Part shown: positions 1-64,000 of the stretch, piece after piece | How positions within the stretch are numbered: the first letter of the stretch is position 1 | How the letters are laid out: every line of letters starts with the position of its first letter | Assembly (NCBI RefSeq): GCF_018138715.1 | Contig: NZ_JAGSHX010000006.1 | Coordinates: 6,572,001 to 6,636,000 of the forward strand | Length of the DNA stretch: 64,000 nucleotides | Reading direction: 5' to 3' | Origin: Streptomyces asiaticus | Lineage (GTDB): Bacteria; Actinomycetota; Actinomycetes; Streptomycetales; Streptomycetaceae | Translations under genes and position numbers: made by a program | Notes under the pieces: generated by a model | Database searches by the model: none | Seen by the model: the letters and a program-made list of their open reading frames with translations, nothing else | Told to the model about the DNA's origin: nothing

Positions 1-782
1 TCGGCTCGCCTCACCTCGGGCACATCGAGGCGGGTCGAACGGCCATTCCCGAGGTGAAGCTCCGTGCGCTACTCGCTGGATACGGTTGCCAAGATGAATC
101 GTTTGCCGACGCGCTCGTCGCCATGAGCGAGTCCAAGGGGAAGGGTTGGTGGTCGGACTACCGCAAATCCCCGCTCCCTCAGAGCGCTCATGATCTCGCG
201 GAGCTCGAGGCGACTTCGGTGGCTCACCGCTCGTTCCAGTGGATGTACGTGCCCGGGCTGCTCCAGACCCCCGAGTACGCGCGAGCCCTCACGACCGGAG
301 GTGAGCCGGAGGCGGACCGCAGCGTGCTGGACACGTACGTCGAGTTCCGGCTGAAGCGTCAGGAGGTCTTGGCCGGGGAGTCCCCGCCGACCTTTCACGC
401 GGTCATCCACGAGGCGGCGTTCCACATGCAGTTCGTGGAGAACGGCGTCATGCGCCGCCAGATCGAGCACCTTGTGGAGGTGGCTCGGCTGCCGCATGTC
501 CATATCCAGCTCCTGCCGTTCAAGGCGGCGCTCTCCCCGGCGACGCCGGCGGCGGCGTTCATCCTCTTCGAGGCCGAGGTGCCCGAGCTGAACACGGTCT
601 ACGTGGAGCACCCCGTGTCCTCGGCGTTCCTCGGAGAACAGGCACATCTCGCTCAGTACGGCTCCGCTTTCGAACGTCTCACGATGGCAGCACTGCCACC
701 GATTGACCCGGGTCCCGAACGGGAGTCCTATATGCGGAGTGACTCACTTAGGCTCGTGCAGCATCTGCTGTACACGCTCTGA
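1..782 (+). CDS. XRE-family regulator with DUF5753 domain (5' end outside window)
   Basis: The reading frame is open from the first base of the window (codons start at base 3), so the N-terminal helix-turn-helix lies mostly upstream. What remains begins with the end of an XRE-type HTH (LGHIEAGRTAIP) and continues into a DUF5753 domain, with the family signature MYVPGLLQTPEYARAL and a C-terminal part about sensing or partner binding. At least 260 residues are visible. This type of cytoplasmic DNA-binding protein (WhiJ-like) is nearly always next to a DUF397 gene in streptomycetes, as here, 10 bp downstream. Role in development or stress is inferred from the family; no specific target is visible. 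Confidence 0.93.
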   Translation, partial: GSPHLGHIEAGRTAIPEVKLRALLAGYGCQDESFADALVAMSESKGKGWWSDYRKSPLPQSAHDLAELEATSVAHRSFQWMYVPGLLQTPEYARALTTGGEPEADRSVLDTYVEFRLKRQEVLAGESPPTFHAVIHEAAFHMQFVENGVMRRQIEHLVEVARLPHVHIQLLPFKAALSPATPAAAFILFEAEVPELNTVYVEHPVSSAFLGEQAHLAQYGSAFERLTMAALPPIDPGPERESYMRSDSLRLVQHLLYTL

Positions 783-792
783 GGAGAACCTC

Positions 793-1002
793 ATGTCCGG
801 GCTCGAATGGCGAAAGTCCAGTTTCAGCAGCGGAGTCGGAGGCCAGGACTGCGTCGAGGTCGCCACGACACCGAACGGCCTTATACGCCTACGCGAGAGC
901 GATGACCCGGCGGTGGTCATCGCCACCCACCCGACCCGGTGGGGCGCGTTCGTGCGGGGGGTAAAGCGGGGGGACTTCGACCAGCTACCGAAAAGCATGT
1001 GA
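793..1002 (+). CDS. DUF397 small protein, partner of the upstream XRE/DUF5753 regulator
   Basis: A 69-residue protein with the family pattern: WRKSSFSS near the N-terminus, the central DCVEVA motif, then VRESDD-like (LRESDDP), and WGAFVRGVKRGDF near the C-terminus. The ATG at 793 is chosen because GAGGAG lies at 781-786, overlapping the stop codon of the regulator, so the two are almost certainly cotranscribed. DUF397 proteins are thought to work as a pair with XRE/DUF5753 regulators, possibly as an antagonist; this is family knowledge, not shown by the sequence. Confidence 0.93.
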   Translation: MSGLEWRKSSFSSGVGGQDCVEVATTPNGLIRLRESDDPAVVIATHPTRWGAFVRGVKRGDFDQLPKSM

Positions 1003-1052
1003 CCGTCCGGGGCGCCCGTTCGGTTCGGTGCTGGGGCCGGTTGCGCGGTGCG

Positions 1053-1421
1053 GGTTTCGTCTCGCGCCTTCGGCGCCATTGAGCATGGGGGGCGGGGGAT
1101 GGGGGCGCGGGCCTCGCCGCCGGGTGACGGGCCGGTGGTGGTGGGCCCCGGCGGCGGCTCCTGTGCTCCTGGGCTGGGTCCCGGCCGGACTGACGGCCCC
1201 TCCGGGTACCCCTCTCGAAAACGCTTGATCTGAAGCAACTAATTCATCAAAGGTTTTCCAGGGGGGTACCCCACCCCCGGCGGTCCGGCATCGGCATAAG
1301 TCCCCTGAGTACGGGAGCCGCCACCGGCCTCGCCACCCACGGCCCTGCGGTCGGCGGCGAGGCCCGCGCCCCCCACCCCCGGGCCCCATGCTCAAAGGCG
1401 CCGAAGGCGCGAGACGAGACC
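1053..1421. repeat. ~370-bp imperfect inverted repeat (two ~180-nt arms, centre near 1237)
   Basis: Two arms mirror each other around base 1237. The outer stretch at 1058-1077 (CGTCTCGCGCCTTCGGCGCC) is the exact reverse complement of 1397-1416, and the GGTACC sites at 1205-1210 and 1265-1270 are symmetric about the same centre, as are CTTGAT and ATCAAAG flanking the short central loop. The outer ~65 nt of each arm match at roughly 90 percent by eye; the middle is weaker. No transposase or convincing ORF is inside. It fills the gap between the DUF397 and DinB genes. It could be two opposed copies of one dispersed element, a MITE-like relic, or a very large terminator hairpin. Confidence 0.85.
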
Positions 1422-1422
1422 G

Positions 1423-1468
1423 TCAGTCGCCCGACGGCTCTCAGACCGCACAGCCCTGGGCGAAAAGC
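1423..1468 (-). pseudogene. Decayed copy of the 3' end of the MBL hydrolase gene
   Basis: This ~46-nt stretch aligns without gaps to the last 46 nt of the metallo-beta-lactamase-fold gene at 2156-2201, about 83 percent identical by eye. On the minus strand it reads LFAQGCAV, stop, EP, against LFAHDCAVWEP in the intact gene, so it has an internal stop. It directly abuts the right end of the inverted repeat. It looks like a leftover of a local duplication or rearrangement in which the DinB gene now separates the fragment from the intact gene. Confidence 0.6.
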
Positions 1469-1587
1469 CCACGCTCTGGTGTTCGCCATGTCTCCGATTC
1501 TCCCGGAATTGAGGACAGAAGCTGTCCGCAGTGGCTCCTACTGTCGTTCTTGGCCGAGGAACACGGGACCAACCGAAGGCGGAGATC

Positions 1588-2133
1588 ATGACCGAGACCC
1601 TGAGCCCGAGCGAGTCGGCGACTCTCACCGGCGAGCGTGCCGACCTGCTGCGGACGCTGAACAAGCACCGGCACTTCCTGCGCTTCACCACCCGCGATCT
1701 CACCGACGAACAGGCCGGGCTGCGCACCACCGTCAGCGCGCTGTGCCTGGGCGGCCTGGTCAAGCACGTCGCCGCGGTGGAGCGGGTCTGGGTGGACTTC
1801 ATCCTGGAGGGCCCGTCGGCCATGCCCGACTTCAGCGCCATGGCCGAGGGCGACTTCGCCGAGCGGGCTGACGAGTTCCGGCTGCTGCCCGGCGAGACGC
1901 TGGCCGGTGTACTGGCCGAGTACGCGGCGGTGGCCCACCGGACCGACGAGCTGATCGCCGCCCTGCCCGACCTGGACGCGACCCAGCCGCTGCCGGAGGC
2001 GCCGTGGTTCGAGTCCGGCGTGCGCTGGTCGGCCCGTCAGGTGCTGCTGCACATCATCGCCGAGACCGCGCAGCACGCCGGGCACGCCGACATCATTCGC
2101 GAGTCCCTGGACGGCGCCAAGACCATGGGGTGA
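1588..2133 (+). CDS. DinB-family (DUF664) protein
   Basis: A 181-residue four-helix-bundle protein of the DinB/DUF664 type, with the expected spread of metal-binding histidines: HVAAVERVWVDF near residue 50, HRTDEL near 115 and the C-terminal ETAQHAGHADIIRE. Members are metal-dependent, often mycothiol- or bacillithiol-linked transferases, but many have no known substrate. ATG at 1588 follows GGAG at 1581. An upstream in-frame start exists but would add residues without family similarity. It is monocistronic, preceded by the long inverted repeat and convergent with the MBL hydrolase gene. Confidence 0.9.
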   Translation: MTETLSPSESATLTGERADLLRTLNKHRHFLRFTTRDLTDEQAGLRTTVSALCLGGLVKHVAAVERVWVDFILEGPSAMPDFSAMAEGDFAERADEFRLLPGETLAGVLAEYAAVAHRTDELIAALPDLDATQPLPEAPWFESGVRWSARQVLLHIIAETAQHAGHADIIRESLDGAKTMG

Positions 2134-2155
2134 ACGGGAAGGTGAGGCGAGAGCC

Positions 2156-2860
2156 TCAGCCGTCCGACGGTTCCCAGACCGCGCAGTCGTGGGCGAAGAG
2201 GACGCGGCGGGGGTCGAAGTCGGTGAGGCGGTCCAGCCAGGGGCGGTACGGGGGAAGGGGCTGCGTCACGCCGTCGAGGGCGGCTCTGCGGGCCAGGTGG
2301 TCCGAGGCGAACTCGGAGGCGAAGTCATGGGCCTGTCCGGCGAGGATCACCGTGCCGTCGGGCTGGCGGACGACCAGTGACTGATGGCCGTCGGTGTGGC
2401 CGGGGGTCGGGATGATGTGGACGCCCGGCCAGATCTCGGCCTCCCCGGCGAGTTCCTCGTACGTGGCGCCGGGGAAGTCCAGCAGCTCGTCGAACGTGTA
2501 GCCGCCTCCGCGCGCGGTGGCCAGCTCCACGTCCTGGACCAGGATCGGCCTGCCGCCCAGCAGGGGGTTGCCGCCGCAGTGGTCGAAGTGGAGGTGGCAG
2601 TTCACGACGAGGGAGACGTCCGCGAGGGCGACCCCGGCCGCCGCCAGCGCGTCCGGCAGGGCGCGGCGGCGGGGGCGGTAGTGCGCCTCGGTCCCGGGGT
2701 CGGCGGCGCCGATACCGGTGTCGAAGAGGACCAGCCCACGGTCGTGCCGTACGAGATAGGCGAGTACGGGTTCGACCCGTGGTTCCGGGCCGCCGGTTTC
2801 GAGGGCGGGGCGGACGAAGTAGCCGAGGTCGAGGCGGCGCACGGAGATGTCGTTGGCCAT
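2156..2860 (-). CDS. MBL-fold metallo-hydrolase (AHL-lactonase-like)
   Basis: A 234-residue metallo-beta-lactamase-fold hydrolase. The zinc motif HxHxDH is present as HLHFDHCGG, followed by the later ligands in PTPGHTDGH, the metal-bridging aspartate in ILAGQAHD, and a final histidine in LFAHDCAVWEP. Spacing resembles the N-acyl-homoserine lactonase branch, but that branch holds many enzymes with other substrates, so lactone hydrolysis is only a suggestion. Start set at the ATG of MANDISVRRLDLG because the residues upstream do not resemble the family. A degenerate copy of its last 46 nt lies at 1423-1468. Confidence 0.9.
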   Translation of the reverse strand: MANDISVRRLDLGYFVRPALETGGPEPRVEPVLAYLVRHDRGLVLFDTGIGAADPGTEAHYRPRRRALPDALAAAGVALADVSLVVNCHLHFDHCGGNPLLGGRPILVQDVELATARGGGYTFDELLDFPGATYEELAGEAEIWPGVHIIPTPGHTDGHQSLVVRQPDGTVILAGQAHDFASEFASDHLARRAALDGVTQPLPPYRPWLDRLTDFDPRRVLFAHDCAVWEPSDG

Positions 2861-2928
2861 CCCGCCATGGTCGCGTGGTGCAAGGCCCGCCCGCACCGGG
2901 CGTTTGCCGAGGGCAGAGCGGCACGTGG

Positions 2929-3855
2929 CTAACGATGGCCCAGCAGGGCCGTGGCGATGGTGACCTGGGCCGGTTCCAGGGTGGCCTTGCCGTCTTCGAT
3001 GTCCCAGAGGGCGTTCTGGAGGACGCGGCCGAGGGTCCAGCCGGTGGCCCGCCGCCGGTCCAGGCCGAGGGCCTCGGTCAGCAGGTCGAAGCGGCGGAGC
3101 ACCGCGCGGGTGGGGTCGCCGGTGGCCAGGACCTCGTCCCAGCGGTTGTCCAGCGCCGGGAGGAGCTCGAAGCCGGGGTCGCCGCTGAGTGGTTCGGGGT
3201 CGATGGCCAGCCAGGGCTCGCGCCGGCCGGCGAGGACGTTGTCGTAGTGCAGATCCCAGTGCAGCAGCCGGTCTCCGGGCTCGTCGAGGAGTTCGGCCAC
3301 GGCGGAGGCGCAGACGCGGACCAGCCGCCGTTCGGCCGGGTCGCGCAGGGCCGGTACGGCGCCGGGCGTCTGCTCGAGCATGGCGGCGGCGATGTCGGAC
3401 AGCCGGCGCAGGCCGCCAGGGGCGGGTACCGAGGTCAGCCGGGCCAGCAGGTCGGCCAGGACGCGTATCGCGGCGGTGTCGTCGGGCAGCGAGGAGAGCG
3501 GACGGGACGCGTCCAGGTGCTCCAGCAGCATGGTGCCCGTGTCCGGGTCGTGGTCGAGCAGGAGCACCACGCCGTTGCCGTTCCAGGTCCGCAGGCCCAG
3601 CGGGCCGCCCTCGGTCTCCTCCCTGACCTGCTGGAACTTCAGGACTGCGGGAGTTCCGTCCGCGCCGGTCACCGGGAGGACGAGCGAGGCCATGCCATGG
3701 GCGGCGGGACCGGCCGGGCGCAGGTGCCAGCGGTCGAGGAATTCCGCGGCCAGCCGGGGCAGCGCGGCGAGCCAGGCGCGTCCGGCGGCGTCGTGTTCGG
3801 CGAACGACGCGGCGAAGGCTTCGGGGACGTCGATGCGACGGATCGGCGGGGTCAT
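2929..3855 (-). CDS. Aminoglycoside/hydroxyurea phosphotransferase family kinase (APH(6)-like)
   Basis: A 308-residue kinase-fold protein of the APH(6)/streptomycin 6-kinase family. The catalytic loop is LLHWDLHYDNVLAG (HxDxxxxN) near residue 200, followed by the metal-binding LAIDPEPLSGDPGFE. The N-lobe lysine is in AVLKFQQV. In streptomycetes such proteins may phosphorylate aminoglycosides, hydroxyurea or unknown small molecules. The gene is last in an operon: its ATG overlaps the stop of the upstream regulator as TGATG (3857-3853), so translation is coupled. The link to an amino-acid PLP enzyme makes a metabolic substrate as likely as an antibiotic. Confidence 0.88.
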   Translation of the reverse strand: MTPPIRRIDVPEAFAASFAEHDAAGRAWLAALPRLAAEFLDRWHLRPAGPAAHGMASLVLPVTGADGTPAVLKFQQVREETEGGPLGLRTWNGNGVVLLLDHDPDTGTMLLEHLDASRPLSSLPDDTAAIRVLADLLARLTSVPAPGGLRRLSDIAAAMLEQTPGAVPALRDPAERRLVRVCASAVAELLDEPGDRLLHWDLHYDNVLAGRREPWLAIDPEPLSGDPGFELLPALDNRWDEVLATGDPTRAVLRRFDLLTEALGLDRRRATGWTLGRVLQNALWDIEDGKATLEPAQVTIATALLGHR

Positions 3856-4532
3856 CAGGGGCGGTCTCCGGCGTCAGGCGAGCGCAGGTAGTTGTAGACC
3901 GTGGCGCGGGAGACGCCCAGGAGTTCGGTGACCACCTGGACCGAGTGCTTCACCTGGAGGTAGCCGCTGGTCTTGAGGGTGCGGACGAGTTCCTTCTTGG
4001 CGGGGGTGCCCAGGCTGCGCGGGGTCTGGCCGCGGGCGGCGGCGAATTCCTCGATGACGGTGCGCAGCTCCGCGGCGGTGCGGGCGCGGAGGGTTTCGGT
4101 GAGCGGCTGCTCCTGCTCATCGGTCCGGACCAGGTTGGTGAGGCTGCGGGCGACGCTCGCGAAGAGGGAGACGTCCAGGTTGAGGCAGATGGCGGCGACG
4201 TACTGGCCCGCGCTGTTCTTGATGCCGATCGAGGTGCTCTTCGCCGGGCGGCCGTCCGGGAACCGGTTGGCGTAGTTCTGGACGATGTCGGGGAAGCCGG
4301 GGTCCCGCATCCGGGCCAGGCCCAGCTCAGTGGCGGGCTGGCCCACCTCGCGGCCGGAGAGATTGCTCTCGATGGCGCGGATGGACTGGTCGGGGTTGCG
4401 CAGATCGTGGAGGACCACCTCGCACAGCCCGGGGAACATCCGGCCGATGGCGACCACGATCTTCTCGGCCTCGCGGAGCAGCAGCTCGTCCTCGGGGGTT
4501 CCCGTCGTCTCCTGACGGCTCTCCTCGGTCAT
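3855..4532 (-). CDS. YheO-like PAS / HTH transcriptional regulator
   Basis: A 225-residue regulator with an N-terminal YheO-like PAS domain (about residues 20-130, with SNLSGREVG and SIGIKNSAGQYVAAIC) and a C-terminal helix-turn-helix (about 165-220, ending in LLGVSRATVYNYLR). This family often sits beside PLP-dependent amino-acid enzymes and senses their substrate or product. Here it is the middle gene of a coupled operon: its start overlaps the stop of the PLP enzyme gene by ATGA, and its own stop overlaps the start of the kinase. It probably controls this operon; the effector is unknown. Confidence 0.9.
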   Translation of the reverse strand: MTEESRQETTGTPEDELLLREAEKIVVAIGRMFPGLCEVVLHDLRNPDQSIRAIESNLSGREVGQPATELGLARMRDPGFPDIVQNYANRFPDGRPAKSTSIGIKNSAGQYVAAICLNLDVSLFASVARSLTNLVRTDEQEQPLTETLRARTAAELRTVIEEFAAARGQTPRSLGTPAKKELVRTLKTSGYLQVKHSVQVVTELLGVSRATVYNYLRSPDAGDRP

Positions 4533-5689
4533 CGCTCATCGCCCTCCGGCGCGAAGAGCTCCGTCATCGTGGGCGTGGCCTTCAGGCCCGAGCCGGTCAG
4601 CAGCACCACCGTGGTCTCGCCGGGGCGGATCGCGCCCCGGGCGCGGAAGACCTCGATCGCCGCGGCCGCGGTCGCGCTGGTCGGCTCCGCGTACAGCCCC
4701 ATCGAGGCCAGCCGGCGGACCGCCGTGGCGATCGCGTCCTCGGGGATGGCGGCCATGTCGCCGTCCGAGCGGCGGATGGCGCGCAGCACCTCGGGGAAGC
4801 GGACGGGCTCGCGGATGGCCGTGCCCTCGGCGATGGTCGGGGCGTGGAGAGACGGTACCGGGGTCTCGGTGCCCGCGCGGAACGCGGCGTGCAGCGGGGC
4901 GCAGTGGGCGGGCTGGGCCACCAGCAGCCGGGGGCGGCGGGCGATCTGGCCCGCGGCGAGCAGCTCGGAGAAGCCCAGGTCGCAGCCGAGCACGGTGCTG
5001 CCCGCGCCCGCCACGGTCACCACGGCGTCCGGTGCGGTGAAGCCCAGGTCCTCCCACAGCTCGTACGCCAGGGTCTTGGTGCCCTGGAGGAAGAAGGGGT
5101 GCCAGTTGTGGCTGGCGTAGTACGTATGGGCCGACTGGCGCAGCGCCTCCGCCGCCGTGGCGCCCCGGTCGCCCGGCACCAGCTGGACCTCGGCGCCGTA
5201 GGCCCGGCTCTGGAGGACCTTCGCGGGGGAGGTGGTGGCGGGGGTGAGGATCCGGGCCCGGATGCCGGCGGCGGCGCAGTACGCCGAGACGGAGGCCCCG
5301 CCGTTGCCGGAGCTGTCCTCGATGACCTCGCGTACGCCCCGCTGGGCGAGGAGCGAGATCATCACGCTGGTGCCGCGGTCCTTGAAGCTGCCGGTGGGGC
5401 TGAACCACTCCAGCTTGAAGAGAATCCGATCCTCCCCCCAGCTCTTCTCGACCAGCGGGGTGCACCCTTCTCCCAGTGACACCGGGGCGTCGATGCGCAC
5501 CGGGAGGGCCGCTCGGTAGCGCCACAGTGACCGGGCCCCGGTGTCCACCTGCTCGCGGGTGATGCCGGGCAGTGCGGAGACGGTGAGGGGAGCCCCGTCA
5601 TCGCCGCACCAGCGCGGGTCGTCGATCGGGTACGTGGCGCCGGAGCGCTCGTCGACGTAGCGGGGTTCGGATCCTGATTCAGCTCGCAC
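4529..5689 (-). CDS. PLP-dependent fold-type II enzyme (threonine synthase/dehydratase-like)
   Basis: A 386-residue enzyme of the tryptophan-synthase-beta (fold type II) family. The PLP lysine is in SPTGSFKDRG, the phosphate-binding loop is SSGNGGASVSAYC, and a C-terminal LLTGSGLK contacts the pyridine ring. It is closest in style to threonine synthase and diaminopropionate or threonine ammonia-lyases, but a separate housekeeping role is not implied; linkage to a YheO-type regulator suggests amino-acid catabolism. The GTG at 5689 is preferred over an upstream ATG at 5725, because a good promoter occupies 5697-5725 and would start transcription at or just before 5689, giving a leaderless mRNA. 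Confidence 0.85.
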   Translation of the reverse strand: MRAESGSEPRYVDERSGATYPIDDPRWCGDDGAPLTVSALPGITREQVDTGARSLWRYRAALPVRIDAPVSLGEGCTPLVEKSWGEDRILFKLEWFSPTGSFKDRGTSVMISLLAQRGVREVIEDSSGNGGASVSAYCAAAGIRARILTPATTSPAKVLQSRAYGAEVQLVPGDRGATAAEALRQSAHTYYASHNWHPFFLQGTKTLAYELWEDLGFTAPDAVVTVAGAGSTVLGCDLGFSELLAAGQIARRPRLLVAQPAHCAPLHAAFRAGTETPVPSLHAPTIAEGTAIREPVRFPEVLRAIRRSDGDMAAIPEDAIATAVRRLASMGLYAEPTSATAAAAIEVFRARGAIRPGETTVVLLTGSGLKATPTMTELFAPEGDER

Positions 5690-5696
5690 CTTAGAT

Positions 5697-5725
5697 ATTT
5701 TGTTTAGTTGTGTATATCCAGTCAA
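5697..5725 (-). promoter_or_regulatory. Promoter of the PLP-enzyme operon
   Basis: Reading the minus strand, TTGACT (5725-5720) and CAAAAT (5702-5697) are separated by exactly 17 bp in an unusually AT-rich patch. A start about 7 nt downstream falls on the GTG at 5689, so the transcript is probably leaderless. Seen directly; the transcription start is inferred. Confidence 0.6.
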
Positions 5726-5774
5726 GGGAGTAGCGGGCTGCTCGAGCTCGCCGCGAGTGCGGTGCGAGAGCCGC

Positions 5775-6725
5775 TCAAGAGTGGGCGAACAGCCGTTCCA
5801 GTACCACCGCGACCCCGTCGTCCTCGTTGGTCGGCGCCACCTCGTCGGCCATCGCCTTCAGATCCGGGTGGGCGTTGCCCATCGCGACCCCGTACCCGGC
5901 CCAGCCCAGCAGCGGGAGGTCATTGGGCATATCGCCGAACGCGATGGTCTCGGCGGGGGTGAACCCCATGCGGTCGGCGGCCAGTTGGAGCCCCACCGAC
6001 TTGTCCGTCCCGGCCGGGAGCACCTCGATCATGCCCTTCTCGGAGTGGGTCACCGCCACCTCGCCCGCGCCCACCCGCTCCGCGGCCGCCGCCACCAGCC
6101 CGTCCGCCACCGTCCGGTGGCGCATCAGCACCTTCTCGATCGGCGCCGCCCACAGCTCCGCCCGCTCGGCCAGCCCCCACTCCGGACGCCTCCGGTCGGT
6201 GAAGCCGGCGGTCACGACGAAGCGGTTCTCGGGCGCCGCGGTCACCACGGCGAGCTCCAGCGGCCCCGCGCCCAGCGCCTCCTCGGTGCGCTCCACCACC
6301 GTCCGGGCCAGCTCCCGGTCCAGTGACGCCGAGACCAGCAGCCGGTCCGCGGAGGCGTCGTACAGCTGCGCGCCCTGCCCGCACACCGCGAGCCCCCGAT
6401 AGCCGATCGCCACCAGGAACTCCCGGCAGGACGCGGCCGGGCGCCCGGTGACCACCAGATGCCGCGCCCCGGCGGCCCGGACCAGGGCGAGCGCCGCACG
6501 GTTGCGCGGTGAGACCGTCAGATCCCCGCGCAGCAGGGTGCCGTCGAGGTCGGTGGCCACCAGCGGGAAGCGGGGCCGCCCGGCGGTACGGGGCCGGGGG
6601 AGCAGCACGCCCGGAGCGGGCGGGGCCCCCGGGGCTCCGGAGGCGGATACGGAGGCGGACCCGGGCGTGGATACGGAAGTGGATACGGGAGAAGCGGCAG
6701 CGGTAGCGGCGTCGGCGGTGTGCAC
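5775..6725 (-). CDS. Cof-type HAD-IIB hydrolase
   Basis: A protein of up to 316 residues. The HAD core starts after a Ser/Ala/Pro-rich leader of about 50 residues and contains motif I (VATDLDGTLLRGD), motif II (VVTGRP), the motif III lysine and motif IV (GDMPNDLPLLGWAG). The large cap between motifs II and III marks the Cof/IIB subclass, which dephosphorylates sugar phosphates, flavin or pyridoxal phosphates. The leader is repetitive (STSV / SASV units), so the true start may be a GTG near 6608, just before the core. Substrate cannot be told from sequence. Confidence 0.9.
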   Translation of the reverse strand: MHTADAATAAASPVSTSVSTPGSASVSASGAPGAPPAPGVLLPRPRTAGRPRFPLVATDLDGTLLRGDLTVSPRNRAALALVRAAGARHLVVTGRPAASCREFLVAIGYRGLAVCGQGAQLYDASADRLLVSASLDRELARTVVERTEEALGAGPLELAVVTAAPENRFVVTAGFTDRRRPEWGLAERAELWAAPIEKVLMRHRTVADGLVAAAAERVGAGEVAVTHSEKGMIEVLPAGTDKSVGLQLAADRMGFTPAETIAFGDMPNDLPLLGWAGYGVAMGNAHPDLKAMADEVAPTNEDDGVAVVLERLFAHS

Positions 6726-6866
6726 GGTGGCCGGTGGTCCCTTTCGTCACGCTCATCGTGCTCATTCCGCGTCGATCAGCGCGACACATGGAGCCCCTGA
6801 ACCATGTCGACGTGTGAACTCATGTCGACCTTGCGGAACAGAGAATGGCGGCTGCGCCGGGGGCGA

Positions 6867-7715
6867 TCAAGCCGTGCAGATCACGGCCACCTGCTTCGGC
6901 AGCCGGTACGGCAGCGAGCCGTACCACGCGGACGACAGCGCGAAGCCGAAGGAGAGACAGACGACCCCGCCGACCGCGTCCATCCAGAAGTGGTTGGCGG
7001 TGGCGACGATCACCAGCAGCGTGGCCGAGGGGTAGAGCAGCCCCAGCGCCTTCACCCACACCGGACGGGCCAGCGTCGCGATGGTCAGACCGCACCACAG
7101 CGACCAGCCGATGTGCATCGAGGGCATCGCCGCGTACTGGTTCGACATATCGGCGAGGTTTCCCGAGGCCATCGAGCCCCAGGTGTTGTGCACCACCACG
7201 GTGTCGATGAAGTGGCCGCCGCTCATCAGCCGGGGCGGGGCCAGCGGGAAGAAGTAGTAGCCGAGCAGGGCCACACCCGTGGTCGCGAAGAGCGCCAGCC
7301 GGGTGGCGGCGTAACGGCCCGGATGCCAGTGGTAGAGCCACACCAGCACGCCGAGCGTCACGATGAAGTGGAGCGTGGCGTAGTAGTAGTTCATGCCCAC
7401 GATCAGCCAGCTGACCGAGTCGATCGCATGGTTGACGCCCCGTTCGAAGGCCAATCCGAGCCGGTGCTCCCACTCCCAGATCGAGCTCGCGTTGCGCAGC
7501 GCCTCCGGCCGCTGCTCCGGGACGGCGTTGCGGATCAGCGAATACGTCCAGTAACTGACGGCGAGGAGGACGATCTCGAACCAGAGCCGGGGCCTTCTGG
7601 GGGTACGCAACCGGTCCATCAGGGTGAGGCCCGGCGCCCGCTCCGCGTCGGTGTCCGCGATGGGTGCCGGGGTGGCTGTTCGGCCTGCCGTGGTCCTGAT
7701 CGTCGCTCCACCCAT
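6867..7715 (-). CDS. PAP2-superfamily integral membrane phosphatase/transferase
   Basis: A 282-residue membrane protein with about six transmembrane segments. The PAP2 motifs are present in the order expected for the Aur1/inositol-phosphotransferase-like branch: PSMHIGWSLW (about residue 195) and the later NHFWMDAVGG, whose His/Asp complete the active site facing the outside. Members remove phosphate from or transfer head groups between lipids. No clear Shine-Dalgarno precedes the ATG. It is transcribed alone, behind the HAD gene and upstream of a repeat-rich gap. Confidence 0.88.
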   Translation of the reverse strand: MGGATIRTTAGRTATPAPIADTDAERAPGLTLMDRLRTPRRPRLWFEIVLLAVSYWTYSLIRNAVPEQRPEALRNASSIWEWEHRLGLAFERGVNHAIDSVSWLIVGMNYYYATLHFIVTLGVLVWLYHWHPGRYAATRLALFATTGVALLGYYFFPLAPPRLMSGGHFIDTVVVHNTWGSMASGNLADMSNQYAAMPSMHIGWSLWCGLTIATLARPVWVKALGLLYPSATLLVIVATANHFWMDAVGGVVCLSFGFALSSAWYGSLPYRLPKQVAVICTA

Positions 7716-8103
7716 AGGGCAACAGTCTGCCAGACGACGTCCACCCGCAGATCATCCACGGCATCGGGTCTTCGTTGCTTATGTCCTGGTCCGGGGGGTC
7801 CTCCAAGGGGCGTATGCCCCATACGTCCACCGGGTGCCAGGACGCTGGACGAGGACCCCGGACGGGGGCTTTCCCCTACCCGCCCCTTCCCGCAGCACCG
7901 ATATGCGGCTCCGCCGCGTGGCAAGGGCTCCGCCCCTGGATCCCGAGGTCTTGGGGCGGAGCCCCGCCTTCCAGCCCCTCCGGCGTTTGAGGAGCGGGGT
8001 CTGGGGCGGAGCCCCAGTTTCGGGAAGGGGCGGGGAGGGGGAAGCATCGATATGCGGCTCCGCCGCGTGGCCCGCCGCAGGCGTCAACCCCCGCCGGACA
8101 CCC
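7716..8103. repeat. Repeat-filled intergenic region (dispersed palindromes, two CGATATGCGG copies)
   Basis: About 390 bp without a gene. It holds two direct copies of the hairpin CGATATGCGGCTCCGCCGC (near 7899 and 8048), a third copy of which is at 46584-46602 on the other strand. It also has one copy of the ~50-bp unit (about 7968-8016) found in tandem at 60524-60623, and two variants of the GGGGCGGAGCCCC / GGGAAGGGGCGGGGAGGGG family. Probable role: transcription termination around the ends of the flanking minus-strand genes. Confidence 0.75.
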
Positions 8104-9159
8104 CTAGGCCGCACCCCCGGCCGCCCGCCGCCCCCGCGCCTCCACACCATGCGCCGACGCCGTGGAGCCGCGCACCACCAGCTCCGGCAGGAAGACGAAC
8201 TCGCTGGGCGGAGCCGGAGTGCCGCCGATCTCCTCCAGCAGCGCCCGCACCGCCGCCTGCCCCATCGACTGCACCGGTTTACGGATCGTGGTCAGCGGCG
8301 GATCGGTGAAGGCGATCAGCGGGGAGTCGTCGAAGCCGACCACCGAGACGTCCTGAGGGACCGCAAGCCCCTTCTGCCGGGCCGCCCGGATGGCACCCAG
8401 CGCCATCATGTCGCTCGCGCACACCACCGCCGTACAGCCCCGCTCGATCAGCGCGGTCGCCGCCGCCTGGCCGCCCTCCAGGGTGTACAGCGAATGCTGG
8501 ATCAGCTCCTCGGACTCGGCCGGGGAGAGCCCCAGCCGGTCCCGCATCGCCTGCTGAAATCCTTCGATCTTGCGCAGTACGGGTACGAATCGCTTCGGCC
8601 CGAGCGCGAGACCGATCCGGGTGTGCCCGAGCGAGACCAGATGGGTGACCGCCAGCCCCATCGCCGCCCGGTCGTCCGGGGAGATGAACGGCGCCCGCAC
8701 CTGCGGCGCGTAGCCGTCCACCAGCACGAACGGCACACCCTGGCCGCGCAGCTGGTCATAGCGCTGCATATCGGCCGAGGTGTCCGCGTGCAGCCCGGAG
8801 ACGAAGATGATCCCGGCCACCCCCCGGTCCACCAGCATCTCGGTCAGCTCGTCCTCGGTCGAGCCGCCGGGGGTCTGGGTGGCCAGCACCGGGGTGTAGC
8901 CCTGCCGGGTGAGCGCCTGCCCGATGACCTGGGCGAGCGCGGGGAAGATCGGGTTCTCCAGCTCGGGCGTGATCAGTCCCACCAGTCCGGCGCTGCGCTG
9001 CCGCAGCCGCACCGGCCGCTCATAGCCGAGGACGTCCAGAGCGGCGAGGACGGACTCGCGGGTGGCCGCGGCCACCCCCGGCCTGCCATTGAGGACGCGG
9101 CTGACGGTGGCTTCGCTGACCCCCGCCTGGGCTGCGATGTCAGCAAGCCGTGCGGTCAT
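8104..9159 (-). CDS. malR: LacI-family regulator of maltodextrin use, MalR-like
   Basis: A 351-residue LacI/GalR repressor. The N-terminal HTH is RLADIAAQAGVSEATVSRVLNG with hinge, followed by a periplasmic-binding-protein-like sensor domain from about residue 60. It lies 25 bp downstream of the alpha-glucosidase gene, which diverges from malEFG, the arrangement known for MalR control of maltose uptake in Streptomyces. The start at MTARLADIAA (9159) is used because upstream residues do not fit the family. A paralogue with a nearly identical recognition helix is at 14260-15441. Binding of CTTGC-type operators at 10856-11118 and 16262-16350 is inferred. Confidence 0.9.
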   Translation of the reverse strand: MTARLADIAAQAGVSEATVSRVLNGRPGVAAATRESVLAALDVLGYERPVRLRQRSAGLVGLITPELENPIFPALAQVIGQALTRQGYTPVLATQTPGGSTEDELTEMLVDRGVAGIIFVSGLHADTSADMQRYDQLRGQGVPFVLVDGYAPQVRAPFISPDDRAAMGLAVTHLVSLGHTRIGLALGPKRFVPVLRKIEGFQQAMRDRLGLSPAESEELIQHSLYTLEGGQAAATALIERGCTAVVCASDMMALGAIRAARQKGLAVPQDVSVVGFDDSPLIAFTDPPLTTIRKPVQSMGQAAVRALLEEIGGTPAPPSEFVFLPELVVRGSTASAHGVEARGRRAAGGAA

Positions 9160-9184
9160 GGAGTGGGACTGTACCGGTCGCGTG

Positions 9185-10855
<1,671 letters not shown>

Positions 10856-11118
10856 GGCGCGAACGTAACAGCTCTGCAATGCCTTGCGGAAGAGCTTGCA
10901 GGGCGTGCTGGTGCCCTTCGGGGGTGCTCCGGTCGTGCTGTGAGCGTATGTCAAGCGCCGGAACGGGAGCGGAGCGGCTACCGAGGGGACACGCGGACGT
11001 AACGATGCCGAGCGCCTTGCAGAAATTTGCCGCAAGGTCTTTCGGCGGGCTTGCGGCCCTGTTACGTTCCTCCGCAACTTGGGGCCGCGAGGGAGCGGCC
11101 GGCTTTGGAGGAGTTCAG
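10856..11118. promoter_or_regulatory. Divergent aglA/malE control region with MalR-type operators
   Basis: Several CTTGC motifs cluster here. CTTGCG-N6-CTTGCA occupies 10883-10900, and the same two-box arrangement recurs in front of the amylase gene at 16273-16290. CTTGC at 11016-11020 pairs with GCAAG at 11032-11036, and another CTTGCGG lies at 11050-11056. Two GTAAC/GTTAC blocks at about 10865 and 11061 flank the region. MalR/Reg1 proteins of Streptomyces are known to bind such CTTGCA elements; binding here is inferred from recurrence and context. Confidence 0.7.
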
Positions 11119-12396
11119 ATGCGACGTGGCATAGCGGCCACCGCACTCGTCGCGGCCATGGCGCTCGCGGCGACGGCGTGCGGCGGTGACGACGGCGGCA
11201 GCGGCGACAAGAAGTCCGGCGGCCATCTCTCCGGCACCGTGACGTACTGGGACACGTCGAACGACGCGGAGAAGGGCACGTACAAGGAGCTCGCCCTGGG
11301 CTTCGAGAAGAAGCACCCCGACGTCAAGGTCAACTACGTCAATGTGCCGTTCGGCGAGGCGCTGGCCAAGTTCAAGAACGCCGCGGGCTCCGGCGGCTCC
11401 GGCGCGCCCGATGTGCTGCGCACCGAGGTGGCCTGGACCCAGGACCTGGCCAACATCGGCTATCTCGCCCCGCTGGACGGCACCCCCGCGCTCGCCGACC
11501 AGTCCGACTATCTGCCCAAGGCGCTCGCGGGCGCCAAGTTCAAGGGCAAGACCTACGCCGTACCGCAGGTCATCGACACCCTCGGCCTCTTCTACAACAA
11601 GAAGATGCTGAAGGACGCCGGGGTCCAGCCGCCCAAGGACTGGACCGAGCTCAAGGCCGCCGCCAAGAAGATCAAGGAGAAGACCGGCAAGACCGGTCTC
11701 TATCTGCGCGGCGACGACGCCTACTGGTACCTGCCCTTCATCTACGGCGAGGGCGGCGACCTCCTCGACACCGGCGCCAAGAAGGTCACCATCGACGACG
11801 AGCCCGGCATCAAGGCGTTCGCGGCCGCCCGCGACCTGGTCACCTCCAAGGCGGCGGAGACCGACGCCACCGACGGCTGGGACAACATGCAGAACGCCAT
11901 CAAGAACGGCGACGTCGCGATGACGATCAACGGGCCGTGGGCGATCGAGGACACCCTGGCGGGCAAGGCGTTCAAGGACAAGTCCAACCTCGGGGTGGTC
12001 CCGGTCCCGGCCGGCAGCAAGGGCCAGGGCGCCCCGCAGGGCGGCCAGAACCTCACCGTCTACGCCGGGTCGAAGAACCTGGACGCCTCCTACGCCTTCG
12101 CGCAGTACATGAGCTCGCCCGAGGTGCAGGCCAAGACCACCGAGAAGCTCTCCCTGCTGCCCACCCGCACCTCCGTCTACTCCAACAAGACGGTCGCCGC
12201 GAACCCCAATGTGAAGTTCTTCAAGGCCGCCGTCGACAAGGCCGTCGAGCGCCCCTGGATCCCCGAGGGGAACAGCCTCTTCCAGGCGATCCTGGTGCAG
12301 TTCCCGGGCGTCCTCACCGGCAAGACCTCGCCCGAGAAGGCCGCCAACGCGGTCGGTGACGCGTACCGCAAGCTCCTCAAGGGCGACTGGAAGTAG
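11119..12396 (+). CDS. malE: Maltose/maltodextrin ABC transporter substrate-binding lipoprotein
   Basis: A 425-residue extracellular solute-binding protein family 1 member. A lipoprotein signal peptide ends at Cys21 (ALAATAC), followed by a Gly/Ser/Asp linker and the binding domain. The protein would be anchored outside the membrane and deliver maltodextrins to MalFG. ATG at 11119 follows GGAGGAG at 11107-11113. It begins the malE-malF-malG-lacI run, with 11 bp to malF. The ATPase is not in this window; in Streptomyces the shared MsiK usually serves, which is family knowledge. Confidence 0.93.
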   Translation: MRRGIAATALVAAMALAATACGGDDGGSGDKKSGGHLSGTVTYWDTSNDAEKGTYKELALGFEKKHPDVKVNYVNVPFGEALAKFKNAAGSGGSGAPDVLRTEVAWTQDLANIGYLAPLDGTPALADQSDYLPKALAGAKFKGKTYAVPQVIDTLGLFYNKKMLKDAGVQPPKDWTELKAAAKKIKEKTGKTGLYLRGDDAYWYLPFIYGEGGDLLDTGAKKVTIDDEPGIKAFAAARDLVTSKAAETDATDGWDNMQNAIKNGDVAMTINGPWAIEDTLAGKAFKDKSNLGVVPVPAGSKGQGAPQGGQNLTVYAGSKNLDASYAFAQYMSSPEVQAKTTEKLSLLPTRTSVYSNKTVAANPNVKFFKAAVDKAVERPWIPEGNSLFQAILVQFPGVLTGKTSPEKAANAVGDAYRKLLKGDWK

Positions 12397-12407
12397 GGCC
12401 GACGACG

Positions 12408-13430
12408 ATGGCTGTCGACACCAGCCCGGCCATGGACCCGGCCGCGGGCGCGAAGGGCGCCCGCGGCCGGGGCGGCCGGGTCCACAAGCCGGGCACCCCA
12501 CCGCCGCGCCGGATCCGCAACGCGCTCGCCCGCCACTGGTACGCCTGGGCCATGGTCGCGCCCGTCGTGCTCGTCATCGGGCTGATCATCGGCTATCCGC
12601 TGGTCCGCGGCGTCTATCTGTCGCTCACCGACGCCAACGAGGCCAATGTCGAGCGCACCATCGGGATCAACCACATCCCCGCCACCTACAAGACGGTCGG
12701 CCTCGACAACTTCCGGGCGATCCTCAAGGACCAGGTCTTCTGGGACCGGCTGAGCTGGACCGTCACCTGGACCGTCAGCTGTGTGGCGCTCACCTTCGCG
12801 ATCGGCCTGGGCCTCGCCGTCCTGCTCAACCGGCGGTTCGCCGGGCGCACCCTCTACCGGTCGCTGCTGATCCTGCCGTGGGCCGTCCCCGCCTTCGTCT
12901 CCGTCTTCGCCTGGCGGCTGCTCTACAACGAGAAGAACGGCATCCTCAACAAGGTGCTGCACGGCGGCGGGATCGACGCGGTGCCCTGGCTGAACGACCC
13001 CACCATGGCCAAGGTCTCGGTGATCGCCGTGAACATCTGGCTCGGGGTGCCGTTCATGCTGGTCGCGCTGCTCGGCGGGCTCCAGTCCATCCCCGGTGAG
13101 CTGTACGAGGCCGCCGAGATGGACGGGGCGAGCCCCTGGCAGCGGTTCCGCCACATCACCCTGCCCGGGCTGCGCTCGGTCAGCTCCACCGTGATCCTGC
13201 TGTCGACCATCTGGACGTTCAACATGTTCCCGGTGATCTTCCTGCTGACCCGCGGCGGGCCCGGCGACTCCACCGAGATCCTGGTGACGTACGCCTACCG
13301 GCTCTCCTTCGTCAACAGCCCGCGCGACTTCGCCGGCGCCTCGGCCTGGGGTGTGCTGATCCTGCTCATCCTCATGCTCTTCGCGGTGATCTACCGCCGT
13401 TCGCTCCGCAAGCAGGGAGAGGTCTGGTAG
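12408..13430 (+). CDS. malF: Maltose ABC transporter permease
   Basis: A 340-residue inner-membrane permease with about six transmembrane helices after a charged cytoplasmic N-terminus of some 45 residues. The ABC-permease coupling loop is clear: LYEAAEMDGASPWQRFRHI (EAA motif). It lacks the very large periplasmic loop of enterobacterial MalF, as is usual for actinobacterial sugar permeases. Located 11 bp after malE and 2 bp before malG, so part of one transcript. Confidence 0.93.
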   Translation: MAVDTSPAMDPAAGAKGARGRGGRVHKPGTPPPRRIRNALARHWYAWAMVAPVVLVIGLIIGYPLVRGVYLSLTDANEANVERTIGINHIPATYKTVGLDNFRAILKDQVFWDRLSWTVTWTVSCVALTFAIGLGLAVLLNRRFAGRTLYRSLLILPWAVPAFVSVFAWRLLYNEKNGILNKVLHGGGIDAVPWLNDPTMAKVSVIAVNIWLGVPFMLVALLGGLQSIPGELYEAAEMDGASPWQRFRHITLPGLRSVSSTVILLSTIWTFNMFPVIFLLTRGGPGDSTEILVTYAYRLSFVNSPRDFAGASAWGVLILLILMLFAVIYRRSLRKQGEVW

Positions 13431-13432
13431 CC

Positions 13433-14263
13433 ATGCGCGACCAACGACGCGGCCCGCTCGCCTCCGTAGGGCTGCACACCACGCTCGTCATCGCCTCCGC
13501 GGTCGCGGTCTTCCCGCCGCTGTGGCTGGTGGTGACCTCGTTCAAGCCCAAGAGCGAGGCGTTCAGCACCGATGTGGTGAAGGACCCGACGCTGCGGAAC
13601 TACCAACACGTCCTGGGCGACACCGAGTTCCTGACCTGGTTCGGCAACTCGCTGTTCATCGTGGTCATCACCACGCTCCTGGGCGTCTTCGTCGCGGCCA
13701 CCACCGGCTACGCCGTCAGCCGCTTCCGGTTCCCCGGGATGCGCCCGCTGATGTGGCTGCTGCTGATCACTCAGATGTTCCCGGTGGCGATCCTCATCGT
13801 GCCGCTCTACAACATCATGTCGACGCTGGGCTGGCTCAACCAGCCGATCTCGCTCATCGTCACCTACCTGACCGTGGCCGTGCCGTTCTGCGCCTGGATG
13901 ATGAAGGGCTTCTTCGACACCATCCCGGTGGAGATCGACGAATCGGGCCGGGTCGACGGGCTCAACCCCTTCGGTACCTTCTGGCGGCTGGTCGTCCCGC
14001 TGGCCAAACCGGGGCTCGCGGTGACCGCGTTCTACACCTTCATCACCGCCTGGGCCGAGGTGGCCTACGCCTCCGCGTTCATGACGGGGGAGGAGAACCT
14101 CACGCTCGCGGCGGGGCTCCAGACCTTCGTCAACCAGTACACCTCCGACTGGGGTTCCATGACGGCCGCGGCCGTCATGATCGCCATCCCGGCGGCGCTG
14201 GTGTTCTCCTGGGCCCAGCGCCATCTGGTGGCGGGGCTCACGGCCGGGGCGACCAAGTCGTGA
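13433..14263 (+). CDS. malG: Maltose ABC transporter permease
   Basis: A 276-residue permease with six predicted transmembrane helices and the coupling motif in the variant form IDESGRVDGLNPFGTFW. It would pair with MalF to form the channel. The ATG at 13433 follows GGGAGAGG in the end of malF, and the stop TGA (14261-14263) overlaps the GTG of the second LacI regulator as GTGA, implying coupled translation of that regulator. Confidence 0.93.
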   Translation: MRDQRRGPLASVGLHTTLVIASAVAVFPPLWLVVTSFKPKSEAFSTDVVKDPTLRNYQHVLGDTEFLTWFGNSLFIVVITTLLGVFVAATTGYAVSRFRFPGMRPLMWLLLITQMFPVAILIVPLYNIMSTLGWLNQPISLIVTYLTVAVPFCAWMMKGFFDTIPVEIDESGRVDGLNPFGTFWRLVVPLAKPGLAVTAFYTFITAWAEVAYASAFMTGEENLTLAAGLQTFVNQYTSDWGSMTAAAVMIAIPAALVFSWAQRHLVAGLTAGATKS

Positions 14264-15441
14264 CGGGTCCGTTGGCGGCGGGTTCGTTGGGGGCGGGTTC
14301 GTTGGGGGCGAGCGCACGGGAGGCGGGCCGGCCGGGGGCAGGTCCGTCCGCGGTGGGCCCGCCGGGGGGAGGCTCACCTGGGGCAGGTCCGTCCGCGGTG
14401 GGCTCACCGGGGGCAGGCTCACCTGGGGCGCCGCCGCGGCTCGCCGATATCGCCGCCCAGGCCAAGGTCAGCGAGGCCACCGTCAGCCGGGTGCTCAACG
14501 GCAAGGCGGGCGTGGCGGCCACCACCCGGCAGCGGGTGCTCGCCGCCCTCGACGTCCTCGGCTACGAACGGCCGGTGCGGCTGCGGCGGCGCAGCGCCGG
14601 GCTGGTCGGCCTGGTGATCCCGGAGCTGACCAACCCGGTCTTCCCCGCCTTCGCGCAGATCATCGAGCAGGTGCTGGCCGGTCATGGCTACACCCCGATC
14701 CTGTGCACCCAGATGCCCGGCGGCGCCACCGAGGACGAGCTGGTGGAGCAGTTGGAGGAGCGCGATGTGGCGGGCATCGTCTTCATGTCCGGACTGCACG
14801 CCGACACCACGGCCGACCCCGCCCGCTATGCCCGGCTGGCCGGGCGCAAGGTGCCGTTCGTGCTGATCAACGGCTACCACGAGGACATCCAGGCCACGTT
14901 CGTCTCGCCGGACGACCGGGCGGCGGCGCGGATGGCCGTCCGCCACCTGGCCGCGCTCGGCCACCACCGGATCGGCCTCGCGGTGGGGCCCGCCCGCTAC
15001 GTCCCCGCGCTGCGCAAGGTCGAGGGCTTCCTCGCGGCGAGCGCGGAGCTGCTGGGCCGATCGGCGGACGAGGCACGGGAGTTGGTGCGGCATACGCTCT
15101 TCAGCGTCGAGGGCGGGCAGGTGGCGGCGGCCACGCTGCTGGACCAGGGCTGTACGGGCATCGTGTGCGGCAGCGACCTGATGGCGCTCGGGGTGATCCG
15201 GGAGGCGGCCCGGCGCGGGCTGCGGGTGCCGCACGATGTGTCGGTGGTCGGCTTCGACGACTCCCCGCTGATCGCCTTCACCGATCCTCCGCTGACCACC
15301 GTCCGCCAGCCGGTGCAGTCGATGGCGACGGCGGCGGTGGGGGCGCTGCTGGAGGAGATGGCCGGAAACCCGGTCCAGCACACGGAGTTCGTCTTCCAGC
15401 CGGACTTGGTGGTTCGTGGCTCGACGGCGAGGCTCCGCTAG
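14260..15441 (+). CDS. Second LacI/MalR-like regulator, coupled to malG
   Basis: A LacI-family regulator of up to 393 residues. From RLADIAAQAKVSEATVSRVLNG on, it is closely similar throughout to the regulator at 8104-9159, including identical recognition-helix residues. It differs by an N-terminal extension of about 60 residues made of Gly/Pro/Ser/Ala, encoded by tandem repeats. The first start, GTG 14260, overlaps the malG stop; in-frame GTGs within the extension (for example at 14353) would shorten it. It is probably cotranscribed with malEFG, and may bind the same operators or respond to a different sugar. Confidence 0.87.
   Translation: MTGPLAAGSLGAGSLGASAREAGRPGAGPSAVGPPGGGSPGAGPSAVGSPGAGSPGAPPRLADIAAQAKVSEATVSRVLNGKAGVAATTRQRVLAALDVLGYERPVRLRRRSAGLVGLVIPELTNPVFPAFAQIIEQVLAGHGYTPILCTQMPGGATEDELVEQLEERDVAGIVFMSGLHADTTADPARYARLAGRKVPFVLINGYHEDIQATFVSPDDRAAARMAVRHLAALGHHRIGLAVGPARYVPALRKVEGFLAASAELLGRSADEARELVRHTLFSVEGGQVAAATLLDQGCTGIVCGSDLMALGVIREAARRGLRVPHDVSVVGFDDSPLIAFTDPPLTTVRQPVQSMATAAVGALLEEMAGNPVQHTEFVFQPDLVVRGSTARLR
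14331..14429. repeat. Coding tandem repeat in the second LacI gene
   Basis: A roughly 45-bp unit, GGGGGCAGGTCCGTCCGCGG followed by a GTGGG..GGCTCACCTG segment, occurs about twice with a partial third copy. It encodes Gly-Ala-Gly-Pro-Ser-Ala-Val-Gly and similar. It creates the low-complexity N-terminal tail of the regulator and is absent from the paralogue. Confidence 0.75.
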
Positions 15442-16261
15442 GAGCGTCCGACGGCCCGTGCCGCCTGCGGCGGGCCGTTCCCCCCTACCCGCCCCTCCCC
15501 TCAACTGGGGCTCCGCCCCAGCCCCCGTCCGACGAGCTGACCGCGGCGACGGCCGGCTCGTTGCCCCCCGGGGCAAGGGCGGGGCGGACCCGGGCTCCGC
15601 CCCGGAGTCCGGCCGGACGCCCCGGACGCGCACGGTCATCCGCCGCGAACAGCGCCCGCCCCGCGGACGCCCCGTGGGCCCCTGCTCATCGGCTGGCTGC
15701 TCGACCACCGCGCCGCAGGCGGCGCGGTCGGCGCCCTGGCGACGGTCGACTCGTCGACGCCTGGGGCCAAGGGGCGGAGCGGAACCGGGGCCCCGGGCCC
15801 GCCGGTCCAGGTGCTCACTCGCCGCCCGCCGCGAACAGCGCCCGCCCCGTGGGCCCCTGCTCATCCGCCGGCCGCTCGATCACCGCGTCGCAGGTGGCGC
15901 GGTCGGCGCCCTGGCCGGTGAGCTGACCGCGGCGATGGTCGGCTCGTCGTTCCCCCGTTTGACCCGTATGACCCGGATGTGCGCGGGTGTCCGCCCGGTC
16001 ATTCGCTGTGCCAGTGTGTGCCGACCCTGATCAGCGCGCCGGTGCGGGGTGTTCACGGCGGCGACGGTCGGCCCGTCGACGGCCCGGGGTCCAGGGGCGG
16101 AGCCCCTGGTAGCGGGAAGGGGCGGGGAGGGGAAAGGCGCGCACGCCGGGCACCCCCTGGCAGACACTCCGTGGGAAAACCGATCCGACCGGCCGGGCGC
16201 GTGGGGCCCATTGGCTGGGCCCCCGGCCGGCCGGACCGGAGAACGTGGTTGAACGTAACAC
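15442..16261. repeat. Gene-free region with long direct repeats and dispersed palindromes
   Basis: About 820 bp without a supported gene. A direct repeat of roughly 90 bp is present at 15641-15739 and 15827-15914, each starting with CGCGAACAGCGCCCGCCCC and ending with GGTCGGCGCCCTGG. A further shared block, GAGCTGACCGCGGCGA, is near 15535 and 15919. Dispersed palindrome family members are at 15462-15535 and 16080-16135. These may be remains of a duplicated sequence; no coding potential persists across the copies. Confidence 0.65.
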
Positions 16262-16350
16262 CGCCGCAATTACTTGCGAAAGGTCTTGCAACAACAAAAA
16301 CTCGCGAGTACGGTCCCGTCACCACCCCACCACTGACGTCTTGCAGCAAG
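16262..16350 (+). promoter_or_regulatory. Alpha-amylase promoter with overlapping MalR-type operators
   Basis: The two-box element CTTGCG-N6-CTTGCA at 16273-16290 overlaps a -35 box TTGCAA (16286-16291). After 17 bp comes TACGGT (16309-16314), a good -10. A perfect short palindrome CTTGCAGCAAG follows at 16340-16350. The two-box element repeats the spacing seen upstream of malE. Repressor binding at the -35 box and downstream would fit maltodextrin-inducible amylase expression. Confidence 0.7.
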
Positions 16351-16432
16351 AACCTTCAACTGGCCTTACGGGCATGGCGCGTTGCCGTACGAGGCTCAAT
16401 CGGCACCCCCGAACTCCCCCCACGGAGGAACG

Positions 16433-17821
16433 ATGGCCAGCAGCCGCATCCCCCTCGCCACCGCGCTCGCCCTCGCGGCGAGCGCGGTGACGCTCGTCGC
16501 CCTGCCCCAGACGGCGCGGGCGACACCGCCCGGCACCAAGGACGTCACCGCCGAACTCTTCGAGTGGAAGTACGACTCCGTCGCCAAGGAGTGCACCAGC
16601 ACCCTCGGCCCCGCCGGATACGGCTATGTCGAGGTGTCCCCGGCCACCGAGCACATCCAGGGCGGCCAGTGGTGGACCTCCTACCAGCCCGTCAGCTACA
16701 AGATCGCGGGGCGGCTCGGTGACCGCACCGCCTTCAAGAACATGGTCGACACCTGCCACGCCGCGGGCGTGAAGGTGGTGGCCGACGCCGTCATCAACCA
16801 CATGGCCGCCGGATCCGGCACCGGCACCGGCGGTTCCTCGTACACCAAGTACGACTACCCCGGGATCTACCAGCCCCAGGACATGGACGACTGCACCGCG
16901 CAGATCAGCAACTACCAGGACCGCTGGAACGTACAGCACTGCGAGCTGGTGGGCCTCGCCGACCTGGACACCGGTGAGGAGTACGTCCGCACCCGGCTCG
17001 CGCAGTACCTCAACGACCTGCTCTCACTCGGCGTGGACGGCTTCCGCGTCGACGGCGCCAAGCACATCCCGGCGGACGATCTGGCCGCCATCAAGAGCAA
17101 GTTGAGCGACCCGGGCGTCTACTGGAAGCAGGAGGTCATCTACGGCGAGGGCGAGGCGGTCTCCCCGACGGAGTATCTGCGCAACGGCGATGTGCAGGAG
17201 TTCCGCTACGGCCGTGACCTCAAGCGGGTGTTCCAGAGCGAGAAGCTCGCGTATCTGAAGAACTTCGGCGAGGGTTGGAGCTATATGGCGAGCGGCCAGT
17301 CCAGTGTCTTCGTCGACAACTGGGACACCGAGCGCAACGGCTCCACCCTCACCTACAAGAACGGCGCCGACTACACCCTGGCCAACGTCTTCATGCTGGC
17401 CTGGCCGTACGGCTCCCCGGACGTTCACTCCGGCTACGAGTTCAGCGACAACGACGCGGGCCCGCCGAACGGCGGCGCGGTGGGCGCGTGCTACCAGGAC
17501 GGCTGGAAGTGCCAGCACAAATGGCCCGAGATCATGAGCATGGTCGCCTTCCGCAACACGGCCCGGGGCGCCTCGGTGACCAACTGGTGGGACAACGGCG
17601 GCAACGCCATCGCGTTCGGACGTGGCGACAAGGCGTACGTGGCCATCAACCACGAGAGCGGCTCCCTGACCCGCACCTTCCAGACCTCGCTCCCGGCGGG
17701 CGGCTACTGCGACGTCCAGAGCGGCAAGTCCGTCACGGTCGACTCCTCGGGCCAGTTCACGGCCACGCTGGGCGCGAACACGGCGGTGGCGCTGCACACG
17801 GGCGCGCGTAGCTGCGGATAG
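16433..17821 (+). CDS. aml: Secreted GH13 alpha-amylase
   Basis: A 462-residue secreted enzyme. A signal peptide of about 28 residues ends at TARA. The catalytic residues are in GFRVDGAKH (nucleophile), IYGEGE (acid/base) and [11 protein letters not shown] (transition-state Asp; Trp in place of the more common His is usual in streptomycete amylases). A C-terminal all-beta domain follows, without a starch-binding module. ATG 16433 follows GGAGG at 16424-16428. It hydrolyses internal alpha-1,4 bonds of starch outside the cell, feeding MalEFG. Confidence 0.95.
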
Positions 17822-18136
17822 GCCGTCGCCTTCACCGGCGGGTCCGGGGGCAAGGGGCTCCGCCCCTGCCCGGGTCCGGGGTTCCGGCTTGGGCCCGGGG
17901 CTCCGCCCCTGCCCCGGGCCCCGGGTTCCGCCTCGGGTTCCGCCCCCGCCCGGGCATCGCCTCGGGCACCGGGCACCGTCCCGGGCCGCGCCTCTGCCCC
18001 GGGCACCGGGGTTCCGCCTCAGGCACCGCCTCCCAGTCCGCCCCACTCCGCGGGCGGGCTGGGGCGGCCCCGCCCCGCCCGGGGACGTGGGCGCGGAGCC
18101 CACATCCACACCACACCTCAAGGAGCCACCAGCCCC
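17822..18136. repeat. GC-rich degenerate repeats between amylase and pullulanase genes
   Basis: About 315 bp of degenerate repeats of CCCGGGGCTCCGCCCCTGCC and related GGGTTCCGCCTCGGG units. No CTTGC-type operator or good promoter is seen, so the pullulanase gene may depend partly on read-through from the amylase promoter. The pullulanase ribosome binding site, AGGAG, is at 18121. Confidence 0.6.
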
Positions 18137-20800
<2,664 letters not shown>

Positions 20801-20840
20801 ACAGATTGACGGCAGGCCGGGGCACGTCCAGCGGATCGCG

Positions 20841-20905
20841 GGGCCTGCGGCGGGCTGCTCCCCTCCCCGCCCCTTCCCGAACCTGGGGCTCCGCCCCAGC
20901 CCCCG
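20841..20905. repeat. Dispersed palindromic element downstream of pullulanase
   Basis: Contains CTGCGGCGGGCTG, then CCCCTCCCCGCCCCTTCCC and the hairpin GGGGCTCCGCCCC. It is the same order of modules as at 60481-60540, and appears in shorter or reversed form at 15462-15535, 16080-16135, 21475-21535, 21635-21690 and 23680-23725. Position after stop codons suggests a terminator function. Confidence 0.7.
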
Positions 20906-21475
20906 GATCGGGGCTCTGTCCCAGGCTCCGGATCGGGGCTCTGTCCCAGGCTCCGGATCGGGGCTCTGCTTCAGGCCCCGGATTGGGGCTCAGCCCCAGA
21001 CCCTGACCGGGGCTCCGCCCCAGGCCCCGGATCGGGGCTTTGCCCCAGGCCCCGGATCGGGGCTCCGCTCCAGCCCCCGGATAGGGCTCTGCTCCAGGCC
21101 CCGGATCGGGGCTTTGCCCCAGGCCCCGGATCGGGGCTTTGCCCCAGGCTCCGGATCGGGGCTTTGCTCCAGGCCCCGGATCGGGGCTTTGCCCCAGGCC
21201 CCGGATCGGGGCTCCGCTCCAGCCCCCGGATAGGGCTCTGCTCCAGGCCCCGGATCGGGGCTTTGCCCCAGGCCCCGGATCGGGGCTTTGCTCCAGGCCC
21301 CGGATCGGGGCTCCGCCCCAGACCCCGACCGGGGCTCCGCCACAGACCCTGGATCGGAGCTCTGCTCCAGGCTCCGGGTTGGGGCTCCGCCCCAGACCCC
21401 GGTCCGGGGCTCTGCTCCAGCCTCCGGATTGGGGCTCTGCCCCAGACCATCGACCGGGGCACCGCTCCAGACCCC
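20905..21475. repeat. 25-bp tandem repeat array (about 23 units)
   Basis: Near-identical units with the pattern GGATCGGGGCTYTGYCCCAG plus about 5 bp recur every 25 bp (occasionally 24), for example starting at 20905, 20930, 20955 and 20980. Each unit contains a small GGGGCT..GCCCC hairpin. A block of several units around 21040-21110 is repeated again at 21180-21260, so the array grew by both single-unit and larger duplications. There are no unique spacers. It lies between convergent genes. Confidence 0.9.
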
Positions 21476-21704
21476 GGGGTCCAGGGGCGGAGCCCCTGGT
21501 GGCGGGAAGGGGCGGGGAGGGGGAAGCCCCCCGGCCCCGTCGCCCCGGCGCGGGTCAGCCGTTGGCCCCAGTCGCCAGGCCCCGCCGTTCTGGCGTGCCA
21601 GCGCGCCAGGGGGGCGTCCGGGGTTCCGCCACGGACCCCGGGGTCCAGGGGCGGAGCCCCTGGTAGTGGGAAGGGGCGGGGAGGGGGAAAACCCGCCGTA
21701 CCCC
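21475..21704. repeat. Two more dispersed palindrome copies between convergent genes
   Basis: Copies at 21475-21535 and 21635-21690 share CCCGGGGTCCAGGGGCGGAG, then CCCCTGGT, then GGGAAGGGGCGGGGAGGGG. The same text is at 16080-16135. CCAGGGGCGGAGCCCCTGG is a perfect hairpin. The ~100 bp between the two copies shows nothing else recognisable. Confidence 0.75.
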
Positions 21705-23645
21705 CTAGCGCAGGGAGCCCATCCGGTCACCGTTCGCCAGGCGAGCCCTCAGGTCGGCGCGGGCGCCTGCCTTCGCGGGGAGGGTCAGGCCGCGGCCGTA
21801 GGAGCGGCCCCGGACGCCGCCGGTGGCGACGATGCCGGTCACCTGGCGGCTTCCGGCGGCCAGCAGATACCAGTGGCCGGACCGCGCCTTCCACAGCACC
21901 CCCGCCAGCACCCGCGGCTCGCGCGGGCCGCAGGCGGGGGAGTTGTCGGCGCCGGCCGCGACCGCGCCCGCCTTGCCCCGGCGGGTGTCCCAGGGCTGGA
22001 ACTGGGCCAGGACCTTGCTGCCCGTGCCCCGCCAGGTGTCGGCGCGGGTGCACAGCCAGGCGGCGTGGCCGCCCGCCTCCGGCAGGGCCTGGGCGGCGAA
22101 CCGCCAGGCGTTGACCGAGCGCACCCCGCGCCCCCGCATCATCGCCAGCCGACAGCCGGTCCTGGCCCAGCTCACCCGGGCCGCCCGCCCCGCCACATCG
22201 CGCACCCCGGCGCCCGGGGTGCCGTAGGTGAGCCGGGCCGGGGCCAGTTCGCCGAGGTCGGCCACCAGCCGTGAGCCGAACTGGAGCGCGGGCCAGCCAC
22301 GGCAGGGACGCAGCCGCGGAACGGTGCGCACCGGGTCGGTCACCCCGTCCCCGGTGCGGCGCAGCGCGCGCGGCGCCATGGCCGGGTGCAGCAGATCCCG
22401 CACCCAGGCGTGCCGCACCCAAGGGGCGGTCAGATAGCGGACGTTGCCGTCCGTGCGGCTGAGGACCAGCGCGGTCGAGGTGCCCGCGTCGGCGGCGTCC
22501 AGCCGGGCGAAGTCCAGCGCGACCGCGCGGCCCTTGCTCGCCTCCGCGTACCGCGCCACCCGCAGCCCGTCGTACAGCAGCACCACCGTGACCTGGTCCA
22601 CCTCGCCCGCGAACAGCAGCTGCGGCGGCCCCGACGGCGGCCCGGACTGCGTGCCCATGGTGGCCGACACCCGCACCGAACCGCCCGGCCGCGCCCATAC
22701 GGCCAGCGCGCGGCGCAGCAGCGCGGTGTCCCGGACCCGGTCGCCGCGCGCGGGCCAGGAGGAGAAGTCGGCGCGGGAGGCGGTGCGCCAGGCGTCGGGC
22801 GCGGCTCGGGTCAACCTGTCCGGGTCCAGGGCCCGTTCGGAGGCGGGATTGCGGGCGTACGAGGGCGCGGCGGCGCCGCTCGGCCCCCAGCCCCGGCCCG
22901 GCATCCCCAGCAGCGTCCCGCACACCACCAGCGCCACCACGGCCACCAGCACCGCCCGCAGATGTTGACGGCGGCGCATCAGATCGGTGGGCCGCGCCTG
23001 GAGCGAACACGGGTCGAACTCGGCGGACTCCAGCAGCGATTCATCCCGGCTGCCCGCCGGATCCGGCACCGACTCCGCCTCGTCCACCGCGTCCCGCGCG
23101 TCGGCGACCCCGGCGGCGCGCAGCAGGGCGCGCGTCTCGTGCTCGTCGAGCTGCTCCAGCTCCAGCAGGACGTAGGCGGCGCGGCCGGGTCCTGACAGCT
23201 CCGACAGCGCCTTCTCCAGGGCGAGTTCATCGGCCCCGCCGGAGCGCGGGAACAGCCGCAGCCCGAACACCTGCGGCAGCGCCGGGGGCCGCTGCCACCA
23301 GGGCCGCTGCCGGGCGGCGCGCAGCGCCAGGCGGAGCACCCGCAGCCGCACATAGGCGTAGCCGGTGTCGGCCCCCGGGCCCTTCGTCCCGCGCTGCCAG
23401 GGCAGTTCGACATCGGGGTGCGGGTCCGGGCCCGTGCCGTAGCCCCGGTTGCGGGGCAGGGCGCGCTGGGCGAGGGCGTGTGCCGCGAGCACCCGGCGGG
23501 TGCGCCCGATGCCCGGCGGCAGGATGAGATACGCGAGCCGCACCAGCCGCGGGTAGTGCTCGACGATGGCGGCCTCGGCCTGCTCGACGTCGATCAGGCC
23601 GGTGGTTTCGTCGTCGGTGGCGACTGTCGCCTGGTGCTGGTCCAC
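21705..23645 (-). CDS. Membrane-anchored protein with sigma-factor-like N-terminus, function unknown
   Basis: A 646-residue protein. Residues ~20-65 (AAIVEHYPRLVRLAYLILPPG) resemble region 2 of extracytoplasmic-function sigma factors. Residues ~140-185 (ELSGPGRAAYVLLELEQLDEHETRALLRAAGV) resemble their region 4. A single transmembrane helix at about 230-250 (AVLVAVVALVVCGTLLG) is followed by a ~390-residue, probably extracytoplasmic, domain I do not recognise. Predicted topology: sigma-like part inside, unknown sensor outside. GTG start at 23645, without a clear Shine-Dalgarno. Homologues appear to be common in streptomycetes as hypothetical proteins; no function is claimed. Confidence 0.8.
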   Translation of the reverse strand: MDQHQATVATDDETTGLIDVEQAEAAIVEHYPRLVRLAYLILPPGIGRTRRVLAAHALAQRALPRNRGYGTGPDPHPDVELPWQRGTKGPGADTGYAYVRLRVLRLALRAARQRPWWQRPPALPQVFGLRLFPRSGGADELALEKALSELSGPGRAAYVLLELEQLDEHETRALLRAAGVADARDAVDEAESVPDPAGSRDESLLESAEFDPCSLQARPTDLMRRRQHLRAVLVAVVALVVCGTLLGMPGRGWGPSGAAAPSYARNPASERALDPDRLTRAAPDAWRTASRADFSSWPARGDRVRDTALLRRALAVWARPGGSVRVSATMGTQSGPPSGPPQLLFAGEVDQVTVVLLYDGLRVARYAEASKGRAVALDFARLDAADAGTSTALVLSRTDGNVRYLTAPWVRHAWVRDLLHPAMAPRALRRTGDGVTDPVRTVPRLRPCRGWPALQFGSRLVADLGELAPARLTYGTPGAGVRDVAGRAARVSWARTGCRLAMMRGRGVRSVNAWRFAAQALPEAGGHAAWLCTRADTWRGTGSKVLAQFQPWDTRRGKAGAVAAGADNSPACGPREPRVLAGVLWKARSGHWYLLAAGSRQVTGIVATGGVRGRSYGRGLTLPAKAGARADLRARLANGDRMGSLR

Positions 23646-23679
23646 GGTTCGTGAACGAGTGGCGGGCCGGGTTGGTCAC

Positions 23680-23725
23680 CTAGGGGCGGGGAGGGAACAG
23701 CCCGCCGCAGGCGGCACGACCGCCA
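23680..23725. repeat. Dispersed palindromic element (reverse form)
   Basis: CTAGGGGCGGGGAGGGAACA followed by GCCCGCCGCAGGCGGCACG, the reverse arrangement of the elements at 20841 and 60481. It sits just after the stop of the GH89 gene on the minus strand, consistent with a terminator. Confidence 0.6.
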
Positions 23726-23755
23726 GCCCCTAAGCCCCGCCCCGACGCCAACCCG

Positions 23756-26700
23756 CTACGGCGTACTCGTCCTCCAGCCGCTGAACTCGACCGTCCCCCG
23801 GGCCCCCGTGCCCCCGTTCGCCGCACTCATGAAGATCCCGGCGTCCTGCGCGGCCGCCCCGCCCGGTGCCGTCACCGTGGCCACCTTCCGCCAGCTCGCG
23901 CCGTCGTCGGTGGACAGCTCGCCGGTGTAGGAGGTGGCGGCGGTGCGGATCAGCCGCAGCAGTACGGGCGCCTTGACGCCGGTGATCCGCTGGTAGGTGT
24001 CCAGCGTGCCGTCGCCGCCCGAGTCGTACGACAGGACGACGCCGTTGGCCGGGGTGACGGAGAGGTTCACCAAGCCGGGGGAGCCCGCCGTGGCGAGGTC
24101 GTCGCGGACGATGATCCCGGCCCGCGCCCAGGGCCCGGTGACCGCCTGGGCGTCCACCTTCACGGTGACGGCCGTGCCCACCGTAAGGACGCCATCGCGG
24201 TAGACGGAGCCGAATTCGGCGGTGCCCTTCCACAGGTCCTGGCCCGCGCCGTCGATCGCGAACCGCTCGTCCACCTGCCCGAAGACCGCACCGCTGTTGG
24301 TGACCGTCCGCATCCCCTCCGCCAGCGGTCCGGCGATCCACAGCGTCCCGGTGCGCACGGCCCGCACCCGCTCCTCGCCCTTCGGCCCGTACGTCACGCC
24401 CAGCTCGTACGGCAGCGGCTTGAGCGGGTGCTCCAGCGGCTCGTCGGGCGCGCTCGCCCGCCAGCGGACCTCGCCGGTGCCGCCCGCCGGGACGCCCGGC
24501 AGCCGGGTCGGCCCGTCCGGGGACGGGTCGAGACCGGTCACGGTGAGGTCGAAGTCGACGCGGCCGGTGGGGCGCAGCCCGTTGACGTTGCGCAGGGCGG
24601 CGGTGAGGGACGCGGAGCCGCCGGGCGGCAGGGTGGCGGGCTCGGCGGTGACGGTCAGCGTGCCCTGGTACGGGGCCTTGGCCAGCGCCTCGTACACCCG
24701 CTGGGCGGTGCGGTGGGCATCCGCCGTCGGCCGCACCGGGTAGCTCTTGCGCTCGCGCGTCCACGGCTCCTCGACGGCGAACCAGTCGAAGGCGCGCGGC
24801 GCCCGGTTCTCCGCCAGCGCGTCCTCCAGCTCGTCCAGATAGGACTGCCACTGGGGGAGGTGGAAGTCGGCGATGAGGCCGCTCCAGTCGCGGTTGGCGT
24901 AGTTGGCCAGCTTGCCGCCGTCGGCCGTGGCGCGGTCCGCCCAGGTGGTGATGAGGGTGCGCGCGGCCCGCTCCAGCTGGGCCGACTCCGTATCGCCCGA
25001 CGCCATCCGCTTGGCGTCCTCGAGCCATGGCCCCAGCAGGAACCGCCGGTGGGCGCCGGTCATGTCGTCGCTGAGCCGCATCAGCTTGAGCCACAGCCGG
25101 GCCAGCGTCTTGAAGGCATCGCGGTCCTTACGGACGTAGGCGTCCTGGAGCTGCGGGATCAGCTGCCAGGAGCGGTTGGCGAGCGCCTGCCGGGCGATGT
25201 CGGTGAGGTCGTGGCGGTAGGCGTCGCTGTCGCGCAGCCCGGCGCGCACGCCCAGCAGCGCCGCGAAGGCCACGTCGAAACCGGCCGGGTCGAAGGCGGG
25301 GGTGTGGGTCGCGTAGTTGGTGCCAGAACGGGCGGTCAGGGAGGGCCGGGCGGCGAACACCGAGTCATGCGGGCGGCCGTCCTTGCTGCTGATCTCGTAC
25401 GCGGTGTCGCGCAGCGCGGCGAACGCCTCCCGGGCCCTGGCGTCCCGTCCGCCGTAGCGCACATCGGCGTAGGAGCGGAACCACTCGGCCCGGTCCACCG
25501 CCTCATCCCGCCACGCCAACTCGCTGAACAGCTCGAGCGCGGCCGGATCCCGCTCGACGGCCTCCGGCATATAGGCCGTGCCGACCAGCTTGCTGCCCGG
25601 TTTGTCGCGCCATACGGTGAACCGCTTGGTCCACATATGGGTCTTGGCGCCGATCGTGGTGCGGCCGCCGAAGTTGGGGATGGTGCCGAACGCGTACGGC
25701 ACCGCACCCCAGTCCTTCTCCCGGTCGGTGACGGTGTCCAGGTCCGACAGGCCGTCCACGATGAACATCCGGTCGTGGTCGACGGCGTCCAGCAGATCGC
25801 GGCGCGGGTTCTCCTGCCAGCCGAGGATCACCCAGGTGGCGCCGGGGCGGGCGGTCCGGAGCGAGGTCTCCACGGCGCGGGCGGCCTCCGGCACGGGCAC
25901 GTCACCGGGGTCGCCGCCCTCGTGCAGCAGGTCCATCTTGAACAGCTCGGCATCGCCGAACAGTTCGGCCTGATGGCGGTAGAAGGCGGCGGCCACCTTC
26001 CGGAACACCTCGGTCCGCGGGTCGAGCCAGTCGGGCCGCCGGAGCCCGTTCCAGTCGCCCTGCGGAACCGTACGGCCCCCCGGGTTGCGGTCCGCGAAGC
26101 CGTCCGGGACGGTGCCGAAGTAGCCGGGGAACACCGGCCGCATGCCCAGCTCCCGCAGCCGGTCGGCGATCCGCCGCCCCAGCTCGGTGCGCTTGGCCAG
26201 GAGCGCGGCGGACACCGGGCCGCCGTAACCGCTCATGTTCTGGAGCAGCCACCACGGCTGGTGGGAGGGGGCGGGGAGCCAGGCCCGCGCCTCGTCCTCC
26301 GTATACCCGAAGTCCTGGAGCAGCCGGTGGTAGACGCCTTCCTGACCTGCGGTGACCAGCAGTTCGTTGCAGCCGTGCAGGGCCGCGATGTCGATCAGGT
26401 GCTCCCAGCGGTCCCAGTCGGCGAACGGCGCGGTGTAGCCGTCGTGGGTGTCGTTGAACGCGAAGCGGTGCGGGAGCGCGGTCGAGCGGGTGACCCGTTT
26501 GGCGGGCGCGGGCAGCTTCCCCGGCAGGTTCAGCTGATCGCCGGCCCAGGTGATCTGGGCGTGGCAGGTGTACTTGAGGTACCAGTGCACCCCGGTGAGC
26601 AGCACCGCCGGGCTGGTCCCGGAGACCGTCAGCCGCCCCGCGGACCCGCCGACCTCGAACCGCTCCTCATCGCCCCGCTTCTCCACCGCCACCAGCCGGA

Positions 26701-26890
26701 ACTGATCGGCGTGCGTCGGCAGCAGCCGCCGCAGGGCGGCGCGCGCGGGAGCGGTGTCGAATGCGGTCACTGCGGTGTCCTGTGCGTCGTGCGGTTCGTC
26801 GGCCATCGCCGGTAACCGGCTCCCCAGCGTGGCCCCGGCCCCCAGTGCTCCGGCGGTTCCGATCAGCGTGCGTCTGCTCAGGTCGCTCAT
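23756..26890 (-). CDS. Secreted GH89 alpha-N-acetylglucosaminidase
   Basis: A 1044-residue secreted enzyme. The N-terminus has a twin-arginine signal (LSRRTLIGTAGA). The GH89 core follows: an N-terminal domain, then the catalytic barrel with FNDTHDGYTAPFADWDRWE, AALHGCNELLVTAGQEGVYHR, LLHEGGDPGD and TAYMPEAVERDP; the two Glu residues in the last motifs are candidate catalytic acids. About residues 755-850 look like a NEW3-type beta domain, and the last ~190 resemble a concanavalin-like module. GH89 enzymes remove alpha-linked GlcNAc from glycans; the natural substrate here is unknown. ATG at 26890 follows a GGGGGG tract. Confidence 0.9.
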   Translation of the reverse strand: MSDLSRRTLIGTAGALGAGATLGSRLPAMADEPHDAQDTAVTAFDTAPARAALRRLLPTHADQFRLVAVEKRGDEERFEVGGSAGRLTVSGTSPAVLLTGVHWYLKYTCHAQITWAGDQLNLPGKLPAPAKRVTRSTALPHRFAFNDTHDGYTAPFADWDRWEHLIDIAALHGCNELLVTAGQEGVYHRLLQDFGYTEDEARAWLPAPSHQPWWLLQNMSGYGGPVSAALLAKRTELGRRIADRLRELGMRPVFPGYFGTVPDGFADRNPGGRTVPQGDWNGLRRPDWLDPRTEVFRKVAAAFYRHQAELFGDAELFKMDLLHEGGDPGDVPVPEAARAVETSLRTARPGATWVILGWQENPRRDLLDAVDHDRMFIVDGLSDLDTVTDREKDWGAVPYAFGTIPNFGGRTTIGAKTHMWTKRFTVWRDKPGSKLVGTAYMPEAVERDPAALELFSELAWRDEAVDRAEWFRSYADVRYGGRDARAREAFAALRDTAYEISSKDGRPHDSVFAARPSLTARSGTNYATHTPAFDPAGFDVAFAALLGVRAGLRDSDAYRHDLTDIARQALANRSWQLIPQLQDAYVRKDRDAFKTLARLWLKLMRLSDDMTGAHRRFLLGPWLEDAKRMASGDTESAQLERAARTLITTWADRATADGGKLANYANRDWSGLIADFHLPQWQSYLDELEDALAENRAPRAFDWFAVEEPWTRERKSYPVRPTADAHRTAQRVYEALAKAPYQGTLTVTAEPATLPPGGSASLTAALRNVNGLRPTGRVDFDLTVTGLDPSPDGPTRLPGVPAGGTGEVRWRASAPDEPLEHPLKPLPYELGVTYGPKGEERVRAVRTGTLWIAGPLAEGMRTVTNSGAVFGQVDERFAIDGAGQDLWKGTAEFGSVYRDGVLTVGTAVTVKVDAQAVTGPWARAGIIVRDDLATAGSPGLVNLSVTPANGVVLSYDSGGDGTLDTYQRITGVKAPVLLRLIRTAATSYTGELSTDDGASWRKVATVTAPGGAAAQDAGIFMSAANGGTGARGTVEFSGWRTSTP

Positions 26891-27065
26891 GCGCCCCCCA
26901 ACGGACAACGGACAACGGCCAATGGGTCATATGGACAAGGCACTTAACCAGCGTTGTGGGGTGGGAGCAATGGGGCGCACGGGAGGCCCCGGCCCCGGGC
27001 CCAGCCGACCCGTCCTGGCCGACCGGCTCCGGCGGGCCGGGGCACGGCCGACCGGCTCCGGCGGC

Positions 27066-27710
27066 TCAGCCCCGGTCGAGGTAGGCCAGCACCGCGAGCA
27101 CCCGCCGGTTGTTGTCGTCCGACGGCGGCAGGCCGAGCTTGCCGAAGATATTGGAGGTGTGCTTGGCGACCGCCCGCTCGGTGACGAACAGCTGCGCCGC
27201 GATCGCCGTGTTCGACCGCCCCTCCGCCATCAGCTCCATCACCTCCAGCTCCCGTGGCGTCAGCCGCCCCAGCGGGCGGTCCTGGGCGCGCCGGTCCAGC
27301 AGCTGCGAGATCACCTGCGGATCCATCGCGGTGCCCCCGGCGGCGACCCGCCGCACCGCGTCGATGAACTGATCGGCGTCGAAGACCCGGTCCTTGAGCA
27401 GATAGCCGATGCCCCCGCTGCCGTCCGCGAGCAGCTCCCGCGCGTACAACTGCTCCACATGCTGCGACAGCACCAGCACCGGCAGCGGCCGCGCCCGCCG
27501 CGCCGCCAGCGCGCACTGGAGTCCCTCGTCGCTGAACGACGGCGGCAGCCGCACATCCACCACCGCCACATCCGGCTCCAGCTCGGCCAGCGCCTTGCTC
27601 AGCTCGGGCCCGCTCTCCACGGCGGCCACGACCTCGAAGTCGTACGCCTCCAGCATGCGCACCAGCCCGTCCCGCAACAGGAACAGATCCTCGGCGACCA
27701 CAACACGCAC
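27066..27710 (-). CDS. NarL/FixJ-family response regulator
   Basis: A 214-residue response regulator. The receiver domain (about 1-120) has the acidic pair in VVVAEDLF, phospho-acceptor Asp in VAVVDVRLPP and Lys in GYLLKDR. The LuxR-type HTH (about 145-205) has LTPRELEVMELMAEGRSN. GTG start at 27710, preceded by GGAGCAG. It is separated from its likely kinase (30638-31912) by the coupled ARPP-2-like and TROVE genes, all on the same strand, so the four genes may be one regulatory unit. Confidence 0.93.
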   Translation of the reverse strand: MRVVVAEDLFLLRDGLVRMLEAYDFEVVAAVESGPELSKALAELEPDVAVVDVRLPPSFSDEGLQCALAARRARPLPVLVLSQHVEQLYARELLADGSGGIGYLLKDRVFDADQFIDAVRRVAAGGTAMDPQVISQLLDRRAQDRPLGRLTPRELEVMELMAEGRSNTAIAAQLFVTERAVAKHTSNIFGKLGLPPSDDNNRRVLAVLAYLDRG

Positions 27711-27789
27711 GGCTGCTCCATGACGTCCTCGGGCCCCGGGCGGGGACACGGCCGAATCGCTGTCGAATCTACCGCGCCGGGGGCCGCCG

Positions 27790-28953
27790 CTACCGGCCCC
27801 GGCGCGCTTCCGCCCGGTAGTGGTCCAGCACGTCCTGCCGCAGCAGCGCCCCGAAGCCCGCCGCCTCGAGGCGCAGCGCCAGCTGGGCGGGGGTGACACC
27901 GAGGAGACCGGCCGCCGCCGCCAGGTTCCAGTCGGCCGCGGCGAGGCGGGTGAGCAGATGGCCGCGGCGGACCTGGTGTTCGGAGAGGCGGAAGGTCTTG
28001 AGATAGGCGAGGCGGCCGTCCTCGTGGGTGATGGTCTCGCCGATGTGCTGCTCGGCGCGGCGGTGGAACGGCGGCAGGAAGCGCGACAGGGCGAACGGCC
28101 CCATGCGGCGCACCCGCTGGACCTCGTACGCGGTGTCCAGCAGCCCGCCCGCGAGCGCGGTGGTGTGGAAGTCCGCCCACTCCGCCCGCTGCCGGGCCGC
28201 CTCGGCGCGCAGCCCGGCCAGGGAGGACACCGCACCGTCCGCTATCCGCGCCCGGAAGTCGGGCACGGGCCCGTACAGCATCGCGTAGTGGTACACCAGC
28301 TCCCCGTACAGATCGTGCAGCAGCGACGGATGCAGGGCGCGGTAGTCGTCCGGATGCGGTACGACGAAGGCGGCGGCGAGCGCGTCGGCGGCGTAGAGCA
28401 GCACCCCGCACTGGCCCGGGTGGATCTCGAAGACCCGGAGCGCGTCGCCCAGACCCGCCACCTCGGCGCCGGTGTACGCCTGCTCGACCCGTGGCGACAG
28501 ACCATGGCTGACCGCCCGGTGCGACCACTCCTCCCACACCACCGCCGGGCCGCCGAAGTGCAGGGCGAGATAGCCCTCCAGCGCGAGGTGCAGGGGGAGG
28601 AAGCGCAGCCGGTTCCGGTCGACGCGGCGCGCCATCCGGCGGTGGAGGCGCAGGGAGACGCACGGCGGCGGGTCGGCCCGCCGCTCGTCCCCCTGCCGCA
28701 GCCGGGTGCCGTACGCCGCGGCCGGGGTCCCGTCGGCCGTCCAGGTGGCGACGAAACCGTGCGGAATGTAGGCGTAGTACGCCGTGCGCCGGTCCAGCGC
28801 GACGGCGGCGAGGTCGTCGCCGTAGAGCCGGGCGTCCAGCCGCAGATCGGCGATCGGCTCGTCCCGGACGAGGGGCACCAGCCGGATCGCGCCCCAGGTC
28901 TGGGCGGGCAGGGCGGTCAGCCCGGCCAGATCGAGCGTCGTGGTGGTCGTCAT
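27790..28953 (-). CDS. ARPP-2-like protein, coupled to the TROVE gene
   Basis: A 387-residue protein, probably cytoplasmic. I match it from memory to the ARPP-2 family (a domain found with ADP-ribosylglycohydrolase and phosphatase genes), with moderate certainty. Seen features: a mixed alpha/beta body (ARLYGDDLAAVALDRRTAYYAYIPHG; FGGPAVVWEEWSH; VFEIHPGQCGVLLYAAD) and a C-terminal helix-turn-helix-like segment (LAAADWNLAAAAGLLGVTPAQLALRL) of FIS type. Its ATG overlaps the stop of the upstream TROVE gene by ATGA, so the two proteins are made together. ATG is preceded by GGAGG. Confidence 0.72.
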   Translation of the reverse strand: MTTTTTLDLAGLTALPAQTWGAIRLVPLVRDEPIADLRLDARLYGDDLAAVALDRRTAYYAYIPHGFVATWTADGTPAAAYGTRLRQGDERRADPPPCVSLRLHRRMARRVDRNRLRFLPLHLALEGYLALHFGGPAVVWEEWSHRAVSHGLSPRVEQAYTGAEVAGLGDALRVFEIHPGQCGVLLYAADALAAAFVVPHPDDYRALHPSLLHDLYGELVYHYAMLYGPVPDFRARIADGAVSSLAGLRAEAARQRAEWADFHTTALAGGLLDTAYEVQRVRRMGPFALSRFLPPFHRRAEQHIGETITHEDGRLAYLKTFRLSEHQVRRGHLLTRLAAADWNLAAAAGLLGVTPAQLALRLEAAGFGALLRQDVLDHYRAEARRGR

Positions 28954-30440
28954 GGTGCCTCCGGCAGTGGCTCGTCCGGCTCCGGCCGGTCCAGGAAGTG
29001 CCGTACCCGGGCGTCGAGATGGGCCCGCAGCTCGGCAAGGCCGGTACGCCCCTCCGCGAACCGCGCGAACTCCACCAGCGTCGGCAGGTCCTCCGCGTCC
29101 CGCACCCCGGCCGTGGGCACGCCCGGCGCCAGCCGCCGTACGTCGAAGCCCTCCGCGTCATAGACCGGGTTGAGGTGCACTACCCCGGTGTGGTGGCCGG
29201 GGTCGAGGCGGGTGCGCCAGACCCGCAGCACCTCTCCGGCCAGTCCGGGCGGTGCGTTGTCCCAGCCGTCGGAGACGATCAGCAGCCGGTCCGGCCGGTG
29301 CTCCAGCGCGTCCAGGATCCGCTCGCCGAGCGGCGTGGGGCCGTACGGATACCGCAGCAGCGGATCCCGGCCGCCCGACAACCACAGCGGCATGAACTCC
29401 TCCGCCAGTGCTTCCAGCAGGAAGTGACAGCCGAGCGCGACGGCGAGCGGGCGGCGCCGCTTCCGCGTGGAGCCGAAGGAGGAGAAGCTGTCGTCGAGGA
29501 CCGCCGCGACCCGGCCCCAGGTACCGGCCCGGGCGCCCGCCGCGCGCCGTGCGGCGGCGCGCAGCGCGGCGGTCAACTCGGCGCGGCGCGCGGCCCGTTC
29601 GTCCAGCGGGAGCGAGAGCACATAGGTCGCCAGCCGGGTCAGCGGCATGGTGGCCAGATCCGCCCGTACGGAGTCGGCCCCGGCCGCGCGGGCCGCGCCC
29701 TGGAGCCGCAGCCGCTCCAGCCGGGTGAGCCGCGGGGCGATCCGCTGCAGGAAGACCTCGCGGTCGATGCCGTGCTTGGCCGCGAAGCCCTCGGCGACGG
29801 TGTACGGGAGCTCGTACACCGCGGACTGCTCGTAGTGGGCGCGGCGCCACGCCTCCAGCAGCGGGGAGCCGAATCCCTCGCTCCGGCGGCCGACCGGCTC
29901 GAAGAGGAACGGGCCGAGGTCGCCGTCGAGCCGCAGATGCGCGTGGCGGACCGCCGACTTGACGGCTCCCCGGTACTTCACCGCGTCGAACGCCGGATCG
30001 GGGCGGGCCGCCAGCCAGTCCCGGACGATGGCGCGGGTGCGGCGGTTGTTGACCCCGGCTCGGCGCAGCCCGCGGAACAGCCGGTAGACCCGGGGCGGCG
30101 GAAGGGCGGCGAGCCGCCGGGCGATCAGCCGGCCCTCGGTCCGGCGCTGTTCCGGTGTGGCCTCCTTGGCGCTCTCCAGCAGCCGCCGAACGATCAGCGC
30201 CGCGTTGTGGTCATTGATGTTCAGCGCGAGGGTCGCCGCGTACAGATCCCGGTAGTTCCCGAGCATGTAGGCGTGCAGGAAGTCGAGCGACATGCGCTGC
30301 TCGCCCGCGTCGGAGTGGAACTCCCGCTGCCCCGTCGAGGTGATGGCCGCGTTGACGAACAGCAGGACGTCCTCGGCCGCGACCAGATCGGCCGGGGTCT
30401 CCATGGGGGACTGCGTTTCCATGGGGGACAGCGTCTCCAT
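28950..30440 (-). CDS. TROVE/vWA-domain protein (Ro60-like)
   Basis: A 496-residue protein. The N-terminal ~270 residues are helical and resemble TROVE (Ro60) domains, for example NRRTRAIVRDWLAAR and the following AVKYRGAVKSAVRHAH. The C-terminal part is a von Willebrand A domain with a MIDAS motif DxSxS in LDDSFSSFG (about residue 315) and a later LLIVSDGWDN. Ro proteins bind Y-type RNAs and help in RNA quality control. The first of three Met-Glu-Thr repeats (METLSP, METQSP, METPAD) is taken as the start, because GGAGG lies 5 nt upstream of 30440; later ATGs at 30422 and 30404 are possible. Confidence 0.8.
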   Translation of the reverse strand: METLSPMETQSPMETPADLVAAEDVLLFVNAAITSTGQREFHSDAGEQRMSLDFLHAYMLGNYRDLYAATLALNINDHNAALIVRRLLESAKEATPEQRRTEGRLIARRLAALPPPRVYRLFRGLRRAGVNNRRTRAIVRDWLAARPDPAFDAVKYRGAVKSAVRHAHLRLDGDLGPFLFEPVGRRSEGFGSPLLEAWRRAHYEQSAVYELPYTVAEGFAAKHGIDREVFLQRIAPRLTRLERLRLQGAARAAGADSVRADLATMPLTRLATYVLSLPLDERAARRAELTAALRAAARRAAGARAGTWGRVAAVLDDSFSSFGSTRKRRRPLAVALGCHFLLEALAEEFMPLWLSGGRDPLLRYPYGPTPLGERILDALEHRPDRLLIVSDGWDNAPPGLAGEVLRVWRTRLDPGHHTGVVHLNPVYDAEGFDVRRLAPGVPTAGVRDAEDLPTLVEFARFAEGRTGLAELRAHLDARVRHFLDRPEPDEPLPEAP

Positions 30441-30513
30441 GGGGGCCTCCGGCGACGGGGTGCGGGAGCCGGCCGGGGAATGGGGGCACGAACTGCGAAT
30501 CGTCGCTTAGCAG

Positions 30514-30544
30514 GCGGGTTCCGGAAGTCGCACCGGAGTCCCGC
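30514..30544. terminator. Hairpin between kinase and TROVE genes (terminator or structured RNA)
   Basis: GCGGG (30514-30518) pairs with CCCGC (30540-30544), and inside it TCCGG (30520-30524) pairs with CCGGA (30533-30537), with an 8-nt loop. It may end the kinase transcript or be in the leader of the TROVE/ARPP-2 transcript. Because Ro proteins bind small structured RNAs, an RNA role should be kept open, but nothing here proves one. Confidence 0.4.
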
Positions 30545-30592
30545 GGCCGGCACCGGCACGCTAACACCGGGGCGGCGCGCCCCGCCGCCGGA

Positions 30593-30648
30593 TTTTCCCC
30601 GGCGGCGGGTCATCTGGCGGCTTTCCCCGGCGGTGGGTCATCTGGCGG
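30593..30648. repeat. 28-bp tandem duplication over the kinase stop codon
   Basis: Two adjacent copies, 30593-30620 and 30621-30648, share TTTCCCCGGCGG, then GGGTCATCTGGCGG with one difference. The second copy contains the kinase stop codon, so the first is a duplicate of the gene's last codons and downstream sequence. Confidence 0.8.
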
Positions 30649-31912
30649 CGCCGTGCGCCGAGAGGGCGCAGGGGATCTCCATCGTCACCATGGTGGGCCC
30701 GCCGGTCGGGCTGCTGACCGCGAGCACCCCGTCGAACGTGCCCAGCCGCCGCTCGACCCCGCTCAGCCCGCCGTCCGGGGTGATCTCCGCGCCGCCGCGG
30801 CCGTCGTCGGTCACGGTGATGCGCAGCATGCCGTCCTGGTGGTGGATGTCCAGCCACATCCGCGAGGCGCCCGCGTGCTTGGCCGCGTTGGTCAGCACCT
30901 CGCTGACCGCGAAGTACGCCGCCGACTCGACCGGTTCGTCGGGGCGGCCCGTGAGGTCCACGTCCACCTCCACCGGCACCGCCATCCGCAGCGCCAGCGC
31001 GCGCACCGCGTCCCCCAGGCCGCGCTCGGCCAGTACCGGCGGATGGATGCCGCGGACCAGGTCGCGCAGCTCGGCCAGGGCCTCGGCAGAGTTCGTACGG
31101 GCCGCGGCGAGCAGCTCCCTGGCCTTCGCCGGGTCCTTCTCGATCAGCGCCTCCACGGTGCCCAGGCTCATGCCCATCGCCACCAGCCGGGCCTGGGCGC
31201 CGTCGTGCAGATCGCGCTCGATGCGGCGCAGTTCGGCGGCGGAGGTGTCCACGGCGTCGTGCCGGGTCTCGGTGAGCCGCCGCACCCGCTGCTCGAGCGC
31301 CATGTGCGGGGTCGGATCCAGGAAGGAGCGCGCCAGCAGGAAGTGGCCGCGCAGCAGGACCGGGGAGAGGACCGAGCCGAGGGCGATGAAGCCGACGCCG
31401 ACCGGGACGGCCAGCAGGGCGGTGCCCAGCGAGTCGATGGGCAGGAACGCGTACCAGTAGGTGCCGCCCGCGTCCACGATCGGCTGCCACACCCCGGCGG
31501 CCAGTACGAACCCCTCGAGCCCGTACGGCATGAAGACGAAGGCCAGCAGCGCGATGGCGTACCCGGCCGTCATGTCGACCTGGAGCCACAGCAGATCGCG
31601 CCAGGTGGCCGGGTCCTTCAGCAGGAAGGTGCACAGCTCCACCTGCCCGGTGACCCCGGAGCGCCGATCGTCCGGCAGCGGGCGGTACGGCAGCTGGATC
31701 CGCACACCGGACCAGGCGGCGGCCAGCAGCCGGCGGTGATTGGCGTGCGCCCGCACCGCGCGGATCAGCGGAGGGGTGGTGAACACCCCGATGCCCAGCG
31801 TGATGAAGCTGATCGACAGGATCGTCAGCACGGACAGGGTGATCGACACCAGCGCGAGCCAGGAGACGGCGAACCCCCGTGCACAGGCCGTCAGCGCTCC
31901 ACGTGCCCTCAT
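30638..31912 (-). CDS. Sensor histidine kinase (HisKA_3 type) with membrane sensor
   Basis: A 424-residue kinase. The N-terminal ~210 residues form a multi-span membrane sensor with about four helices (VSWLALVSITLSVLTILSI onward; AGYAIALLAFVFMPYG; ALLAVPVGVGFIALGSVL). The phospho-acceptor region is RIERDLHDGAQARL, and the ATPase domain has SEVLTNAAKHA and DDGRGG. ATG at 31912 is preceded by GGGGGAAG. Its response regulator is probably the protein at 27066-27710, with two unrelated genes lying between. It is divergent from the MMPL gene. Confidence 0.92.
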   Translation of the reverse strand: MRARGALTACARGFAVSWLALVSITLSVLTILSISFITLGIGVFTTPPLIRAVRAHANHRRLLAAAWSGVRIQLPYRPLPDDRRSGVTGQVELCTFLLKDPATWRDLLWLQVDMTAGYAIALLAFVFMPYGLEGFVLAAGVWQPIVDAGGTYWYAFLPIDSLGTALLAVPVGVGFIALGSVLSPVLLRGHFLLARSFLDPTPHMALEQRVRRLTETRHDAVDTSAAELRRIERDLHDGAQARLVAMGMSLGTVEALIEKDPAKARELLAAARTNSAEALAELRDLVRGIHPPVLAERGLGDAVRALALRMAVPVEVDVDLTGRPDEPVESAAYFAVSEVLTNAAKHAGASRMWLDIHHQDGMLRITVTDDGRGGAEITPDGGLSGVERRLGTFDGVLAVSSPTGGPTMVTMEIPCALSAHGAAR

Positions 31913-32153
31913 CCGGCTTCCCCCTCGCTGGTCGGAACGTCGTCGTGCCCGCACCGGCGGGCCACTTCAGTGTGTCAGCGGCCTGCCGCCCGGACACGGG
32001 GGCCGGACACCGTCCCGGGGTGTACCTGGCACCACCTCCCCGCCTCGCCCTATGGCTCGGCGACAGGGTGGCTGCCCGGCTGGGGCGCGGACCTGCGGAT
32101 TTCTAGCGTCGTGGCATGACCTGTTCCGTCCGTACCTCACGGGGAGAGACGCC

Positions 32154-34349
32154 ATGAGCGCAACGAGGAAGGGCCTGGCCGTGCGGCTGGGCGGGTGGTC
32201 CACCCGCCACCGCAAGACCGCGATCATCGGATGGCTGCTGTTCGTCGTGGTCGTCGCCGTGGTCGGGGGAATGTCGGGATCCCGGCAGATGACCAACTCC
32301 GAGAACAGTTCGGGCGATTCCGCGCGCGCCGAGAAGATCCTGGAGGACGCGGGCCTCCAGACCCCGGCCGGAGAGATGGTGCTGCTGCGCAGCGACCGCC
32401 CGGACGGCTGGCGGGACGCGGCCCGCGACCTCTCGGCGCGGCTGGAGCGGACCGGTGAGACGGTACGGGTCCAGCCCCCGGTGCGCTCGGAGAACGGGCG
32501 GGAGGCACTGATCAGCTTTGAGATGAAGGGCGACCCGGACACGGCCGGGAAGCGGGTCGGGCCCGTCGTCGAGGCGGTGGAGAAGACCGAATCGGCCCAT
32601 CGGGGCGTCGTGGCCTACGAGTTCGGCGACGCCACCGCCCAACATCGGCTCGACGACATGCTGACCGACGATTTCAAGAAGGCCGAGCTGACCGCCGTAC
32701 CGCTGGCGCTGGGCATTCTGCTGGTGGTCTTCGGGGCGCTGGTGGCCGCGCTGCTGCCGGTGCTGCTCGCGGTGACCGCCTGCGTCGGCACCTTCGGACT
32801 GCTCGCCCTCGTCAGCCACCAGCTGCCTCTGTTCGACTCCACCAACTCGGTGATGTTCCTGGTGGGCCTGGCCGTCGGCGTCGACTACTCGCTCTTCTAC
32901 CTGCGGCGGGAGCGCGATGAGCGGGCCGCGGGCCGGGACGCCGGGACCGCGCTGCGGATCGCGGCCGCCACCAGCGGCCGGGCGGTGCTGATCTCCGGCG
33001 TCACGGTCATGCTGGCGATGGCCGGGATGTTCCTGTCCGGGCTGATGCTGTTCCACGGCTTCGCGGTCGCCACCATCCTGGTCGTGCTGATGGCGATGCT
33101 CGGCTCGGTCACGGTGCTGCCCGCGATGCTGTCCTGGCTGGGCGACCGGGTCGACGCCGGGCGGGTGCCGCTGCTGAACCGCCGCCGGAAGAAGGGCGTG
33201 CACGCCAGTGGTGGCCTCTCCGGCAGGCTGATGCGGCCCGTCCTGGCCAAGCCGAAGCTGTTCGCCGCCGTATCGGGCGCGCTGCTGCTGGTGCTGTGCG
33301 CCCCCGCCGTCGGGATGAAGACCGAACAGCTCGGCCTGGAGAAGCAGTTCGGCTCCGACGCCCCCATCACCGTGGCGTACCAGGAGATCACCGGCTCCTT
33401 CCCCGGCGGCCCCGCCCCGGCCGAGGTGGTGCTGCGCTCCGACGAGGTCGACTCCGCCCGCTTCGACGCGGCCGTGGCGGACTTCAGGAAGGAACTCGCC
33501 GCGTCCGGGCGGTTCGGGAAGACGGTCGACGTCGAGGCGCACCGTACGAAGGGCGTGGCCCGGATCGAGGTGCCGCTGGCCGGGGACGGTCAGGACGCCA
33601 CCTCACGGCGCGCCCTGGACACCCTCAAGGAGGACTTGGTGCCGAGGATCCTCGGACCGGTCTCCGACCAGGTGTACGTCACCGGTGAGCTCGCCTCCAG
33701 CCGCGACTTCAACGATCAGCTGAAGACCGACATCGCACCGGTCTTCCTCTTCATCGCCGCGGTGACCTTCGTACTGATGCTGCTCTGCTTCCGGTCGCTG
33801 CCGATCGCGATCGTCTCGATTCTGCTCAACCTGCTGTCGGTGGGCGCCGCGTACGGCACGATGACCGCCGTCTTCCAGCACGGCTGGGGCGCGGAGTGGC
33901 TGGGGATGGAGCCGGCCGGGGCGATCGAGGGGTGGATGCCGCTGTTCGTCCTGGTCATCCTCTTCGGGCTGTCGATGGACTACCACGTGTTCGTGGTCTC
34001 GCGGATCCGGGAGGCCCATGAGCGGGGGCTCGCCACCCGGGACGCGATCCGCGAGGGCATCCGGACGACGGCGGGCTCGGTCACCGGGGCAGCCGCCATC
34101 ATGGTCGCCGTGTTCGCGGTCTTCGCGCTGCTGCGGATGCAGGACATGCAGCAGATGGGCGTCGGGCTCGCGGTCGCGGTGCTGGTGGACGCCACGCTGG
34201 TGCGGATGGTGCTGCTGCCCTCGGTGATGGCGCTGCTCGGGGAGCGCAACTGGTATCTGCCGCGCGCCCTGCGCTGGCTGCCGAGCGTCGGCCACGGCGA
34301 GGAGCCGGTGGAGCGGCCGCGGCCGCCGCTGGTGGGGGCGGGCCGCTGA
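32154..34349 (+). CDS. MMPL/RND-family membrane exporter
   Basis: A 731-residue RND-superfamily transporter of the MMPL type with two six-helix halves and two extracytoplasmic porter domains. The proton-relay Asp-Tyr pairs are in GLAVGVDYSLFYLRRERDE (first half) and LFGLSMDYHVFVVSRIRE (second half). Actinobacterial members export lipids or drugs. ATG at 32154 follows GGGGAGAG. The gene is divergent from the sensor kinase gene, with ~240 bp between, and could be regulated by that system, but no direct evidence is seen. Confidence 0.93.
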   Translation: MSATRKGLAVRLGGWSTRHRKTAIIGWLLFVVVVAVVGGMSGSRQMTNSENSSGDSARAEKILEDAGLQTPAGEMVLLRSDRPDGWRDAARDLSARLERTGETVRVQPPVRSENGREALISFEMKGDPDTAGKRVGPVVEAVEKTESAHRGVVAYEFGDATAQHRLDDMLTDDFKKAELTAVPLALGILLVVFGALVAALLPVLLAVTACVGTFGLLALVSHQLPLFDSTNSVMFLVGLAVGVDYSLFYLRRERDERAAGRDAGTALRIAAATSGRAVLISGVTVMLAMAGMFLSGLMLFHGFAVATILVVLMAMLGSVTVLPAMLSWLGDRVDAGRVPLLNRRRKKGVHASGGLSGRLMRPVLAKPKLFAAVSGALLLVLCAPAVGMKTEQLGLEKQFGSDAPITVAYQEITGSFPGGPAPAEVVLRSDEVDSARFDAAVADFRKELAASGRFGKTVDVEAHRTKGVARIEVPLAGDGQDATSRRALDTLKEDLVPRILGPVSDQVYVTGELASSRDFNDQLKTDIAPVFLFIAAVTFVLMLLCFRSLPIAIVSILLNLLSVGAAYGTMTAVFQHGWGAEWLGMEPAGAIEGWMPLFVLVILFGLSMDYHVFVVSRIREAHERGLATRDAIREGIRTTAGSVTGAAAIMVAVFAVFALLRMQDMQQMGVGLAVAVLVDATLVRMVLLPSVMALLGERNWYLPRALRWLPSVGHGEEPVERPRPPLVGAGR

Positions 34350-34424
34350 GGTCCCCGGGCCTGGTGAGGTCTCCGGACCTGGTGAGGTCCCGGACCCGCT
34401 GAGGTCCCGGGCCCGCACCGCACG
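34350..34424. repeat. Short tandem repeat after the MMPL gene
   Basis: Four imperfect copies of TGAGGTCYCCGGRCCTG (period 18-20 bp) follow the MMPL stop codon. The first includes the stop itself. Confidence 0.75.
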
Positions 34425-34471
34425 CGCCCGCCGTGGCGGGCAGGCTCCTGGCCCGTCCGCCACGGCGGGCG
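34425..34471. terminator. Bidirectional terminator
   Basis: CGCCCGCCGTGGCGG (34425-34439) and CCGCCACGGCGGGCG (34457-34471) are perfect 15-bp inverted repeats with a 17-nt loop, placed between the convergent MMPL and winged-helix genes. Confidence 0.85.
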
Positions 34472-34491
34472 TTCGCGGGTTGACGAGGGGG

Positions 34492-35076
34492 TCAGACGGT
34501 GGGCACGTACTTGTACCCCACCCGCCGCACCGTCACGATCGTCCCCCGGTGCTCGGGGCCCATCTTGCGGCGCAGCCGGGCCACATGGACATCGACGGTC
34601 CGGCCGTCGCCGACATGGCCGTACCCCCACACCGTGGTCACCAGTTGATCGCGGGTGTGCACCCGGTGCGGATGGGCGACGAGATGGCTCAGCAGCTCGA
34701 ACTCGAGATACGTCAGATCCAGCGGCCGCCCGGCGATCTCGGCGGTCCGCTGGTCGGGGTCGATCCGGATCAGCTCGTCACCCGTCACCGCAGGAACTCC
34801 CTCCGGCGGCGGCCCCGCCGTCTCGGGGCCCTGCCGGTCGGCCGGGACCAGCACCAGATAGCCGACCATCGGCGGATGACCGGGGAGTGCGGGCACGGTG
34901 TGCGGGGGAGCGGGCAGCCAGGTGGCACCGGGGTGCAGCAGATCGGCCACCGGTGGCACCTCGTCCGGTGCGACGGCTCGCAACCGCTGGCGGCCGGGCG
35001 GGACGGACGGGCTGGTCGGGGCCGCGGGAGCAGAGGCGGAGGCGGAGGCGGACGACAGGCCACGGAGGTTCGTCAT
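34492..35076 (-). CDS. Winged-helix (OmpR-type DNA-binding) regulator without receiver domain
   Basis: A 194-residue protein. The last ~100 residues form an OmpR/PhoB-type winged helix: RPLDLTYLEFELLSHLVAHPHRVHTRDQL, then GRTVDVHVARLRRKMG and TVRRVGYKYV. In front there is no receiver domain, but a Ser/Ala/Pro-rich segment (with an encoded Ala-Ser repeat near residue 12) and a short beta-like segment (MVGYLVLVPA). It probably binds DNA without phosphorylation control. Target genes are not evident; it is convergent with the MMPL gene. Confidence 0.88.
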   Translation of the reverse strand: MTNLRGLSSASASASAPAAPTSPSVPPGRQRLRAVAPDEVPPVADLLHPGATWLPAPPHTVPALPGHPPMVGYLVLVPADRQGPETAGPPPEGVPAVTGDELIRIDPDQRTAEIAGRPLDLTYLEFELLSHLVAHPHRVHTRDQLVTTVWGYGHVGDGRTVDVHVARLRRKMGPEHRGTIVTVRRVGYKYVPTV

Positions 35077-35148
35077 GAGGTCAGCTCTTTCGCGCGAGAG
35101 GTCGTCAGTGGACGTCGTGCGCGCGGGCTGGGCGGCCGGACGGAGAGA

Positions 35149-35280
35149 TCAGCGGCCGAGCGAGCGGGCCCGCGCATCGGATGCGCGGCAACACTCGCGG
35201 TCGAAGTGGTGGGCCTGCCGGGACGGCCAGAACGGCTCGAGGTCGTAACGACCCGTCGCGATGTCATGGAGGCTGGCCAT
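35149..35280 (-). CDS. Small 43-residue ORF, possible unannotated gene
   Basis: A short frame beginning MASLHDIATGRYDLEPFWPS and ending ARSLGR. About 86 percent of its codons end in G or C, as expected for a real Streptomyces gene, and it uses a proper ATG and TGA. No good Shine-Dalgarno is visible, and I do not recognise the family. It lies alone between the winged-helix gene and the tautomerase gene. The His/Cys content (QAHHFDRECC) could bind metal, which is speculation. Confidence 0.5.
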   Translation of the reverse strand: MASLHDIATGRYDLEPFWPSRQAHHFDRECCRASDARARSLGR

Positions 35281-35413
35281 GGCCCTATTGAAGCAGATAC
35301 CGGGCCCGGGGCGCTCGGCCGTTGACCGGGAAGAGGTGCGACGATGCCGCGGTAAGAGGCCCCGCGCGGAAAGCTCCGCAGGCCGCCGCGTACCCCTTGA
35401 GGAGCGCAAGCCC

Positions 35414-35785
35414 ATGCCGCACATCGTCGTCGAATACTCCGACACCCTGACCGACGCGTTCGACCGCCCCGGCTTCGGTGCCGCCCTGCACCCGGTGGTC
35501 GCCAAGACCGTCGACACGGCGGTGGCGGGCTGCAAGACCCGGTTCCGGCGGATAGAGGAGGCCCATCTCGCGGACGGCGCCGAGGACCTCGCCATGATCC
35601 ATATCGAGGTGTCGATCCTGTCCGGGCGCGACGCGGAGACCAAGCGGGAGCTGTCCGCCGCGGTGGTGGAGGTGGCCCGCGCCCATGTGGCGCCGGTGCC
35701 GGGGCTGACCGTGCAGACCACCGTCGACGTGCGGGATCTCGACCGGGACTGCTACGAGAAGCACGAGGCGGTCCATCCCGCCTGA
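35414..35785 (+). CDS. 5-carboxymethyl-2-hydroxymuconate isomerase-like tautomerase
   Basis: A 123-residue member of the tautomerase/CHMI family. The proline that becomes N-terminal after Met removal, the family's catalytic base, is present (M-PHIVVEYSDTL). Length and the C-terminal TVDVRDLDRDCYEKH fit the family. CHMI acts in homoprotocatechuate degradation, but no other genes of that pathway are in the window, so the real substrate may differ. ATG at 35414 follows GAGGAG at 35399-35404. Confidence 0.88.
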   Translation: MPHIVVEYSDTLTDAFDRPGFGAALHPVVAKTVDTAVAGCKTRFRRIEEAHLADGAEDLAMIHIEVSILSGRDAETKRELSAAVVEVARAHVAPVPGLTVQTTVDVRDLDRDCYEKHEAVHPA

Positions 35786-35936
35786 CGGAGGCTTCACGGC
35801 GGCCACGGGCGCACGATACACCTTCGAGTGCAAATCCGGCATCTACCTATATACCAAGGCGAGGCGCACAATGGGGGTGCGGTGTTTTTACCGCGCTGTG
35901 CGGTCAGACTTGCATGGATCGAAGGAGGCGAGTCGA

Positions 35937-36380
35937 ATGGCCGACGTCTCACGTGCGAGAGGCGATATAACGGGCCACCCCGACGTATCCGAGATGCGGG
36001 AGCGCTACGCACGCATGATGGATGCGCGGGACGTTGTCTTCCTCGACGGGCCGGTGCTTCTCGCCGGTCTGTACTTCGCCATCTCTCCCTGGGTGGTGCA
36101 CTTCTCGGGCACCAGCCCCAACCTCATGGTCAACAACCTCATCCTCGGTATCACCATCGCCCTGCTGGGACTCGGCCTCACCACGGCGCCGAGGAGGATG
36201 TACAGCCTGTGCTGGGCCATGTCCGCGATGGGTGTATGGATGATCATTTCCCCCTGGGTGGTCGCCCGGGGCGCCGATGCCGGGGTGATCGTGAACAACG
36301 TCGTCGTGGGTGCCATCACCTGCCTGTTCGGCCTGATCGCAGCCGGCATGGTGATGCGGAAGGGCAGGGAAACAACCTGA
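35937..36380 (+). CDS. SPW-repeat membrane protein
   Basis: A 147-residue membrane protein with four helices arranged as two copies of the SPW unit: AISPWVVHFSG and IISPWVVARGA each begin a half. Function of SPW proteins is unknown. The ATG at 35937 follows a strong AAGGAGG. The upstream ~100 bp is relatively AT-rich (CTATATACC near 35848), suggesting its own promoter. A strong terminator follows at 36417. Confidence 0.93.
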   Translation: MADVSRARGDITGHPDVSEMRERYARMMDARDVVFLDGPVLLAGLYFAISPWVVHFSGTSPNLMVNNLILGITIALLGLGLTTAPRRMYSLCWAMSAMGVWMIISPWVVARGADAGVIVNNVVVGAITCLFGLIAAGMVMRKGRETT

Positions 36381-36416
36381 CCGGACGCTGAATCACCGAA
36401 CCGTCTGGACAACGGC

Positions 36417-36465
36417 GAAGGCCGTCCACCGCATACCCTCCGGGGCCGTGCGGCGGACGGCCTTC
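36417..36465. terminator. Bidirectional terminator
   Basis: GAAGGCCGTCC-A-CCGCA (36417-36433) and TGCGG-C-GGACGGCCTTC (36449-36465) form a 17-bp stem with one mismatch, between the convergent SPW and DUF2848 genes. Confidence 0.88.
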
Positions 36466-36488
36466 GTACGTTGCCCGTGCGCCGGGTC

Positions 36489-37214
36489 TCAGCCGATCGG
36501 CTCGGGCAGCGGGACCACGTCGTAGGAGCATTCGATGGTCCGGCCGGTGGCCGGGTCGCCCAGCTCCACCCGCCAGCGCCCGGCGAACTGGTCCACGCCC
36601 TCGGCCATCGGGATGGTGCCGGAGATCAGCACGGTGCCGGGTACCAGGTCACCTCGTTCGCGCAGCACCTCGACCCAGTAGTCGGGCGGCAGCAGCTCGG
36701 CCAGGGTGCCGCTCTGCACCTCGGTCTCCTCACCGTCGTGGGTGACCCAGGCGCGGAGCGTCAGATCGTCGAGGCGGGGCGCCACATCGGACAGCCGCCA
36801 GGCGCGGGTGGCCAGCACATCGGGGGCCGCGTTCTTGCTCCAGGCCACGCCGTGGACCTCCAGCTCCCGGTCGGTGTGGTCGCAGGCCGCCGTCAGCAGC
36901 AGCTCCCCGTCCGCGGCCACGACCAGCGCCCACTCGGCCTCGCCCGAGGTGCGGGCGTGCTGGACGCTGACGCGGCCGGTCTGCTGGGCCAGGTAGGGGG
37001 CGACCGGGTAGAGGGCGGGCGTCACGGAGGGCGCGGGCACGCCCAACTCGGCGAGCTCGGCCACATGGGCGGCCACATCCTCCTGGCTGCGTCCCGCGTA
37101 GCCCGCGTTGAGCACCTGGACGACCTCCACGTGGTGCAGGGAGCCATCGGGGAGTTCGAAGGTGAGCGAGGACGGGGCGGGCTGTGCTGCGGGCTGCGAC
37201 GGCTTCGTTGTCAT
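36489..37214 (-). CDS. DUF2848 hydrolase-like protein
   Basis: A 241-residue DUF2848 protein. The family is distantly related to fumarylacetoacetate hydrolases; it has the pattern NAGYAGR near residue 36, GEAEWALV, SCDHTDRELE-like (ACDHTDRELEVHG), WSKNAAPDVL and ISGTIPM. It probably cleaves or hydrates a small carboxylic acid. It is divergent from the MFS symporter gene, with a GTATAC palindrome in between that also precedes the GntR gene, placing it in the same regulon as the nitrilase and cupin. Confidence 0.87.
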   Translation of the reverse strand: MTTKPSQPAAQPAPSSLTFELPDGSLHHVEVVQVLNAGYAGRSQEDVAAHVAELAELGVPAPSVTPALYPVAPYLAQQTGRVSVQHARTSGEAEWALVVAADGELLLTAACDHTDRELEVHGVAWSKNAAPDVLATRAWRLSDVAPRLDDLTLRAWVTHDGEETEVQSGTLAELLPPDYWVEVLRERGDLVPGTVLISGTIPMAEGVDQFAGRWRVELGDPATGRTIECSYDVVPLPEPIG

Positions 37215-37353
37215 GGGTGCTGTGCTCTCCAGGGCGCGGTGGGGCTTGTGGGGGTGATCTGCGGTTTCCGGGCTTGTCGAGCGGTGACCCGCTGCCGCGG
37301 GTGACCGCGCTGTTCGCGGTTTCGAAGCGGTTAACTTCCTTCGGAGGGGTTGC

Positions 37354-37381
37354 GCATACGCTTGGTATACAAGAAGTATGC
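37354..37381. promoter_or_regulatory. GntR-type operator between DUF2848 and MFS genes
   Basis: A nested palindrome centred on GTATAC (37365-37370). GCATAC (37354-37359) and GTATGC (37376-37381) are placed symmetrically around the same centre, and TTG/CAA flank the core. GCATAC-N5-GTATAC recurs with identical spacing in front of the GntR gene at 41066-41082. FCD-type GntR proteins typically bind such GTATAC cores. Confidence 0.78.
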
Positions 37382-37476
37382 CGGAAGGTCGATCCGCGCA
37401 ACCCCCACCCCTCGCATCACTGAGAAAACGCCACGTACCATCCCGTAAGCCTCATGCACCACCTCGAGGACGGAAT

Positions 37477-38832
37477 ATGCAGCCCACCGCATCGAGCGCA
37501 CCGCCACCCCGGACCGACCGGTCCGGGGTCCGCCGCGCCTTCGTCGCCAGCCTCACCGGCACCGCCCTGGAGTGGTACGACTTCGCCGTCTACTCCGCCG
37601 CCGCGGCCCTGGTCTTCGGCGATCTCTTCTTCCCCTCCAAGGACCCCACCACCGGCACCCTGCTGGCGTTCTCCACCTACGCCGTCGGCTATGTCTCCCG
37701 GCCGCTGGGCGGCTTCGTCTTCGGCCGGCTCGGCGATGTCATCGGCCGCAAGAAGGTGCTCATCGCGACGCTCGTGCTCATCGGCGCCGCCACGCTGCTG
37801 ATCGGGCTGCTGCCCACCTACGCCACGGTCGGCGTCGCGGCCCCGGCCGCGCTGGTGCTGCTGCGCTTCGCGCAGGGCGTCGGCGTCGGCGGTGAGTGGG
37901 GCGGTGCGGTGCTGCTGTCCAGCGAGTTCGGCGATCCACGGCGGCGCGGCTTCTACGCCTCCGCCGCGCAGGTCGGCCCGCCGGCGGGCAATCTGCTGGC
38001 CAACGGCGTCCTGGCCGGGCTGGGCGCGACGCTGACGGAGGACCAGTTCCTCAGCTGGGGCTGGCGGGTGGCGTTCCTGCTCTCCGGGCTCCTGGTGGTG
38101 TTCGGTCTGTGGATCCGCGCCAAGCTGGAGGAAACTCCGGTCTTCAAGGCGATGGAGGCCGCGCAGGACCGCCCGGAGGCGCCGCTGCGCGAGGTGTTCA
38201 CCACCCAGCCCAGGGCGCTGACCGCCGCGATCCTCAGCCGGGTCGCCCCCGATGTGCTGTACGCGATGTTCACCGTCTTCGTACTCACCTACGCCACCGA
38301 GGAACTCGACATGTCACGCGGCTCGGCGCTCACCGCCGTGCTGATCGGCTCCTCGCTACAGATCGTGCTCATCCCGCTGGCCGGGGCGCTCTCGGACCGG
38401 GTCAACCGGCGGCTGTTGTACGGGGGCGCCGCCGTGGCCGCCGGGGTCTGGCCGTTCCTGTTCTTCCCGCTGGTCGCGGACGGCAGTTGGGCGCTGCTCA
38501 CCCTCGGGGTCGTCGGCGCACTGGTGATCCACTCGCTGATGTACGGGCCGCAGGCGGCCTTCATCGCCGAGCAGTTCTCCCCCCGGCTGCGCTACACCGG
38601 CTCCTCGCTCGCCTACACCCTCGCCGGGCTCATCGGCGGCGCGATCGCGCCGCTGCTCTTCACCACGCTGCTCGGGGCCTATCACGCCTGGGTGCCGCTG
38701 GCCGTCTACATCGCGATCACCGCCGCGGTCACGGTGGCGGGCCTCTGGCTGGGCCGGAACCCGTCCGCCGCCGAGGAGGAGGAGCCGGAGCCGCTCCCCG
38801 TCGGCCCCACCGCCTCCACGACCGTGTCCTGA
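37477..38832 (+). CDS. MFS metabolite:H+ symporter (MHS family)
   Basis: A 451-residue twelve-helix transporter of the metabolite:proton symporter family. Signatures: TALEWYDFAVYS in helix 1, GRLGDVIGRKK after helix 2, and the long RFAQGVGVGGEWGGAVLL of helix 4. It would import a small organic acid or aromatic compound. ATG at 37477 follows GAGGACGGA; an upstream frame is open but without family similarity. It starts a likely operon with the nitrilase and cupin genes (220-bp gap), divergent from DUF2848. Confidence 0.92.
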   Translation: MQPTASSAPPPRTDRSGVRRAFVASLTGTALEWYDFAVYSAAAALVFGDLFFPSKDPTTGTLLAFSTYAVGYVSRPLGGFVFGRLGDVIGRKKVLIATLVLIGAATLLIGLLPTYATVGVAAPAALVLLRFAQGVGVGGEWGGAVLLSSEFGDPRRRGFYASAAQVGPPAGNLLANGVLAGLGATLTEDQFLSWGWRVAFLLSGLLVVFGLWIRAKLEETPVFKAMEAAQDRPEAPLREVFTTQPRALTAAILSRVAPDVLYAMFTVFVLTYATEELDMSRGSALTAVLIGSSLQIVLIPLAGALSDRVNRRLLYGGAAVAAGVWPFLFFPLVADGSWALLTLGVVGALVIHSLMYGPQAAFIAEQFSPRLRYTGSSLAYTLAGLIGGAIAPLLFTTLLGAYHAWVPLAVYIAITAAVTVAGLWLGRNPSAAEEEEPEPLPVGPTASTTVS

Positions 38833-39052
38833 CCGCGGTCCCGCCCCGTTCCGCCCTGTCCCGTCCTGTCCCATCTCGCCTCGCCTCGTGGAGCTGTAAA
38901 GCGAGCCGTACCGGGGAAGGGGCGGGACGGGGCCGCGTACCCTGCCGGGATCACGAACCCCGGCCGCACTCCGCCCCTCCCGACCGGGACATACCGCACT
39001 CCGACCCTCCAGCCCTCCGACCCTCCGACCAGGAAATGAGGCAGCACCCGCC
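38833..39052. other. Gap between MFS and nitrilase genes
   Basis: About 220 bp with short degenerate repeats of CCCGTYCYGTCCC and one partial member of the GGGAAGGGGCGGG family near 38918. No operator like that at 37354 and no clear promoter is visible, so read-through from the MFS gene or a separate unseen promoter must express the nitrilase gene. Confidence 0.5.
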
Positions 39053-39862
39053 ATGCCCCTCCGCATCGCACTGAGCCAGATCACCACCGGTCCGGACCCG
39101 GCGTCGAACCTCGCCCTGCTGCGCGAGGAGACCCAGCGGGCGGCGGCCGCCGGGGCGCGTCTGGTCGCCTTCCCGGAGGCGGCCATGGCCTGCTTCGGCA
39201 CCCGGCTCGGCCCCATCGCCGAACCGCTGGACGGCCCCTGGGCCACCGAGGTCCGGCAGATCGCGAAGGACGCCGGGCTGGTGGTGGTGGCCGGGATGTT
39301 CACCCCGGCGCCCGACGGCCGGGTGACCAACACCCTGCTGGCCACCGGCCCGGGAGTGGAGACCTCCTACGACAAGATCCATCTCTATGACGCCTTCGGC
39401 TTCGCCGAGTCCAAGACCGTGGCCCCGGGCTCCGAGGTGGTGACCTTCGACCTGGACGGCGTCCGGATCGGCCTGGCCACCTGCTACGACGTACGGTTCC
39501 CCGAGCTCTTCCGGGCGCACGCCGACGCGGGCGCGGTGGTCTCCCTGCTGCCCGCTTCCTGGGGCGCGGGGCCCGGTAAGCGCGAGCAGTGGGAGCTGCT
39601 GACCCGGGCGCGGGCGCTCGACGCCACCGTATGGCTGGCGGCCGTGGGCCAGGCCGACCCGGAGGCGTCCGGCCTGACCGCCGCGGCCTCCGCGCCCACC
39701 GGTATCGGCCACAGCGCCCTGATCGGCCCCGACGGCACCGTGCGGGAGCGGCTGGACGCGGGGCCCGGGCTGCTGGTGGGGGAGGTGGACACCGAGGAGG
39801 TCACCGAGGTGCGCCGCACGGTGTCCGTCCTGGCCAACCGCAGGCTGGGCGGACGGTCATGA
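39053..39862 (+). CDS. Nitrilase-superfamily amidohydrolase
   Basis: A 269-residue carbon-nitrogen hydrolase. The Glu-Lys-Cys triad is clear: FPEAAM, YDKIHLYDAFG and ATCYDVRFPEL. It belongs to the Nit1/Nit2-like omega-amidase or deaminated-glutathione-amidase branch, cleaving an amide to acid and ammonia. It overlaps the cupin gene by 4 bp (ATGA), so they work on the same compound or are strictly co-produced. Context with an organic-acid symporter, DUF2848 hydrolase and GntR suggests an amide-containing nutrient. Confidence 0.92.
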   Translation: MPLRIALSQITTGPDPASNLALLREETQRAAAAGARLVAFPEAAMACFGTRLGPIAEPLDGPWATEVRQIAKDAGLVVVAGMFTPAPDGRVTNTLLATGPGVETSYDKIHLYDAFGFAESKTVAPGSEVVTFDLDGVRIGLATCYDVRFPELFRAHADAGAVVSLLPASWGAGPGKREQWELLTRARALDATVWLAAVGQADPEASGLTAAASAPTGIGHSALIGPDGTVRERLDAGPGLLVGEVDTEEVTEVRRTVSVLANRRLGGRS

Positions 39863-40266
39863 GCGAGGCCGGGCGTGAGGCCGGGCGTGCGGCCATGAGC
39901 GGCACCGCCGGGGCCAAGCCGGAGCATGAGTTCCATCTGCCCGCCGGGCCCTGGCGGCGGCCGCCGGGCGCGGCCGCGGGGGTCAGCGAACAGATCCTGG
40001 CCGCGGACGGGAGCGGCACCCACACCACCGCCCTGGTGCGCTGGGAGCCGGGGACGGACACCTCCCCGTCCGGGGTGGTCCGCCATGACGGCTGGGAGGA
40101 GGTCTATCTCCTCGAGGGCAGCATGCGCGATCTGACCCTGGGGGAGACCTTCTCGCGCGGCTTCTACGCCTGTCGGCCGCCGGGGATGCCGCATGGCCCC
40201 TGGGTCTCCGAGGAGGGCGTCACCATGCTGGTGATCACCTACCCGGAGGCGACGGCCGGACGGTGA
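39859..40266 (+). CDS. Cupin-domain protein
   Basis: A 135-residue single-cupin protein. Motif 1 is reduced (RHDGWEEVYLLEGS) and motif 2 is GFYACRPPGMPHGPW, giving possible metal ligands His, Glu and His. It resembles anti-sigma-ChrR-like or dioxygenase-like small cupins. The start overlaps the nitrilase stop by ATGA. A second in-frame ATG at 39895 could be used. Its job in the operon is not known. Confidence 0.85.
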   Translation: MSEAGREAGRAAMSGTAGAKPEHEFHLPAGPWRRPPGAAAGVSEQILAADGSGTHTTALVRWEPGTDTSPSGVVRHDGWEEVYLLEGSMRDLTLGETFSRGFYACRPPGMPHGPWVSEEGVTMLVITYPEATAGR

Positions 40267-40269
40267 CTC

Positions 40270-40412
40270 ATCCCGGGTCGGTGGCTCACGCCCGGGTGGT
40301 GGCTCATCCCCGGGCGGTGGCTCACGCCCGGGCGGTGGCTGCGCTCCCGGGTGGTGGCTCATCCCCAGGCGGTGGCTGTGCTCCCGGGCGGTGGCTGCCC
40401 TCCCGGCGGTGG
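40270..40412. repeat. 18-19-bp tandem repeat between cupin and gntR
   Basis: About eight copies of GGTGGCTCAYSCCCGGGC (period 18-19 bp) fill the gap between the convergent cupin and GntR genes. Each holds a CCCGGG palindrome. Four end in CTCAYSCC and three in CTGYSCTC. Confidence 0.88.
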
Positions 40413-40413
40413 T

Positions 40414-41046
40414 TCACCCGGCGAGCAGCACCTTCAGCGTCGACCCCAGATGGGCGCTGATCGCCGTGCGGGCCGCCTCCGGGTCCCCGGAGGCCACCGC
40501 GTCCAGGATCGCCCGGTGCTCGCCGAGCACCTCCTCCTGGCGGCCGGTCTGGGTGTACAGGGCCACTACCCCGGCCCGGATCTGGCGGCTGCGCAGCCCG
40601 TCGTAGTGCCGGTTGAGGAGTTCATTGCCCACCGCGGCGACCATGGTCGCGTGGAAGAGATGGTCGACGGCGATGAACTCCTTGGCCTGCTCCGGCCCCA
40701 TCAGCTCGCGCTGCCGCTCCAGCAGCTCCGTCAGCTTCCCGACCGGCACCGTGCCCGCCTCGATGGTCCGCTCGGCGGCATGGCGCTCGACGATCCCGCG
40801 CAGCTCCATCAGCTCGGTGATCTCCCGGCCGGAGAGCGGGGCGATATGCGCACCCCGTTTGGGGACCAGCTGCACCAGATCCTCGGCCGCCAGCAGGAGG
40901 AGGGCCTCACGGATCGGGGTCCGGGAGATGCCGATCCGGTCGGCGATCTCCTGCTCGGTGAGGAACCTGCCCTGCATGTCGGGATCGGTCAGCACGGTCT
41001 CCTTGAGGAACGCGTACGCCTTTTCTCGTCCGGACTGCGCTGGCAC
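40414..41046 (-). CDS. GntR-family (FCD) transcriptional regulator
   Basis: A 210-residue GntR regulator. The winged helix has LTEQEIADRIGISRTPIREALLLLAAEDLV (residues ~30-60), followed by an FCD ligand-binding domain with the metal ligands in VDHLFHATMV and the C-terminal GEHRAILDAV. The GTG at 41046 is chosen since an upstream frame to 41094 would run through the operator. The GCATAC-N5-GTATAC site lies ~20 bp upstream and is shared with the DUF2848/MFS promoter, so it should repress itself and that cluster until a metabolite binds. Confidence 0.9.
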   Translation of the reverse strand: MPAQSGREKAYAFLKETVLTDPDMQGRFLTEQEIADRIGISRTPIREALLLLAAEDLVQLVPKRGAHIAPLSGREITELMELRGIVERHAAERTIEAGTVPVGKLTELLERQRELMGPEQAKEFIAVDHLFHATMVAAVGNELLNRHYDGLRSRQIRAGVVALYTQTGRQEEVLGEHRAILDAVASGDPEAARTAISAHLGSTLKVLLAG

Positions 41047-41065
41047 TGGGCCCCCATGCTGCTTC

Positions 41066-41082
41066 GCATACAACTCGTATAC
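41066..41082. promoter_or_regulatory. GntR-type operator upstream of gntR
   Basis: GCATAC (41066-41071), five bases, GTATAC (41077-41082), with TCGTATACGA as a perfect 10-bp palindrome at 41075-41084. Same core and spacing as at 37354-37370. Confidence 0.75.
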
Positions 41083-41154
41083 GAAAATTATCACGGACCG
41101 ATGGCGGCGTCGGGGAGACCGGGTATCCAGGGGCCGTGGATGCCCCGGCTTCGC

Positions 41155-42210
41155 TCATCGCGCGCCCTCCTCGCCGCTCCGGCGGGCGTCCTCGTCCGGG
41201 ACCAGGACCACCTTTCCGGCGACGGTGCCGGACTCGGCCAGCCGCATCGCCTTCGCGGCGTCGGAAAGCGGAATCCTCGCCGCCACCAGTGCGGTGAACT
41301 CGCCCTTCGCCATCAGCGCCAGCACCTGTCCCAGATCGGCGCGGACCCGCCCCTGGAAGGCGGCCAGCCGCCGCCGCCCGGCCCAGAGGTTGAAGAAGTG
41401 CGCCCGCCGTCCGTTCGGCAGCAGGTTCCACAGGGCCAGCCGGGCGAACAGCTTGAGCACCGGGGCCCGGGACGAGCCGGGGACGTCCCGGGTGGCCGCC
41501 GTGCCGTAGGAGACCAGCGTGCCGCCGCGGGCGAGCAGCCGGAAGGAGTCCACGATGCCCTCGCCGCCGATGTGGTCGAAGACCGCGTCGACCCCGCCCG
41601 GCGCCAACTCCCGCACCCGGGCGGGCAGATCCGGATCGCGGTAGTCGAGCGGGGTGGCGCCGAGGGTGCGCACCGCGTCGTGATGGCGGGGTGAGGCGGT
41701 GCCGATGACCTTGATGCCCGAGTGGCGGGCGAGCTGGACCAGGGTGGTGCCCACCCCGCCGTTGGCCCCGTGGACCAGCACGGTCATTCCGGGGCGCACC
41801 TTGACCACGCGATGGAGCATCTGCCACGCCGTGATCCCGTTGACCACCACCGTCTCGGCCTCCGCCGCGTCCACCCCCTCGGGGACCTCCACCAGGTCGC
41901 CCGCGTCGACGAGGGCGTGGCTGGCCCAGCCGCCGATCTTCGTGAGCGCCGCGAACCGGCGCCCCCGCAGGGCCGGATCCACCCCGGGGCCGGTCGAGAC
42001 CACCGTGCCCACCAGGTCATAGCCGGGCACGAAGGGGAACGGCGGCTGGTCGTAGTACTTCCCGCGGCGCATCTGCTGCTCCGCGAAGGAGACCCCCGAT
42101 GCCTCGACGGCCACCAGCGCCTGCCCGGGACCGGGCTCGGGCCGCGGACGGGTGCGGAGCTCGAGCCCTTCAGGCTCCACCTGACCTGGCAGAACGACTT
42201 CGGTGAGCAT
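41155..42210 (-). CDS. Zinc-independent alcohol dehydrogenase / quinone oxidoreductase (MDR)
   Basis: A 351-residue medium-chain dehydrogenase/reductase. The GroES-like N-terminal domain (FVPGYDLVGTV) lacks the catalytic-zinc cysteine pattern, and the nucleotide-binding motif is VLVHGANGGVGTTLVQLA, as in quinone reductases. It probably uses NADPH to reduce quinones or enones. It is divergent from the TetR gene by 120 bp, a typical regulator-target pair. Confidence 0.92.
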   Translation of the reverse strand: MLTEVVLPGQVEPEGLELRTRPRPEPGPGQALVAVEASGVSFAEQQMRRGKYYDQPPFPFVPGYDLVGTVVSTGPGVDPALRGRRFAALTKIGGWASHALVDAGDLVEVPEGVDAAEAETVVVNGITAWQMLHRVVKVRPGMTVLVHGANGGVGTTLVQLARHSGIKVIGTASPRHHDAVRTLGATPLDYRDPDLPARVRELAPGGVDAVFDHIGGEGIVDSFRLLARGGTLVSYGTAATRDVPGSSRAPVLKLFARLALWNLLPNGRRAHFFNLWAGRRRLAAFQGRVRADLGQVLALMAKGEFTALVAARIPLSDAAKAMRLAESGTVAGKVVLVPDEDARRSGEEGAR

Positions 42211-42249
42211 GGCTGACCTCGTTTCGGGATGAGGAGTTCTCGCTGTTGT

Positions 42250-42285
42250 GAGAGCTTCTAACCAAACAATGAACCTGTTACTCTC
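42250..42285. promoter_or_regulatory. Possible TetR operator between MDR and tetR genes
   Basis: An imperfect inverted repeat: GAGAG (42250-42254) and TAAC (42259-42262) mirrored by GTTA (42277-42280) and CTCTC (42281-42285), in an AT-rich patch. The spacing is not perfectly symmetric, so this is tentative. Confidence 0.4.
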
Positions 42286-42330
42286 GAAGTGTCAAGCCCG
42301 AATTCGAAGACCCGCACAGGAGGCGCGTCC

Positions 42331-43032
42331 ATGGCGACAGCACGGCGAGAGCGCTACCGCAAACAGACCCGGGAGGAGGCCAAGGCCGTGGCCCTGGCCC
42401 AGCTGGCCGAGTCGGGCACGGCGGGCATCTCGGTGAACGCGATCGCGAAGGCGATGGGGATGACCGGCCCCGCGCTCTACCGCTATTTCGCCAGCCGGGA
42501 CGAGCTGCTGACCGAGCTGATCACCGACACCTACCGCGATCTGGCCGAAACCCTCGCCCAGGCCGTCGCCGGCGCCGCCCCCGCCGACCGCTTCCGTGCC
42601 ATGGCCCGTGCCATGCGCGACTGGGCGAAGCGCCAGCCGGACCGCTATCTGCTCATCTACGGCACCCCGGTGCCCGGTTACCACGCGCCGCCGGAGACCG
42701 CCGAGATCGCGGCCGGGATGATGCGGACCATCTTCGACGCCTGCTCCACCGTCGGCGATGCCGATTCCGGCACCGCGCGCGGCGCCACCACGAGTCACGG
42801 GCAGCAGCCGCTCACCGAGCTCGAGGCCGAGCTGGCGCGCCATCTCGAGGGCGCGGGCTCCTGGGTGCCCGGCGAGGAGCCCGGCGGTGAGCTGAAGGGC
42901 CGTGCGCTGCGCGCCTGGACCCGGCTCCACGGTGTGATCAGCCTTGATGTGCAAGGCCAGTTCACGGGCATGGGCTTCGATCCCTCGGTGCTCTTCGAGG
43001 CCGAGATCGACGCCCTGGTGCGGGGCGGCTGA
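42331..43032 (+). CDS. TetR-family regulator
   Basis: A 233-residue TetR regulator. The HTH (about residues 15-60) has NAIAKAMGMTGPALYRYFASRDELL, followed by a TetR_C-type ligand domain of the kind with WxRLHGVISL near the C-terminus. ATG at 42331 has AGGAGG at 42317-42322; an upstream ATG would give an unusual extension. It probably represses the divergent MDR gene. Confidence 0.93.
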   Translation: MATARRERYRKQTREEAKAVALAQLAESGTAGISVNAIAKAMGMTGPALYRYFASRDELLTELITDTYRDLAETLAQAVAGAAPADRFRAMARAMRDWAKRQPDRYLLIYGTPVPGYHAPPETAEIAAGMMRTIFDACSTVGDADSGTARGATTSHGQQPLTELEAELARHLEGAGSWVPGEEPGGELKGRALRAWTRLHGVISLDVQGQFTGMGFDPSVLFEAEIDALVRGG

Positions 43033-43124
43033 GGTGCCCGGGTCCGGGCTGCCCGCCCGGCGCCCCCGGCGACCCCGGCGCACACTGGAAGGACACCGGA
43101 GTGCGACGGGGAGCGGAGGCCGCG

Positions 43125-43634
43125 ATGGAGCAGGGCGAGTTCGATGTGGTCGTGGAGATACCCGAGGGGTCCCGCAACAAGTACGAGATGGACCATGAGA
43201 CCGGCCGGATCCGGCTGGACCGGATGCTGTTCACCTCGACGAAGTACCCGGCCGATTACGGCTTTGTCGACCACACCCTCGGCCGGGACGGCGATCCGCT
43301 GGACGCCCTGGTCACCGTCGCCGAGCCGACCTTCCCCGGCTGTGTGATCCTCTGCCGGGCCATCGGCATGTACTGCATGCGCGACGAGCAGGGCCCGGAC
43401 GAGAAGATCCTCTGCGTCCCGGCCCATGACCCGCGCTATGTCGGCGTGCAGGACATCGACGACGTCCCCGAATTCGACCGCATGGAGATCACCCACTTCT
43501 TCGAGGTCTACAAGGACCTCGAGCCCGGCAAGTCCGTCGAGGGCTCCCACTGGGAGGGCCGCGACCGGGCCTACGCCGAAATAGCCGCCTCCCGCGCCCG
43601 CGCGGCCGAAACCGGCCGGTCCCAGAGCTCCTGA
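43125..43634 (+). CDS. ppa: Family I inorganic pyrophosphatase
   Basis: A 169-residue soluble pyrophosphatase. Active-site features: EIPEGSRNKYE near the N-terminus, DYGFVDHTLGRDGDPLDALV with the metal-binding aspartates, and HFFEVYKDLEPGK. It hydrolyses pyrophosphate to phosphate, driving biosynthesis. Start at ATG 43125 (MEQGEFDVVV) is preferred over 43101 on family length. The following ~80 bp carry a short GAGCYCCTGAGCCCC tandem repeat and no clear terminator stem. Confidence 0.95.
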   Translation: MEQGEFDVVVEIPEGSRNKYEMDHETGRIRLDRMLFTSTKYPADYGFVDHTLGRDGDPLDALVTVAEPTFPGCVILCRAIGMYCMRDEQGPDEKILCVPAHDPRYVGVQDIDDVPEFDRMEITHFFEVYKDLEPGKSVEGSHWEGRDRAYAEIAASRARAAETGRSQSS

Positions 43635-43712
43635 GCCCCAGAGCTCCTGAGCCCCTGAGCCCCTGAGCCCCGAGCGGTACCGGCGGCGCCGGCCGCTGAG
43701 CAGGGCCGACGC

Positions 43713-45731
43713 TCAGGGCGACGCCTCGCGCGGCGCCGGCACCCCGCGCTCGCGCTCGTTCTCCGGTGCCCCACGGTCGTTCTCCGAGACTCCGTGGTCG
43801 TTCTCCGGCACCCCGCGGTCGTTCTGTAGCTCCCACAGCTCCCGGAACAGCCCGGGCGACCCCGTCAACTCGGTGAAGGTGCCCTGCTGGATCACCCGCC
43901 CCCGCTCCAGCACCACGATCCGGTCCGCCACCGCCACGTTCGCCAGCCGGTGCGTCACCAGGACCACGGCGCGGTCCTCCGCCATCCGCCGCAGCCCCGC
44001 GAAGATCCGGTGCTCGGCGCGGGCGTCCAGCGCGCTGGTGGGCTCGTCCATCACCAGCAGCCCCGCGGGCCGGTGGAACGCGCGGGCCAGCGCGATGCGC
44101 TGCCACTGCCCGCCGGACAGCTCCACCCCGCCCCACCACTGCCGGGCGAGCAGGGTGTCCAGCCCGCTGCGCAGCCCGTCCACCACCTCATGCGCCCCGG
44201 AGTGGACCGCCGCCTCCCGGACCCGCTCGTCCCCGCCGTGCGGCTGGCCCAGGGTGATGTTGTCGCGGGCGGACAGCGGCCAGTGCGCGTAGTCCTGCGG
44301 AACGACCGCCGTATGCCGCCACATCGCCTGCGGATCCAGCTCCGCCACGCCCACGCCGTCCCAGGTCACCATGCCCTTGGTGGGCAGATAGAGCCCGGTC
44401 AGCAGCTTGCTCAGGGTGGTCTTGCCCGAGCCGTTCTCCCCGACCAGCGCGAGCACCTCGCCCCGCCGCACCTCCAGCGTGACCTCGTCCAGGGCCGGGG
44501 CGTCGGACTCCGGATAGGCGTACGTCAGGCCCTCGGCCCTGATGAGCCGCGGCGCCGCCGGGGTCAGGGCGCCGCGCCGCATCCGGTGCCCGCCCGCCTC
44601 CTCGATGAACTCCGCCCAGTCGTCCAGATACAGCCCCGTACGGAACAGCCGTGTCCCGTAGCCGACCATCCCCTGGAGCGAGGCGCCGACCGTCCGCAGC
44701 GCGAACACCGCCGTGCCCGCCGACGCCACCGACATCTGCCCCGCGCCCAGCAGCAGCGCGAGCGACGCCCAGACCAGCCCGGACGCCAGCCCTCCGGCCA
44801 GCGCCCCCAGCACCGCGTACCGCGCGCCCCGGTGCACCGCCTTGTCGGTGGCCGCGTCCACCCGCGCCCCGATGGCCCGGTACCGCTTCAGCAGAAACTC
44901 CGCCATGGTGCCGGAACGGAGCTGATCGGCGATGTCCTTGTCCACCATGTACCAGCGCAGCAGCCCCAGCGTGCGCCGGTCCGCGCTGATCGCGCGGCTG
45001 GTCTCGTAGTGCACCCGGGCCGCCTTCATCCCCGCGATCCCCTGCGGCAGCGCGGCCAGCAGCAACAGCGGCAGCAGCGCCGGATGCAGCACGGTGACCA
45101 CGCCCGCCGCCGCGATCAGCGAGGAGAGACACGCCATGAGCTGCTGCGACTCGGTGATCAGATCCCGCGCCACCTCGGCGCCCCGGTCCGCCGCGTCCCA
45201 CTTGTCGTTGAACCCGGGGTTGTCGTACGCCGCCAGTTCGGCGTTGATCGCCGCGTCCAGCATCTGGGTCTCGGCCTCCCGGGAGATCCGCGGGGAGAGC
45301 CGGCTGGAGATGTTGTTGACCGCGATCCCCAGCAGCGCCCGCAGCCCGGCCGCCGCCGCCAGCACCACGATCGAGGGCAGCGCGTCCCGGAGCCGGTCGG
45401 TGATGTGGCCGGACGAGATGAGCGCCGTGATCGTGCCGGTGGTGGCCAGCAGCCCGAAGGCCTCGAAGAACCCCGACAGCGCCTGGCACACCAGCAGCGC
45501 CACCACCGCCTTGCGGTCCACCTTCCAAGCCAATCCGAGGGAGCGGCGCACCAGTTGGGGCAGTCGGCGGGCCATGGCCCGGGTGGTGACGGGGCGCTTC
45601 TCCAAGGCCATCAGCGTGGGCGACCGGAACCGTAACTCCTCGCCGGGCCGCTCGGCCGCCGGTTCCGGTGGCTGTTCCGCCTGCTTCGTGGTTCGAGACG
45701 TCACAAAACCCCCTGAGGGTGTGTTTTCCAT
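43713..45731 (-). CDS. ABC exporter half-transporter (fused membrane and ATPase domains)
   Basis: A 672-residue half-transporter. The membrane domain with about six helices spans residues ~60-370; the ATPase domain has Walker A GENGSGKTT, signature ELSGGQWQ, Walker B LLVMDEPTSAL and switch THRL. It would act as a homodimer; cargo unknown. The C-terminal tail contains three to four copies of a 7-residue unit like ENDRGVP, from 21-bp tandem repeats at about 43755-43830. Start at 45731 has GAGG upstream; a GTG at 45704 behind AGGGGG is an alternative. Confidence 0.9.
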   Translation of the reverse strand: MENTPSGGFVTSRTTKQAEQPPEPAAERPGEELRFRSPTLMALEKRPVTTRAMARRLPQLVRRSLGLAWKVDRKAVVALLVCQALSGFFEAFGLLATTGTITALISSGHITDRLRDALPSIVVLAAAAGLRALLGIAVNNISSRLSPRISREAETQMLDAAINAELAAYDNPGFNDKWDAADRGAEVARDLITESQQLMACLSSLIAAAGVVTVLHPALLPLLLLAALPQGIAGMKAARVHYETSRAISADRRTLGLLRWYMVDKDIADQLRSGTMAEFLLKRYRAIGARVDAATDKAVHRGARYAVLGALAGGLASGLVWASLALLLGAGQMSVASAGTAVFALRTVGASLQGMVGYGTRLFRTGLYLDDWAEFIEEAGGHRMRRGALTPAAPRLIRAEGLTYAYPESDAPALDEVTLEVRRGEVLALVGENGSGKTTLSKLLTGLYLPTKGMVTWDGVGVAELDPQAMWRHTAVVPQDYAHWPLSARDNITLGQPHGGDERVREAAVHSGAHEVVDGLRSGLDTLLARQWWGGVELSGGQWQRIALARAFHRPAGLLVMDEPTSALDARAEHRIFAGLRRMAEDRAVVLVTHRLANVAVADRIVVLERGRVIQQGTFTELTGSPGLFRELWELQNDRGVPENDHGVSENDRGAPENERERGVPAPREASP

Positions 45732-45866
45732 TCGGTATGCCTCAGACTGCCGCAGACCGGGACCCGGGCGCCCGGGGTTTACGGCGAGGTCCACCGATCG
45801 GGGAGCGCGTCCGGTGGGTCACGCACCGGGAAAAGCGCTGGAGCCGCGCGCCGTTCGCGTGCTTCG

Positions 45867-46514
45867 ATGCGCTTCATGGTGTCCATCGACCGCCTTCTCG
45901 CCTTCGCGGCCATGTCCTTCCTGCTGATCGTGATCCCCGGTCCGAGCGTGCTCTTCGTGGTCGGCCGGGCGCTGGCCCAGGGCCGCCGCGCCGCGCTGAC
46001 CACGGTCGTCGGCAATACGCTCGGGGCGTACGCACTGGTCGTGGCCGTGGCGCTGGGCGTCGGGTCGGTGGTGGAGCGCTCGGTGCTCGTCTTCACCGCG
46101 CTGAAGCTGGTGGGCGCCGCGTATCTGGTGTACCTGGGGTTCAAGGCGGTGCGGCAGCGCCGCTCGTTGCAGACCGCCTTCACCGGCGACGGCCCCGCCC
46201 ACGGGGGTCTGCGCACGCTGTGGGAGGGGTTCGCGGTCGGTGTGGCCAACCCCAAGACGATCGTGTTCTTCGCGGCCGTACTGCCCCAGTTCGTCGACCG
46301 CGAGCAGGGGCATGTCGTGCCGCAGATGCTGCTGCTCGGGCTGGTCTTCAACGCCATCGCGGTGATCTCCGACAGCGTCTGGGGCCTGGCCGCGGCCACC
46401 GCCCGCACCTGGTTCGCCCGCTCCCCGCGGCGGCTCGCCATGGTCGGCGGCGTCGGCGGACTCTCCATGATCGGCCTCGGTGTCACCGTCGCCGCGACCG
46501 GCCGCGCGGACTAA
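45867..46514 (+). CDS. LysE/RhtB-family amino-acid exporter
   Basis: A 215-residue membrane protein with about six helices. Signatures: LIVIPGPSVLFVVGRALAQGRRAAL in helix 1 and its loop, and VANPKTIVFFAAVLPQF in the second half. Such proteins export amino acids, homoserine lactones or similar. It is divergent from the ABC exporter gene. The start could also be the ATG at 45876. Confidence 0.92.
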   Translation: MRFMVSIDRLLAFAAMSFLLIVIPGPSVLFVVGRALAQGRRAALTTVVGNTLGAYALVVAVALGVGSVVERSVLVFTALKLVGAAYLVYLGFKAVRQRRSLQTAFTGDGPAHGGLRTLWEGFAVGVANPKTIVFFAAVLPQFVDREQGHVVPQMLLLGLVFNAIAVISDSVWGLAAATARTWFARSPRRLAMVGGVGGLSMIGLGVTVAATGRAD

Positions 46515-46844
46515 GCGCTCCGCTGGAAGTGCCCTGACCTGCCGTCGATCGTCCGCGGCGCCGTCGTGGCTGGTCGCGCCCGCGCGGCGGAGCCGCATAT
46601 CGACACGGCCCCGCGCCCCTTCGGGGCGCCACCGAACCGCAGCCGACTTCCATCGATCCGCTTAGCCCCGTATGGACTCCGTCCGCGCCATGCCACCTCC
46701 GGCGCTCTGCCTGGCCGGCGGTCACTTCCTCTGACGACACACCCCACCATGCGCCCTGCGTGCGCGGGCAGGTGACGGCCGGGCACACGCGCCGTGCATG
46801 GGGCGGGAGGTGTGCTGGGGGAGGGGGTGGGCGCTGCGCCGTAT
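46515..46844. other. Gene-free stretch upstream of the first Ig-like gene
   Basis: About 330 bp without a supported gene. It has the reverse copy of the hairpin GCGGCGGAGCCGCATATCG (46584-46602) also seen at 7899 and 8048, and a CCCCTTCGGGG hairpin near 46616, probably terminators for the lysE-like gene. Confidence 0.55.
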
Positions 46845-47068
46845 GGGGTAATTCGGAGACGTATCCATCGTGTTGGCGGCGTGTCGCGTGCCTACTGGTG
46901 CTACAGACCGGTGGGTTTCACATCTGCCGGGGGACGGCGAGACGCGCATCCCGCCTCGAAACGCCGTAAGCGCGCACCCCCCAACCCCTGATGCGCCGCC
47001 ACGCGCCGCGGTCGCAGCCCCGCGTGGCGAGCAACGGCCCACCACTCCACCCCGCTTGGAGGGCCATC
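46845..47068 (+). promoter_or_regulatory. Conserved leader of the first Ig-like gene
   Basis: 46891-46940 is identical in 49 of 50 positions to 49931-49980, in front of the second Ig-like gene. It contains CTACTGGTGCTACAGACC and CTGCCGGGGGACGGCGA. GGGGTAATTCGG (46845-46856) is also shared, at nearly the same distance (46 versus 47 bp). The element ends 129 bp before the ATG, against 127 bp in the other copy. CTGGT and ACCGG could pair around a 7-nt loop. Higher conservation than the coding regions suggests a promoter or structured RNA leader; I do not recognise a known riboswitch. Confidence 0.6.
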
Positions 47069-48289
47069 ATGGCTTCACCCACGATCACCCTGGTCACGGC
47101 GGCACCGAACCCCGCCGTGAACGGGCAGTCCGTCACGCTCACCGCCACCGTGATACCGGTGGGTGCCGGAACGCCCACGGGCACCGTCACCTTCGTGGTC
47201 AGCGGCGGTCCCACCCTGACCGGGACGCTGTCCGGCGGGACCGCCTCGGTCACCGCGAGCGGTCTGACCGTCGGCACCCACATCGTCACCGCCACCTACA
47301 ACGGCGACGCCAACTTCACCCCGTCCACCGGCACCACGGCGGTCGTCGTGATCCAGGCGTCCACGACCACATCGGTGACGTCGGCGCCGGACCCCTCGAC
47401 GCTGGGGCAGCCGGTGACGTTCACCGCCACGGTCGCCCCGGTCGCGCCCGGCGCGGGCGTCCCGACCGGCACGGTCACCTTCACCATCAGCGGCAGCGGG
47501 GGCGGCACGTTCACCCAGTCGCTGTCGGGCGGCATGGCCACGCTCACCCTCAGCACCCTCGGCGTCGGCGTCCACACCGTGGTCGCCGTCTACAGCGGCG
47601 ACGCCACCTTCCTGCCGTCCACCGGCACCGACACCCACACCGTGAACCCCGGGCCCGCGGCCACGACCACGACGCTGATGTCCTCGGTGAACCCGTCCGT
47701 GTTCGGGCAGCCGGTGACCTTCACCGCCACGGTCATGCCGAACGCGCCCGCCACCGGCGTCCCGACCGGCACGGTCACCTTCGTGATCAGCGGCAGCGGG
47801 GGCGGTTCGTCCACCCAGCCCCTGTCGGGCGGCACGGCGACGTTCACCACCAGCGGCCTGGGTACGGGTTCGCACACGGTGACGGCCAACTACAGCGGTG
47901 ATACCAACTTCGCCGCGTCGTCGTCGGCGACGCTGACGCAGCTGGTGAACCTGGCGGTGTCGAGGACCTCGATCAGCTCCCACCCCAACCCGGCCCTGGC
48001 GGGCACGGAGATCGACTTCGTCGCCTTCGTGGAAGCGCTCCCGCCCGGCGACGGCACCCCGACGGGCACGGTCACCTTCACCCTGACCGATGGTGCCGTC
48101 ATCGAGGCCGAGGTGCCCGTGGACCCCTTCGGATTCGCCTTCGTCACCGTGGGACTGGCGGCGGGCGAGTGGGACGTCAGCGCGGTCTACTCGGGCGACG
48201 CCAATTTCGGAGCCTCTGGCGTCTCCGAGTACACGCAGACCGTCACCGACGCCCAGGTCGCGACCACGGGCCTGAGCGCACAGCACTGA
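47069..48289 (+). CDS. Ig-like repeat protein A (four repeats, no signal peptide)
   Basis: A 406-residue protein consisting almost entirely of four ~95-residue Ig-like (Big/Ig_3 type) repeats. Each has the pattern PNP, GQSVTLTATV, PTGTVTF, LSGGTA, GTHTVTA and YNGDANF. The third repeat is clearly copied from the second at DNA level. Surprisingly, it starts MASPTITLVTAAPNP with no signal peptide, lipobox, transmembrane helix or sorting signal. ATG 47069 has GGAGGG at 47058-47063, and no upstream start adds a signal. Such folds usually bind surfaces or extend adhesins; how it would leave the cell is unclear. Confidence 0.87.
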   Translation: MASPTITLVTAAPNPAVNGQSVTLTATVIPVGAGTPTGTVTFVVSGGPTLTGTLSGGTASVTASGLTVGTHIVTATYNGDANFTPSTGTTAVVVIQASTTTSVTSAPDPSTLGQPVTFTATVAPVAPGAGVPTGTVTFTISGSGGGTFTQSLSGGMATLTLSTLGVGVHTVVAVYSGDATFLPSTGTDTHTVNPGPAATTTTLMSSVNPSVFGQPVTFTATVMPNAPATGVPTGTVTFVISGSGGGSSTQPLSGGTATFTTSGLGTGSHTVTANYSGDTNFAASSSATLTQLVNLAVSRTSISSHPNPALAGTEIDFVAFVEALPPGDGTPTGTVTFTLTDGAVIEAEVPVDPFGFAFVTVGLAAGEWDVSAVYSGDANFGASGVSEYTQTVTDAQVATTGLSAQH

Positions 48290-48380
48290 GCCCCGCCACT
48301 GCCCGAGAGGGGCGGTGGCGGGGCCCGGCCATGCGGCGCCGAGGGACATACCGGCGCATATTCGCCCCCTATGCGGGTAA

Positions 48381-49739
48381 ATGCGAAGTGTGTTCGGCAA
48401 GACGCCACGATGGGGCACGCTCCTGCTGGCCGTCCTCGTCGCCCTGACGGCGGTACTGCTCACCGCCGGGGGCGCGCATGCCGAAACGGATGTGAACAAG
48501 ATCGGCAAGGCGCTGCGCAACAGCCCCGTGTACGTCGATCCCGGCGCCTCCGACGCCCTGAGCGCCGGGCAGGCCCGCGCCCTGGTGGCACACATCCGCA
48601 CGGCGGATGTGCCAGTCTACGTGGCCGTTCTGCCGGACAACCCCGCGTACGGCGGAGAGCGCGTCTTCGGGCGGCTGCGTGCCGCCGTCGACCGCCCCGG
48701 TGTCTACGCGGTGGCGCTCGGCTCCTCCTTCGGGGCGGCCTCCGACACCTCGGTGCTGCCCGGAGGCACCTCGCGGGCGCTGGCGGAGCGGAACCTGCGG
48801 CAGCACCCGCACGACCTCGCCGCGGTCCTGAACGGCTTCGTGACCGACACGGCCACCGCGATCCACGACCGGACCGGCCAGGGGTCCGGCGGCGACCAGG
48901 GCGCTCGGGGTTCCACCCTGTCGATGGGGGACGCGGTGGCGGTGCTGATCGTCCTGGCCGCCGTCGGCGCAAGCGGCCTGTACCTGGTGCGGCGCACCCG
49001 CAAGCAGCGCCGCGAGCGCGAACGGGCCGCGCTGGAGCAGGTGCGCGGCGCGGTCGAGGAGGACATCACCGCGTACGGCGAGAAGCTCGGCGGGACCCGC
49101 TTCGACCCCGCCGACCCGGCGTCCACCCCCGAGATGGCGGACGACTACGGCCGCGCCCTGGACGCCTACGAGGAGGCGAAGGCCAGGTCCGCCGCCGCCC
49201 GGCGGCCCGAGGACGTACGGCCGGTGACCGAGGCGCTGGAGGAGGGCCGCTTCGCGCTGGCGGTGCTCGAAGCCCGCCGCGAGGGCGGCCCGCTGCCCCA
49301 GCGGCGCCCTCCGTGCTTCTTCGACCCGCGCCACGGCCCCTCGGTCCGGGACGTCCCGTGGGCGCCCCCGGGCGGCACCCAGCGCTCCGTCCCCGCCTGC
49401 GCCGCGGACGCCACCCGCGTCGACGACGGCCGCTACCCGGACGCCCGCACCGTCCCGGTCGGCGGCGACCGGCGCCGCCCGTACTGGGACGCCGGTCCGG
49501 CCTACGGGCCCTGGGCGAGCGGTTACTTCGGCGGCTACGGCTCGATGCTGCTGCCCGGGCTGCTGGTCGGCACGCTGCTCGGCGGGTCCCTCGGCCCGGA
49601 CTACGGGACCGGTGGGTTCGACGGTGGCTTCGGCGACGGCGGGAACGGCGGCGACTCCGGCGGTGGCTTCGACGACGGCGGTTTCGGTGGCGGCTTCGGC
49701 GACGGCGGTGGCTTCGACGGCGGCTTCGGCGACGGCTGA
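48381..49739 (+). CDS. Signal-bearing membrane protein with Gly-rich C-terminus, unknown
   Basis: A 452-residue protein. A signal peptide or N-terminal anchor (LLLAVLVALTAVLLTAGGAHA) is followed by an extracytoplasmic domain of ~150 residues, a single transmembrane helix at about 185-205 (AVAVLIVLAAVGASGLYLV), a charged cytoplasmic segment with coiled-coil character, and a tail of Gly/Asp/Phe repeats such as GGFGDGG and GGFDGGFGDG. The extracytoplasmic part is reminiscent of TPM-like domains. It lies between the two Ig-like genes on the same strand. Function is not known to me; no good Shine-Dalgarno is seen. Confidence 0.82.
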   Translation: MRSVFGKTPRWGTLLLAVLVALTAVLLTAGGAHAETDVNKIGKALRNSPVYVDPGASDALSAGQARALVAHIRTADVPVYVAVLPDNPAYGGERVFGRLRAAVDRPGVYAVALGSSFGAASDTSVLPGGTSRALAERNLRQHPHDLAAVLNGFVTDTATAIHDRTGQGSGGDQGARGSTLSMGDAVAVLIVLAAVGASGLYLVRRTRKQRRERERAALEQVRGAVEEDITAYGEKLGGTRFDPADPASTPEMADDYGRALDAYEEAKARSAAARRPEDVRPVTEALEEGRFALAVLEARREGGPLPQRRPPCFFDPRHGPSVRDVPWAPPGGTQRSVPACAADATRVDDGRYPDARTVPVGGDRRRPYWDAGPAYGPWASGYFGGYGSMLLPGLLVGTLLGGSLGPDYGTGGFDGGFGDGGNGGDSGGGFDDGGFGGGFGDGGGFDGGFGDG

Positions 49740-49883
49740 CCCCCGCGCCGGCACACCGCACCGGGCCAGCCCGGCACCCGCCCCGTGCTGCGCGGTGCGT
49801 ACGCGGTGCCCCGACCACGGAGGACGCGCGCCGCACGGGGCGGATGGTGTGCGCGGGGAAGGCCGCCGAGCGCTGCGCTATCC

Positions 49884-50106
49884 GGGGTAATTCGGCGGCA
49901 CATCCCTGGCGGTCGACGGCGAGTCGCGCGCCTACTGGTGCTACAGACCGGTGGGTTCCACATCTGCCGGGGGACGGCGACGCGGGATGCTCCCGCGTGG
50001 ATCGCCGTATGCGCGCACCCCCTGACCGCCGATGCGCCGCCGCGCCTCGTTCCCGCATGCGTGGCGAGTAACGGCCCACCACCCCACACCACTTGGAGGG
50101 CCACCC
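49884..50106 (+). promoter_or_regulatory. Conserved leader of the second Ig-like gene
   Basis: Second copy of the leader described at 46845-47068: GGGGTAATTCGG at 49884-49895 and the 50-nt element at 49931-49980. Just after it, CGCGGGA..TCCCGCG (49981-49997) forms a perfect 7-bp hairpin; copy A has CGAG..CTCG there instead, so structure may be kept while sequence varies. Confidence 0.6.
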
Positions 50107-50697
50107 ATGGCTACACCCACGATCACCCTGGTCACGGTCTCACCCAACCCCACCACCTTCGGGCAGTCGGTCACGCTCACCGCCACCGTGATCCCGCTCG
50201 GCACCGGAACCCCCACCGGCACCGTCACCTTCGTCGTCACCGGCGGCCCCACCTTGACCGGGACCCTGTCGGGCGGGACGACCTCGGTCACCGTCCCCAA
50301 CCTGAGCGTCGGCGCCCACGCCGTCCTCGGCAACTACAACGGGGACGCCAACTTCTCCCCGTCCACCGGCGCCAACGTCATCCTCGTCGTCCAGTCGGCC
50401 ACCACCACATCGGTGTCCTCGTCGCCGGACCCCTCGACGCTGGGACAGTCGGTGACCTTCACCGCCAACGTCACCCCGATCGCGCCCGGCGCGGGCGTCC
50501 CGACCGGGACGGTCACCTTCATCATCGGCGGCTCCGGCGGCGGCGCCTTCGTCCAGCCGCTGTCGGCGGGCACCGCGACGCTGTCCCTCAACACCCTGGG
50601 CGTCGGCACCCACCCCCTGATCGCCCTCTACAACGGCGACACCAGTTTCCTGCCGTCCTCCGGCACCGACACCCAGACCGTCAACCCGGCCGCATGA
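50107..50697 (+). CDS. Ig-like repeat protein B (two repeats, no signal peptide)
   Basis: A 196-residue paralogue of protein A with just two Ig-like repeats, corresponding to the first two of A (start MATPTITLVTVSPNP). It likewise has no signal peptide or anchor and ends right after the second repeat (TQTVNPAA). ATG 50107 follows TTGGAGGGCC. The gene and its leader were duplicated together, with A later gaining repeats or B losing them. It is convergent with glnA. Confidence 0.87.
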   Translation: MATPTITLVTVSPNPTTFGQSVTLTATVIPLGTGTPTGTVTFVVTGGPTLTGTLSGGTTSVTVPNLSVGAHAVLGNYNGDANFSPSTGANVILVVQSATTTSVSSSPDPSTLGQSVTFTANVTPIAPGAGVPTGTVTFIIGGSGGGAFVQPLSAGTATLSLNTLGVGTHPLIALYNGDTSFLPSSGTDTQTVNPAA

Positions 50698-50790
50698 CCC
50701 TCCCGCACACCACCGAGCCCCCGCCCCCGCCCATCGGGGCGGTGGCGGGGGCTCGGACGGAGCCGGAAGGGCTCACAGAGCGCGCACGGC

Positions 50791-52200
50791 TCACACGTCG
50801 AAGTAGAGCTCGAACTCGTGCGGGTGCGGACGCAGCTGGAGCGGGGCGATCTCGTTGGTGCGCTTGTAGTCGATCCAGGTCTCGATCAGGTCGGAGGTGA
50901 AGACACCGCCCTGGAGGAGGAACTCGTGGTCGGACTCGAGCGAGTCGAGGACGGCCGGGAGGGAGGTCGGGACCTGCGGGACGCCCGCGTGCTCCTCGGG
51001 GGCGAGCTCGTAGAGGTCCTTGTCGATCGGCTCGGCCGGCTCGATCTTGTTCTTGATGCCGTCCAGACCCGCGAGGAGCAGGGCGGAGAAGGCCAGGTAC
51101 GGGTTGCCGGAGGAGTCCGGCGCGCGGAACTCGACGCGCTTGGCCTTCGGGTTGGAGCCGGTGATCGGGATACGCATCGCGGCGGAGCGGTTGCGCTGCG
51201 AGTACACCAGGTTGACCGGGGCCTCGAAGCCCGGGACCAGACGGTGGTAGGAGTTCACCGTCGGGTTGGTGAAGGCCAGCAGCGACGGGGCGTGCTTGAG
51301 GATGCCGCCGATGTAGTAGCGGGCGGTGTCCGACAGGCCCGCGTAGCCCTGCTCGTCGTAGAAGAGCGGGGAGCCGCCCTGCCACAGCGACTGGTGGACG
51401 TGCATGCCCGAGCCGTTGTCACCGAAGATCGGCTTCGGCATGAAGGTCGCGGTCTTGCCGTTCTGCCACGCCACGTTCTTGACGATGTACTTGAACAGCA
51501 TCAGGTCGTCGGCCGCGGCCAGCAGCGTGTTGAACTTGTAGTTGATCTCGGCCTGGCCGGCGGTGCCCACCTCGTGGTGCTGGCGCTCGACCTGGAGACC
51601 GGCCTTGTTCAGCTCCAGGCTGATCTCGGCGCGCAGGTCGGCGAAATGGTCGACCGGCGGGGTCGGGAAGTAGCCGCCCTTGTAGCGGACCTTGTAGCCA
51701 CGGTTGTCCTGGAGCGCACCGGTGTTCCAGGCGCCCGCCTCGGAGTCGATGTGGTAGAAGGACTCGTTCGCCTTGGTCTCGAAGCGCACGCTGTCGAAGA
51801 CGTAGAACTCCGCCTCCGGACCGAAGTACGCGGTGTCGGCGATGCCGGTGGAGGCGAGGTACGCCTCGGCCTTCTTGGCGATGTTCCGCGGGTCACGGCT
51901 GTACTGCTCGCCCGTGATGGGGTCGTGGATGAAGAAGTTGATGTTGAGGGTCTTGTCCCGGCGGAACGGGTCGACACGGGCCGTGGAGAGGTCGGCACGC
52001 AGGGCCATGTCCGACTCGTGGATCGCCTGGAAGCCGCGGATCGACGAGCCGTCGAAGGCCAGCTCCTCGTGCGGGTCGAACGCCTCCGCCGGTACGGTGA
52101 AGTGCTGCATGACGCCGGGAAGGTCACAGAAACGGACGTCGACGAACTTCACGTCCTCGTCCGAAATGAACTTCCGAGCGTCGTCGGCGTTCTGGAACAT
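50791..52200 (-). CDS. glnA: Glutamine synthetase type I
   Basis: A 469-residue GSI-beta enzyme making glutamine from glutamate, ammonia and ATP. Landmarks: N-terminal beta-grasp ([13 protein letters not shown]), [23 protein letters not shown], the ATP-site [33 protein letters not shown] and the adenylylation site in [10 protein letters not shown], so it should be controlled by GlnE. ATG 52200 is preceded by a GAGGAG-type site. A clear GlnR box 98-135 bp upstream indicates nitrogen control. Convergent with Ig-like gene B. Confidence 0.97.
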
Positions 52201-52297
52201 CCAACTCCTCCTAGCCCGGCCGCGGTGGGACGGGGATATGTCCGGTGGCGCGATTCCATGTGCGGTGGCGCGCTCTCGCCGACCATAGGCAGACGGG

Positions 52298-52335
52298 ATT
52301 TCCCGGGCATGACCCATTTGTTTCACCCAGGTTAA
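52298..52335 (-). promoter_or_regulatory. GlnR box upstream of glnA
   Basis: On the minus strand: TTAAC-N6-GAAAC-N6-GTCAT-N6-GAAAT, from 52335 to 52298. This is the full two-half a/b-site arrangement known for GlnR in Streptomyces, with all three 6-nt gaps kept. GlnR should activate glnA when nitrogen is limiting. Confidence 0.8.
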
Positions 52336-52455
52336 CCGGCTCGAGGGTGCTTGCGGGTCCCTTGTGGCCTCGGAAAAGGCGCCGTAGGGGGGCGCGGGAA
52401 TCACTCGGAAGGGGTCCGGCCGGGGGAACGTATGCGGTCGCAGTAACGTAGACGG

Positions 52456-52923
52456 GTGGACAAGAGGCAAGCAATCGGATCGTGGCTTTCCGGGCCCCGC
52501 GCGGCGGCCGAGGAGATGGGCGTCGACTTCGGCTACCGGGGCCAGGGCCTCGGTCTTCCCGAGAGCGGACCGGGCTCCATCGCGCCGCTGGGACGCCGTT
52601 TCGGGGCGCTCTTCATCGACTGGGGCCTGTGCCTGCTCGTCTCCTACGCGCTGCTGTCCGGCCGTAACGCCCAGGTCGCCGGGAACTGGGCGCTGCTGGT
52701 CTTCCTGGTGCTGAGCCTGGTCACCGTGGGCACCGTCGGCGCCACCCCCGGCAAGCTGCTGCTGAGGCTGCGGGTCGTCGGCGAGGGCGGGGTGCGGCTG
52801 AGCCTGCCGCGGGCCGTACTGCGCAGTGTGCTGCTGGTGGTGGTCATCCCGGCGGTGGTCTGGGACCGCGACACCCGAGGGCTGCACGACCGGCTCTCCC
52901 GCGCGGTGCAGATCAGGGTCTGA
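52456..52923 (+). CDS. RDD-family membrane protein
   Basis: A 155-residue RDD protein with two to three transmembrane helices. It has the Arg-Asp-Asp-type signature as [12 protein letters not shown], plus [14 protein letters not shown] and a C-terminal [13 protein letters not shown]. Function unknown. The GTG at 52456 has no Shine-Dalgarno, but TAACGT at 52444-52449 could be a -10 that starts transcription at the GTG, so a leaderless mRNA is likely. Confidence 0.92.
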
Positions 52924-52977
52924 ACCCGCCGTACGGATCAGGGCCTGACCCGCGGATTGCGTACAACCGCGTTACAC

Positions 52978-53020
52978 ACGAAACGGCGGCCCGGACTCTC
53001 CGTCCGGGCCGCCGTTTCGT
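52978..53020. terminator. Bidirectional terminator
   Basis: ACGAAACGGCGGCCCGGA (52978-52995) and TCCGGGCCGCCGTTTCGT (53003-53020) are perfect 18-bp inverted repeats with a 7-nt loop, between the convergent RDD and DUF4191 genes. Confidence 0.92.
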
Positions 53021-53043
53021 ATTCGTTTCGGTGAGGGAGGCGC

Positions 53044-53724
53044 TCAGCGCCCCTTCGGCATCCGCATCCCCTTGGGCATCGGGCCCTTGGGAATCGGCAT
53101 GTTGCTCATCAGGTCGCCCAGCGCGCGCAGCCGGTCGTTCACCACCGTGACCTGTGCGCCCGGCAGCACCCGGGGAAGCTTCAGCAGCGTGGTGCGGAGC
53201 TTCTTGATCTCGACCTGGCCCTCGCCGGAGCCGACCATCACATCGTGGACCGGGACGTCCGCGACGATGCGCGCCATCTTCTTCTTCTCGGCGGCCAGCA
53301 TGCCCTTGAGCCGGTTCGGGTTGCCCTCGGCGACCAGCACGACGCCCGCCTTGCCCACCGCGCGGTGGATGACGTCCTGGTTGCGGTTCATCGCCACCGC
53401 GGGGGTCACCGACCAGCCGCGGCCCACGTTCTCCAGCACCGCCGCCGCCGCGCCCGGCTGGCCCTCCATCTGTCCGAAGGCGGCCCGCTCGGCACGGCGG
53501 CCGAAAATGATGGCCATCGCGAGGAAGGCCAGGACGAAGCCCAGGATGCCCAGGAAGATCGGGTGGCCGATCCAGAAGCCGATCGCGAGAAGGACACCGA
53601 AGGTGACAATCCCCACGCCGGCGACGACAAGTGTGACCTTCGGGTCAACCCGTTTGGTCATCTTGTAGGTCAGGGCGATCTGCTTCAGCCGCCCGGGGTT
53701 CTCGGATGTTTCCTTCCTCGCCAT
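53044..53724 (-). CDS. DUF4191 membrane protein
   Basis: A 226-residue actinobacterial DUF4191 protein with two transmembrane helices at about 35-75 (TLVVAGVGIVTFGVLLAIGFW and ILGFVLAFLAMAIIFG), then a cytoplasmic domain with RGWSVTPAVAMNRNQD and a C-terminal PKG repeat (PIPKGPMPKGMRMPKG). Function unknown; it is always near lipA/glnA. The ATG at 53724 has no Shine-Dalgarno; TAAACT seven bases upstream suggests a leaderless transcript. Confidence 0.92.
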   Translation of the reverse strand: MARKETSENPGRLKQIALTYKMTKRVDPKVTLVVAGVGIVTFGVLLAIGFWIGHPIFLGILGFVLAFLAMAIIFGRRAERAAFGQMEGQPGAAAAVLENVGRGWSVTPAVAMNRNQDVIHRAVGKAGVVLVAEGNPNRLKGMLAAEKKKMARIVADVPVHDVMVGSGEGQVEIKKLRTTLLKLPRVLPGAQVTVVNDRLRALGDLMSNMPIPKGPMPKGMRMPKGR

Positions 53725-53734
53725 ACAGCGAAGT

Positions 53735-53932
53735 TTACGTGGCCTGGGAAGCCCCGGTGGACACGGCCTCCAGCACGTGTTCCGCCTCGTCCCGGTCCTT
53801 GGCCCGGCGCCGGTCCTCGAGGACGGCCGTCCAGGCGTTGCGGCGGGCGGTGCGCTGCCCGCCGCGCAGCAGCAGACCTTCCAGGACGAGGAGCGCGTCG
53901 GTGACGGACGGGCGTACGGGCGCAGCCGGCAT
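53735..53932 (-). CDS. Small conserved hypothetical protein
   Basis: A 65-residue cytoplasmic protein, MPAAPVRPSVTDALLVLEGL onward, mostly helical and rich in Arg and Glu (RRAKDRDEAEHVLEAV). ATG at 53932 follows GAGGGG. It lies 10 bp upstream of the DUF4191 gene in the same direction. From memory a small gene is in this place between lipA and the DUF4191 gene in other streptomycetes. Function unknown. Confidence 0.72.
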   Translation of the reverse strand: MPAAPVRPSVTDALLVLEGLLLRGGQRTARRNAWTAVLEDRRRAKDRDEAEHVLEAVSTGASQAT

Positions 53933-54186
53933 GGATACCCCTCGGAAAGCGGCGGATGATCGCTCGCACAACGTATAAGCAGTGCGTGGCTCAATCGTTA
54001 CCCAATGGTGTTACCAGTGCGTGACTGGCCGGTCAAACACCGATGAAGCTCCGCTGCGGCCCGTATTCCGCCCTTGACCTGCGGCGTTCTTCAAGCCCTC
54101 GAATCTGTGTGTGCTCGCAATCACACAGCGTGTTGCTCACACGGCCGACCGCCGACGGAACGTGACGGCGGAGCGACGACGGAGAG

Positions 54187-55137
54187 TCAGACGGCCGGAG
54201 AAGCCACCGCGACATTGCGCCGCTCGATGGCCTGCTGGTACAGACGGCCGGCGCGGTACGAGGAGCGGACCAGCGGGCCGGACATGACACCGGCGTAACC
54301 GATCTCGTCCGCCTCCTCCTTGAGCTCCACGAACTCCTGGGGCTTGACCCAGCGCTCCACGGGGTGGTGCCGGGGGGAGGGCCGCAGGTACTGGGTGATG
54401 GTGATCAGCTCGCAGCCCGCGTCATGGAGGTCCTGGAGCGCCTGGCTGATCTCCTCGCGCTCCTCGCCCATGCCCAGGATCAGGTTGGACTTGGTGACCA
54501 GACCCGCCTCGCGCGCCTTGGTGATCACCTCGAGCGAGCGCTCGTAACGGAAGCCGGGGCGGATGCGCTTGAAGATCCGCGGCACGGTCTCGACGTTGTG
54601 CGCGAGCACCTCGGGACGGGCCGAGAAGACCTCGGCGAGCTGCTCGGGGACCGCGTTGAAGTCCGGGATCAGCAGCTCCACACCGGTGTCCGGCATCAGG
54701 GAGTGGATCTGGCGCACGGTCTCCGCGTAGAGCCAGGCGCCGCCGTCCTCCAGGTCGTCACGGGCGACGCCGGTGATGGTCGCGTACTTCAGCTCCATGG
54801 TGCGTACGGATTCGGCCACCCGGCGCGGCTCGTCGCGGTCCAGCGCCTGCGGCTTGCCGGTGTCGATCTGGCAGAAGTCGCAGCGCCGGGTGCACTGGTC
54901 GCCGCCGATGAGGAAGGTCGCCTCGCGGTCCTCCCAGCACTCATAGATGTTCGGACAGCCCGCCTCCTGGCACACGGTGTGCAGGCCCTCCCGCTTCACC
55001 AGGCCGTGCAGCTCGGTGTACTCGGGGCCCATCTTCGCCCGGGTCTTGATCCACTCGGGCTTGCGCTCGATGGGGGTCTGGCTGTTCCGGACCTCCAGGC
55101 GCAGCATCTTGCGTCCGTCGGGTGCGACTGCGGACAC
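54187..55137 (-). CDS. lipA: Lipoyl synthase
   Basis: A 316-residue radical-SAM enzyme that inserts two sulfurs into octanoyl groups to make lipoate on 2-oxoacid dehydrogenases. The auxiliary cluster cysteines are in [20 protein letters not shown], and the radical-SAM CX3CX2C is CTRRCDFC. The C-terminal [13 protein letters not shown] holds the conserved serine. GTG at 55137 ([12 protein letters not shown]) follows GAGGAG; the open frame upstream to 55221 lacks similarity. It lies downstream of lipB with a 177-bp gap. Confidence 0.96.
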
Positions 55138-55314
55138 GTCCGGCACTCCTCTTTGCTTGACTCTGCTTGGCGGCTCGGCGCGGCGAGTTTGCCGGCGGGC
55201 TTTGGAATCGTCGGCGGTCACCAGGGTACGCCCGTGGTTCGTACGGATTTACGTCAAGGGCAACCGAACGCTGCGAGGACGCATTCCCGCACGGGGTGGA
55301 GCGAGCCCAGGGGG

Positions 55315-56139
55315 TCAGACCGCGCGCGGCAGCGGGACGGACGCCTCCAGGACCTCCCGCAGATGCCGCTCGACCACCGGCAGCACCTCGGCGATCGGCA
55401 CATCCCGGCCCAGCTCCTCCGAGAGCGAGGTCACACCCGCGTCCCGGATGCCGCACGGCACGATCCGGTCGAACCAGGTGTTGTCCGGATTGCAGTTGAG
55501 CGAGAAGCCGTGCATCGTCACGCCCTTGGCGATCCGCACCCCGATGGCGGCCAGCTTGCGGTCCTCGCGGCGCTGCCCGGCGTTGGACGGTGCGTACTCC
55601 GGCCCGTTCAGCCGTGCGTCGAACTCCTCGTCCTCCAGCCGCGGGTCGAAGTCCAGCTTCAGCCCGCCGAGCGCGGGGCGCTGGTCCACCGGGTCGCCCA
55701 GCACCCACACCCCGCTGCGGCCCTCGACCCGGGTGGTCTCCAGACCGAACTCCGCACAGGTGCGCAGCAGCGCCTCCTCCAGGCGGCGGACATGCGCGAT
55801 GACGTCCACCGGGCGCGGCAGCTTGAGGATCGGATAGCCGACCAGCTGGCCCGGGCCATGCCAGGTGATCTTGCCGCCGCGGTCCACGTCCACCACCGGG
55901 GTGCCGTCCAGCGGGCGCTCGCTGTCGGCCGTGCGCCGCCCCGCCGTGTAGACCGGGGGGTGCTCCAGCAGCAGACAGGTGTCGGGGATCTCGTCCGCGA
56001 AGCGGGCGGCGTGCACCCGGCGCTGCTCCTGCCACGCCTCCTCGTAGTCCACGGCGTCCGCGCCGAAGCCCAGGTGGACGTAGGCAAGCGCCGGTGAACC
56101 GGGGGCCGACCCCGGGGAAGACGTGGTCACGGCGGTCAC
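55315..56139 (-). CDS. lipB: Octanoyltransferase
   Basis: A 274-residue LipB that transfers octanoyl from acyl carrier protein to target proteins. Active-site Cys is in [12 protein letters not shown], and the paired Lys in [27 protein letters not shown] is the family signature. It carries an insert of ~20 residues ([20 protein letters not shown]) between HGVWVLGD-like and Lys motifs, common in Streptomyces. GTG at 56139 follows AAGGAG. Forms an operon with lipA. Confidence 0.96.
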
Positions 56140-56344
56140 GGCAAGCTCCTTCTCGACCCGCGTCGGATGGGGTGGCGGAGCCTCGCGGCGGCGCCCCCGC
56201 CACTGTACGGCCGTGTCCCCTTACGTCCGCACCCGGCTCGTTCTCACACGATCGGATGAATGCCGCCGGACGGCCGCGATCAGCCCTCGAGCGGCGGTTA
56301 CATTCGCGCCGTTCCACAGAGCGATCAGGGAGACCGGCAGGCTG

Positions 56345-58012
56345 ATGACGGAACGACCCCCGCAGCGCATTCCCAATCGTCAGCTCGCCGCGCTCATCGC
56401 CGAGGCGGGCTTCTCCAACGCCGGGCTCGCCCGGCGGGTGGACCAGCTCGGACTGGAGCACGGCCTGGACCTGCGGTACGACAAGACATCGGTGACGCGG
56501 TGGCTGCGCGGACAGCAGCCACGCGGCACCACCCCGGCGCTGATCGCCGAGGTGTTCACCCGGCGGCTGGGACGCCGGCTGACCGCCCAGGACCTGGGCC
56601 TGGACGCGTGTGCGCCCGTCTACGCGGGGCTGGAGTTCGCCGCCACCCCGCAGGAGGCGGTGGACATCGTCAGCGGGCTGTGGCGCAAGGACTCCGGAAG
56701 CCATGCGGAGTTGCGGAAGATCGCGTTCACCCCGGCGGGTCTCGTCGTCCCCAGCCGCGACTGGCTGATCGGACGGCCCGACGACCGGGTGGCGCGCGGT
56801 GAGCCACCGGCGGGGGCCGCTCCGGCGGGGGCGGCGGTGGGAGCCGGGGCCGGGCCGGGGGCCGGTGCCGCCGGGGTGGCCGGGGCCGGGCGGCTGCCCG
56901 CGCAGGGCGGCCGAGTGGGCGGCCCGGTGGGCGGCCCCGCGGGGGCGGCGGCGGGGCGCGCGGTCGGTCAGGGGGCCCATGGCGCGCACGGCGCCCAGGG
57001 ATCTCACGGCGCCCATGGCACCCATGGCCCGCACGGTGCCCATGGCCCGCACGGCCGGGCGCCGCTGCCCCGCCAGCGGCGCCACGACCGCGACCGGCGC
57101 GGCCCGGGCTACCGGGTGACCTCCGGCGACATCGCGGCCCTGCGCTCGGTCGGGGAGCTGTTCGCGGCGCTGGACCAGACGTACGGCGGCGGCCACGCCC
57201 GGCAGGCCCTGGTGCGCTATCTCGAGCACGAGGGCGAGCCGATGCTGCGCGGCTCGTACAACGAGGCGACCGGGCGGCGGCTGTTCGGCGCGATCGCCGA
57301 TCTGACCCGGCTGGCCGGATGGACCTCGTTCGACATCGCGGCCCACGGTCTGGCGCAGCGCTACTTCGTCCAGGCGCTGCGGCTGGCGCAGGCGGCCGGG
57401 GACCGCACGTACGGCAGCTACGTACTGGTCACGATGAGCCGCCAGGCCGTCTACCTCGGCCATGGGCGGGAGGCCGTACAGCTGGCCCGGGTGGCCCAGC
57501 AGGGGGTGGGCGGCGGCGCCCCGCCGGTGCTCCAGTCGCTGCTGCACGCGATCGAGGCGCGCGGCCATGGCGTCCTGGGCGAGGTGCGCGCGTGCACCGC
57601 CTCGCTCGCCCGCGCCGAGCGGTCGCTGGAGGCGGCCCGGCCGGGGGACGAGGTGCCGTACTGGGCGCGGCTGTTCGACGAGGCGCAGCTGGCGGACGAA
57701 TTCGGCCACTGCCACCGCGATCTTCAGCAGTACCGCGCCGCCGCCCAGCACGCGGAGCGCTCCCTCCAGCTCCACGGCGCCGGGTTCGCGCGCAGCCGGC
57801 TGTTCTGCCGGGTGGTGCTGGCGACGGCGCGGCTGGGCCTCGGCGAGCTGGAGCAGGCGTGCCAGCTGGGCGCGGAGGCGGCACAGCAGGCGTCCGAGAT
57901 GCGGTCGGTGCGGGCGGCGGAGTACGTACGGGACTTCGAGCGCCGCCTGGAGCCGTACCGGGACGCGGCACCGGTACGGGGCTACCGGGAGCGGGTGGCG
58001 GCGCTGGGGTAG
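56345..58012 (+). CDS. Large HTH/TPR-type transcriptional regulator
   Basis: A 555-residue protein. The N-terminal ~100 residues have an XRE-like DNA-binding domain (RQLAALIAEAGFSNAGLARRV; DKTSVTRWLRGQQPRG). A Gly/Ala/His-rich low-complexity linker occupies about 155-245, including a run of HGA/HGP units. The C-terminal ~300 residues are helical repeats of TPR type. It resembles NsdA-like regulators of Streptomyces that affect development or secondary metabolism, but that is by family appearance only. ATG at 56345; start of HTH similarity supports it. Divergent from lipB. Confidence 0.87.
   Translation: MTERPPQRIPNRQLAALIAEAGFSNAGLARRVDQLGLEHGLDLRYDKTSVTRWLRGQQPRGTTPALIAEVFTRRLGRRLTAQDLGLDACAPVYAGLEFAATPQEAVDIVSGLWRKDSGSHAELRKIAFTPAGLVVPSRDWLIGRPDDRVARGEPPAGAAPAGAAVGAGAGPGAGAAGVAGAGRLPAQGGRVGGPVGGPAGAAAGRAVGQGAHGAHGAQGSHGAHGTHGPHGAHGPHGRAPLPRQRRHDRDRRGPGYRVTSGDIAALRSVGELFAALDQTYGGGHARQALVRYLEHEGEPMLRGSYNEATGRRLFGAIADLTRLAGWTSFDIAAHGLAQRYFVQALRLAQAAGDRTYGSYVLVTMSRQAVYLGHGREAVQLARVAQQGVGGGAPPVLQSLLHAIEARGHGVLGEVRACTASLARAERSLEAARPGDEVPYWARLFDEAQLADEFGHCHRDLQQYRAAAQHAERSLQLHGAGFARSRLFCRVVLATARLGLGELEQACQLGAEAAQQASEMRSVRAAEYVRDFERRLEPYRDAAPVRGYRERVAALG
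56974..57060. repeat. Coding 9-bp repeat giving His-Gly run
   Basis: Repeats of CCCATGGCGCG / CACGGCGCC type (period 9 bp) encode HGAHGAQGSHGAHGTHGPHG and further units in the linker of the TPR regulator. Eight to nine His residues are spaced by three, which could bind metals or just be slippage. Confidence 0.8.
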
Positions 58013-58020
58013 GTGGCCGC

Positions 58021-58138
58021 CGTCGCTCAGGCGGCGGGGGCCTGCCGTCGCTTGGGCATCGGGAGCCTGCCGTCGCTCGGGCGTCGGGGGCCTGCCGCCG
58101 CCGCTCAGACGTCGGGGTCTGCCGTCGCTCAGGCGTCC
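58021..58138. repeat. 25-bp tandem repeat between the TPR regulator and ArsR-like gene
   Basis: About 4.5 imperfect copies of GTCGCTCAGGCGTCGGGGGC plus CTGCC, period 25 bp. The last partial copy runs into the 3' end of the ArsR-like gene, providing its final codons. Confidence 0.82.
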
Positions 58139-58890
58139 AGCACGACGCCGAAGGTGCGCTCCAGACCGGTGCGACCGGCATCGGTCAGGTTGATCACGCG
58201 GCGGCGGTTGCCACGGCGGATCCATTCCAGCGCGAAGAGCCGGTCCGTCAGGGCGGCCCCCAGCGCTCCGGCGAGGTGGTGGCGCTGCTCGGTCCAGTCC
58301 ACGCAGTAGCGGATCAGCTGGCGGCGCCCCGCGAGTTCGTCCGCGTCCACGCCGAAGGCCGCCAGCTCCGCGCGCCCCGGGGCCGTCAGCCGGTACGTGG
58401 TGTCCTTGCCCGGGGCCGAGAGCCGGTCGCCCTCCGCCGCCTCGGGGTGGAAGCGCCCGTCGCCGCCCTCCAGGACCCCGCGCTCCAGCAGCGCCGCCAT
58501 CAGGGCCACGCCGAGGGCGCCCGCGACATGGTCGTAGCAGGTGCGCGCCCGGCGCAGGGCGTGTGCGTGGGTGCTCTGCCGCAGCGAGGTGACGGGCAGC
58601 GGCGGGGCGATCCTGGCCAGCGCCTCGAGCGCCTCGCCGACGGCGGGACCGGTCAGCCGGTAGTACCGATGCCGCCCATGCCGCTCGACCCGCACCACCC
58701 CGGCCTCCAGCAACTTGGCCAGATGTCCACTCACCGTGGAAGCGCTGACCCCGGCCTCACCGGCCAGCACGCTGGCGGGGAGCGCACGCCCCTCCAGCAG
58801 CGCCCGCAGAACGCGAGCGCGGGACGGGTCGGCGATCGCCGCGGCGGCGCGAGCGATGTCGGCGTCACGGGCATCCGTGGTGGTGGCCAT
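58129..58890 (-). CDS. ArsR-type winged-helix regulator
   Basis: A 253-residue regulator. The ArsR-like wHTH is at about 10-90 (ADPSRARVLRALLEGRALP; GVSASTVSGHLAKLLEAGVV; RHRYYRLTG), followed by a longer C-terminal region with a second helical domain (TCYDHVAGALGVALMAALLERG). No metal-site CxC is seen, so an organic ligand or redox signal is more likely. Divergent from the MFS gene with a palindromic operator between them, suggesting it represses that efflux gene, now broken. Confidence 0.9.
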   Translation of the reverse strand: MATTTDARDADIARAAAAIADPSRARVLRALLEGRALPASVLAGEAGVSASTVSGHLAKLLEAGVVRVERHGRHRYYRLTGPAVGEALEALARIAPPLPVTSLRQSTHAHALRRARTCYDHVAGALGVALMAALLERGVLEGGDGRFHPEAAEGDRLSAPGKDTTYRLTAPGRAELAAFGVDADELAGRRQLIRYCVDWTEQRHHLAGALGAALTDRLFALEWIRRGNRRRVINLTDAGRTGLERTFGVVLDA

Positions 58891-58913
58891 GCTTCCAGCG
58901 TAGGGCGGGGTCG

Positions 58914-58993
58914 CTTCGGCGCGGGCCGAAGTGTGGCGGGGCGGGCCGGGGCAGGGGGCGCCCTGGGCGCACCACGGTTCGGTCCGTACCGAA
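58914..58993. promoter_or_regulatory. Two palindromes, probable operators of the ArsR-type regulator
   Basis: TTCGGTCCGTACCGAA (58978-58993) is a perfect palindrome 24 bp upstream of the MFS ATG. CTTCGG-N6-CCGAAG (58914-58931) is a second one, 23 bp from the regulator ATG. They share TTCGG/CCGAA arms and each covers one of the divergent promoters. Confidence 0.68.
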
Positions 58994-59017
58994 GCGATCA
59001 GGAGTGAGGGTGGAGGC

Positions 59018-60481
59018 ATGAGGACGTGCCGCTCCACACACCGGCCTCCGCGATCCTCGGACCCGCCCGTGGCGGGTGCCGTGCGGAAGGGCCCGCTGCT
59101 CGCCATCTGCCTTGGCTACTTCCTGGTCATCCTCGACGTCACCGTCGTCAATGTGGCCGTGCCCCGCATCGGCGCCGGGCTGGGGGCCGGGCAGGGGGCG
59201 ATGCAGGGGGCACCTCCCGGCCGAAGGCTGGGGGAGGGTTGTGGACGGGTACACGCTCGTCTTCGCCGGGCTGTTGCTGCTCTGCGGTGGGCTGGGGGAC
59301 CGGCTGGGCCATCGGCGGGTGTTCCTCGCCGGGCTCGGGCTGTTCACGGTGGCCTCCGCCGCGTGCGCGCTCGCGCCGAGCGCCGGCTTTCTGGTCGGTG
59401 CCCGGCTGGCGCAGGGGGCCGGGGCGGCGACCATGGTGCCCGCCTCGCTCGCGCTGCTCGGGGCGCTGCATCCCGAACCCGGCGCGCGGGCACGGGCGTT
59501 CGGGGTGTGGGGCGGGATCGCGGGGGTCGCTGCCGCGGCCGGTCCGGTGCTCGGCGGGGTGCTGGTGTGGGGCGTGGGCTGGCGGACCGTGTTCCTCGTC
59601 AACGTCCCGCTGGGCGCGCTCGCCATCTGGCTCACCGTCCGCCATGTGCCCGCTACGCGCCCGCGCGGTGAGCGTCCGTCGCTGGATCTCGTCGCCCAGC
59701 TCACCGGCGTCGGCGCGGTGGCCGCCCTGACGACCGGGCTGAACGAGGCGGGCGGGCGCGGCTGGACCGATCCGCTGGTGCTCGGCGCGCTGGCGGCCGC
59801 GCCGGTCGCGGGGGCGCTCTTCCTGTGGCTGGAGCGGCGCGCGGCGGCGCCCGCGCTGCCGCCCCGCCTGCTGACCGGTTTCCGGTTCCCGGCCGCGTTG
59901 GCCGTGGGGGTGCTGCTCAACCTCGGCTTCTACGGGCTGCTCTTCCTCACCACCCTCTACTTCCAGCGCCACCGGGGCTGGGACCCGCTCGCCACCGGGC
60001 TGGCGCTGCTGCCGATGGGCGCGCTGGCCGTGGTCGCCTCGCCGCTGTCCGGGCGGGTCGCGGCGCGCGTCGGCACCCACATCCCGGCCGTGGCCGGGCT
60101 GCTGACCGGGGCCGTGGGGCTGCTCGGCTGGGCGGCCGTTGGACCGCACACGCCGTACGCGCTGCTGGTCGTGCCGCTGCTGCTGACCGGGTTCGGCACC
60201 TCGTTCACCATGCCGTCGGCGACGATCGCCGCGATGGAGGCCGCGCCGCACGAGGTGCGCGGCGCGGCGTCGGGCGCGTTCAACGCGGCGCGGCAGCTGG
60301 GCAGCGCCATCGGCGTGGCCCTGTTCGGAACCCTCGCGGCGGCGTCCGCGAGCTCCGCCTTCTACGCCGGGATGCGGCTGTCCGCCGTGATCGCGGCCGG
60401 GTGCTTCGTGTGCGGCGCGGCGCGATCCTGGCGGGGCTGTCCGGGCCCGCCGCCCGCACCACGCCCAACGTCGGATCTTGA
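59018..60481 (+). pseudogene. MFS drug-efflux transporter (DHA2 type), broken by an insertion and a second frameshift
   Basis: From ATG 59018 the frame encodes the first helix (LLAICLGYFLVILDVTVVNVAVPRIGAGL), then loses similarity. The family continues in another frame from 59238 (VVDGYTLVFAGLLLLCGGLGDRLGHRR) through 13 more helices. The break is a 29-bp palindromic insertion at 59207-59235 between codons for ...AMQ and (W)VVDGY, a net +28 bp. Near 60417-60424 a further 1-bp loss seems to have occurred: the expected AAILAGLSGPAART follows in a third frame to TGA at 60481. It was probably an efflux pump under the divergent ArsR-type repressor. Confidence 0.8.
59207..59235. mobile_element. 29-bp palindromic module inserted in the MFS gene
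   Basis: GGGGCACCTCCC-N11-GGGGGA, containing AGCCTTCGGC in reverse orientation. A second copy lies at 60678-60708 in reverse complement, with the stem CCCAGC-TACC-GCTGGG and the same GGAGGTGCCCC end. That copy interrupts the 50-bp repeat unit there. It encodes nothing; it may move with help from an unknown enzyme, like REP or MITE elements. Confidence 0.65.
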
Positions 60482-60890
60482 CGCCTGCGGCGGGCTGTTC
60501 CCCTCCCCGCCCCTTCCCACAACTGGGGCTCCGCCCCAGACCCCGCTCCTCGAACGCCGGAGGGGCTGGAAGGTGGGGCTCCGCCCCAGACCCCGCTCCT
60601 CGAACGCCGGAGGGGCTGGAAGGCCAAACGTCGGAGGGGCTGGAAGCCGTTGCTCCGCCCCGGACCCCGCTCCTCAAGCTCCCCCAGCTACCGCTGGGAG
60701 GTGCCCCCTGGAGGGGCTGGAAGGTGGGGCTCCGTCCCAGACCCCCGGGGGCCAGGGGCGAAGCCACTGCCACGCGGCGGCCGCCCCGTAAGCCCGGCCC
60801 GGGCGCCGCGCCGCGGGTGCTGGTCCTCCCCGGCCGCGAGCCGTAACGGGAGCCGGGGCCTCGGCGGTGAGCCCCCGCAAGGGCCTCGCG
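60482..60890. repeat. Repeat cluster: dispersed palindrome, exact 50-bp tandem, nested module
   Basis: About 400 bp between convergent genes, filled by repeats. 60481-60540 is a dispersed palindrome (CTGCGGCGGGCTG, CCCCGCCCCTTCCC, GGGGCTCCGCCCC). An exact 50-bp unit is in tandem at 60524-60573 and 60574-60623. A third, diverged unit at 60650-60743 is split by the CCCCCAGC..GGTGCCCCC module (60678-60708). The 50-bp unit also occurs once at about 7968-8016. The remaining ~130 bp show no gene. Confidence 0.85.
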
Positions 60891-62222
60891 TCAGGCCGCC
60901 GCCGCGGGCAATGTGCCCGGGTCCGTGTCGGAGCCCGAGTCCGGTGGGGCGCCGAAGTCGCTGAGGACGGCTCGGGCGGCTCGGCGGCCGGAGGCCAGGG
61001 CGCCCTGGACCGTGCTGGAGTCGCGGTGGTCGCCGCAGACGTACAGCCCGGACAGCAGCCGCACCGGGCGGCGTGGGTCGTGGGGTGCGGGCATGGCCGG
61101 GACGGCGTACGGGTCGTGGTGGGCGGCCAGCAGCTCCCAGGCCGCCGTCGACGTCCCGTACACCGCCGCCAGTTGGGCCCGGACGGCCCGGTCGAGCTCG
61201 GCGGTCGGCAGCGCGGCGGAGGCGCCCAGCACCGTGGAGGTGATCAGCACCCGGCCGGGCGGGGTGCGCGAGGGGTCCACCTCGCTGGCCACCATGGTGT
61301 GGGCGACCGGGCCCCCGCCACTCGCGGCGAGTATCAGCGCGGGCTCGCGCAGCGGCGGCCGGTCGGCGGTGTGGTGCACCACCGTGATGGGGTGGAAGGC
61401 CGGCACCCGCAGCCCGGGCAGCAGCCCGGCCGCGTCGTGCGCCCCGGTGGCCACGAGCACCGCACGGCAGCCGAACTCGCCGTGTTCGGCGGTGGCCACG
61501 GCGGTGGTGGAGGCCGATACGGCCCGGACGCCCGTACGGACCGTCCCCGGCGGCAGCGCGGCCGCGAGCAGTTCGGGGACGGTGGACGCGCCGCCCGCCG
61601 GGAGGCAGAGGCGGCCGCGTGCGTAGCCGCGCAGCGCCAGGTCGGCGCAGCGGCTGGAAGTGGTGAGGTCCGGGTCGCTCAGCAGTGAGACGAGCAGCGG
61701 ACGCAGCACCCCCTCGACCGTACGAGCAGGTAGGCCCCGCCCCCCCAGGGTCTCGGAGACCGGCCGGTCGGGGCGGGCGAGCAGGCGGTCCGCGGGCAGG
61801 GCGGCGAGCCTGCCGAGCGCGGCACCGAGTCGGGCCTGATCGAGCCCGCTGCCGAGTGGCGCGCGGGCGGCGTTCGCGAGGGCGCGTGCCGTAGTGAATG
61901 CGCCCCTCATGCTCCGGGGGGTGTCCACCCGGTGCGTACGGCCCTCGCTGTGGACCAGCACCCCCTGGGCGAAGGGGCGCAGGGCGAGGGCGCCGAGCCC
62001 CGGAGTGCGTCGCAACTCCGGGAACGAGGTGTTCATCAGATGGCCGGTGCGGTCCAGCCGGAAGCCGTCCACGGTCTCGGTGGTCATCCGTCCGCCCACG
62101 TGGGGCGCGGCCTCGAGCACCGTGACGGCGACTCCCGCGCCGGTCAGCCGATGGGCCGCGGCCAGCCCCGCGAGCCCGGCGCCGACGATGACGACGTCCG
62201 TGCGGTGCGCGCGCTTGAGCAC
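60891..62222 (-). CDS. FAD-dependent oxidoreductase (amine oxidase/protoporphyrinogen-oxidase-like)
   Basis: A 443-residue flavoprotein. The N-terminal Rossmann motif is VVIVGAGLAGLAAAHRL, followed by VTVLEAAPHVGGRM, and the C-terminal FAD motif is GLYVCGDHRDSSTVQGALASGRRAA. It resembles the NAD(P)/FAD-dependent desaturase or amine oxidase group; substrate unknown. GTG at 62222 follows GGAGG with a 4-nt gap. Convergent with the MFS pseudogene. Confidence 0.92.
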   Translation of the reverse strand: MLKRAHRTDVVIVGAGLAGLAAAHRLTGAGVAVTVLEAAPHVGGRMTTETVDGFRLDRTGHLMNTSFPELRRTPGLGALALRPFAQGVLVHSEGRTHRVDTPRSMRGAFTTARALANAARAPLGSGLDQARLGAALGRLAALPADRLLARPDRPVSETLGGRGLPARTVEGVLRPLLVSLLSDPDLTTSSRCADLALRGYARGRLCLPAGGASTVPELLAAALPPGTVRTGVRAVSASTTAVATAEHGEFGCRAVLVATGAHDAAGLLPGLRVPAFHPITVVHHTADRPPLREPALILAASGGGPVAHTMVASEVDPSRTPPGRVLITSTVLGASAALPTAELDRAVRAQLAAVYGTSTAAWELLAAHHDPYAVPAMPAPHDPRRPVRLLSGLYVCGDHRDSSTVQGALASGRRAARAVLSDFGAPPDSGSDTDPGTLPAAAA

Positions 62223-62478
62223 GTGTCCTCCCCGAGGTCGGTGCGTCCGTCATGGGGGCTGCTGCCCCGACCGGCGGTCCGGATGCGTGGGTCCCGCGAG
62301 ACGGCTCGGCGAGACGGTCTTGACAGTACGGACAAAAACGGCCGATGCCAGACGCGCATCGACCGGGCACGGGCGCACACCGGTCGCACACCAGTCGCAG
62401 ACCGCCATCGAACGGTCCGCGACCGGGGAGGAGAGAGCGTGGGGGAGAGCGGGAGGGGGCGAGGAGCGCCCAACTCCC

Positions 62479-63369
62479 TTACCTGAGCGCCGCCTTGATC
62501 GCGTCTTCCACATGCGGGCAGGCGAAGGTGAAGCCGGAGTCCAGGAGGCGGCGGGGGACGGCCCGGACGCTGCCGAGGACGTCCCCGGACATCTCGCCCA
62601 GGGCGATCCGCAGCGCGGGCGCGGGCACCGAGAAGAGTGTGGGGCGGCCCAGCACCCGGCCCATGGCGGCCGTGATCTCGCGGTTGGTCACCGGCGTCGG
62701 CGCGGTGAGGTTGACCGGCCCGGTGAGCTCGGGCGTGTCGAGGATGTGGCGCAGCGCGGCGACATGGTCCCGCAGCGCGATAAAGCTCCAGTACTGCCGG
62801 CCGCTGCCCATCCGCCCGCCGAGCCCCAGCTTGAACAGGGGGAAGAGCTTCCCCCACGCCCCGCCCTCGGCGGAGACCACCAGACCGGTCCGGGCGAAGA
62901 CCGTACGGACGCCCGCCTCCTGCGCCGCGGTCGCCGCCTCCTCCCAGTCCTGGCAGAGATCCGGAAGGAAACCGTGGCCGGGGGGCGCACTCTCATCGAC
63001 CGCGCGCTCCCCGGTGTCACCGTAGAACCCCACCGCGCTCCCGCTCACCAGCACCCGCGGCGGGGTGTCCAGCGAGGCGATCGCCTCGGCGATGGCGGCG
63101 GTGCCCAGCACCCGGCTGTCCCGGATCTCCTTCTTGTACGCGTCGGTCCAGCGCCGGTCGCCGACGCCCGCGCCCGCGAGATGGACCACGGCCGCACAGC
63201 CCATCAGCCCGGAGGTGTCCACCCACTGCCGCCGCGGGTCCCACTCCACCTCGTCCTCCGCACGCGACGGACGCCGCACCAGACGCACCACCTGGTGGCC
63301 GTCCTCGCGCAGCGAGCGGACGAGTGCCGTGCCGATGAGCCCGGAGGAACCGGTGACCGCGATACGCAT
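62479..63369 (-). CDS. TIGR01777-family epimerase (SDR)
   Basis: A 296-residue extended SDR protein. The NAD(P) motif is at the start (RIAVTGSSGLIGTALVRSL), with VVHLAGAGVGDRRW, LVSGSAVGFYGDTGE containing the active Tyr, and the family C-terminal RRLLDSGFTFACPHVEDAI. TIGR01777 proteins occur widely; substrates are unproven. ATG at 63369 is chosen over an upstream frame because the Rossmann motif begins directly. Stop TAA at 62479-62481. Confidence 0.94.
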   Translation of the reverse strand: MRIAVTGSSGLIGTALVRSLREDGHQVVRLVRRPSRAEDEVEWDPRRQWVDTSGLMGCAAVVHLAGAGVGDRRWTDAYKKEIRDSRVLGTAAIAEAIASLDTPPRVLVSGSAVGFYGDTGERAVDESAPPGHGFLPDLCQDWEEAATAAQEAGVRTVFARTGLVVSAEGGAWGKLFPLFKLGLGGRMGSGRQYWSFIALRDHVAALRHILDTPELTGPVNLTAPTPVTNREITAAMGRVLGRPTLFSVPAPALRIALGEMSGDVLGSVRAVPRRLLDSGFTFACPHVEDAIKAALR

Positions 63370-63436
63370 GGCCCCATCCTGCCCCCGATCACGGGAGGGA
63401 TGTCGGACAACGGGCGGGCGTGGCACAGTGATCCGC

Positions 63437-64000
63437 ATGCCCCAGCCCTACGACCTGCCCCAACCGGCCCAACCGGCCCAACCGGCCCAGCGGTCCCAAC
63501 CGTCCCAGCGGTCCGAGCTGATCATCCGGCCCGCCGTGCTCGACGACGACACGGCGCTGGCCGAGCTCGACCGCCGTACCTGGTCGCCCCTGCATGCCGT
63601 ACAGCCGAAGCCGCAGCCGCCGTACGACCCCTTCTTCACCCTCCACAACCGCGTCGAGCAGATCCTCGTGGCCGAGCTCGCCGGGTCTCCCGTCGGCTAC
63701 ATACGGCTCGTGCCGCCGACCCCGCTGGCCTGCAACGCCCATGTCCGCCAGATCCAGGGGCTCGCGGTGGACGAGCGGGTGCGGGGGCAGGGCGTGGCGC
63801 GGGCGCTGCTCGGCGCCGCGTACCAGGAGGCGCGGCGGCAGGGCGCGACCCGCATGACCCTGCGGGTACTGGGCCACAACACCCCCGCACGGCGGCTGTA
63901 CGCGTCGGAGGGGTTCGCGGTGGAGGGCGTGCTGCCGGGGGAGTTCCTGCTGGAGGGGGAGTACGTGGACGACGTGATGATGGGGCGCCCGCTGGACCGC
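63437..64000 (+). CDS. GNAT-family N-acetyltransferase (3' end outside window)
   Basis: At least 188 residues, open to the end of the window. A short Gln-Pro-Ala repeat tail (QPAQPAQPAQRSQPSQRSE, from a 9-bp DNA repeat) is followed by a GNAT domain: LIIRPAVLDDD, QIQGLAVDERVRGQGVARALL with the acetyl-CoA loop, and ARRLYASEGF. It probably acetylates an amine or protein N-terminus; substrate unknown. It is divergent from the epimerase gene. Confidence 0.9.
   Translation, partial: MPQPYDLPQPAQPAQPAQRSQPSQRSELIIRPAVLDDDTALAELDRRTWSPLHAVQPKPQPPYDPFFTLHNRVEQILVAELAGSPVGYIRLVPPTPLACNAHVRQIQGLAVDERVRGQGVARALLGAAYQEARRQGATRMTLRVLGHNTPARRLYASEGFAVEGVLPGEFLLEGEYVDDVMMGRPLDR

Follow-up and report, generated by a model that had tools for sequence, protein, structure and literature searches.

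The locus considered here raises the question of what a pair of genes lodged between a histidine kinase gene and a response regulator gene does, and what switches it on. In the window, the whole stretch of 64,000 nucleotides of Streptomyces asiaticus DNA that was analysed, four genes follow one another on the minus strand: the kinase (30638-31912; Sensor PF13796, HisKA_3 and HATPase_c domains), a vWA protein (28950-30440), an ARPP-2 domain protein (27790-28953) and a LuxR-type response regulator (27066-27710). The start of the ARPP-2 gene overlaps the stop of its upstream neighbour in an ATGA at 28950-28953. The original prediction had described both this order and this overlap correctly; it had further called the inner genes an RNA-related TROVE/vWA and ARPP-2 pair, enclosed and switched on by the two-component system. 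As a whole, this interpretation is partly supported: the pair is a real conserved module, and it is accompanied by a conserved structured RNA which the prediction did not contain.

The vWA protein gave no match at E<=1 in Pfam, NCBIfam, PADLOC or PHROGs. The TROVE profile PF05731 found nothing at this threshold anywhere in the S. asiaticus genome, and was also silent on the scanned relatives of the protein from Nostoc, Alkaliphilus and phage. The AlphaFold model (mean pLDDT 79.5), however, matches Ro60, Rsr and TROVE structures in Foldseek over approximately residues 20-483, nearly the whole length, with ten out of ten matches at E<=0.001; the predicted TROVE/vWA identity is therefore right at the level of the fold, although it fails in the profile search. 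Since PDB sequence searches with the protein or its alignments returned nothing relevant, the fold assignment rests on the model. In this predicted structure, helical residues 16-304 form a TROVE domain which is joined in one fold to a C-terminal vWA domain (approximately 310-462), and the residues D316, S318, S320, T369 and D391, which we take to be the metal-site positions, are conserved. According to the model, the protein thus has a Ro/TROVE fold, with a sequence too divergent for PF05731.

The second protein is recognized as ARPP-2 by profile PF22549 (E=5.5e-133), as had been expected. For the ARPP family, the defining study proposes an absolutely conserved cysteine and glutamine as catalytic residues (PMC9503650). 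Our ARPP alignment A3 holds no invariant cysteine, and Q18 and Q181 are invariant; of the 33 rows of alignment A5, 90% or more have C182 of ARPP-2, which is not kept in Nostoc or in ARPP-1. A Fis-type helix-turn-helix-like segment (HTH_8, residues 337-363; 27865-27945, minus strand) gives a marginal match of 22.3 bits against a cut-off of 22, and is found in 7 of 30 members. The AlphaFold model of ARPP-2 is poor (pLDDT 49) and was left out of the interpretation.

Upstream of the pair lies a conserved structured RNA of approximately 84 nt (30468-30551, minus strand; covariance-model match 30466-30554), which is built from an 8-bp closing stem, a bulged C, a GGG/CCC pairing, an internal loop, a 7-bp stem and an apical hairpin. 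The consensus structure pairs 99.0% of 1218 alignment cells, compared with 40-47% in slid controls, and eight pairs show double changes, a support reached by 0 of 500 shuffles. The window's own copy folds slightly better than its shuffles (z -1.8, with 11 of 200 as good), and four other copies gave z values of -3.0 to -4.4. Rfam holds no match at gathering score and only chance-level matches at E<=10. The RNA is conserved, structured and previously uncatalogued, and no published description of it, or of ARPP-2 together with TROVE, was found among the matches listed from open-access titles and abstract openings. A tRNA-like module identity of the YrlA type was rejected, given that ARAGORN found no tRNA at the site of the RNA in the 60 loci scanned and that no catalogued family matched.

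Several features of this RNA recall Y RNAs, which measure about 100 +/- 20 nt (PMC4726728). Its size is comparable, its predicted 5' and 3' ends are paired, and its closing stem carries a single bulged cytidine (30543, minus strand), a position (column 15 of alignment A8) occupied by C in 54 of 58 rows and by T in the remaining 4. In place of the Y-RNA feature with which it was compared, one stated for vertebrates, the RNA has an internal loop with nucleotides on both sides.

The pair and the RNA travel together. In all of the 80 named loci, which are the best 80 of 233 confirmed, the TROVE-like and ARPP-2 genes stand side by side on one strand, a pairing that exceeds chance. The RNA is likewise present in all 80, 54 of which also supplied rows of the covariance model; in 79 of them, no more than 250 nt separate it from the gene. 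The pair also occurs on Nostoc plasmids, and the RNA scores 77-79 bits on three of these (the same sequences are also model rows). Among 295 genomes of the genus, searched for the RNA with Infernal's stricter filters, 43 hold the RNA and the protein gene, 3 the protein only, 2 the RNA only and 247 neither. The protein-only genomes have partial protein matches of 48-77 residues and the RNA-only genomes keep ARPP-2 remnants, and these five look like decayed loci; in a further five of the 43 (G507, G541, G551, G608 and G669) the protein match is split or broken. In a wider sample of 396 genomes from the phylum, 2 have a match to the TROVE-like profile and 7 to PF22549, of which 3 are above the cut-off, and the module is therefore uncommon there. 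Relatives of the TROVE-like protein from Alkaliphilus and phage are paired with ARPP-1 and gave no match to the structured RNA. A viral origin of the module was rejected: 29 pattern matches in viral contigs include no relative of the protein, 50,697 phage records include one remote relative, and the RNA motif of viral contig L203 lies inside a long open frame and was taken as chance.

The sequence ahead of the RNA indicates how the module may be controlled. WblC/WhiB7 promoters consist of GAAAWY, 3 bp, TKGMNN, 16-19 bp and TANNNT, with the start 7-8 bp further on, as given in a study of the regulon in S. coelicolor, in whose main text the word 'trove' occurs 0 times (PMC7157823). Similar elements at similar spacing are found on the minus strand of the window, namely a GAAAWY-type box at 30591-30596 and a TKGMNN-type -35 element at 30582-30587, each with one mismatch, and an exact TANNNT -10 element at 30558-30563, which lies inside the conserved TGTTANNGT, seven bases ahead of the closing stem. 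Across loci, the frequencies of GAAAWY, TKGM and TANNNT are each highest at the offset predicted for them. Of 79 loci, 47 carry the composite motif with at most 2 of 13 positions mismatched, compared with 4 of 1580 shuffles and 6 of 1600 random windows; exact GAAAWY is found in only 10 of 79 loci and exact TKGM in only 16 of 79. As a family-wide sequence pattern, the upstream region thus agrees with the WblC/WhiB7 consensus in both the position and the spacing of its elements. Furthermore, a WhiB-family protein with a C-terminal AT-hook, RGRPR, is encoded in the S. asiaticus genome. The Nostoc copies have a different sequence upstream of the RNA; their phylum is not known to have WhiB. Judged from these sequence features, a WblC/WhiB7-type promoter ahead of the RNA is the more likely switch of the pair.

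Taken together, we consider the locus best explained, with a probability of roughly 0.62, as a Ro-type ribonucleoprotein which is induced by translation stress and consists of the Y-like RNA, the TROVE protein and ARPP-2. One promoter ahead of the RNA would drive the RNA and both genes; WblC would recruit RNA polymerase to it under translation stress. The first base of the closing stem would presumably be the transcription start, and the RNA would be either cut from the mRNA or terminated before it. The TROVE protein would bind the stem with the bulged C in the way known for Ro60 and Y RNA, and the resulting particle may handle misfolded or broken RNA that arises when ribosomes stall. ARPP-2 could be a third component acting on RNA ends or ribose-containing nucleotides or, alternatively, a sensor with feedback via its helix-turn-helix-like segment, and the two-component genes would lie outside the module.

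This arrangement resembles Ro60 (Rsr) and Y RNA of Deinococcus radiodurans in combining a Ro/TROVE fold and vWA domain with a gene-adjacent small hairpin RNA of paired ends and bulged C; unlike that system, it is beyond the reach of PF05731 and of Rfam gathering scores, and has a constant ARPP-2 neighbour and a WblC-type promoter. The Salmonella rsr-yrlBA-rtcBA operon (PMC7790460) also joins a Ro-type protein and noncoding RNA under stress control, with the activator RtcR where the Fis-type segment of ARPP-2 is found here. No rtcB ligase gene lies within the present operon, however; the sole rtcB match of the S. asiaticus genome is approximately 1.5 Mb away, and ARPP-2 is found instead.

It is conceivable, if unlikely, that the RNA works in cis as a 5' leader, either for autoregulation or as a riboswitch, to which the TROVE protein, ARPP-2 or some small ligand would bind. 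Such a role would suit its position directly ahead of the start codon in most loci (in 71 of 79, a gap of 9-47 nt lies between its 3' end and the assigned codon), its nearly invariant loop nucleotides, which are also a property of ligand-binding leaders, and the finding that each genome listed gave one RNA match, which precedes the gene in the same orientation; in S. asiaticus, one match was obtained among the candidates scored. However, the full range of spacing is 9-237 nt, and at locus L056 the RNA lies approximately 1.4 kb upstream of the TROVE-like gene with another open frame between, so that it is separable from the gene. By eye, the RNA alignment shows neither a terminator nor a hairpin that could form instead. 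The predicted 5' end is paired with the 3' end in the closing stem with its bulged C, and the expected partner of the neighbouring Ro-fold protein is a Y RNA.

A role of the module in conflict or defence, with ADP-ribose or damaged RNA as its target, is an improbable reading, although it and a stress-induced Ro-type particle are mutually compatible. It derives from published neighbourhoods: ADP-ribosylglycohydrolases (ARG) are the proteins next to which the ARPP family was defined, and its associates include macro and vWA genes (PMC9503650). An ARPP-family domain next to a vWA protein is found here as well, and macro-domain genes lie 3.5 kb beyond the jumbo-phage version of the pair and approximately 9 kb from one Nostoc pair; the patchy distribution over the genus (46 of 295 genomes), the decayed copies and the plasmid copies point in the same direction. 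Unlike the systems of that account, the present one has a structured RNA and a partner with a Ro fold, and ARPP-2 does not keep the C-x-QQTQ stretch of the two ARPP-1 rows; neither an ARG nor a rhodanese-phosphatase was apparent. PADLOC has no match for the pair, and translation stress is what the WblC-type promoter suggests. The presence of another conserved neighbour was also rejected: by rough gene calls, no family beyond the pair occurs in more than 19 of the 80 named loci (best 80 of 233), and such families mainly reflect shared synteny as far as can be told, in a clustering crude enough to unite ARPP-2 itself in only 50 of 80.

The kinase and regulator on either side of the pair, finally, are frequently found by themselves. 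Of the 30 kinase loci with the best scores, 23 have the two genes next to each other or overlapping, with no pair. Among 295 genomes of the genus, 225 have kinase matches (E<=1e-60, possibly including paralogues), against 46 with the TROVE-like gene. The four-gene order recurs in 3 of the 80 named loci (best 80 of 233), all close kin approximately 95% identical to the window, and 74 of the 80 have no kinase match in their flanks, some of which are ended by contig ends. The regulator keeps its conserved leader with or without the pair in two relatives, and the pair has promoter-like sequence of its own between itself and the kinase. In four pair-bearing regions of the genus, picked for the closeness of pair and two-component genes, kinase and regulator are adjacent and the pair lies 2.9-7.5 kb upstream on the same strand. 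The pair is near this two-component locus in more than one clade: in a quick protein tree of 109 rows with weak deep branches, the clade of the window (represented by its kin L008-L010, with L012 and L013) stands apart from that with the pair upstream of the same kinase. On this synteny, which is of the kind that the original prediction had itself named as refuting it, control of the RNA-handling pair by a membrane signal acting through kinase and regulator is rejected as highly improbable, the shared order and recurrent proximity notwithstanding, and the two-component genes are probable bystanders.

The role of bacterial Ro60 and Y RNAs has been studied in few species. In this module, a Ro-fold protein is linked with a structured RNA that is absent from the catalogues, a constant ARPP partner and an antibiotic-stress class of promoter, and it yields precise predictions of the transcript start base, the inducer, the binding protein and the need of stem and bulge for binding. 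Tentatively, and with slightly less than even confidence, we propose that it represents a separate lineage of Ro-type ribonucleoproteins, common to actinobacteria and cyanobacterial plasmids, whose components are a Y-like RNA of a new family, a TROVE-vWA protein of divergent sequence and an obligate ARPP-2. In actinobacteria, the particle would be made when needed, through the WblC/WhiB7 response to antibiotics that target ribosomes, and may serve RNA quality control or repair in stalled translation.

The unit of conservation is a pair of minus-strand genes, which encode a Ro60/TROVE-like vWA protein (28950-30440), with a Ro fold in its AlphaFold model as matched by Foldseek, and an ARPP-2 protein (PF22549; 27790-28953). 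The ARPP-2 gene lies directly 3' of the TROVE-like gene on the same strand in all 80 named-genome loci, at an estimated distance of -48 to +162 nt. The loci include Streptomyces, Kitasatospora, Streptosporangium, Actinomadura, Actinoallomurus, Saccharopolyspora, Nocardia, Kibdelosporangium and others; they are the best 80 of 233 confirmed, a sample thereby tilted to close relatives, and two come from one metagenome bin. By rough gene calls, no further neighboring gene was common to more than 19 of the 80.

In the window, the pair is framed by a histidine kinase (30638-31912) and a LuxR-type response regulator (27066-27710), both on the minus strand, and it had been proposed that this two-component system encloses and controls the pair. 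The proposal is not supported. Kinase matches (E<=1e-60) occur in 225 of the 295 genomes of the window's genus, Streptomyces judging from the closest named relatives. Among the 30 kinase loci with the highest scores, 23 have kinase and regulator either adjoining (gaps of ~110-150 bp) or overlapping; of the other seven, one is the window, one retains remnants of the pair, and in five the regulator is displaced or unseen. The suggested survey of the four-gene order found it in 3 of the 80 named loci, all close kin that share ~95% identity with the window; in one of them the regulator lies ~1.6 kb out of place. The flanks, some of which end at contig ends, further show the kinase alone upstream of the pair in two loci and, downstream of the pair in one Actinomadura locus, a related regulator and kinase that converge. 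Two relatives without the pair match the end of the window's kinase and the leader of its regulator. The frame around the pair thus looks incidental. Against this, the pair lies near the same two-component locus more often than is accounted for: in four regions from other clades of the genus (L155, L156, L157, L161), selected since searches put pair and kinase nearby, the pair is found 2.9-7.5 kb upstream of this kinase and regulator, which adjoin each other. At the stop codon of the window's kinase, immediately 5' of the putative RNA promoter described below, there is a 15-bp exact repeat with 28 bp between its copies (30607-30649), and elsewhere in the window a tandem array of ~24 copies of a 25-bp unit occupies intergenic DNA (20885-21477).

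Upstream of the TROVE-like gene lies a conserved structured RNA of ~84 nt (30468-30551, minus strand). Short-word counts over up to 300 nt upstream of this gene revealed nine-mers common to as many as 76 of 79 loci, vs. at most 10 in shuffles. Between the end of the RNA and the assigned start codon there are 9-47 nt in 71 of these loci and up to 237 nt in the others; in the 80th (L056) it lies ~1.4 kb upstream, with a 365-codon open frame between. This locus, from Streptomyces sp. NRRL F-6131 (4314-5822), carries an RNA that appears intact. The predicted shape is one long hairpin, consisting of an 8-bp closing stem, a bulged C (C in 54 of 58 rows), GGG/CCC, an internal loop, a stem of 7 bp and, at the apex, a hairpin whose sequence varies. 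No Rfam family matched at gathering scores, and matches at E<=10 were at chance level.

The structure was evaluated on an alignment of 58 rows, comprising 54 of the 80 named loci, hand-picked for spread, the window and copies from three Nostoc plasmids, in which the RNA also stands upstream of the gene and the closing-stem sequence is wholly different yet pairs. Across its 21 pairs, 99.0% of 1218 cells are paired, vs. 40-47% for slid versions, a control which, unlike shuffles, is biased toward the structure because almost the same rows had supplied the RNAalifold consensus behind it. Eight pairs are altered on both sides, with 48 double-change cells, some from the three near-identical Nostoc rows, vs. 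10.0 in shuffles (0 of 500 reach 48). Pairs 11-91, 12-90, 8-94 and 44-57 covary among actinobacteria as well. Four of five single-sequence folds were better than their own shuffles (z -3.0 to -4.4), and the window's own RNA beats them weakly (z -1.8).

Conservation 5' of the RNA is highest in TGTTANNGT and in an A-rich box located 44-42 bases 5' of the stem. The S. coelicolor WblC consensus published in PMC7157823 reads GAAAWY, 3 bp, TKGMNN, 16-19 bp and TANNNT, with start sites 7-8 bp on. It was sought after the conservation had been seen, is defined elsewhere and involved no parameter fitted here; its offsets were predicted for a transcript beginning at the RNA stem. Over 79 loci, related and hence non-independent, GAAAWY (<=1 mismatch) peaks at -45 in 40 (exact in only 10), TKGM at -36 in 16 (runner-up 10 at -25) and TANNNT at -12 in 73, whereas the median across offsets is 0. 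The composite motif (<=2 mismatches of 13) occurs in 47 of 79 loci; among controls it was seen in 4 of 1580 shuffles and in 6 of 1600 random windows. Its most frequent arrangement, in 58 of 79, combines a spacer of 18 bp with a distance of 6 bp to the stem. The window's copy has an exact -10, and its first and second elements each deviate at one position. This sequence is a putative promoter with the known WblC-type signature. Eight WhiB-family proteins are encoded in the window's genome, one with a C-terminal RGRPR; RGRP is the letter pattern of an AT-hook. A C-terminal AT-hook is given as the mark of WhiB7 in PMC3905903.

RNA and protein travel together. A covariance model from the 58 rows matches all 80 named loci, 54 of which supplied its rows; of the candidates scored in the window's genome, one is a match. 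Under stricter filters, the 295 genus genomes contain the RNA in 45, the protein in 46 and both in 43 (Fisher p 1e-45, ignoring kinship). In the three protein-only genomes the match is incomplete and covers 48-77 residues, and the two RNA-only genomes retain ARPP-2 remnants beside the RNA. The protein match is split or broken in 5 of the 43, one with mere pieces of the pair next to an intact-looking RNA. Such decayed copies suggest repeated loss. Genomes G551, G504, G650 and G502 carry TROVE-like or ARPP-2 gene fragments, with an intact-looking RNA in three of the four. Short PF05731 matches (~60 of 442 positions) also occur in unrelated long open frames of other genus genomes (L163-L168, L170), and at least one genome, G107, carries the module in addition to a match of this kind.

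The pair extends to the Nostoc plasmids (L150, L151, L152; TROVE-like identity ~48-50%), with XisH/XisI genes between its two genes on two of the three. Two of these plasmids are conjugative and one non-mobilizable, and an inner stop interrupts one of the TROVE-like copies. Remote TROVE-like relatives are followed by an ARPP-1 gene on an Alkaliphilus plasmid (L153) and, directly, in an unannotated 462-kb phage record (L154). A TerD gene precedes the plasmid pair (5397-9565), and a macro-domain gene (16069-16647) lies ~3.5 kb past the phage pair (9926-12537).

ARPP-2 and two ARPP-1 rows have Q18, E176, Q181 and other residues in common. The C-x-QQTQ stretch of these ARPP-1 rows is absent in ARPP-2, which therefore may not share the chemistry proposed for ARPP. 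At the C-terminus, 26 of 26 window-type and both Nostoc ARPP-2 rows have a stretch alignable with a Fis-type segment (profile match in 7 of 30 members). The two ARPP-1 rows lack this stretch, and ARPP-2 may thus have a regulatory role.

Taken singly, the Ro fold, Y RNAs, ARPP and WblC promoters are known; neither this RNA family nor the combination turned up among the titles and abstract openings covered by the literature searches. According to PMC4726728, vertebrate Y RNAs bind Ro60 via a lower stem in which one cytidine is bulged, and in D. radiodurans a Y RNA tethers Rsr to PNPase. Here too, the closing stem contains a bulged C. Because this stem is present and the RNA accompanies the Ro-fold protein, the RNA is most likely the partner of that protein; binding, processing, induction and the target RNA are inferred.
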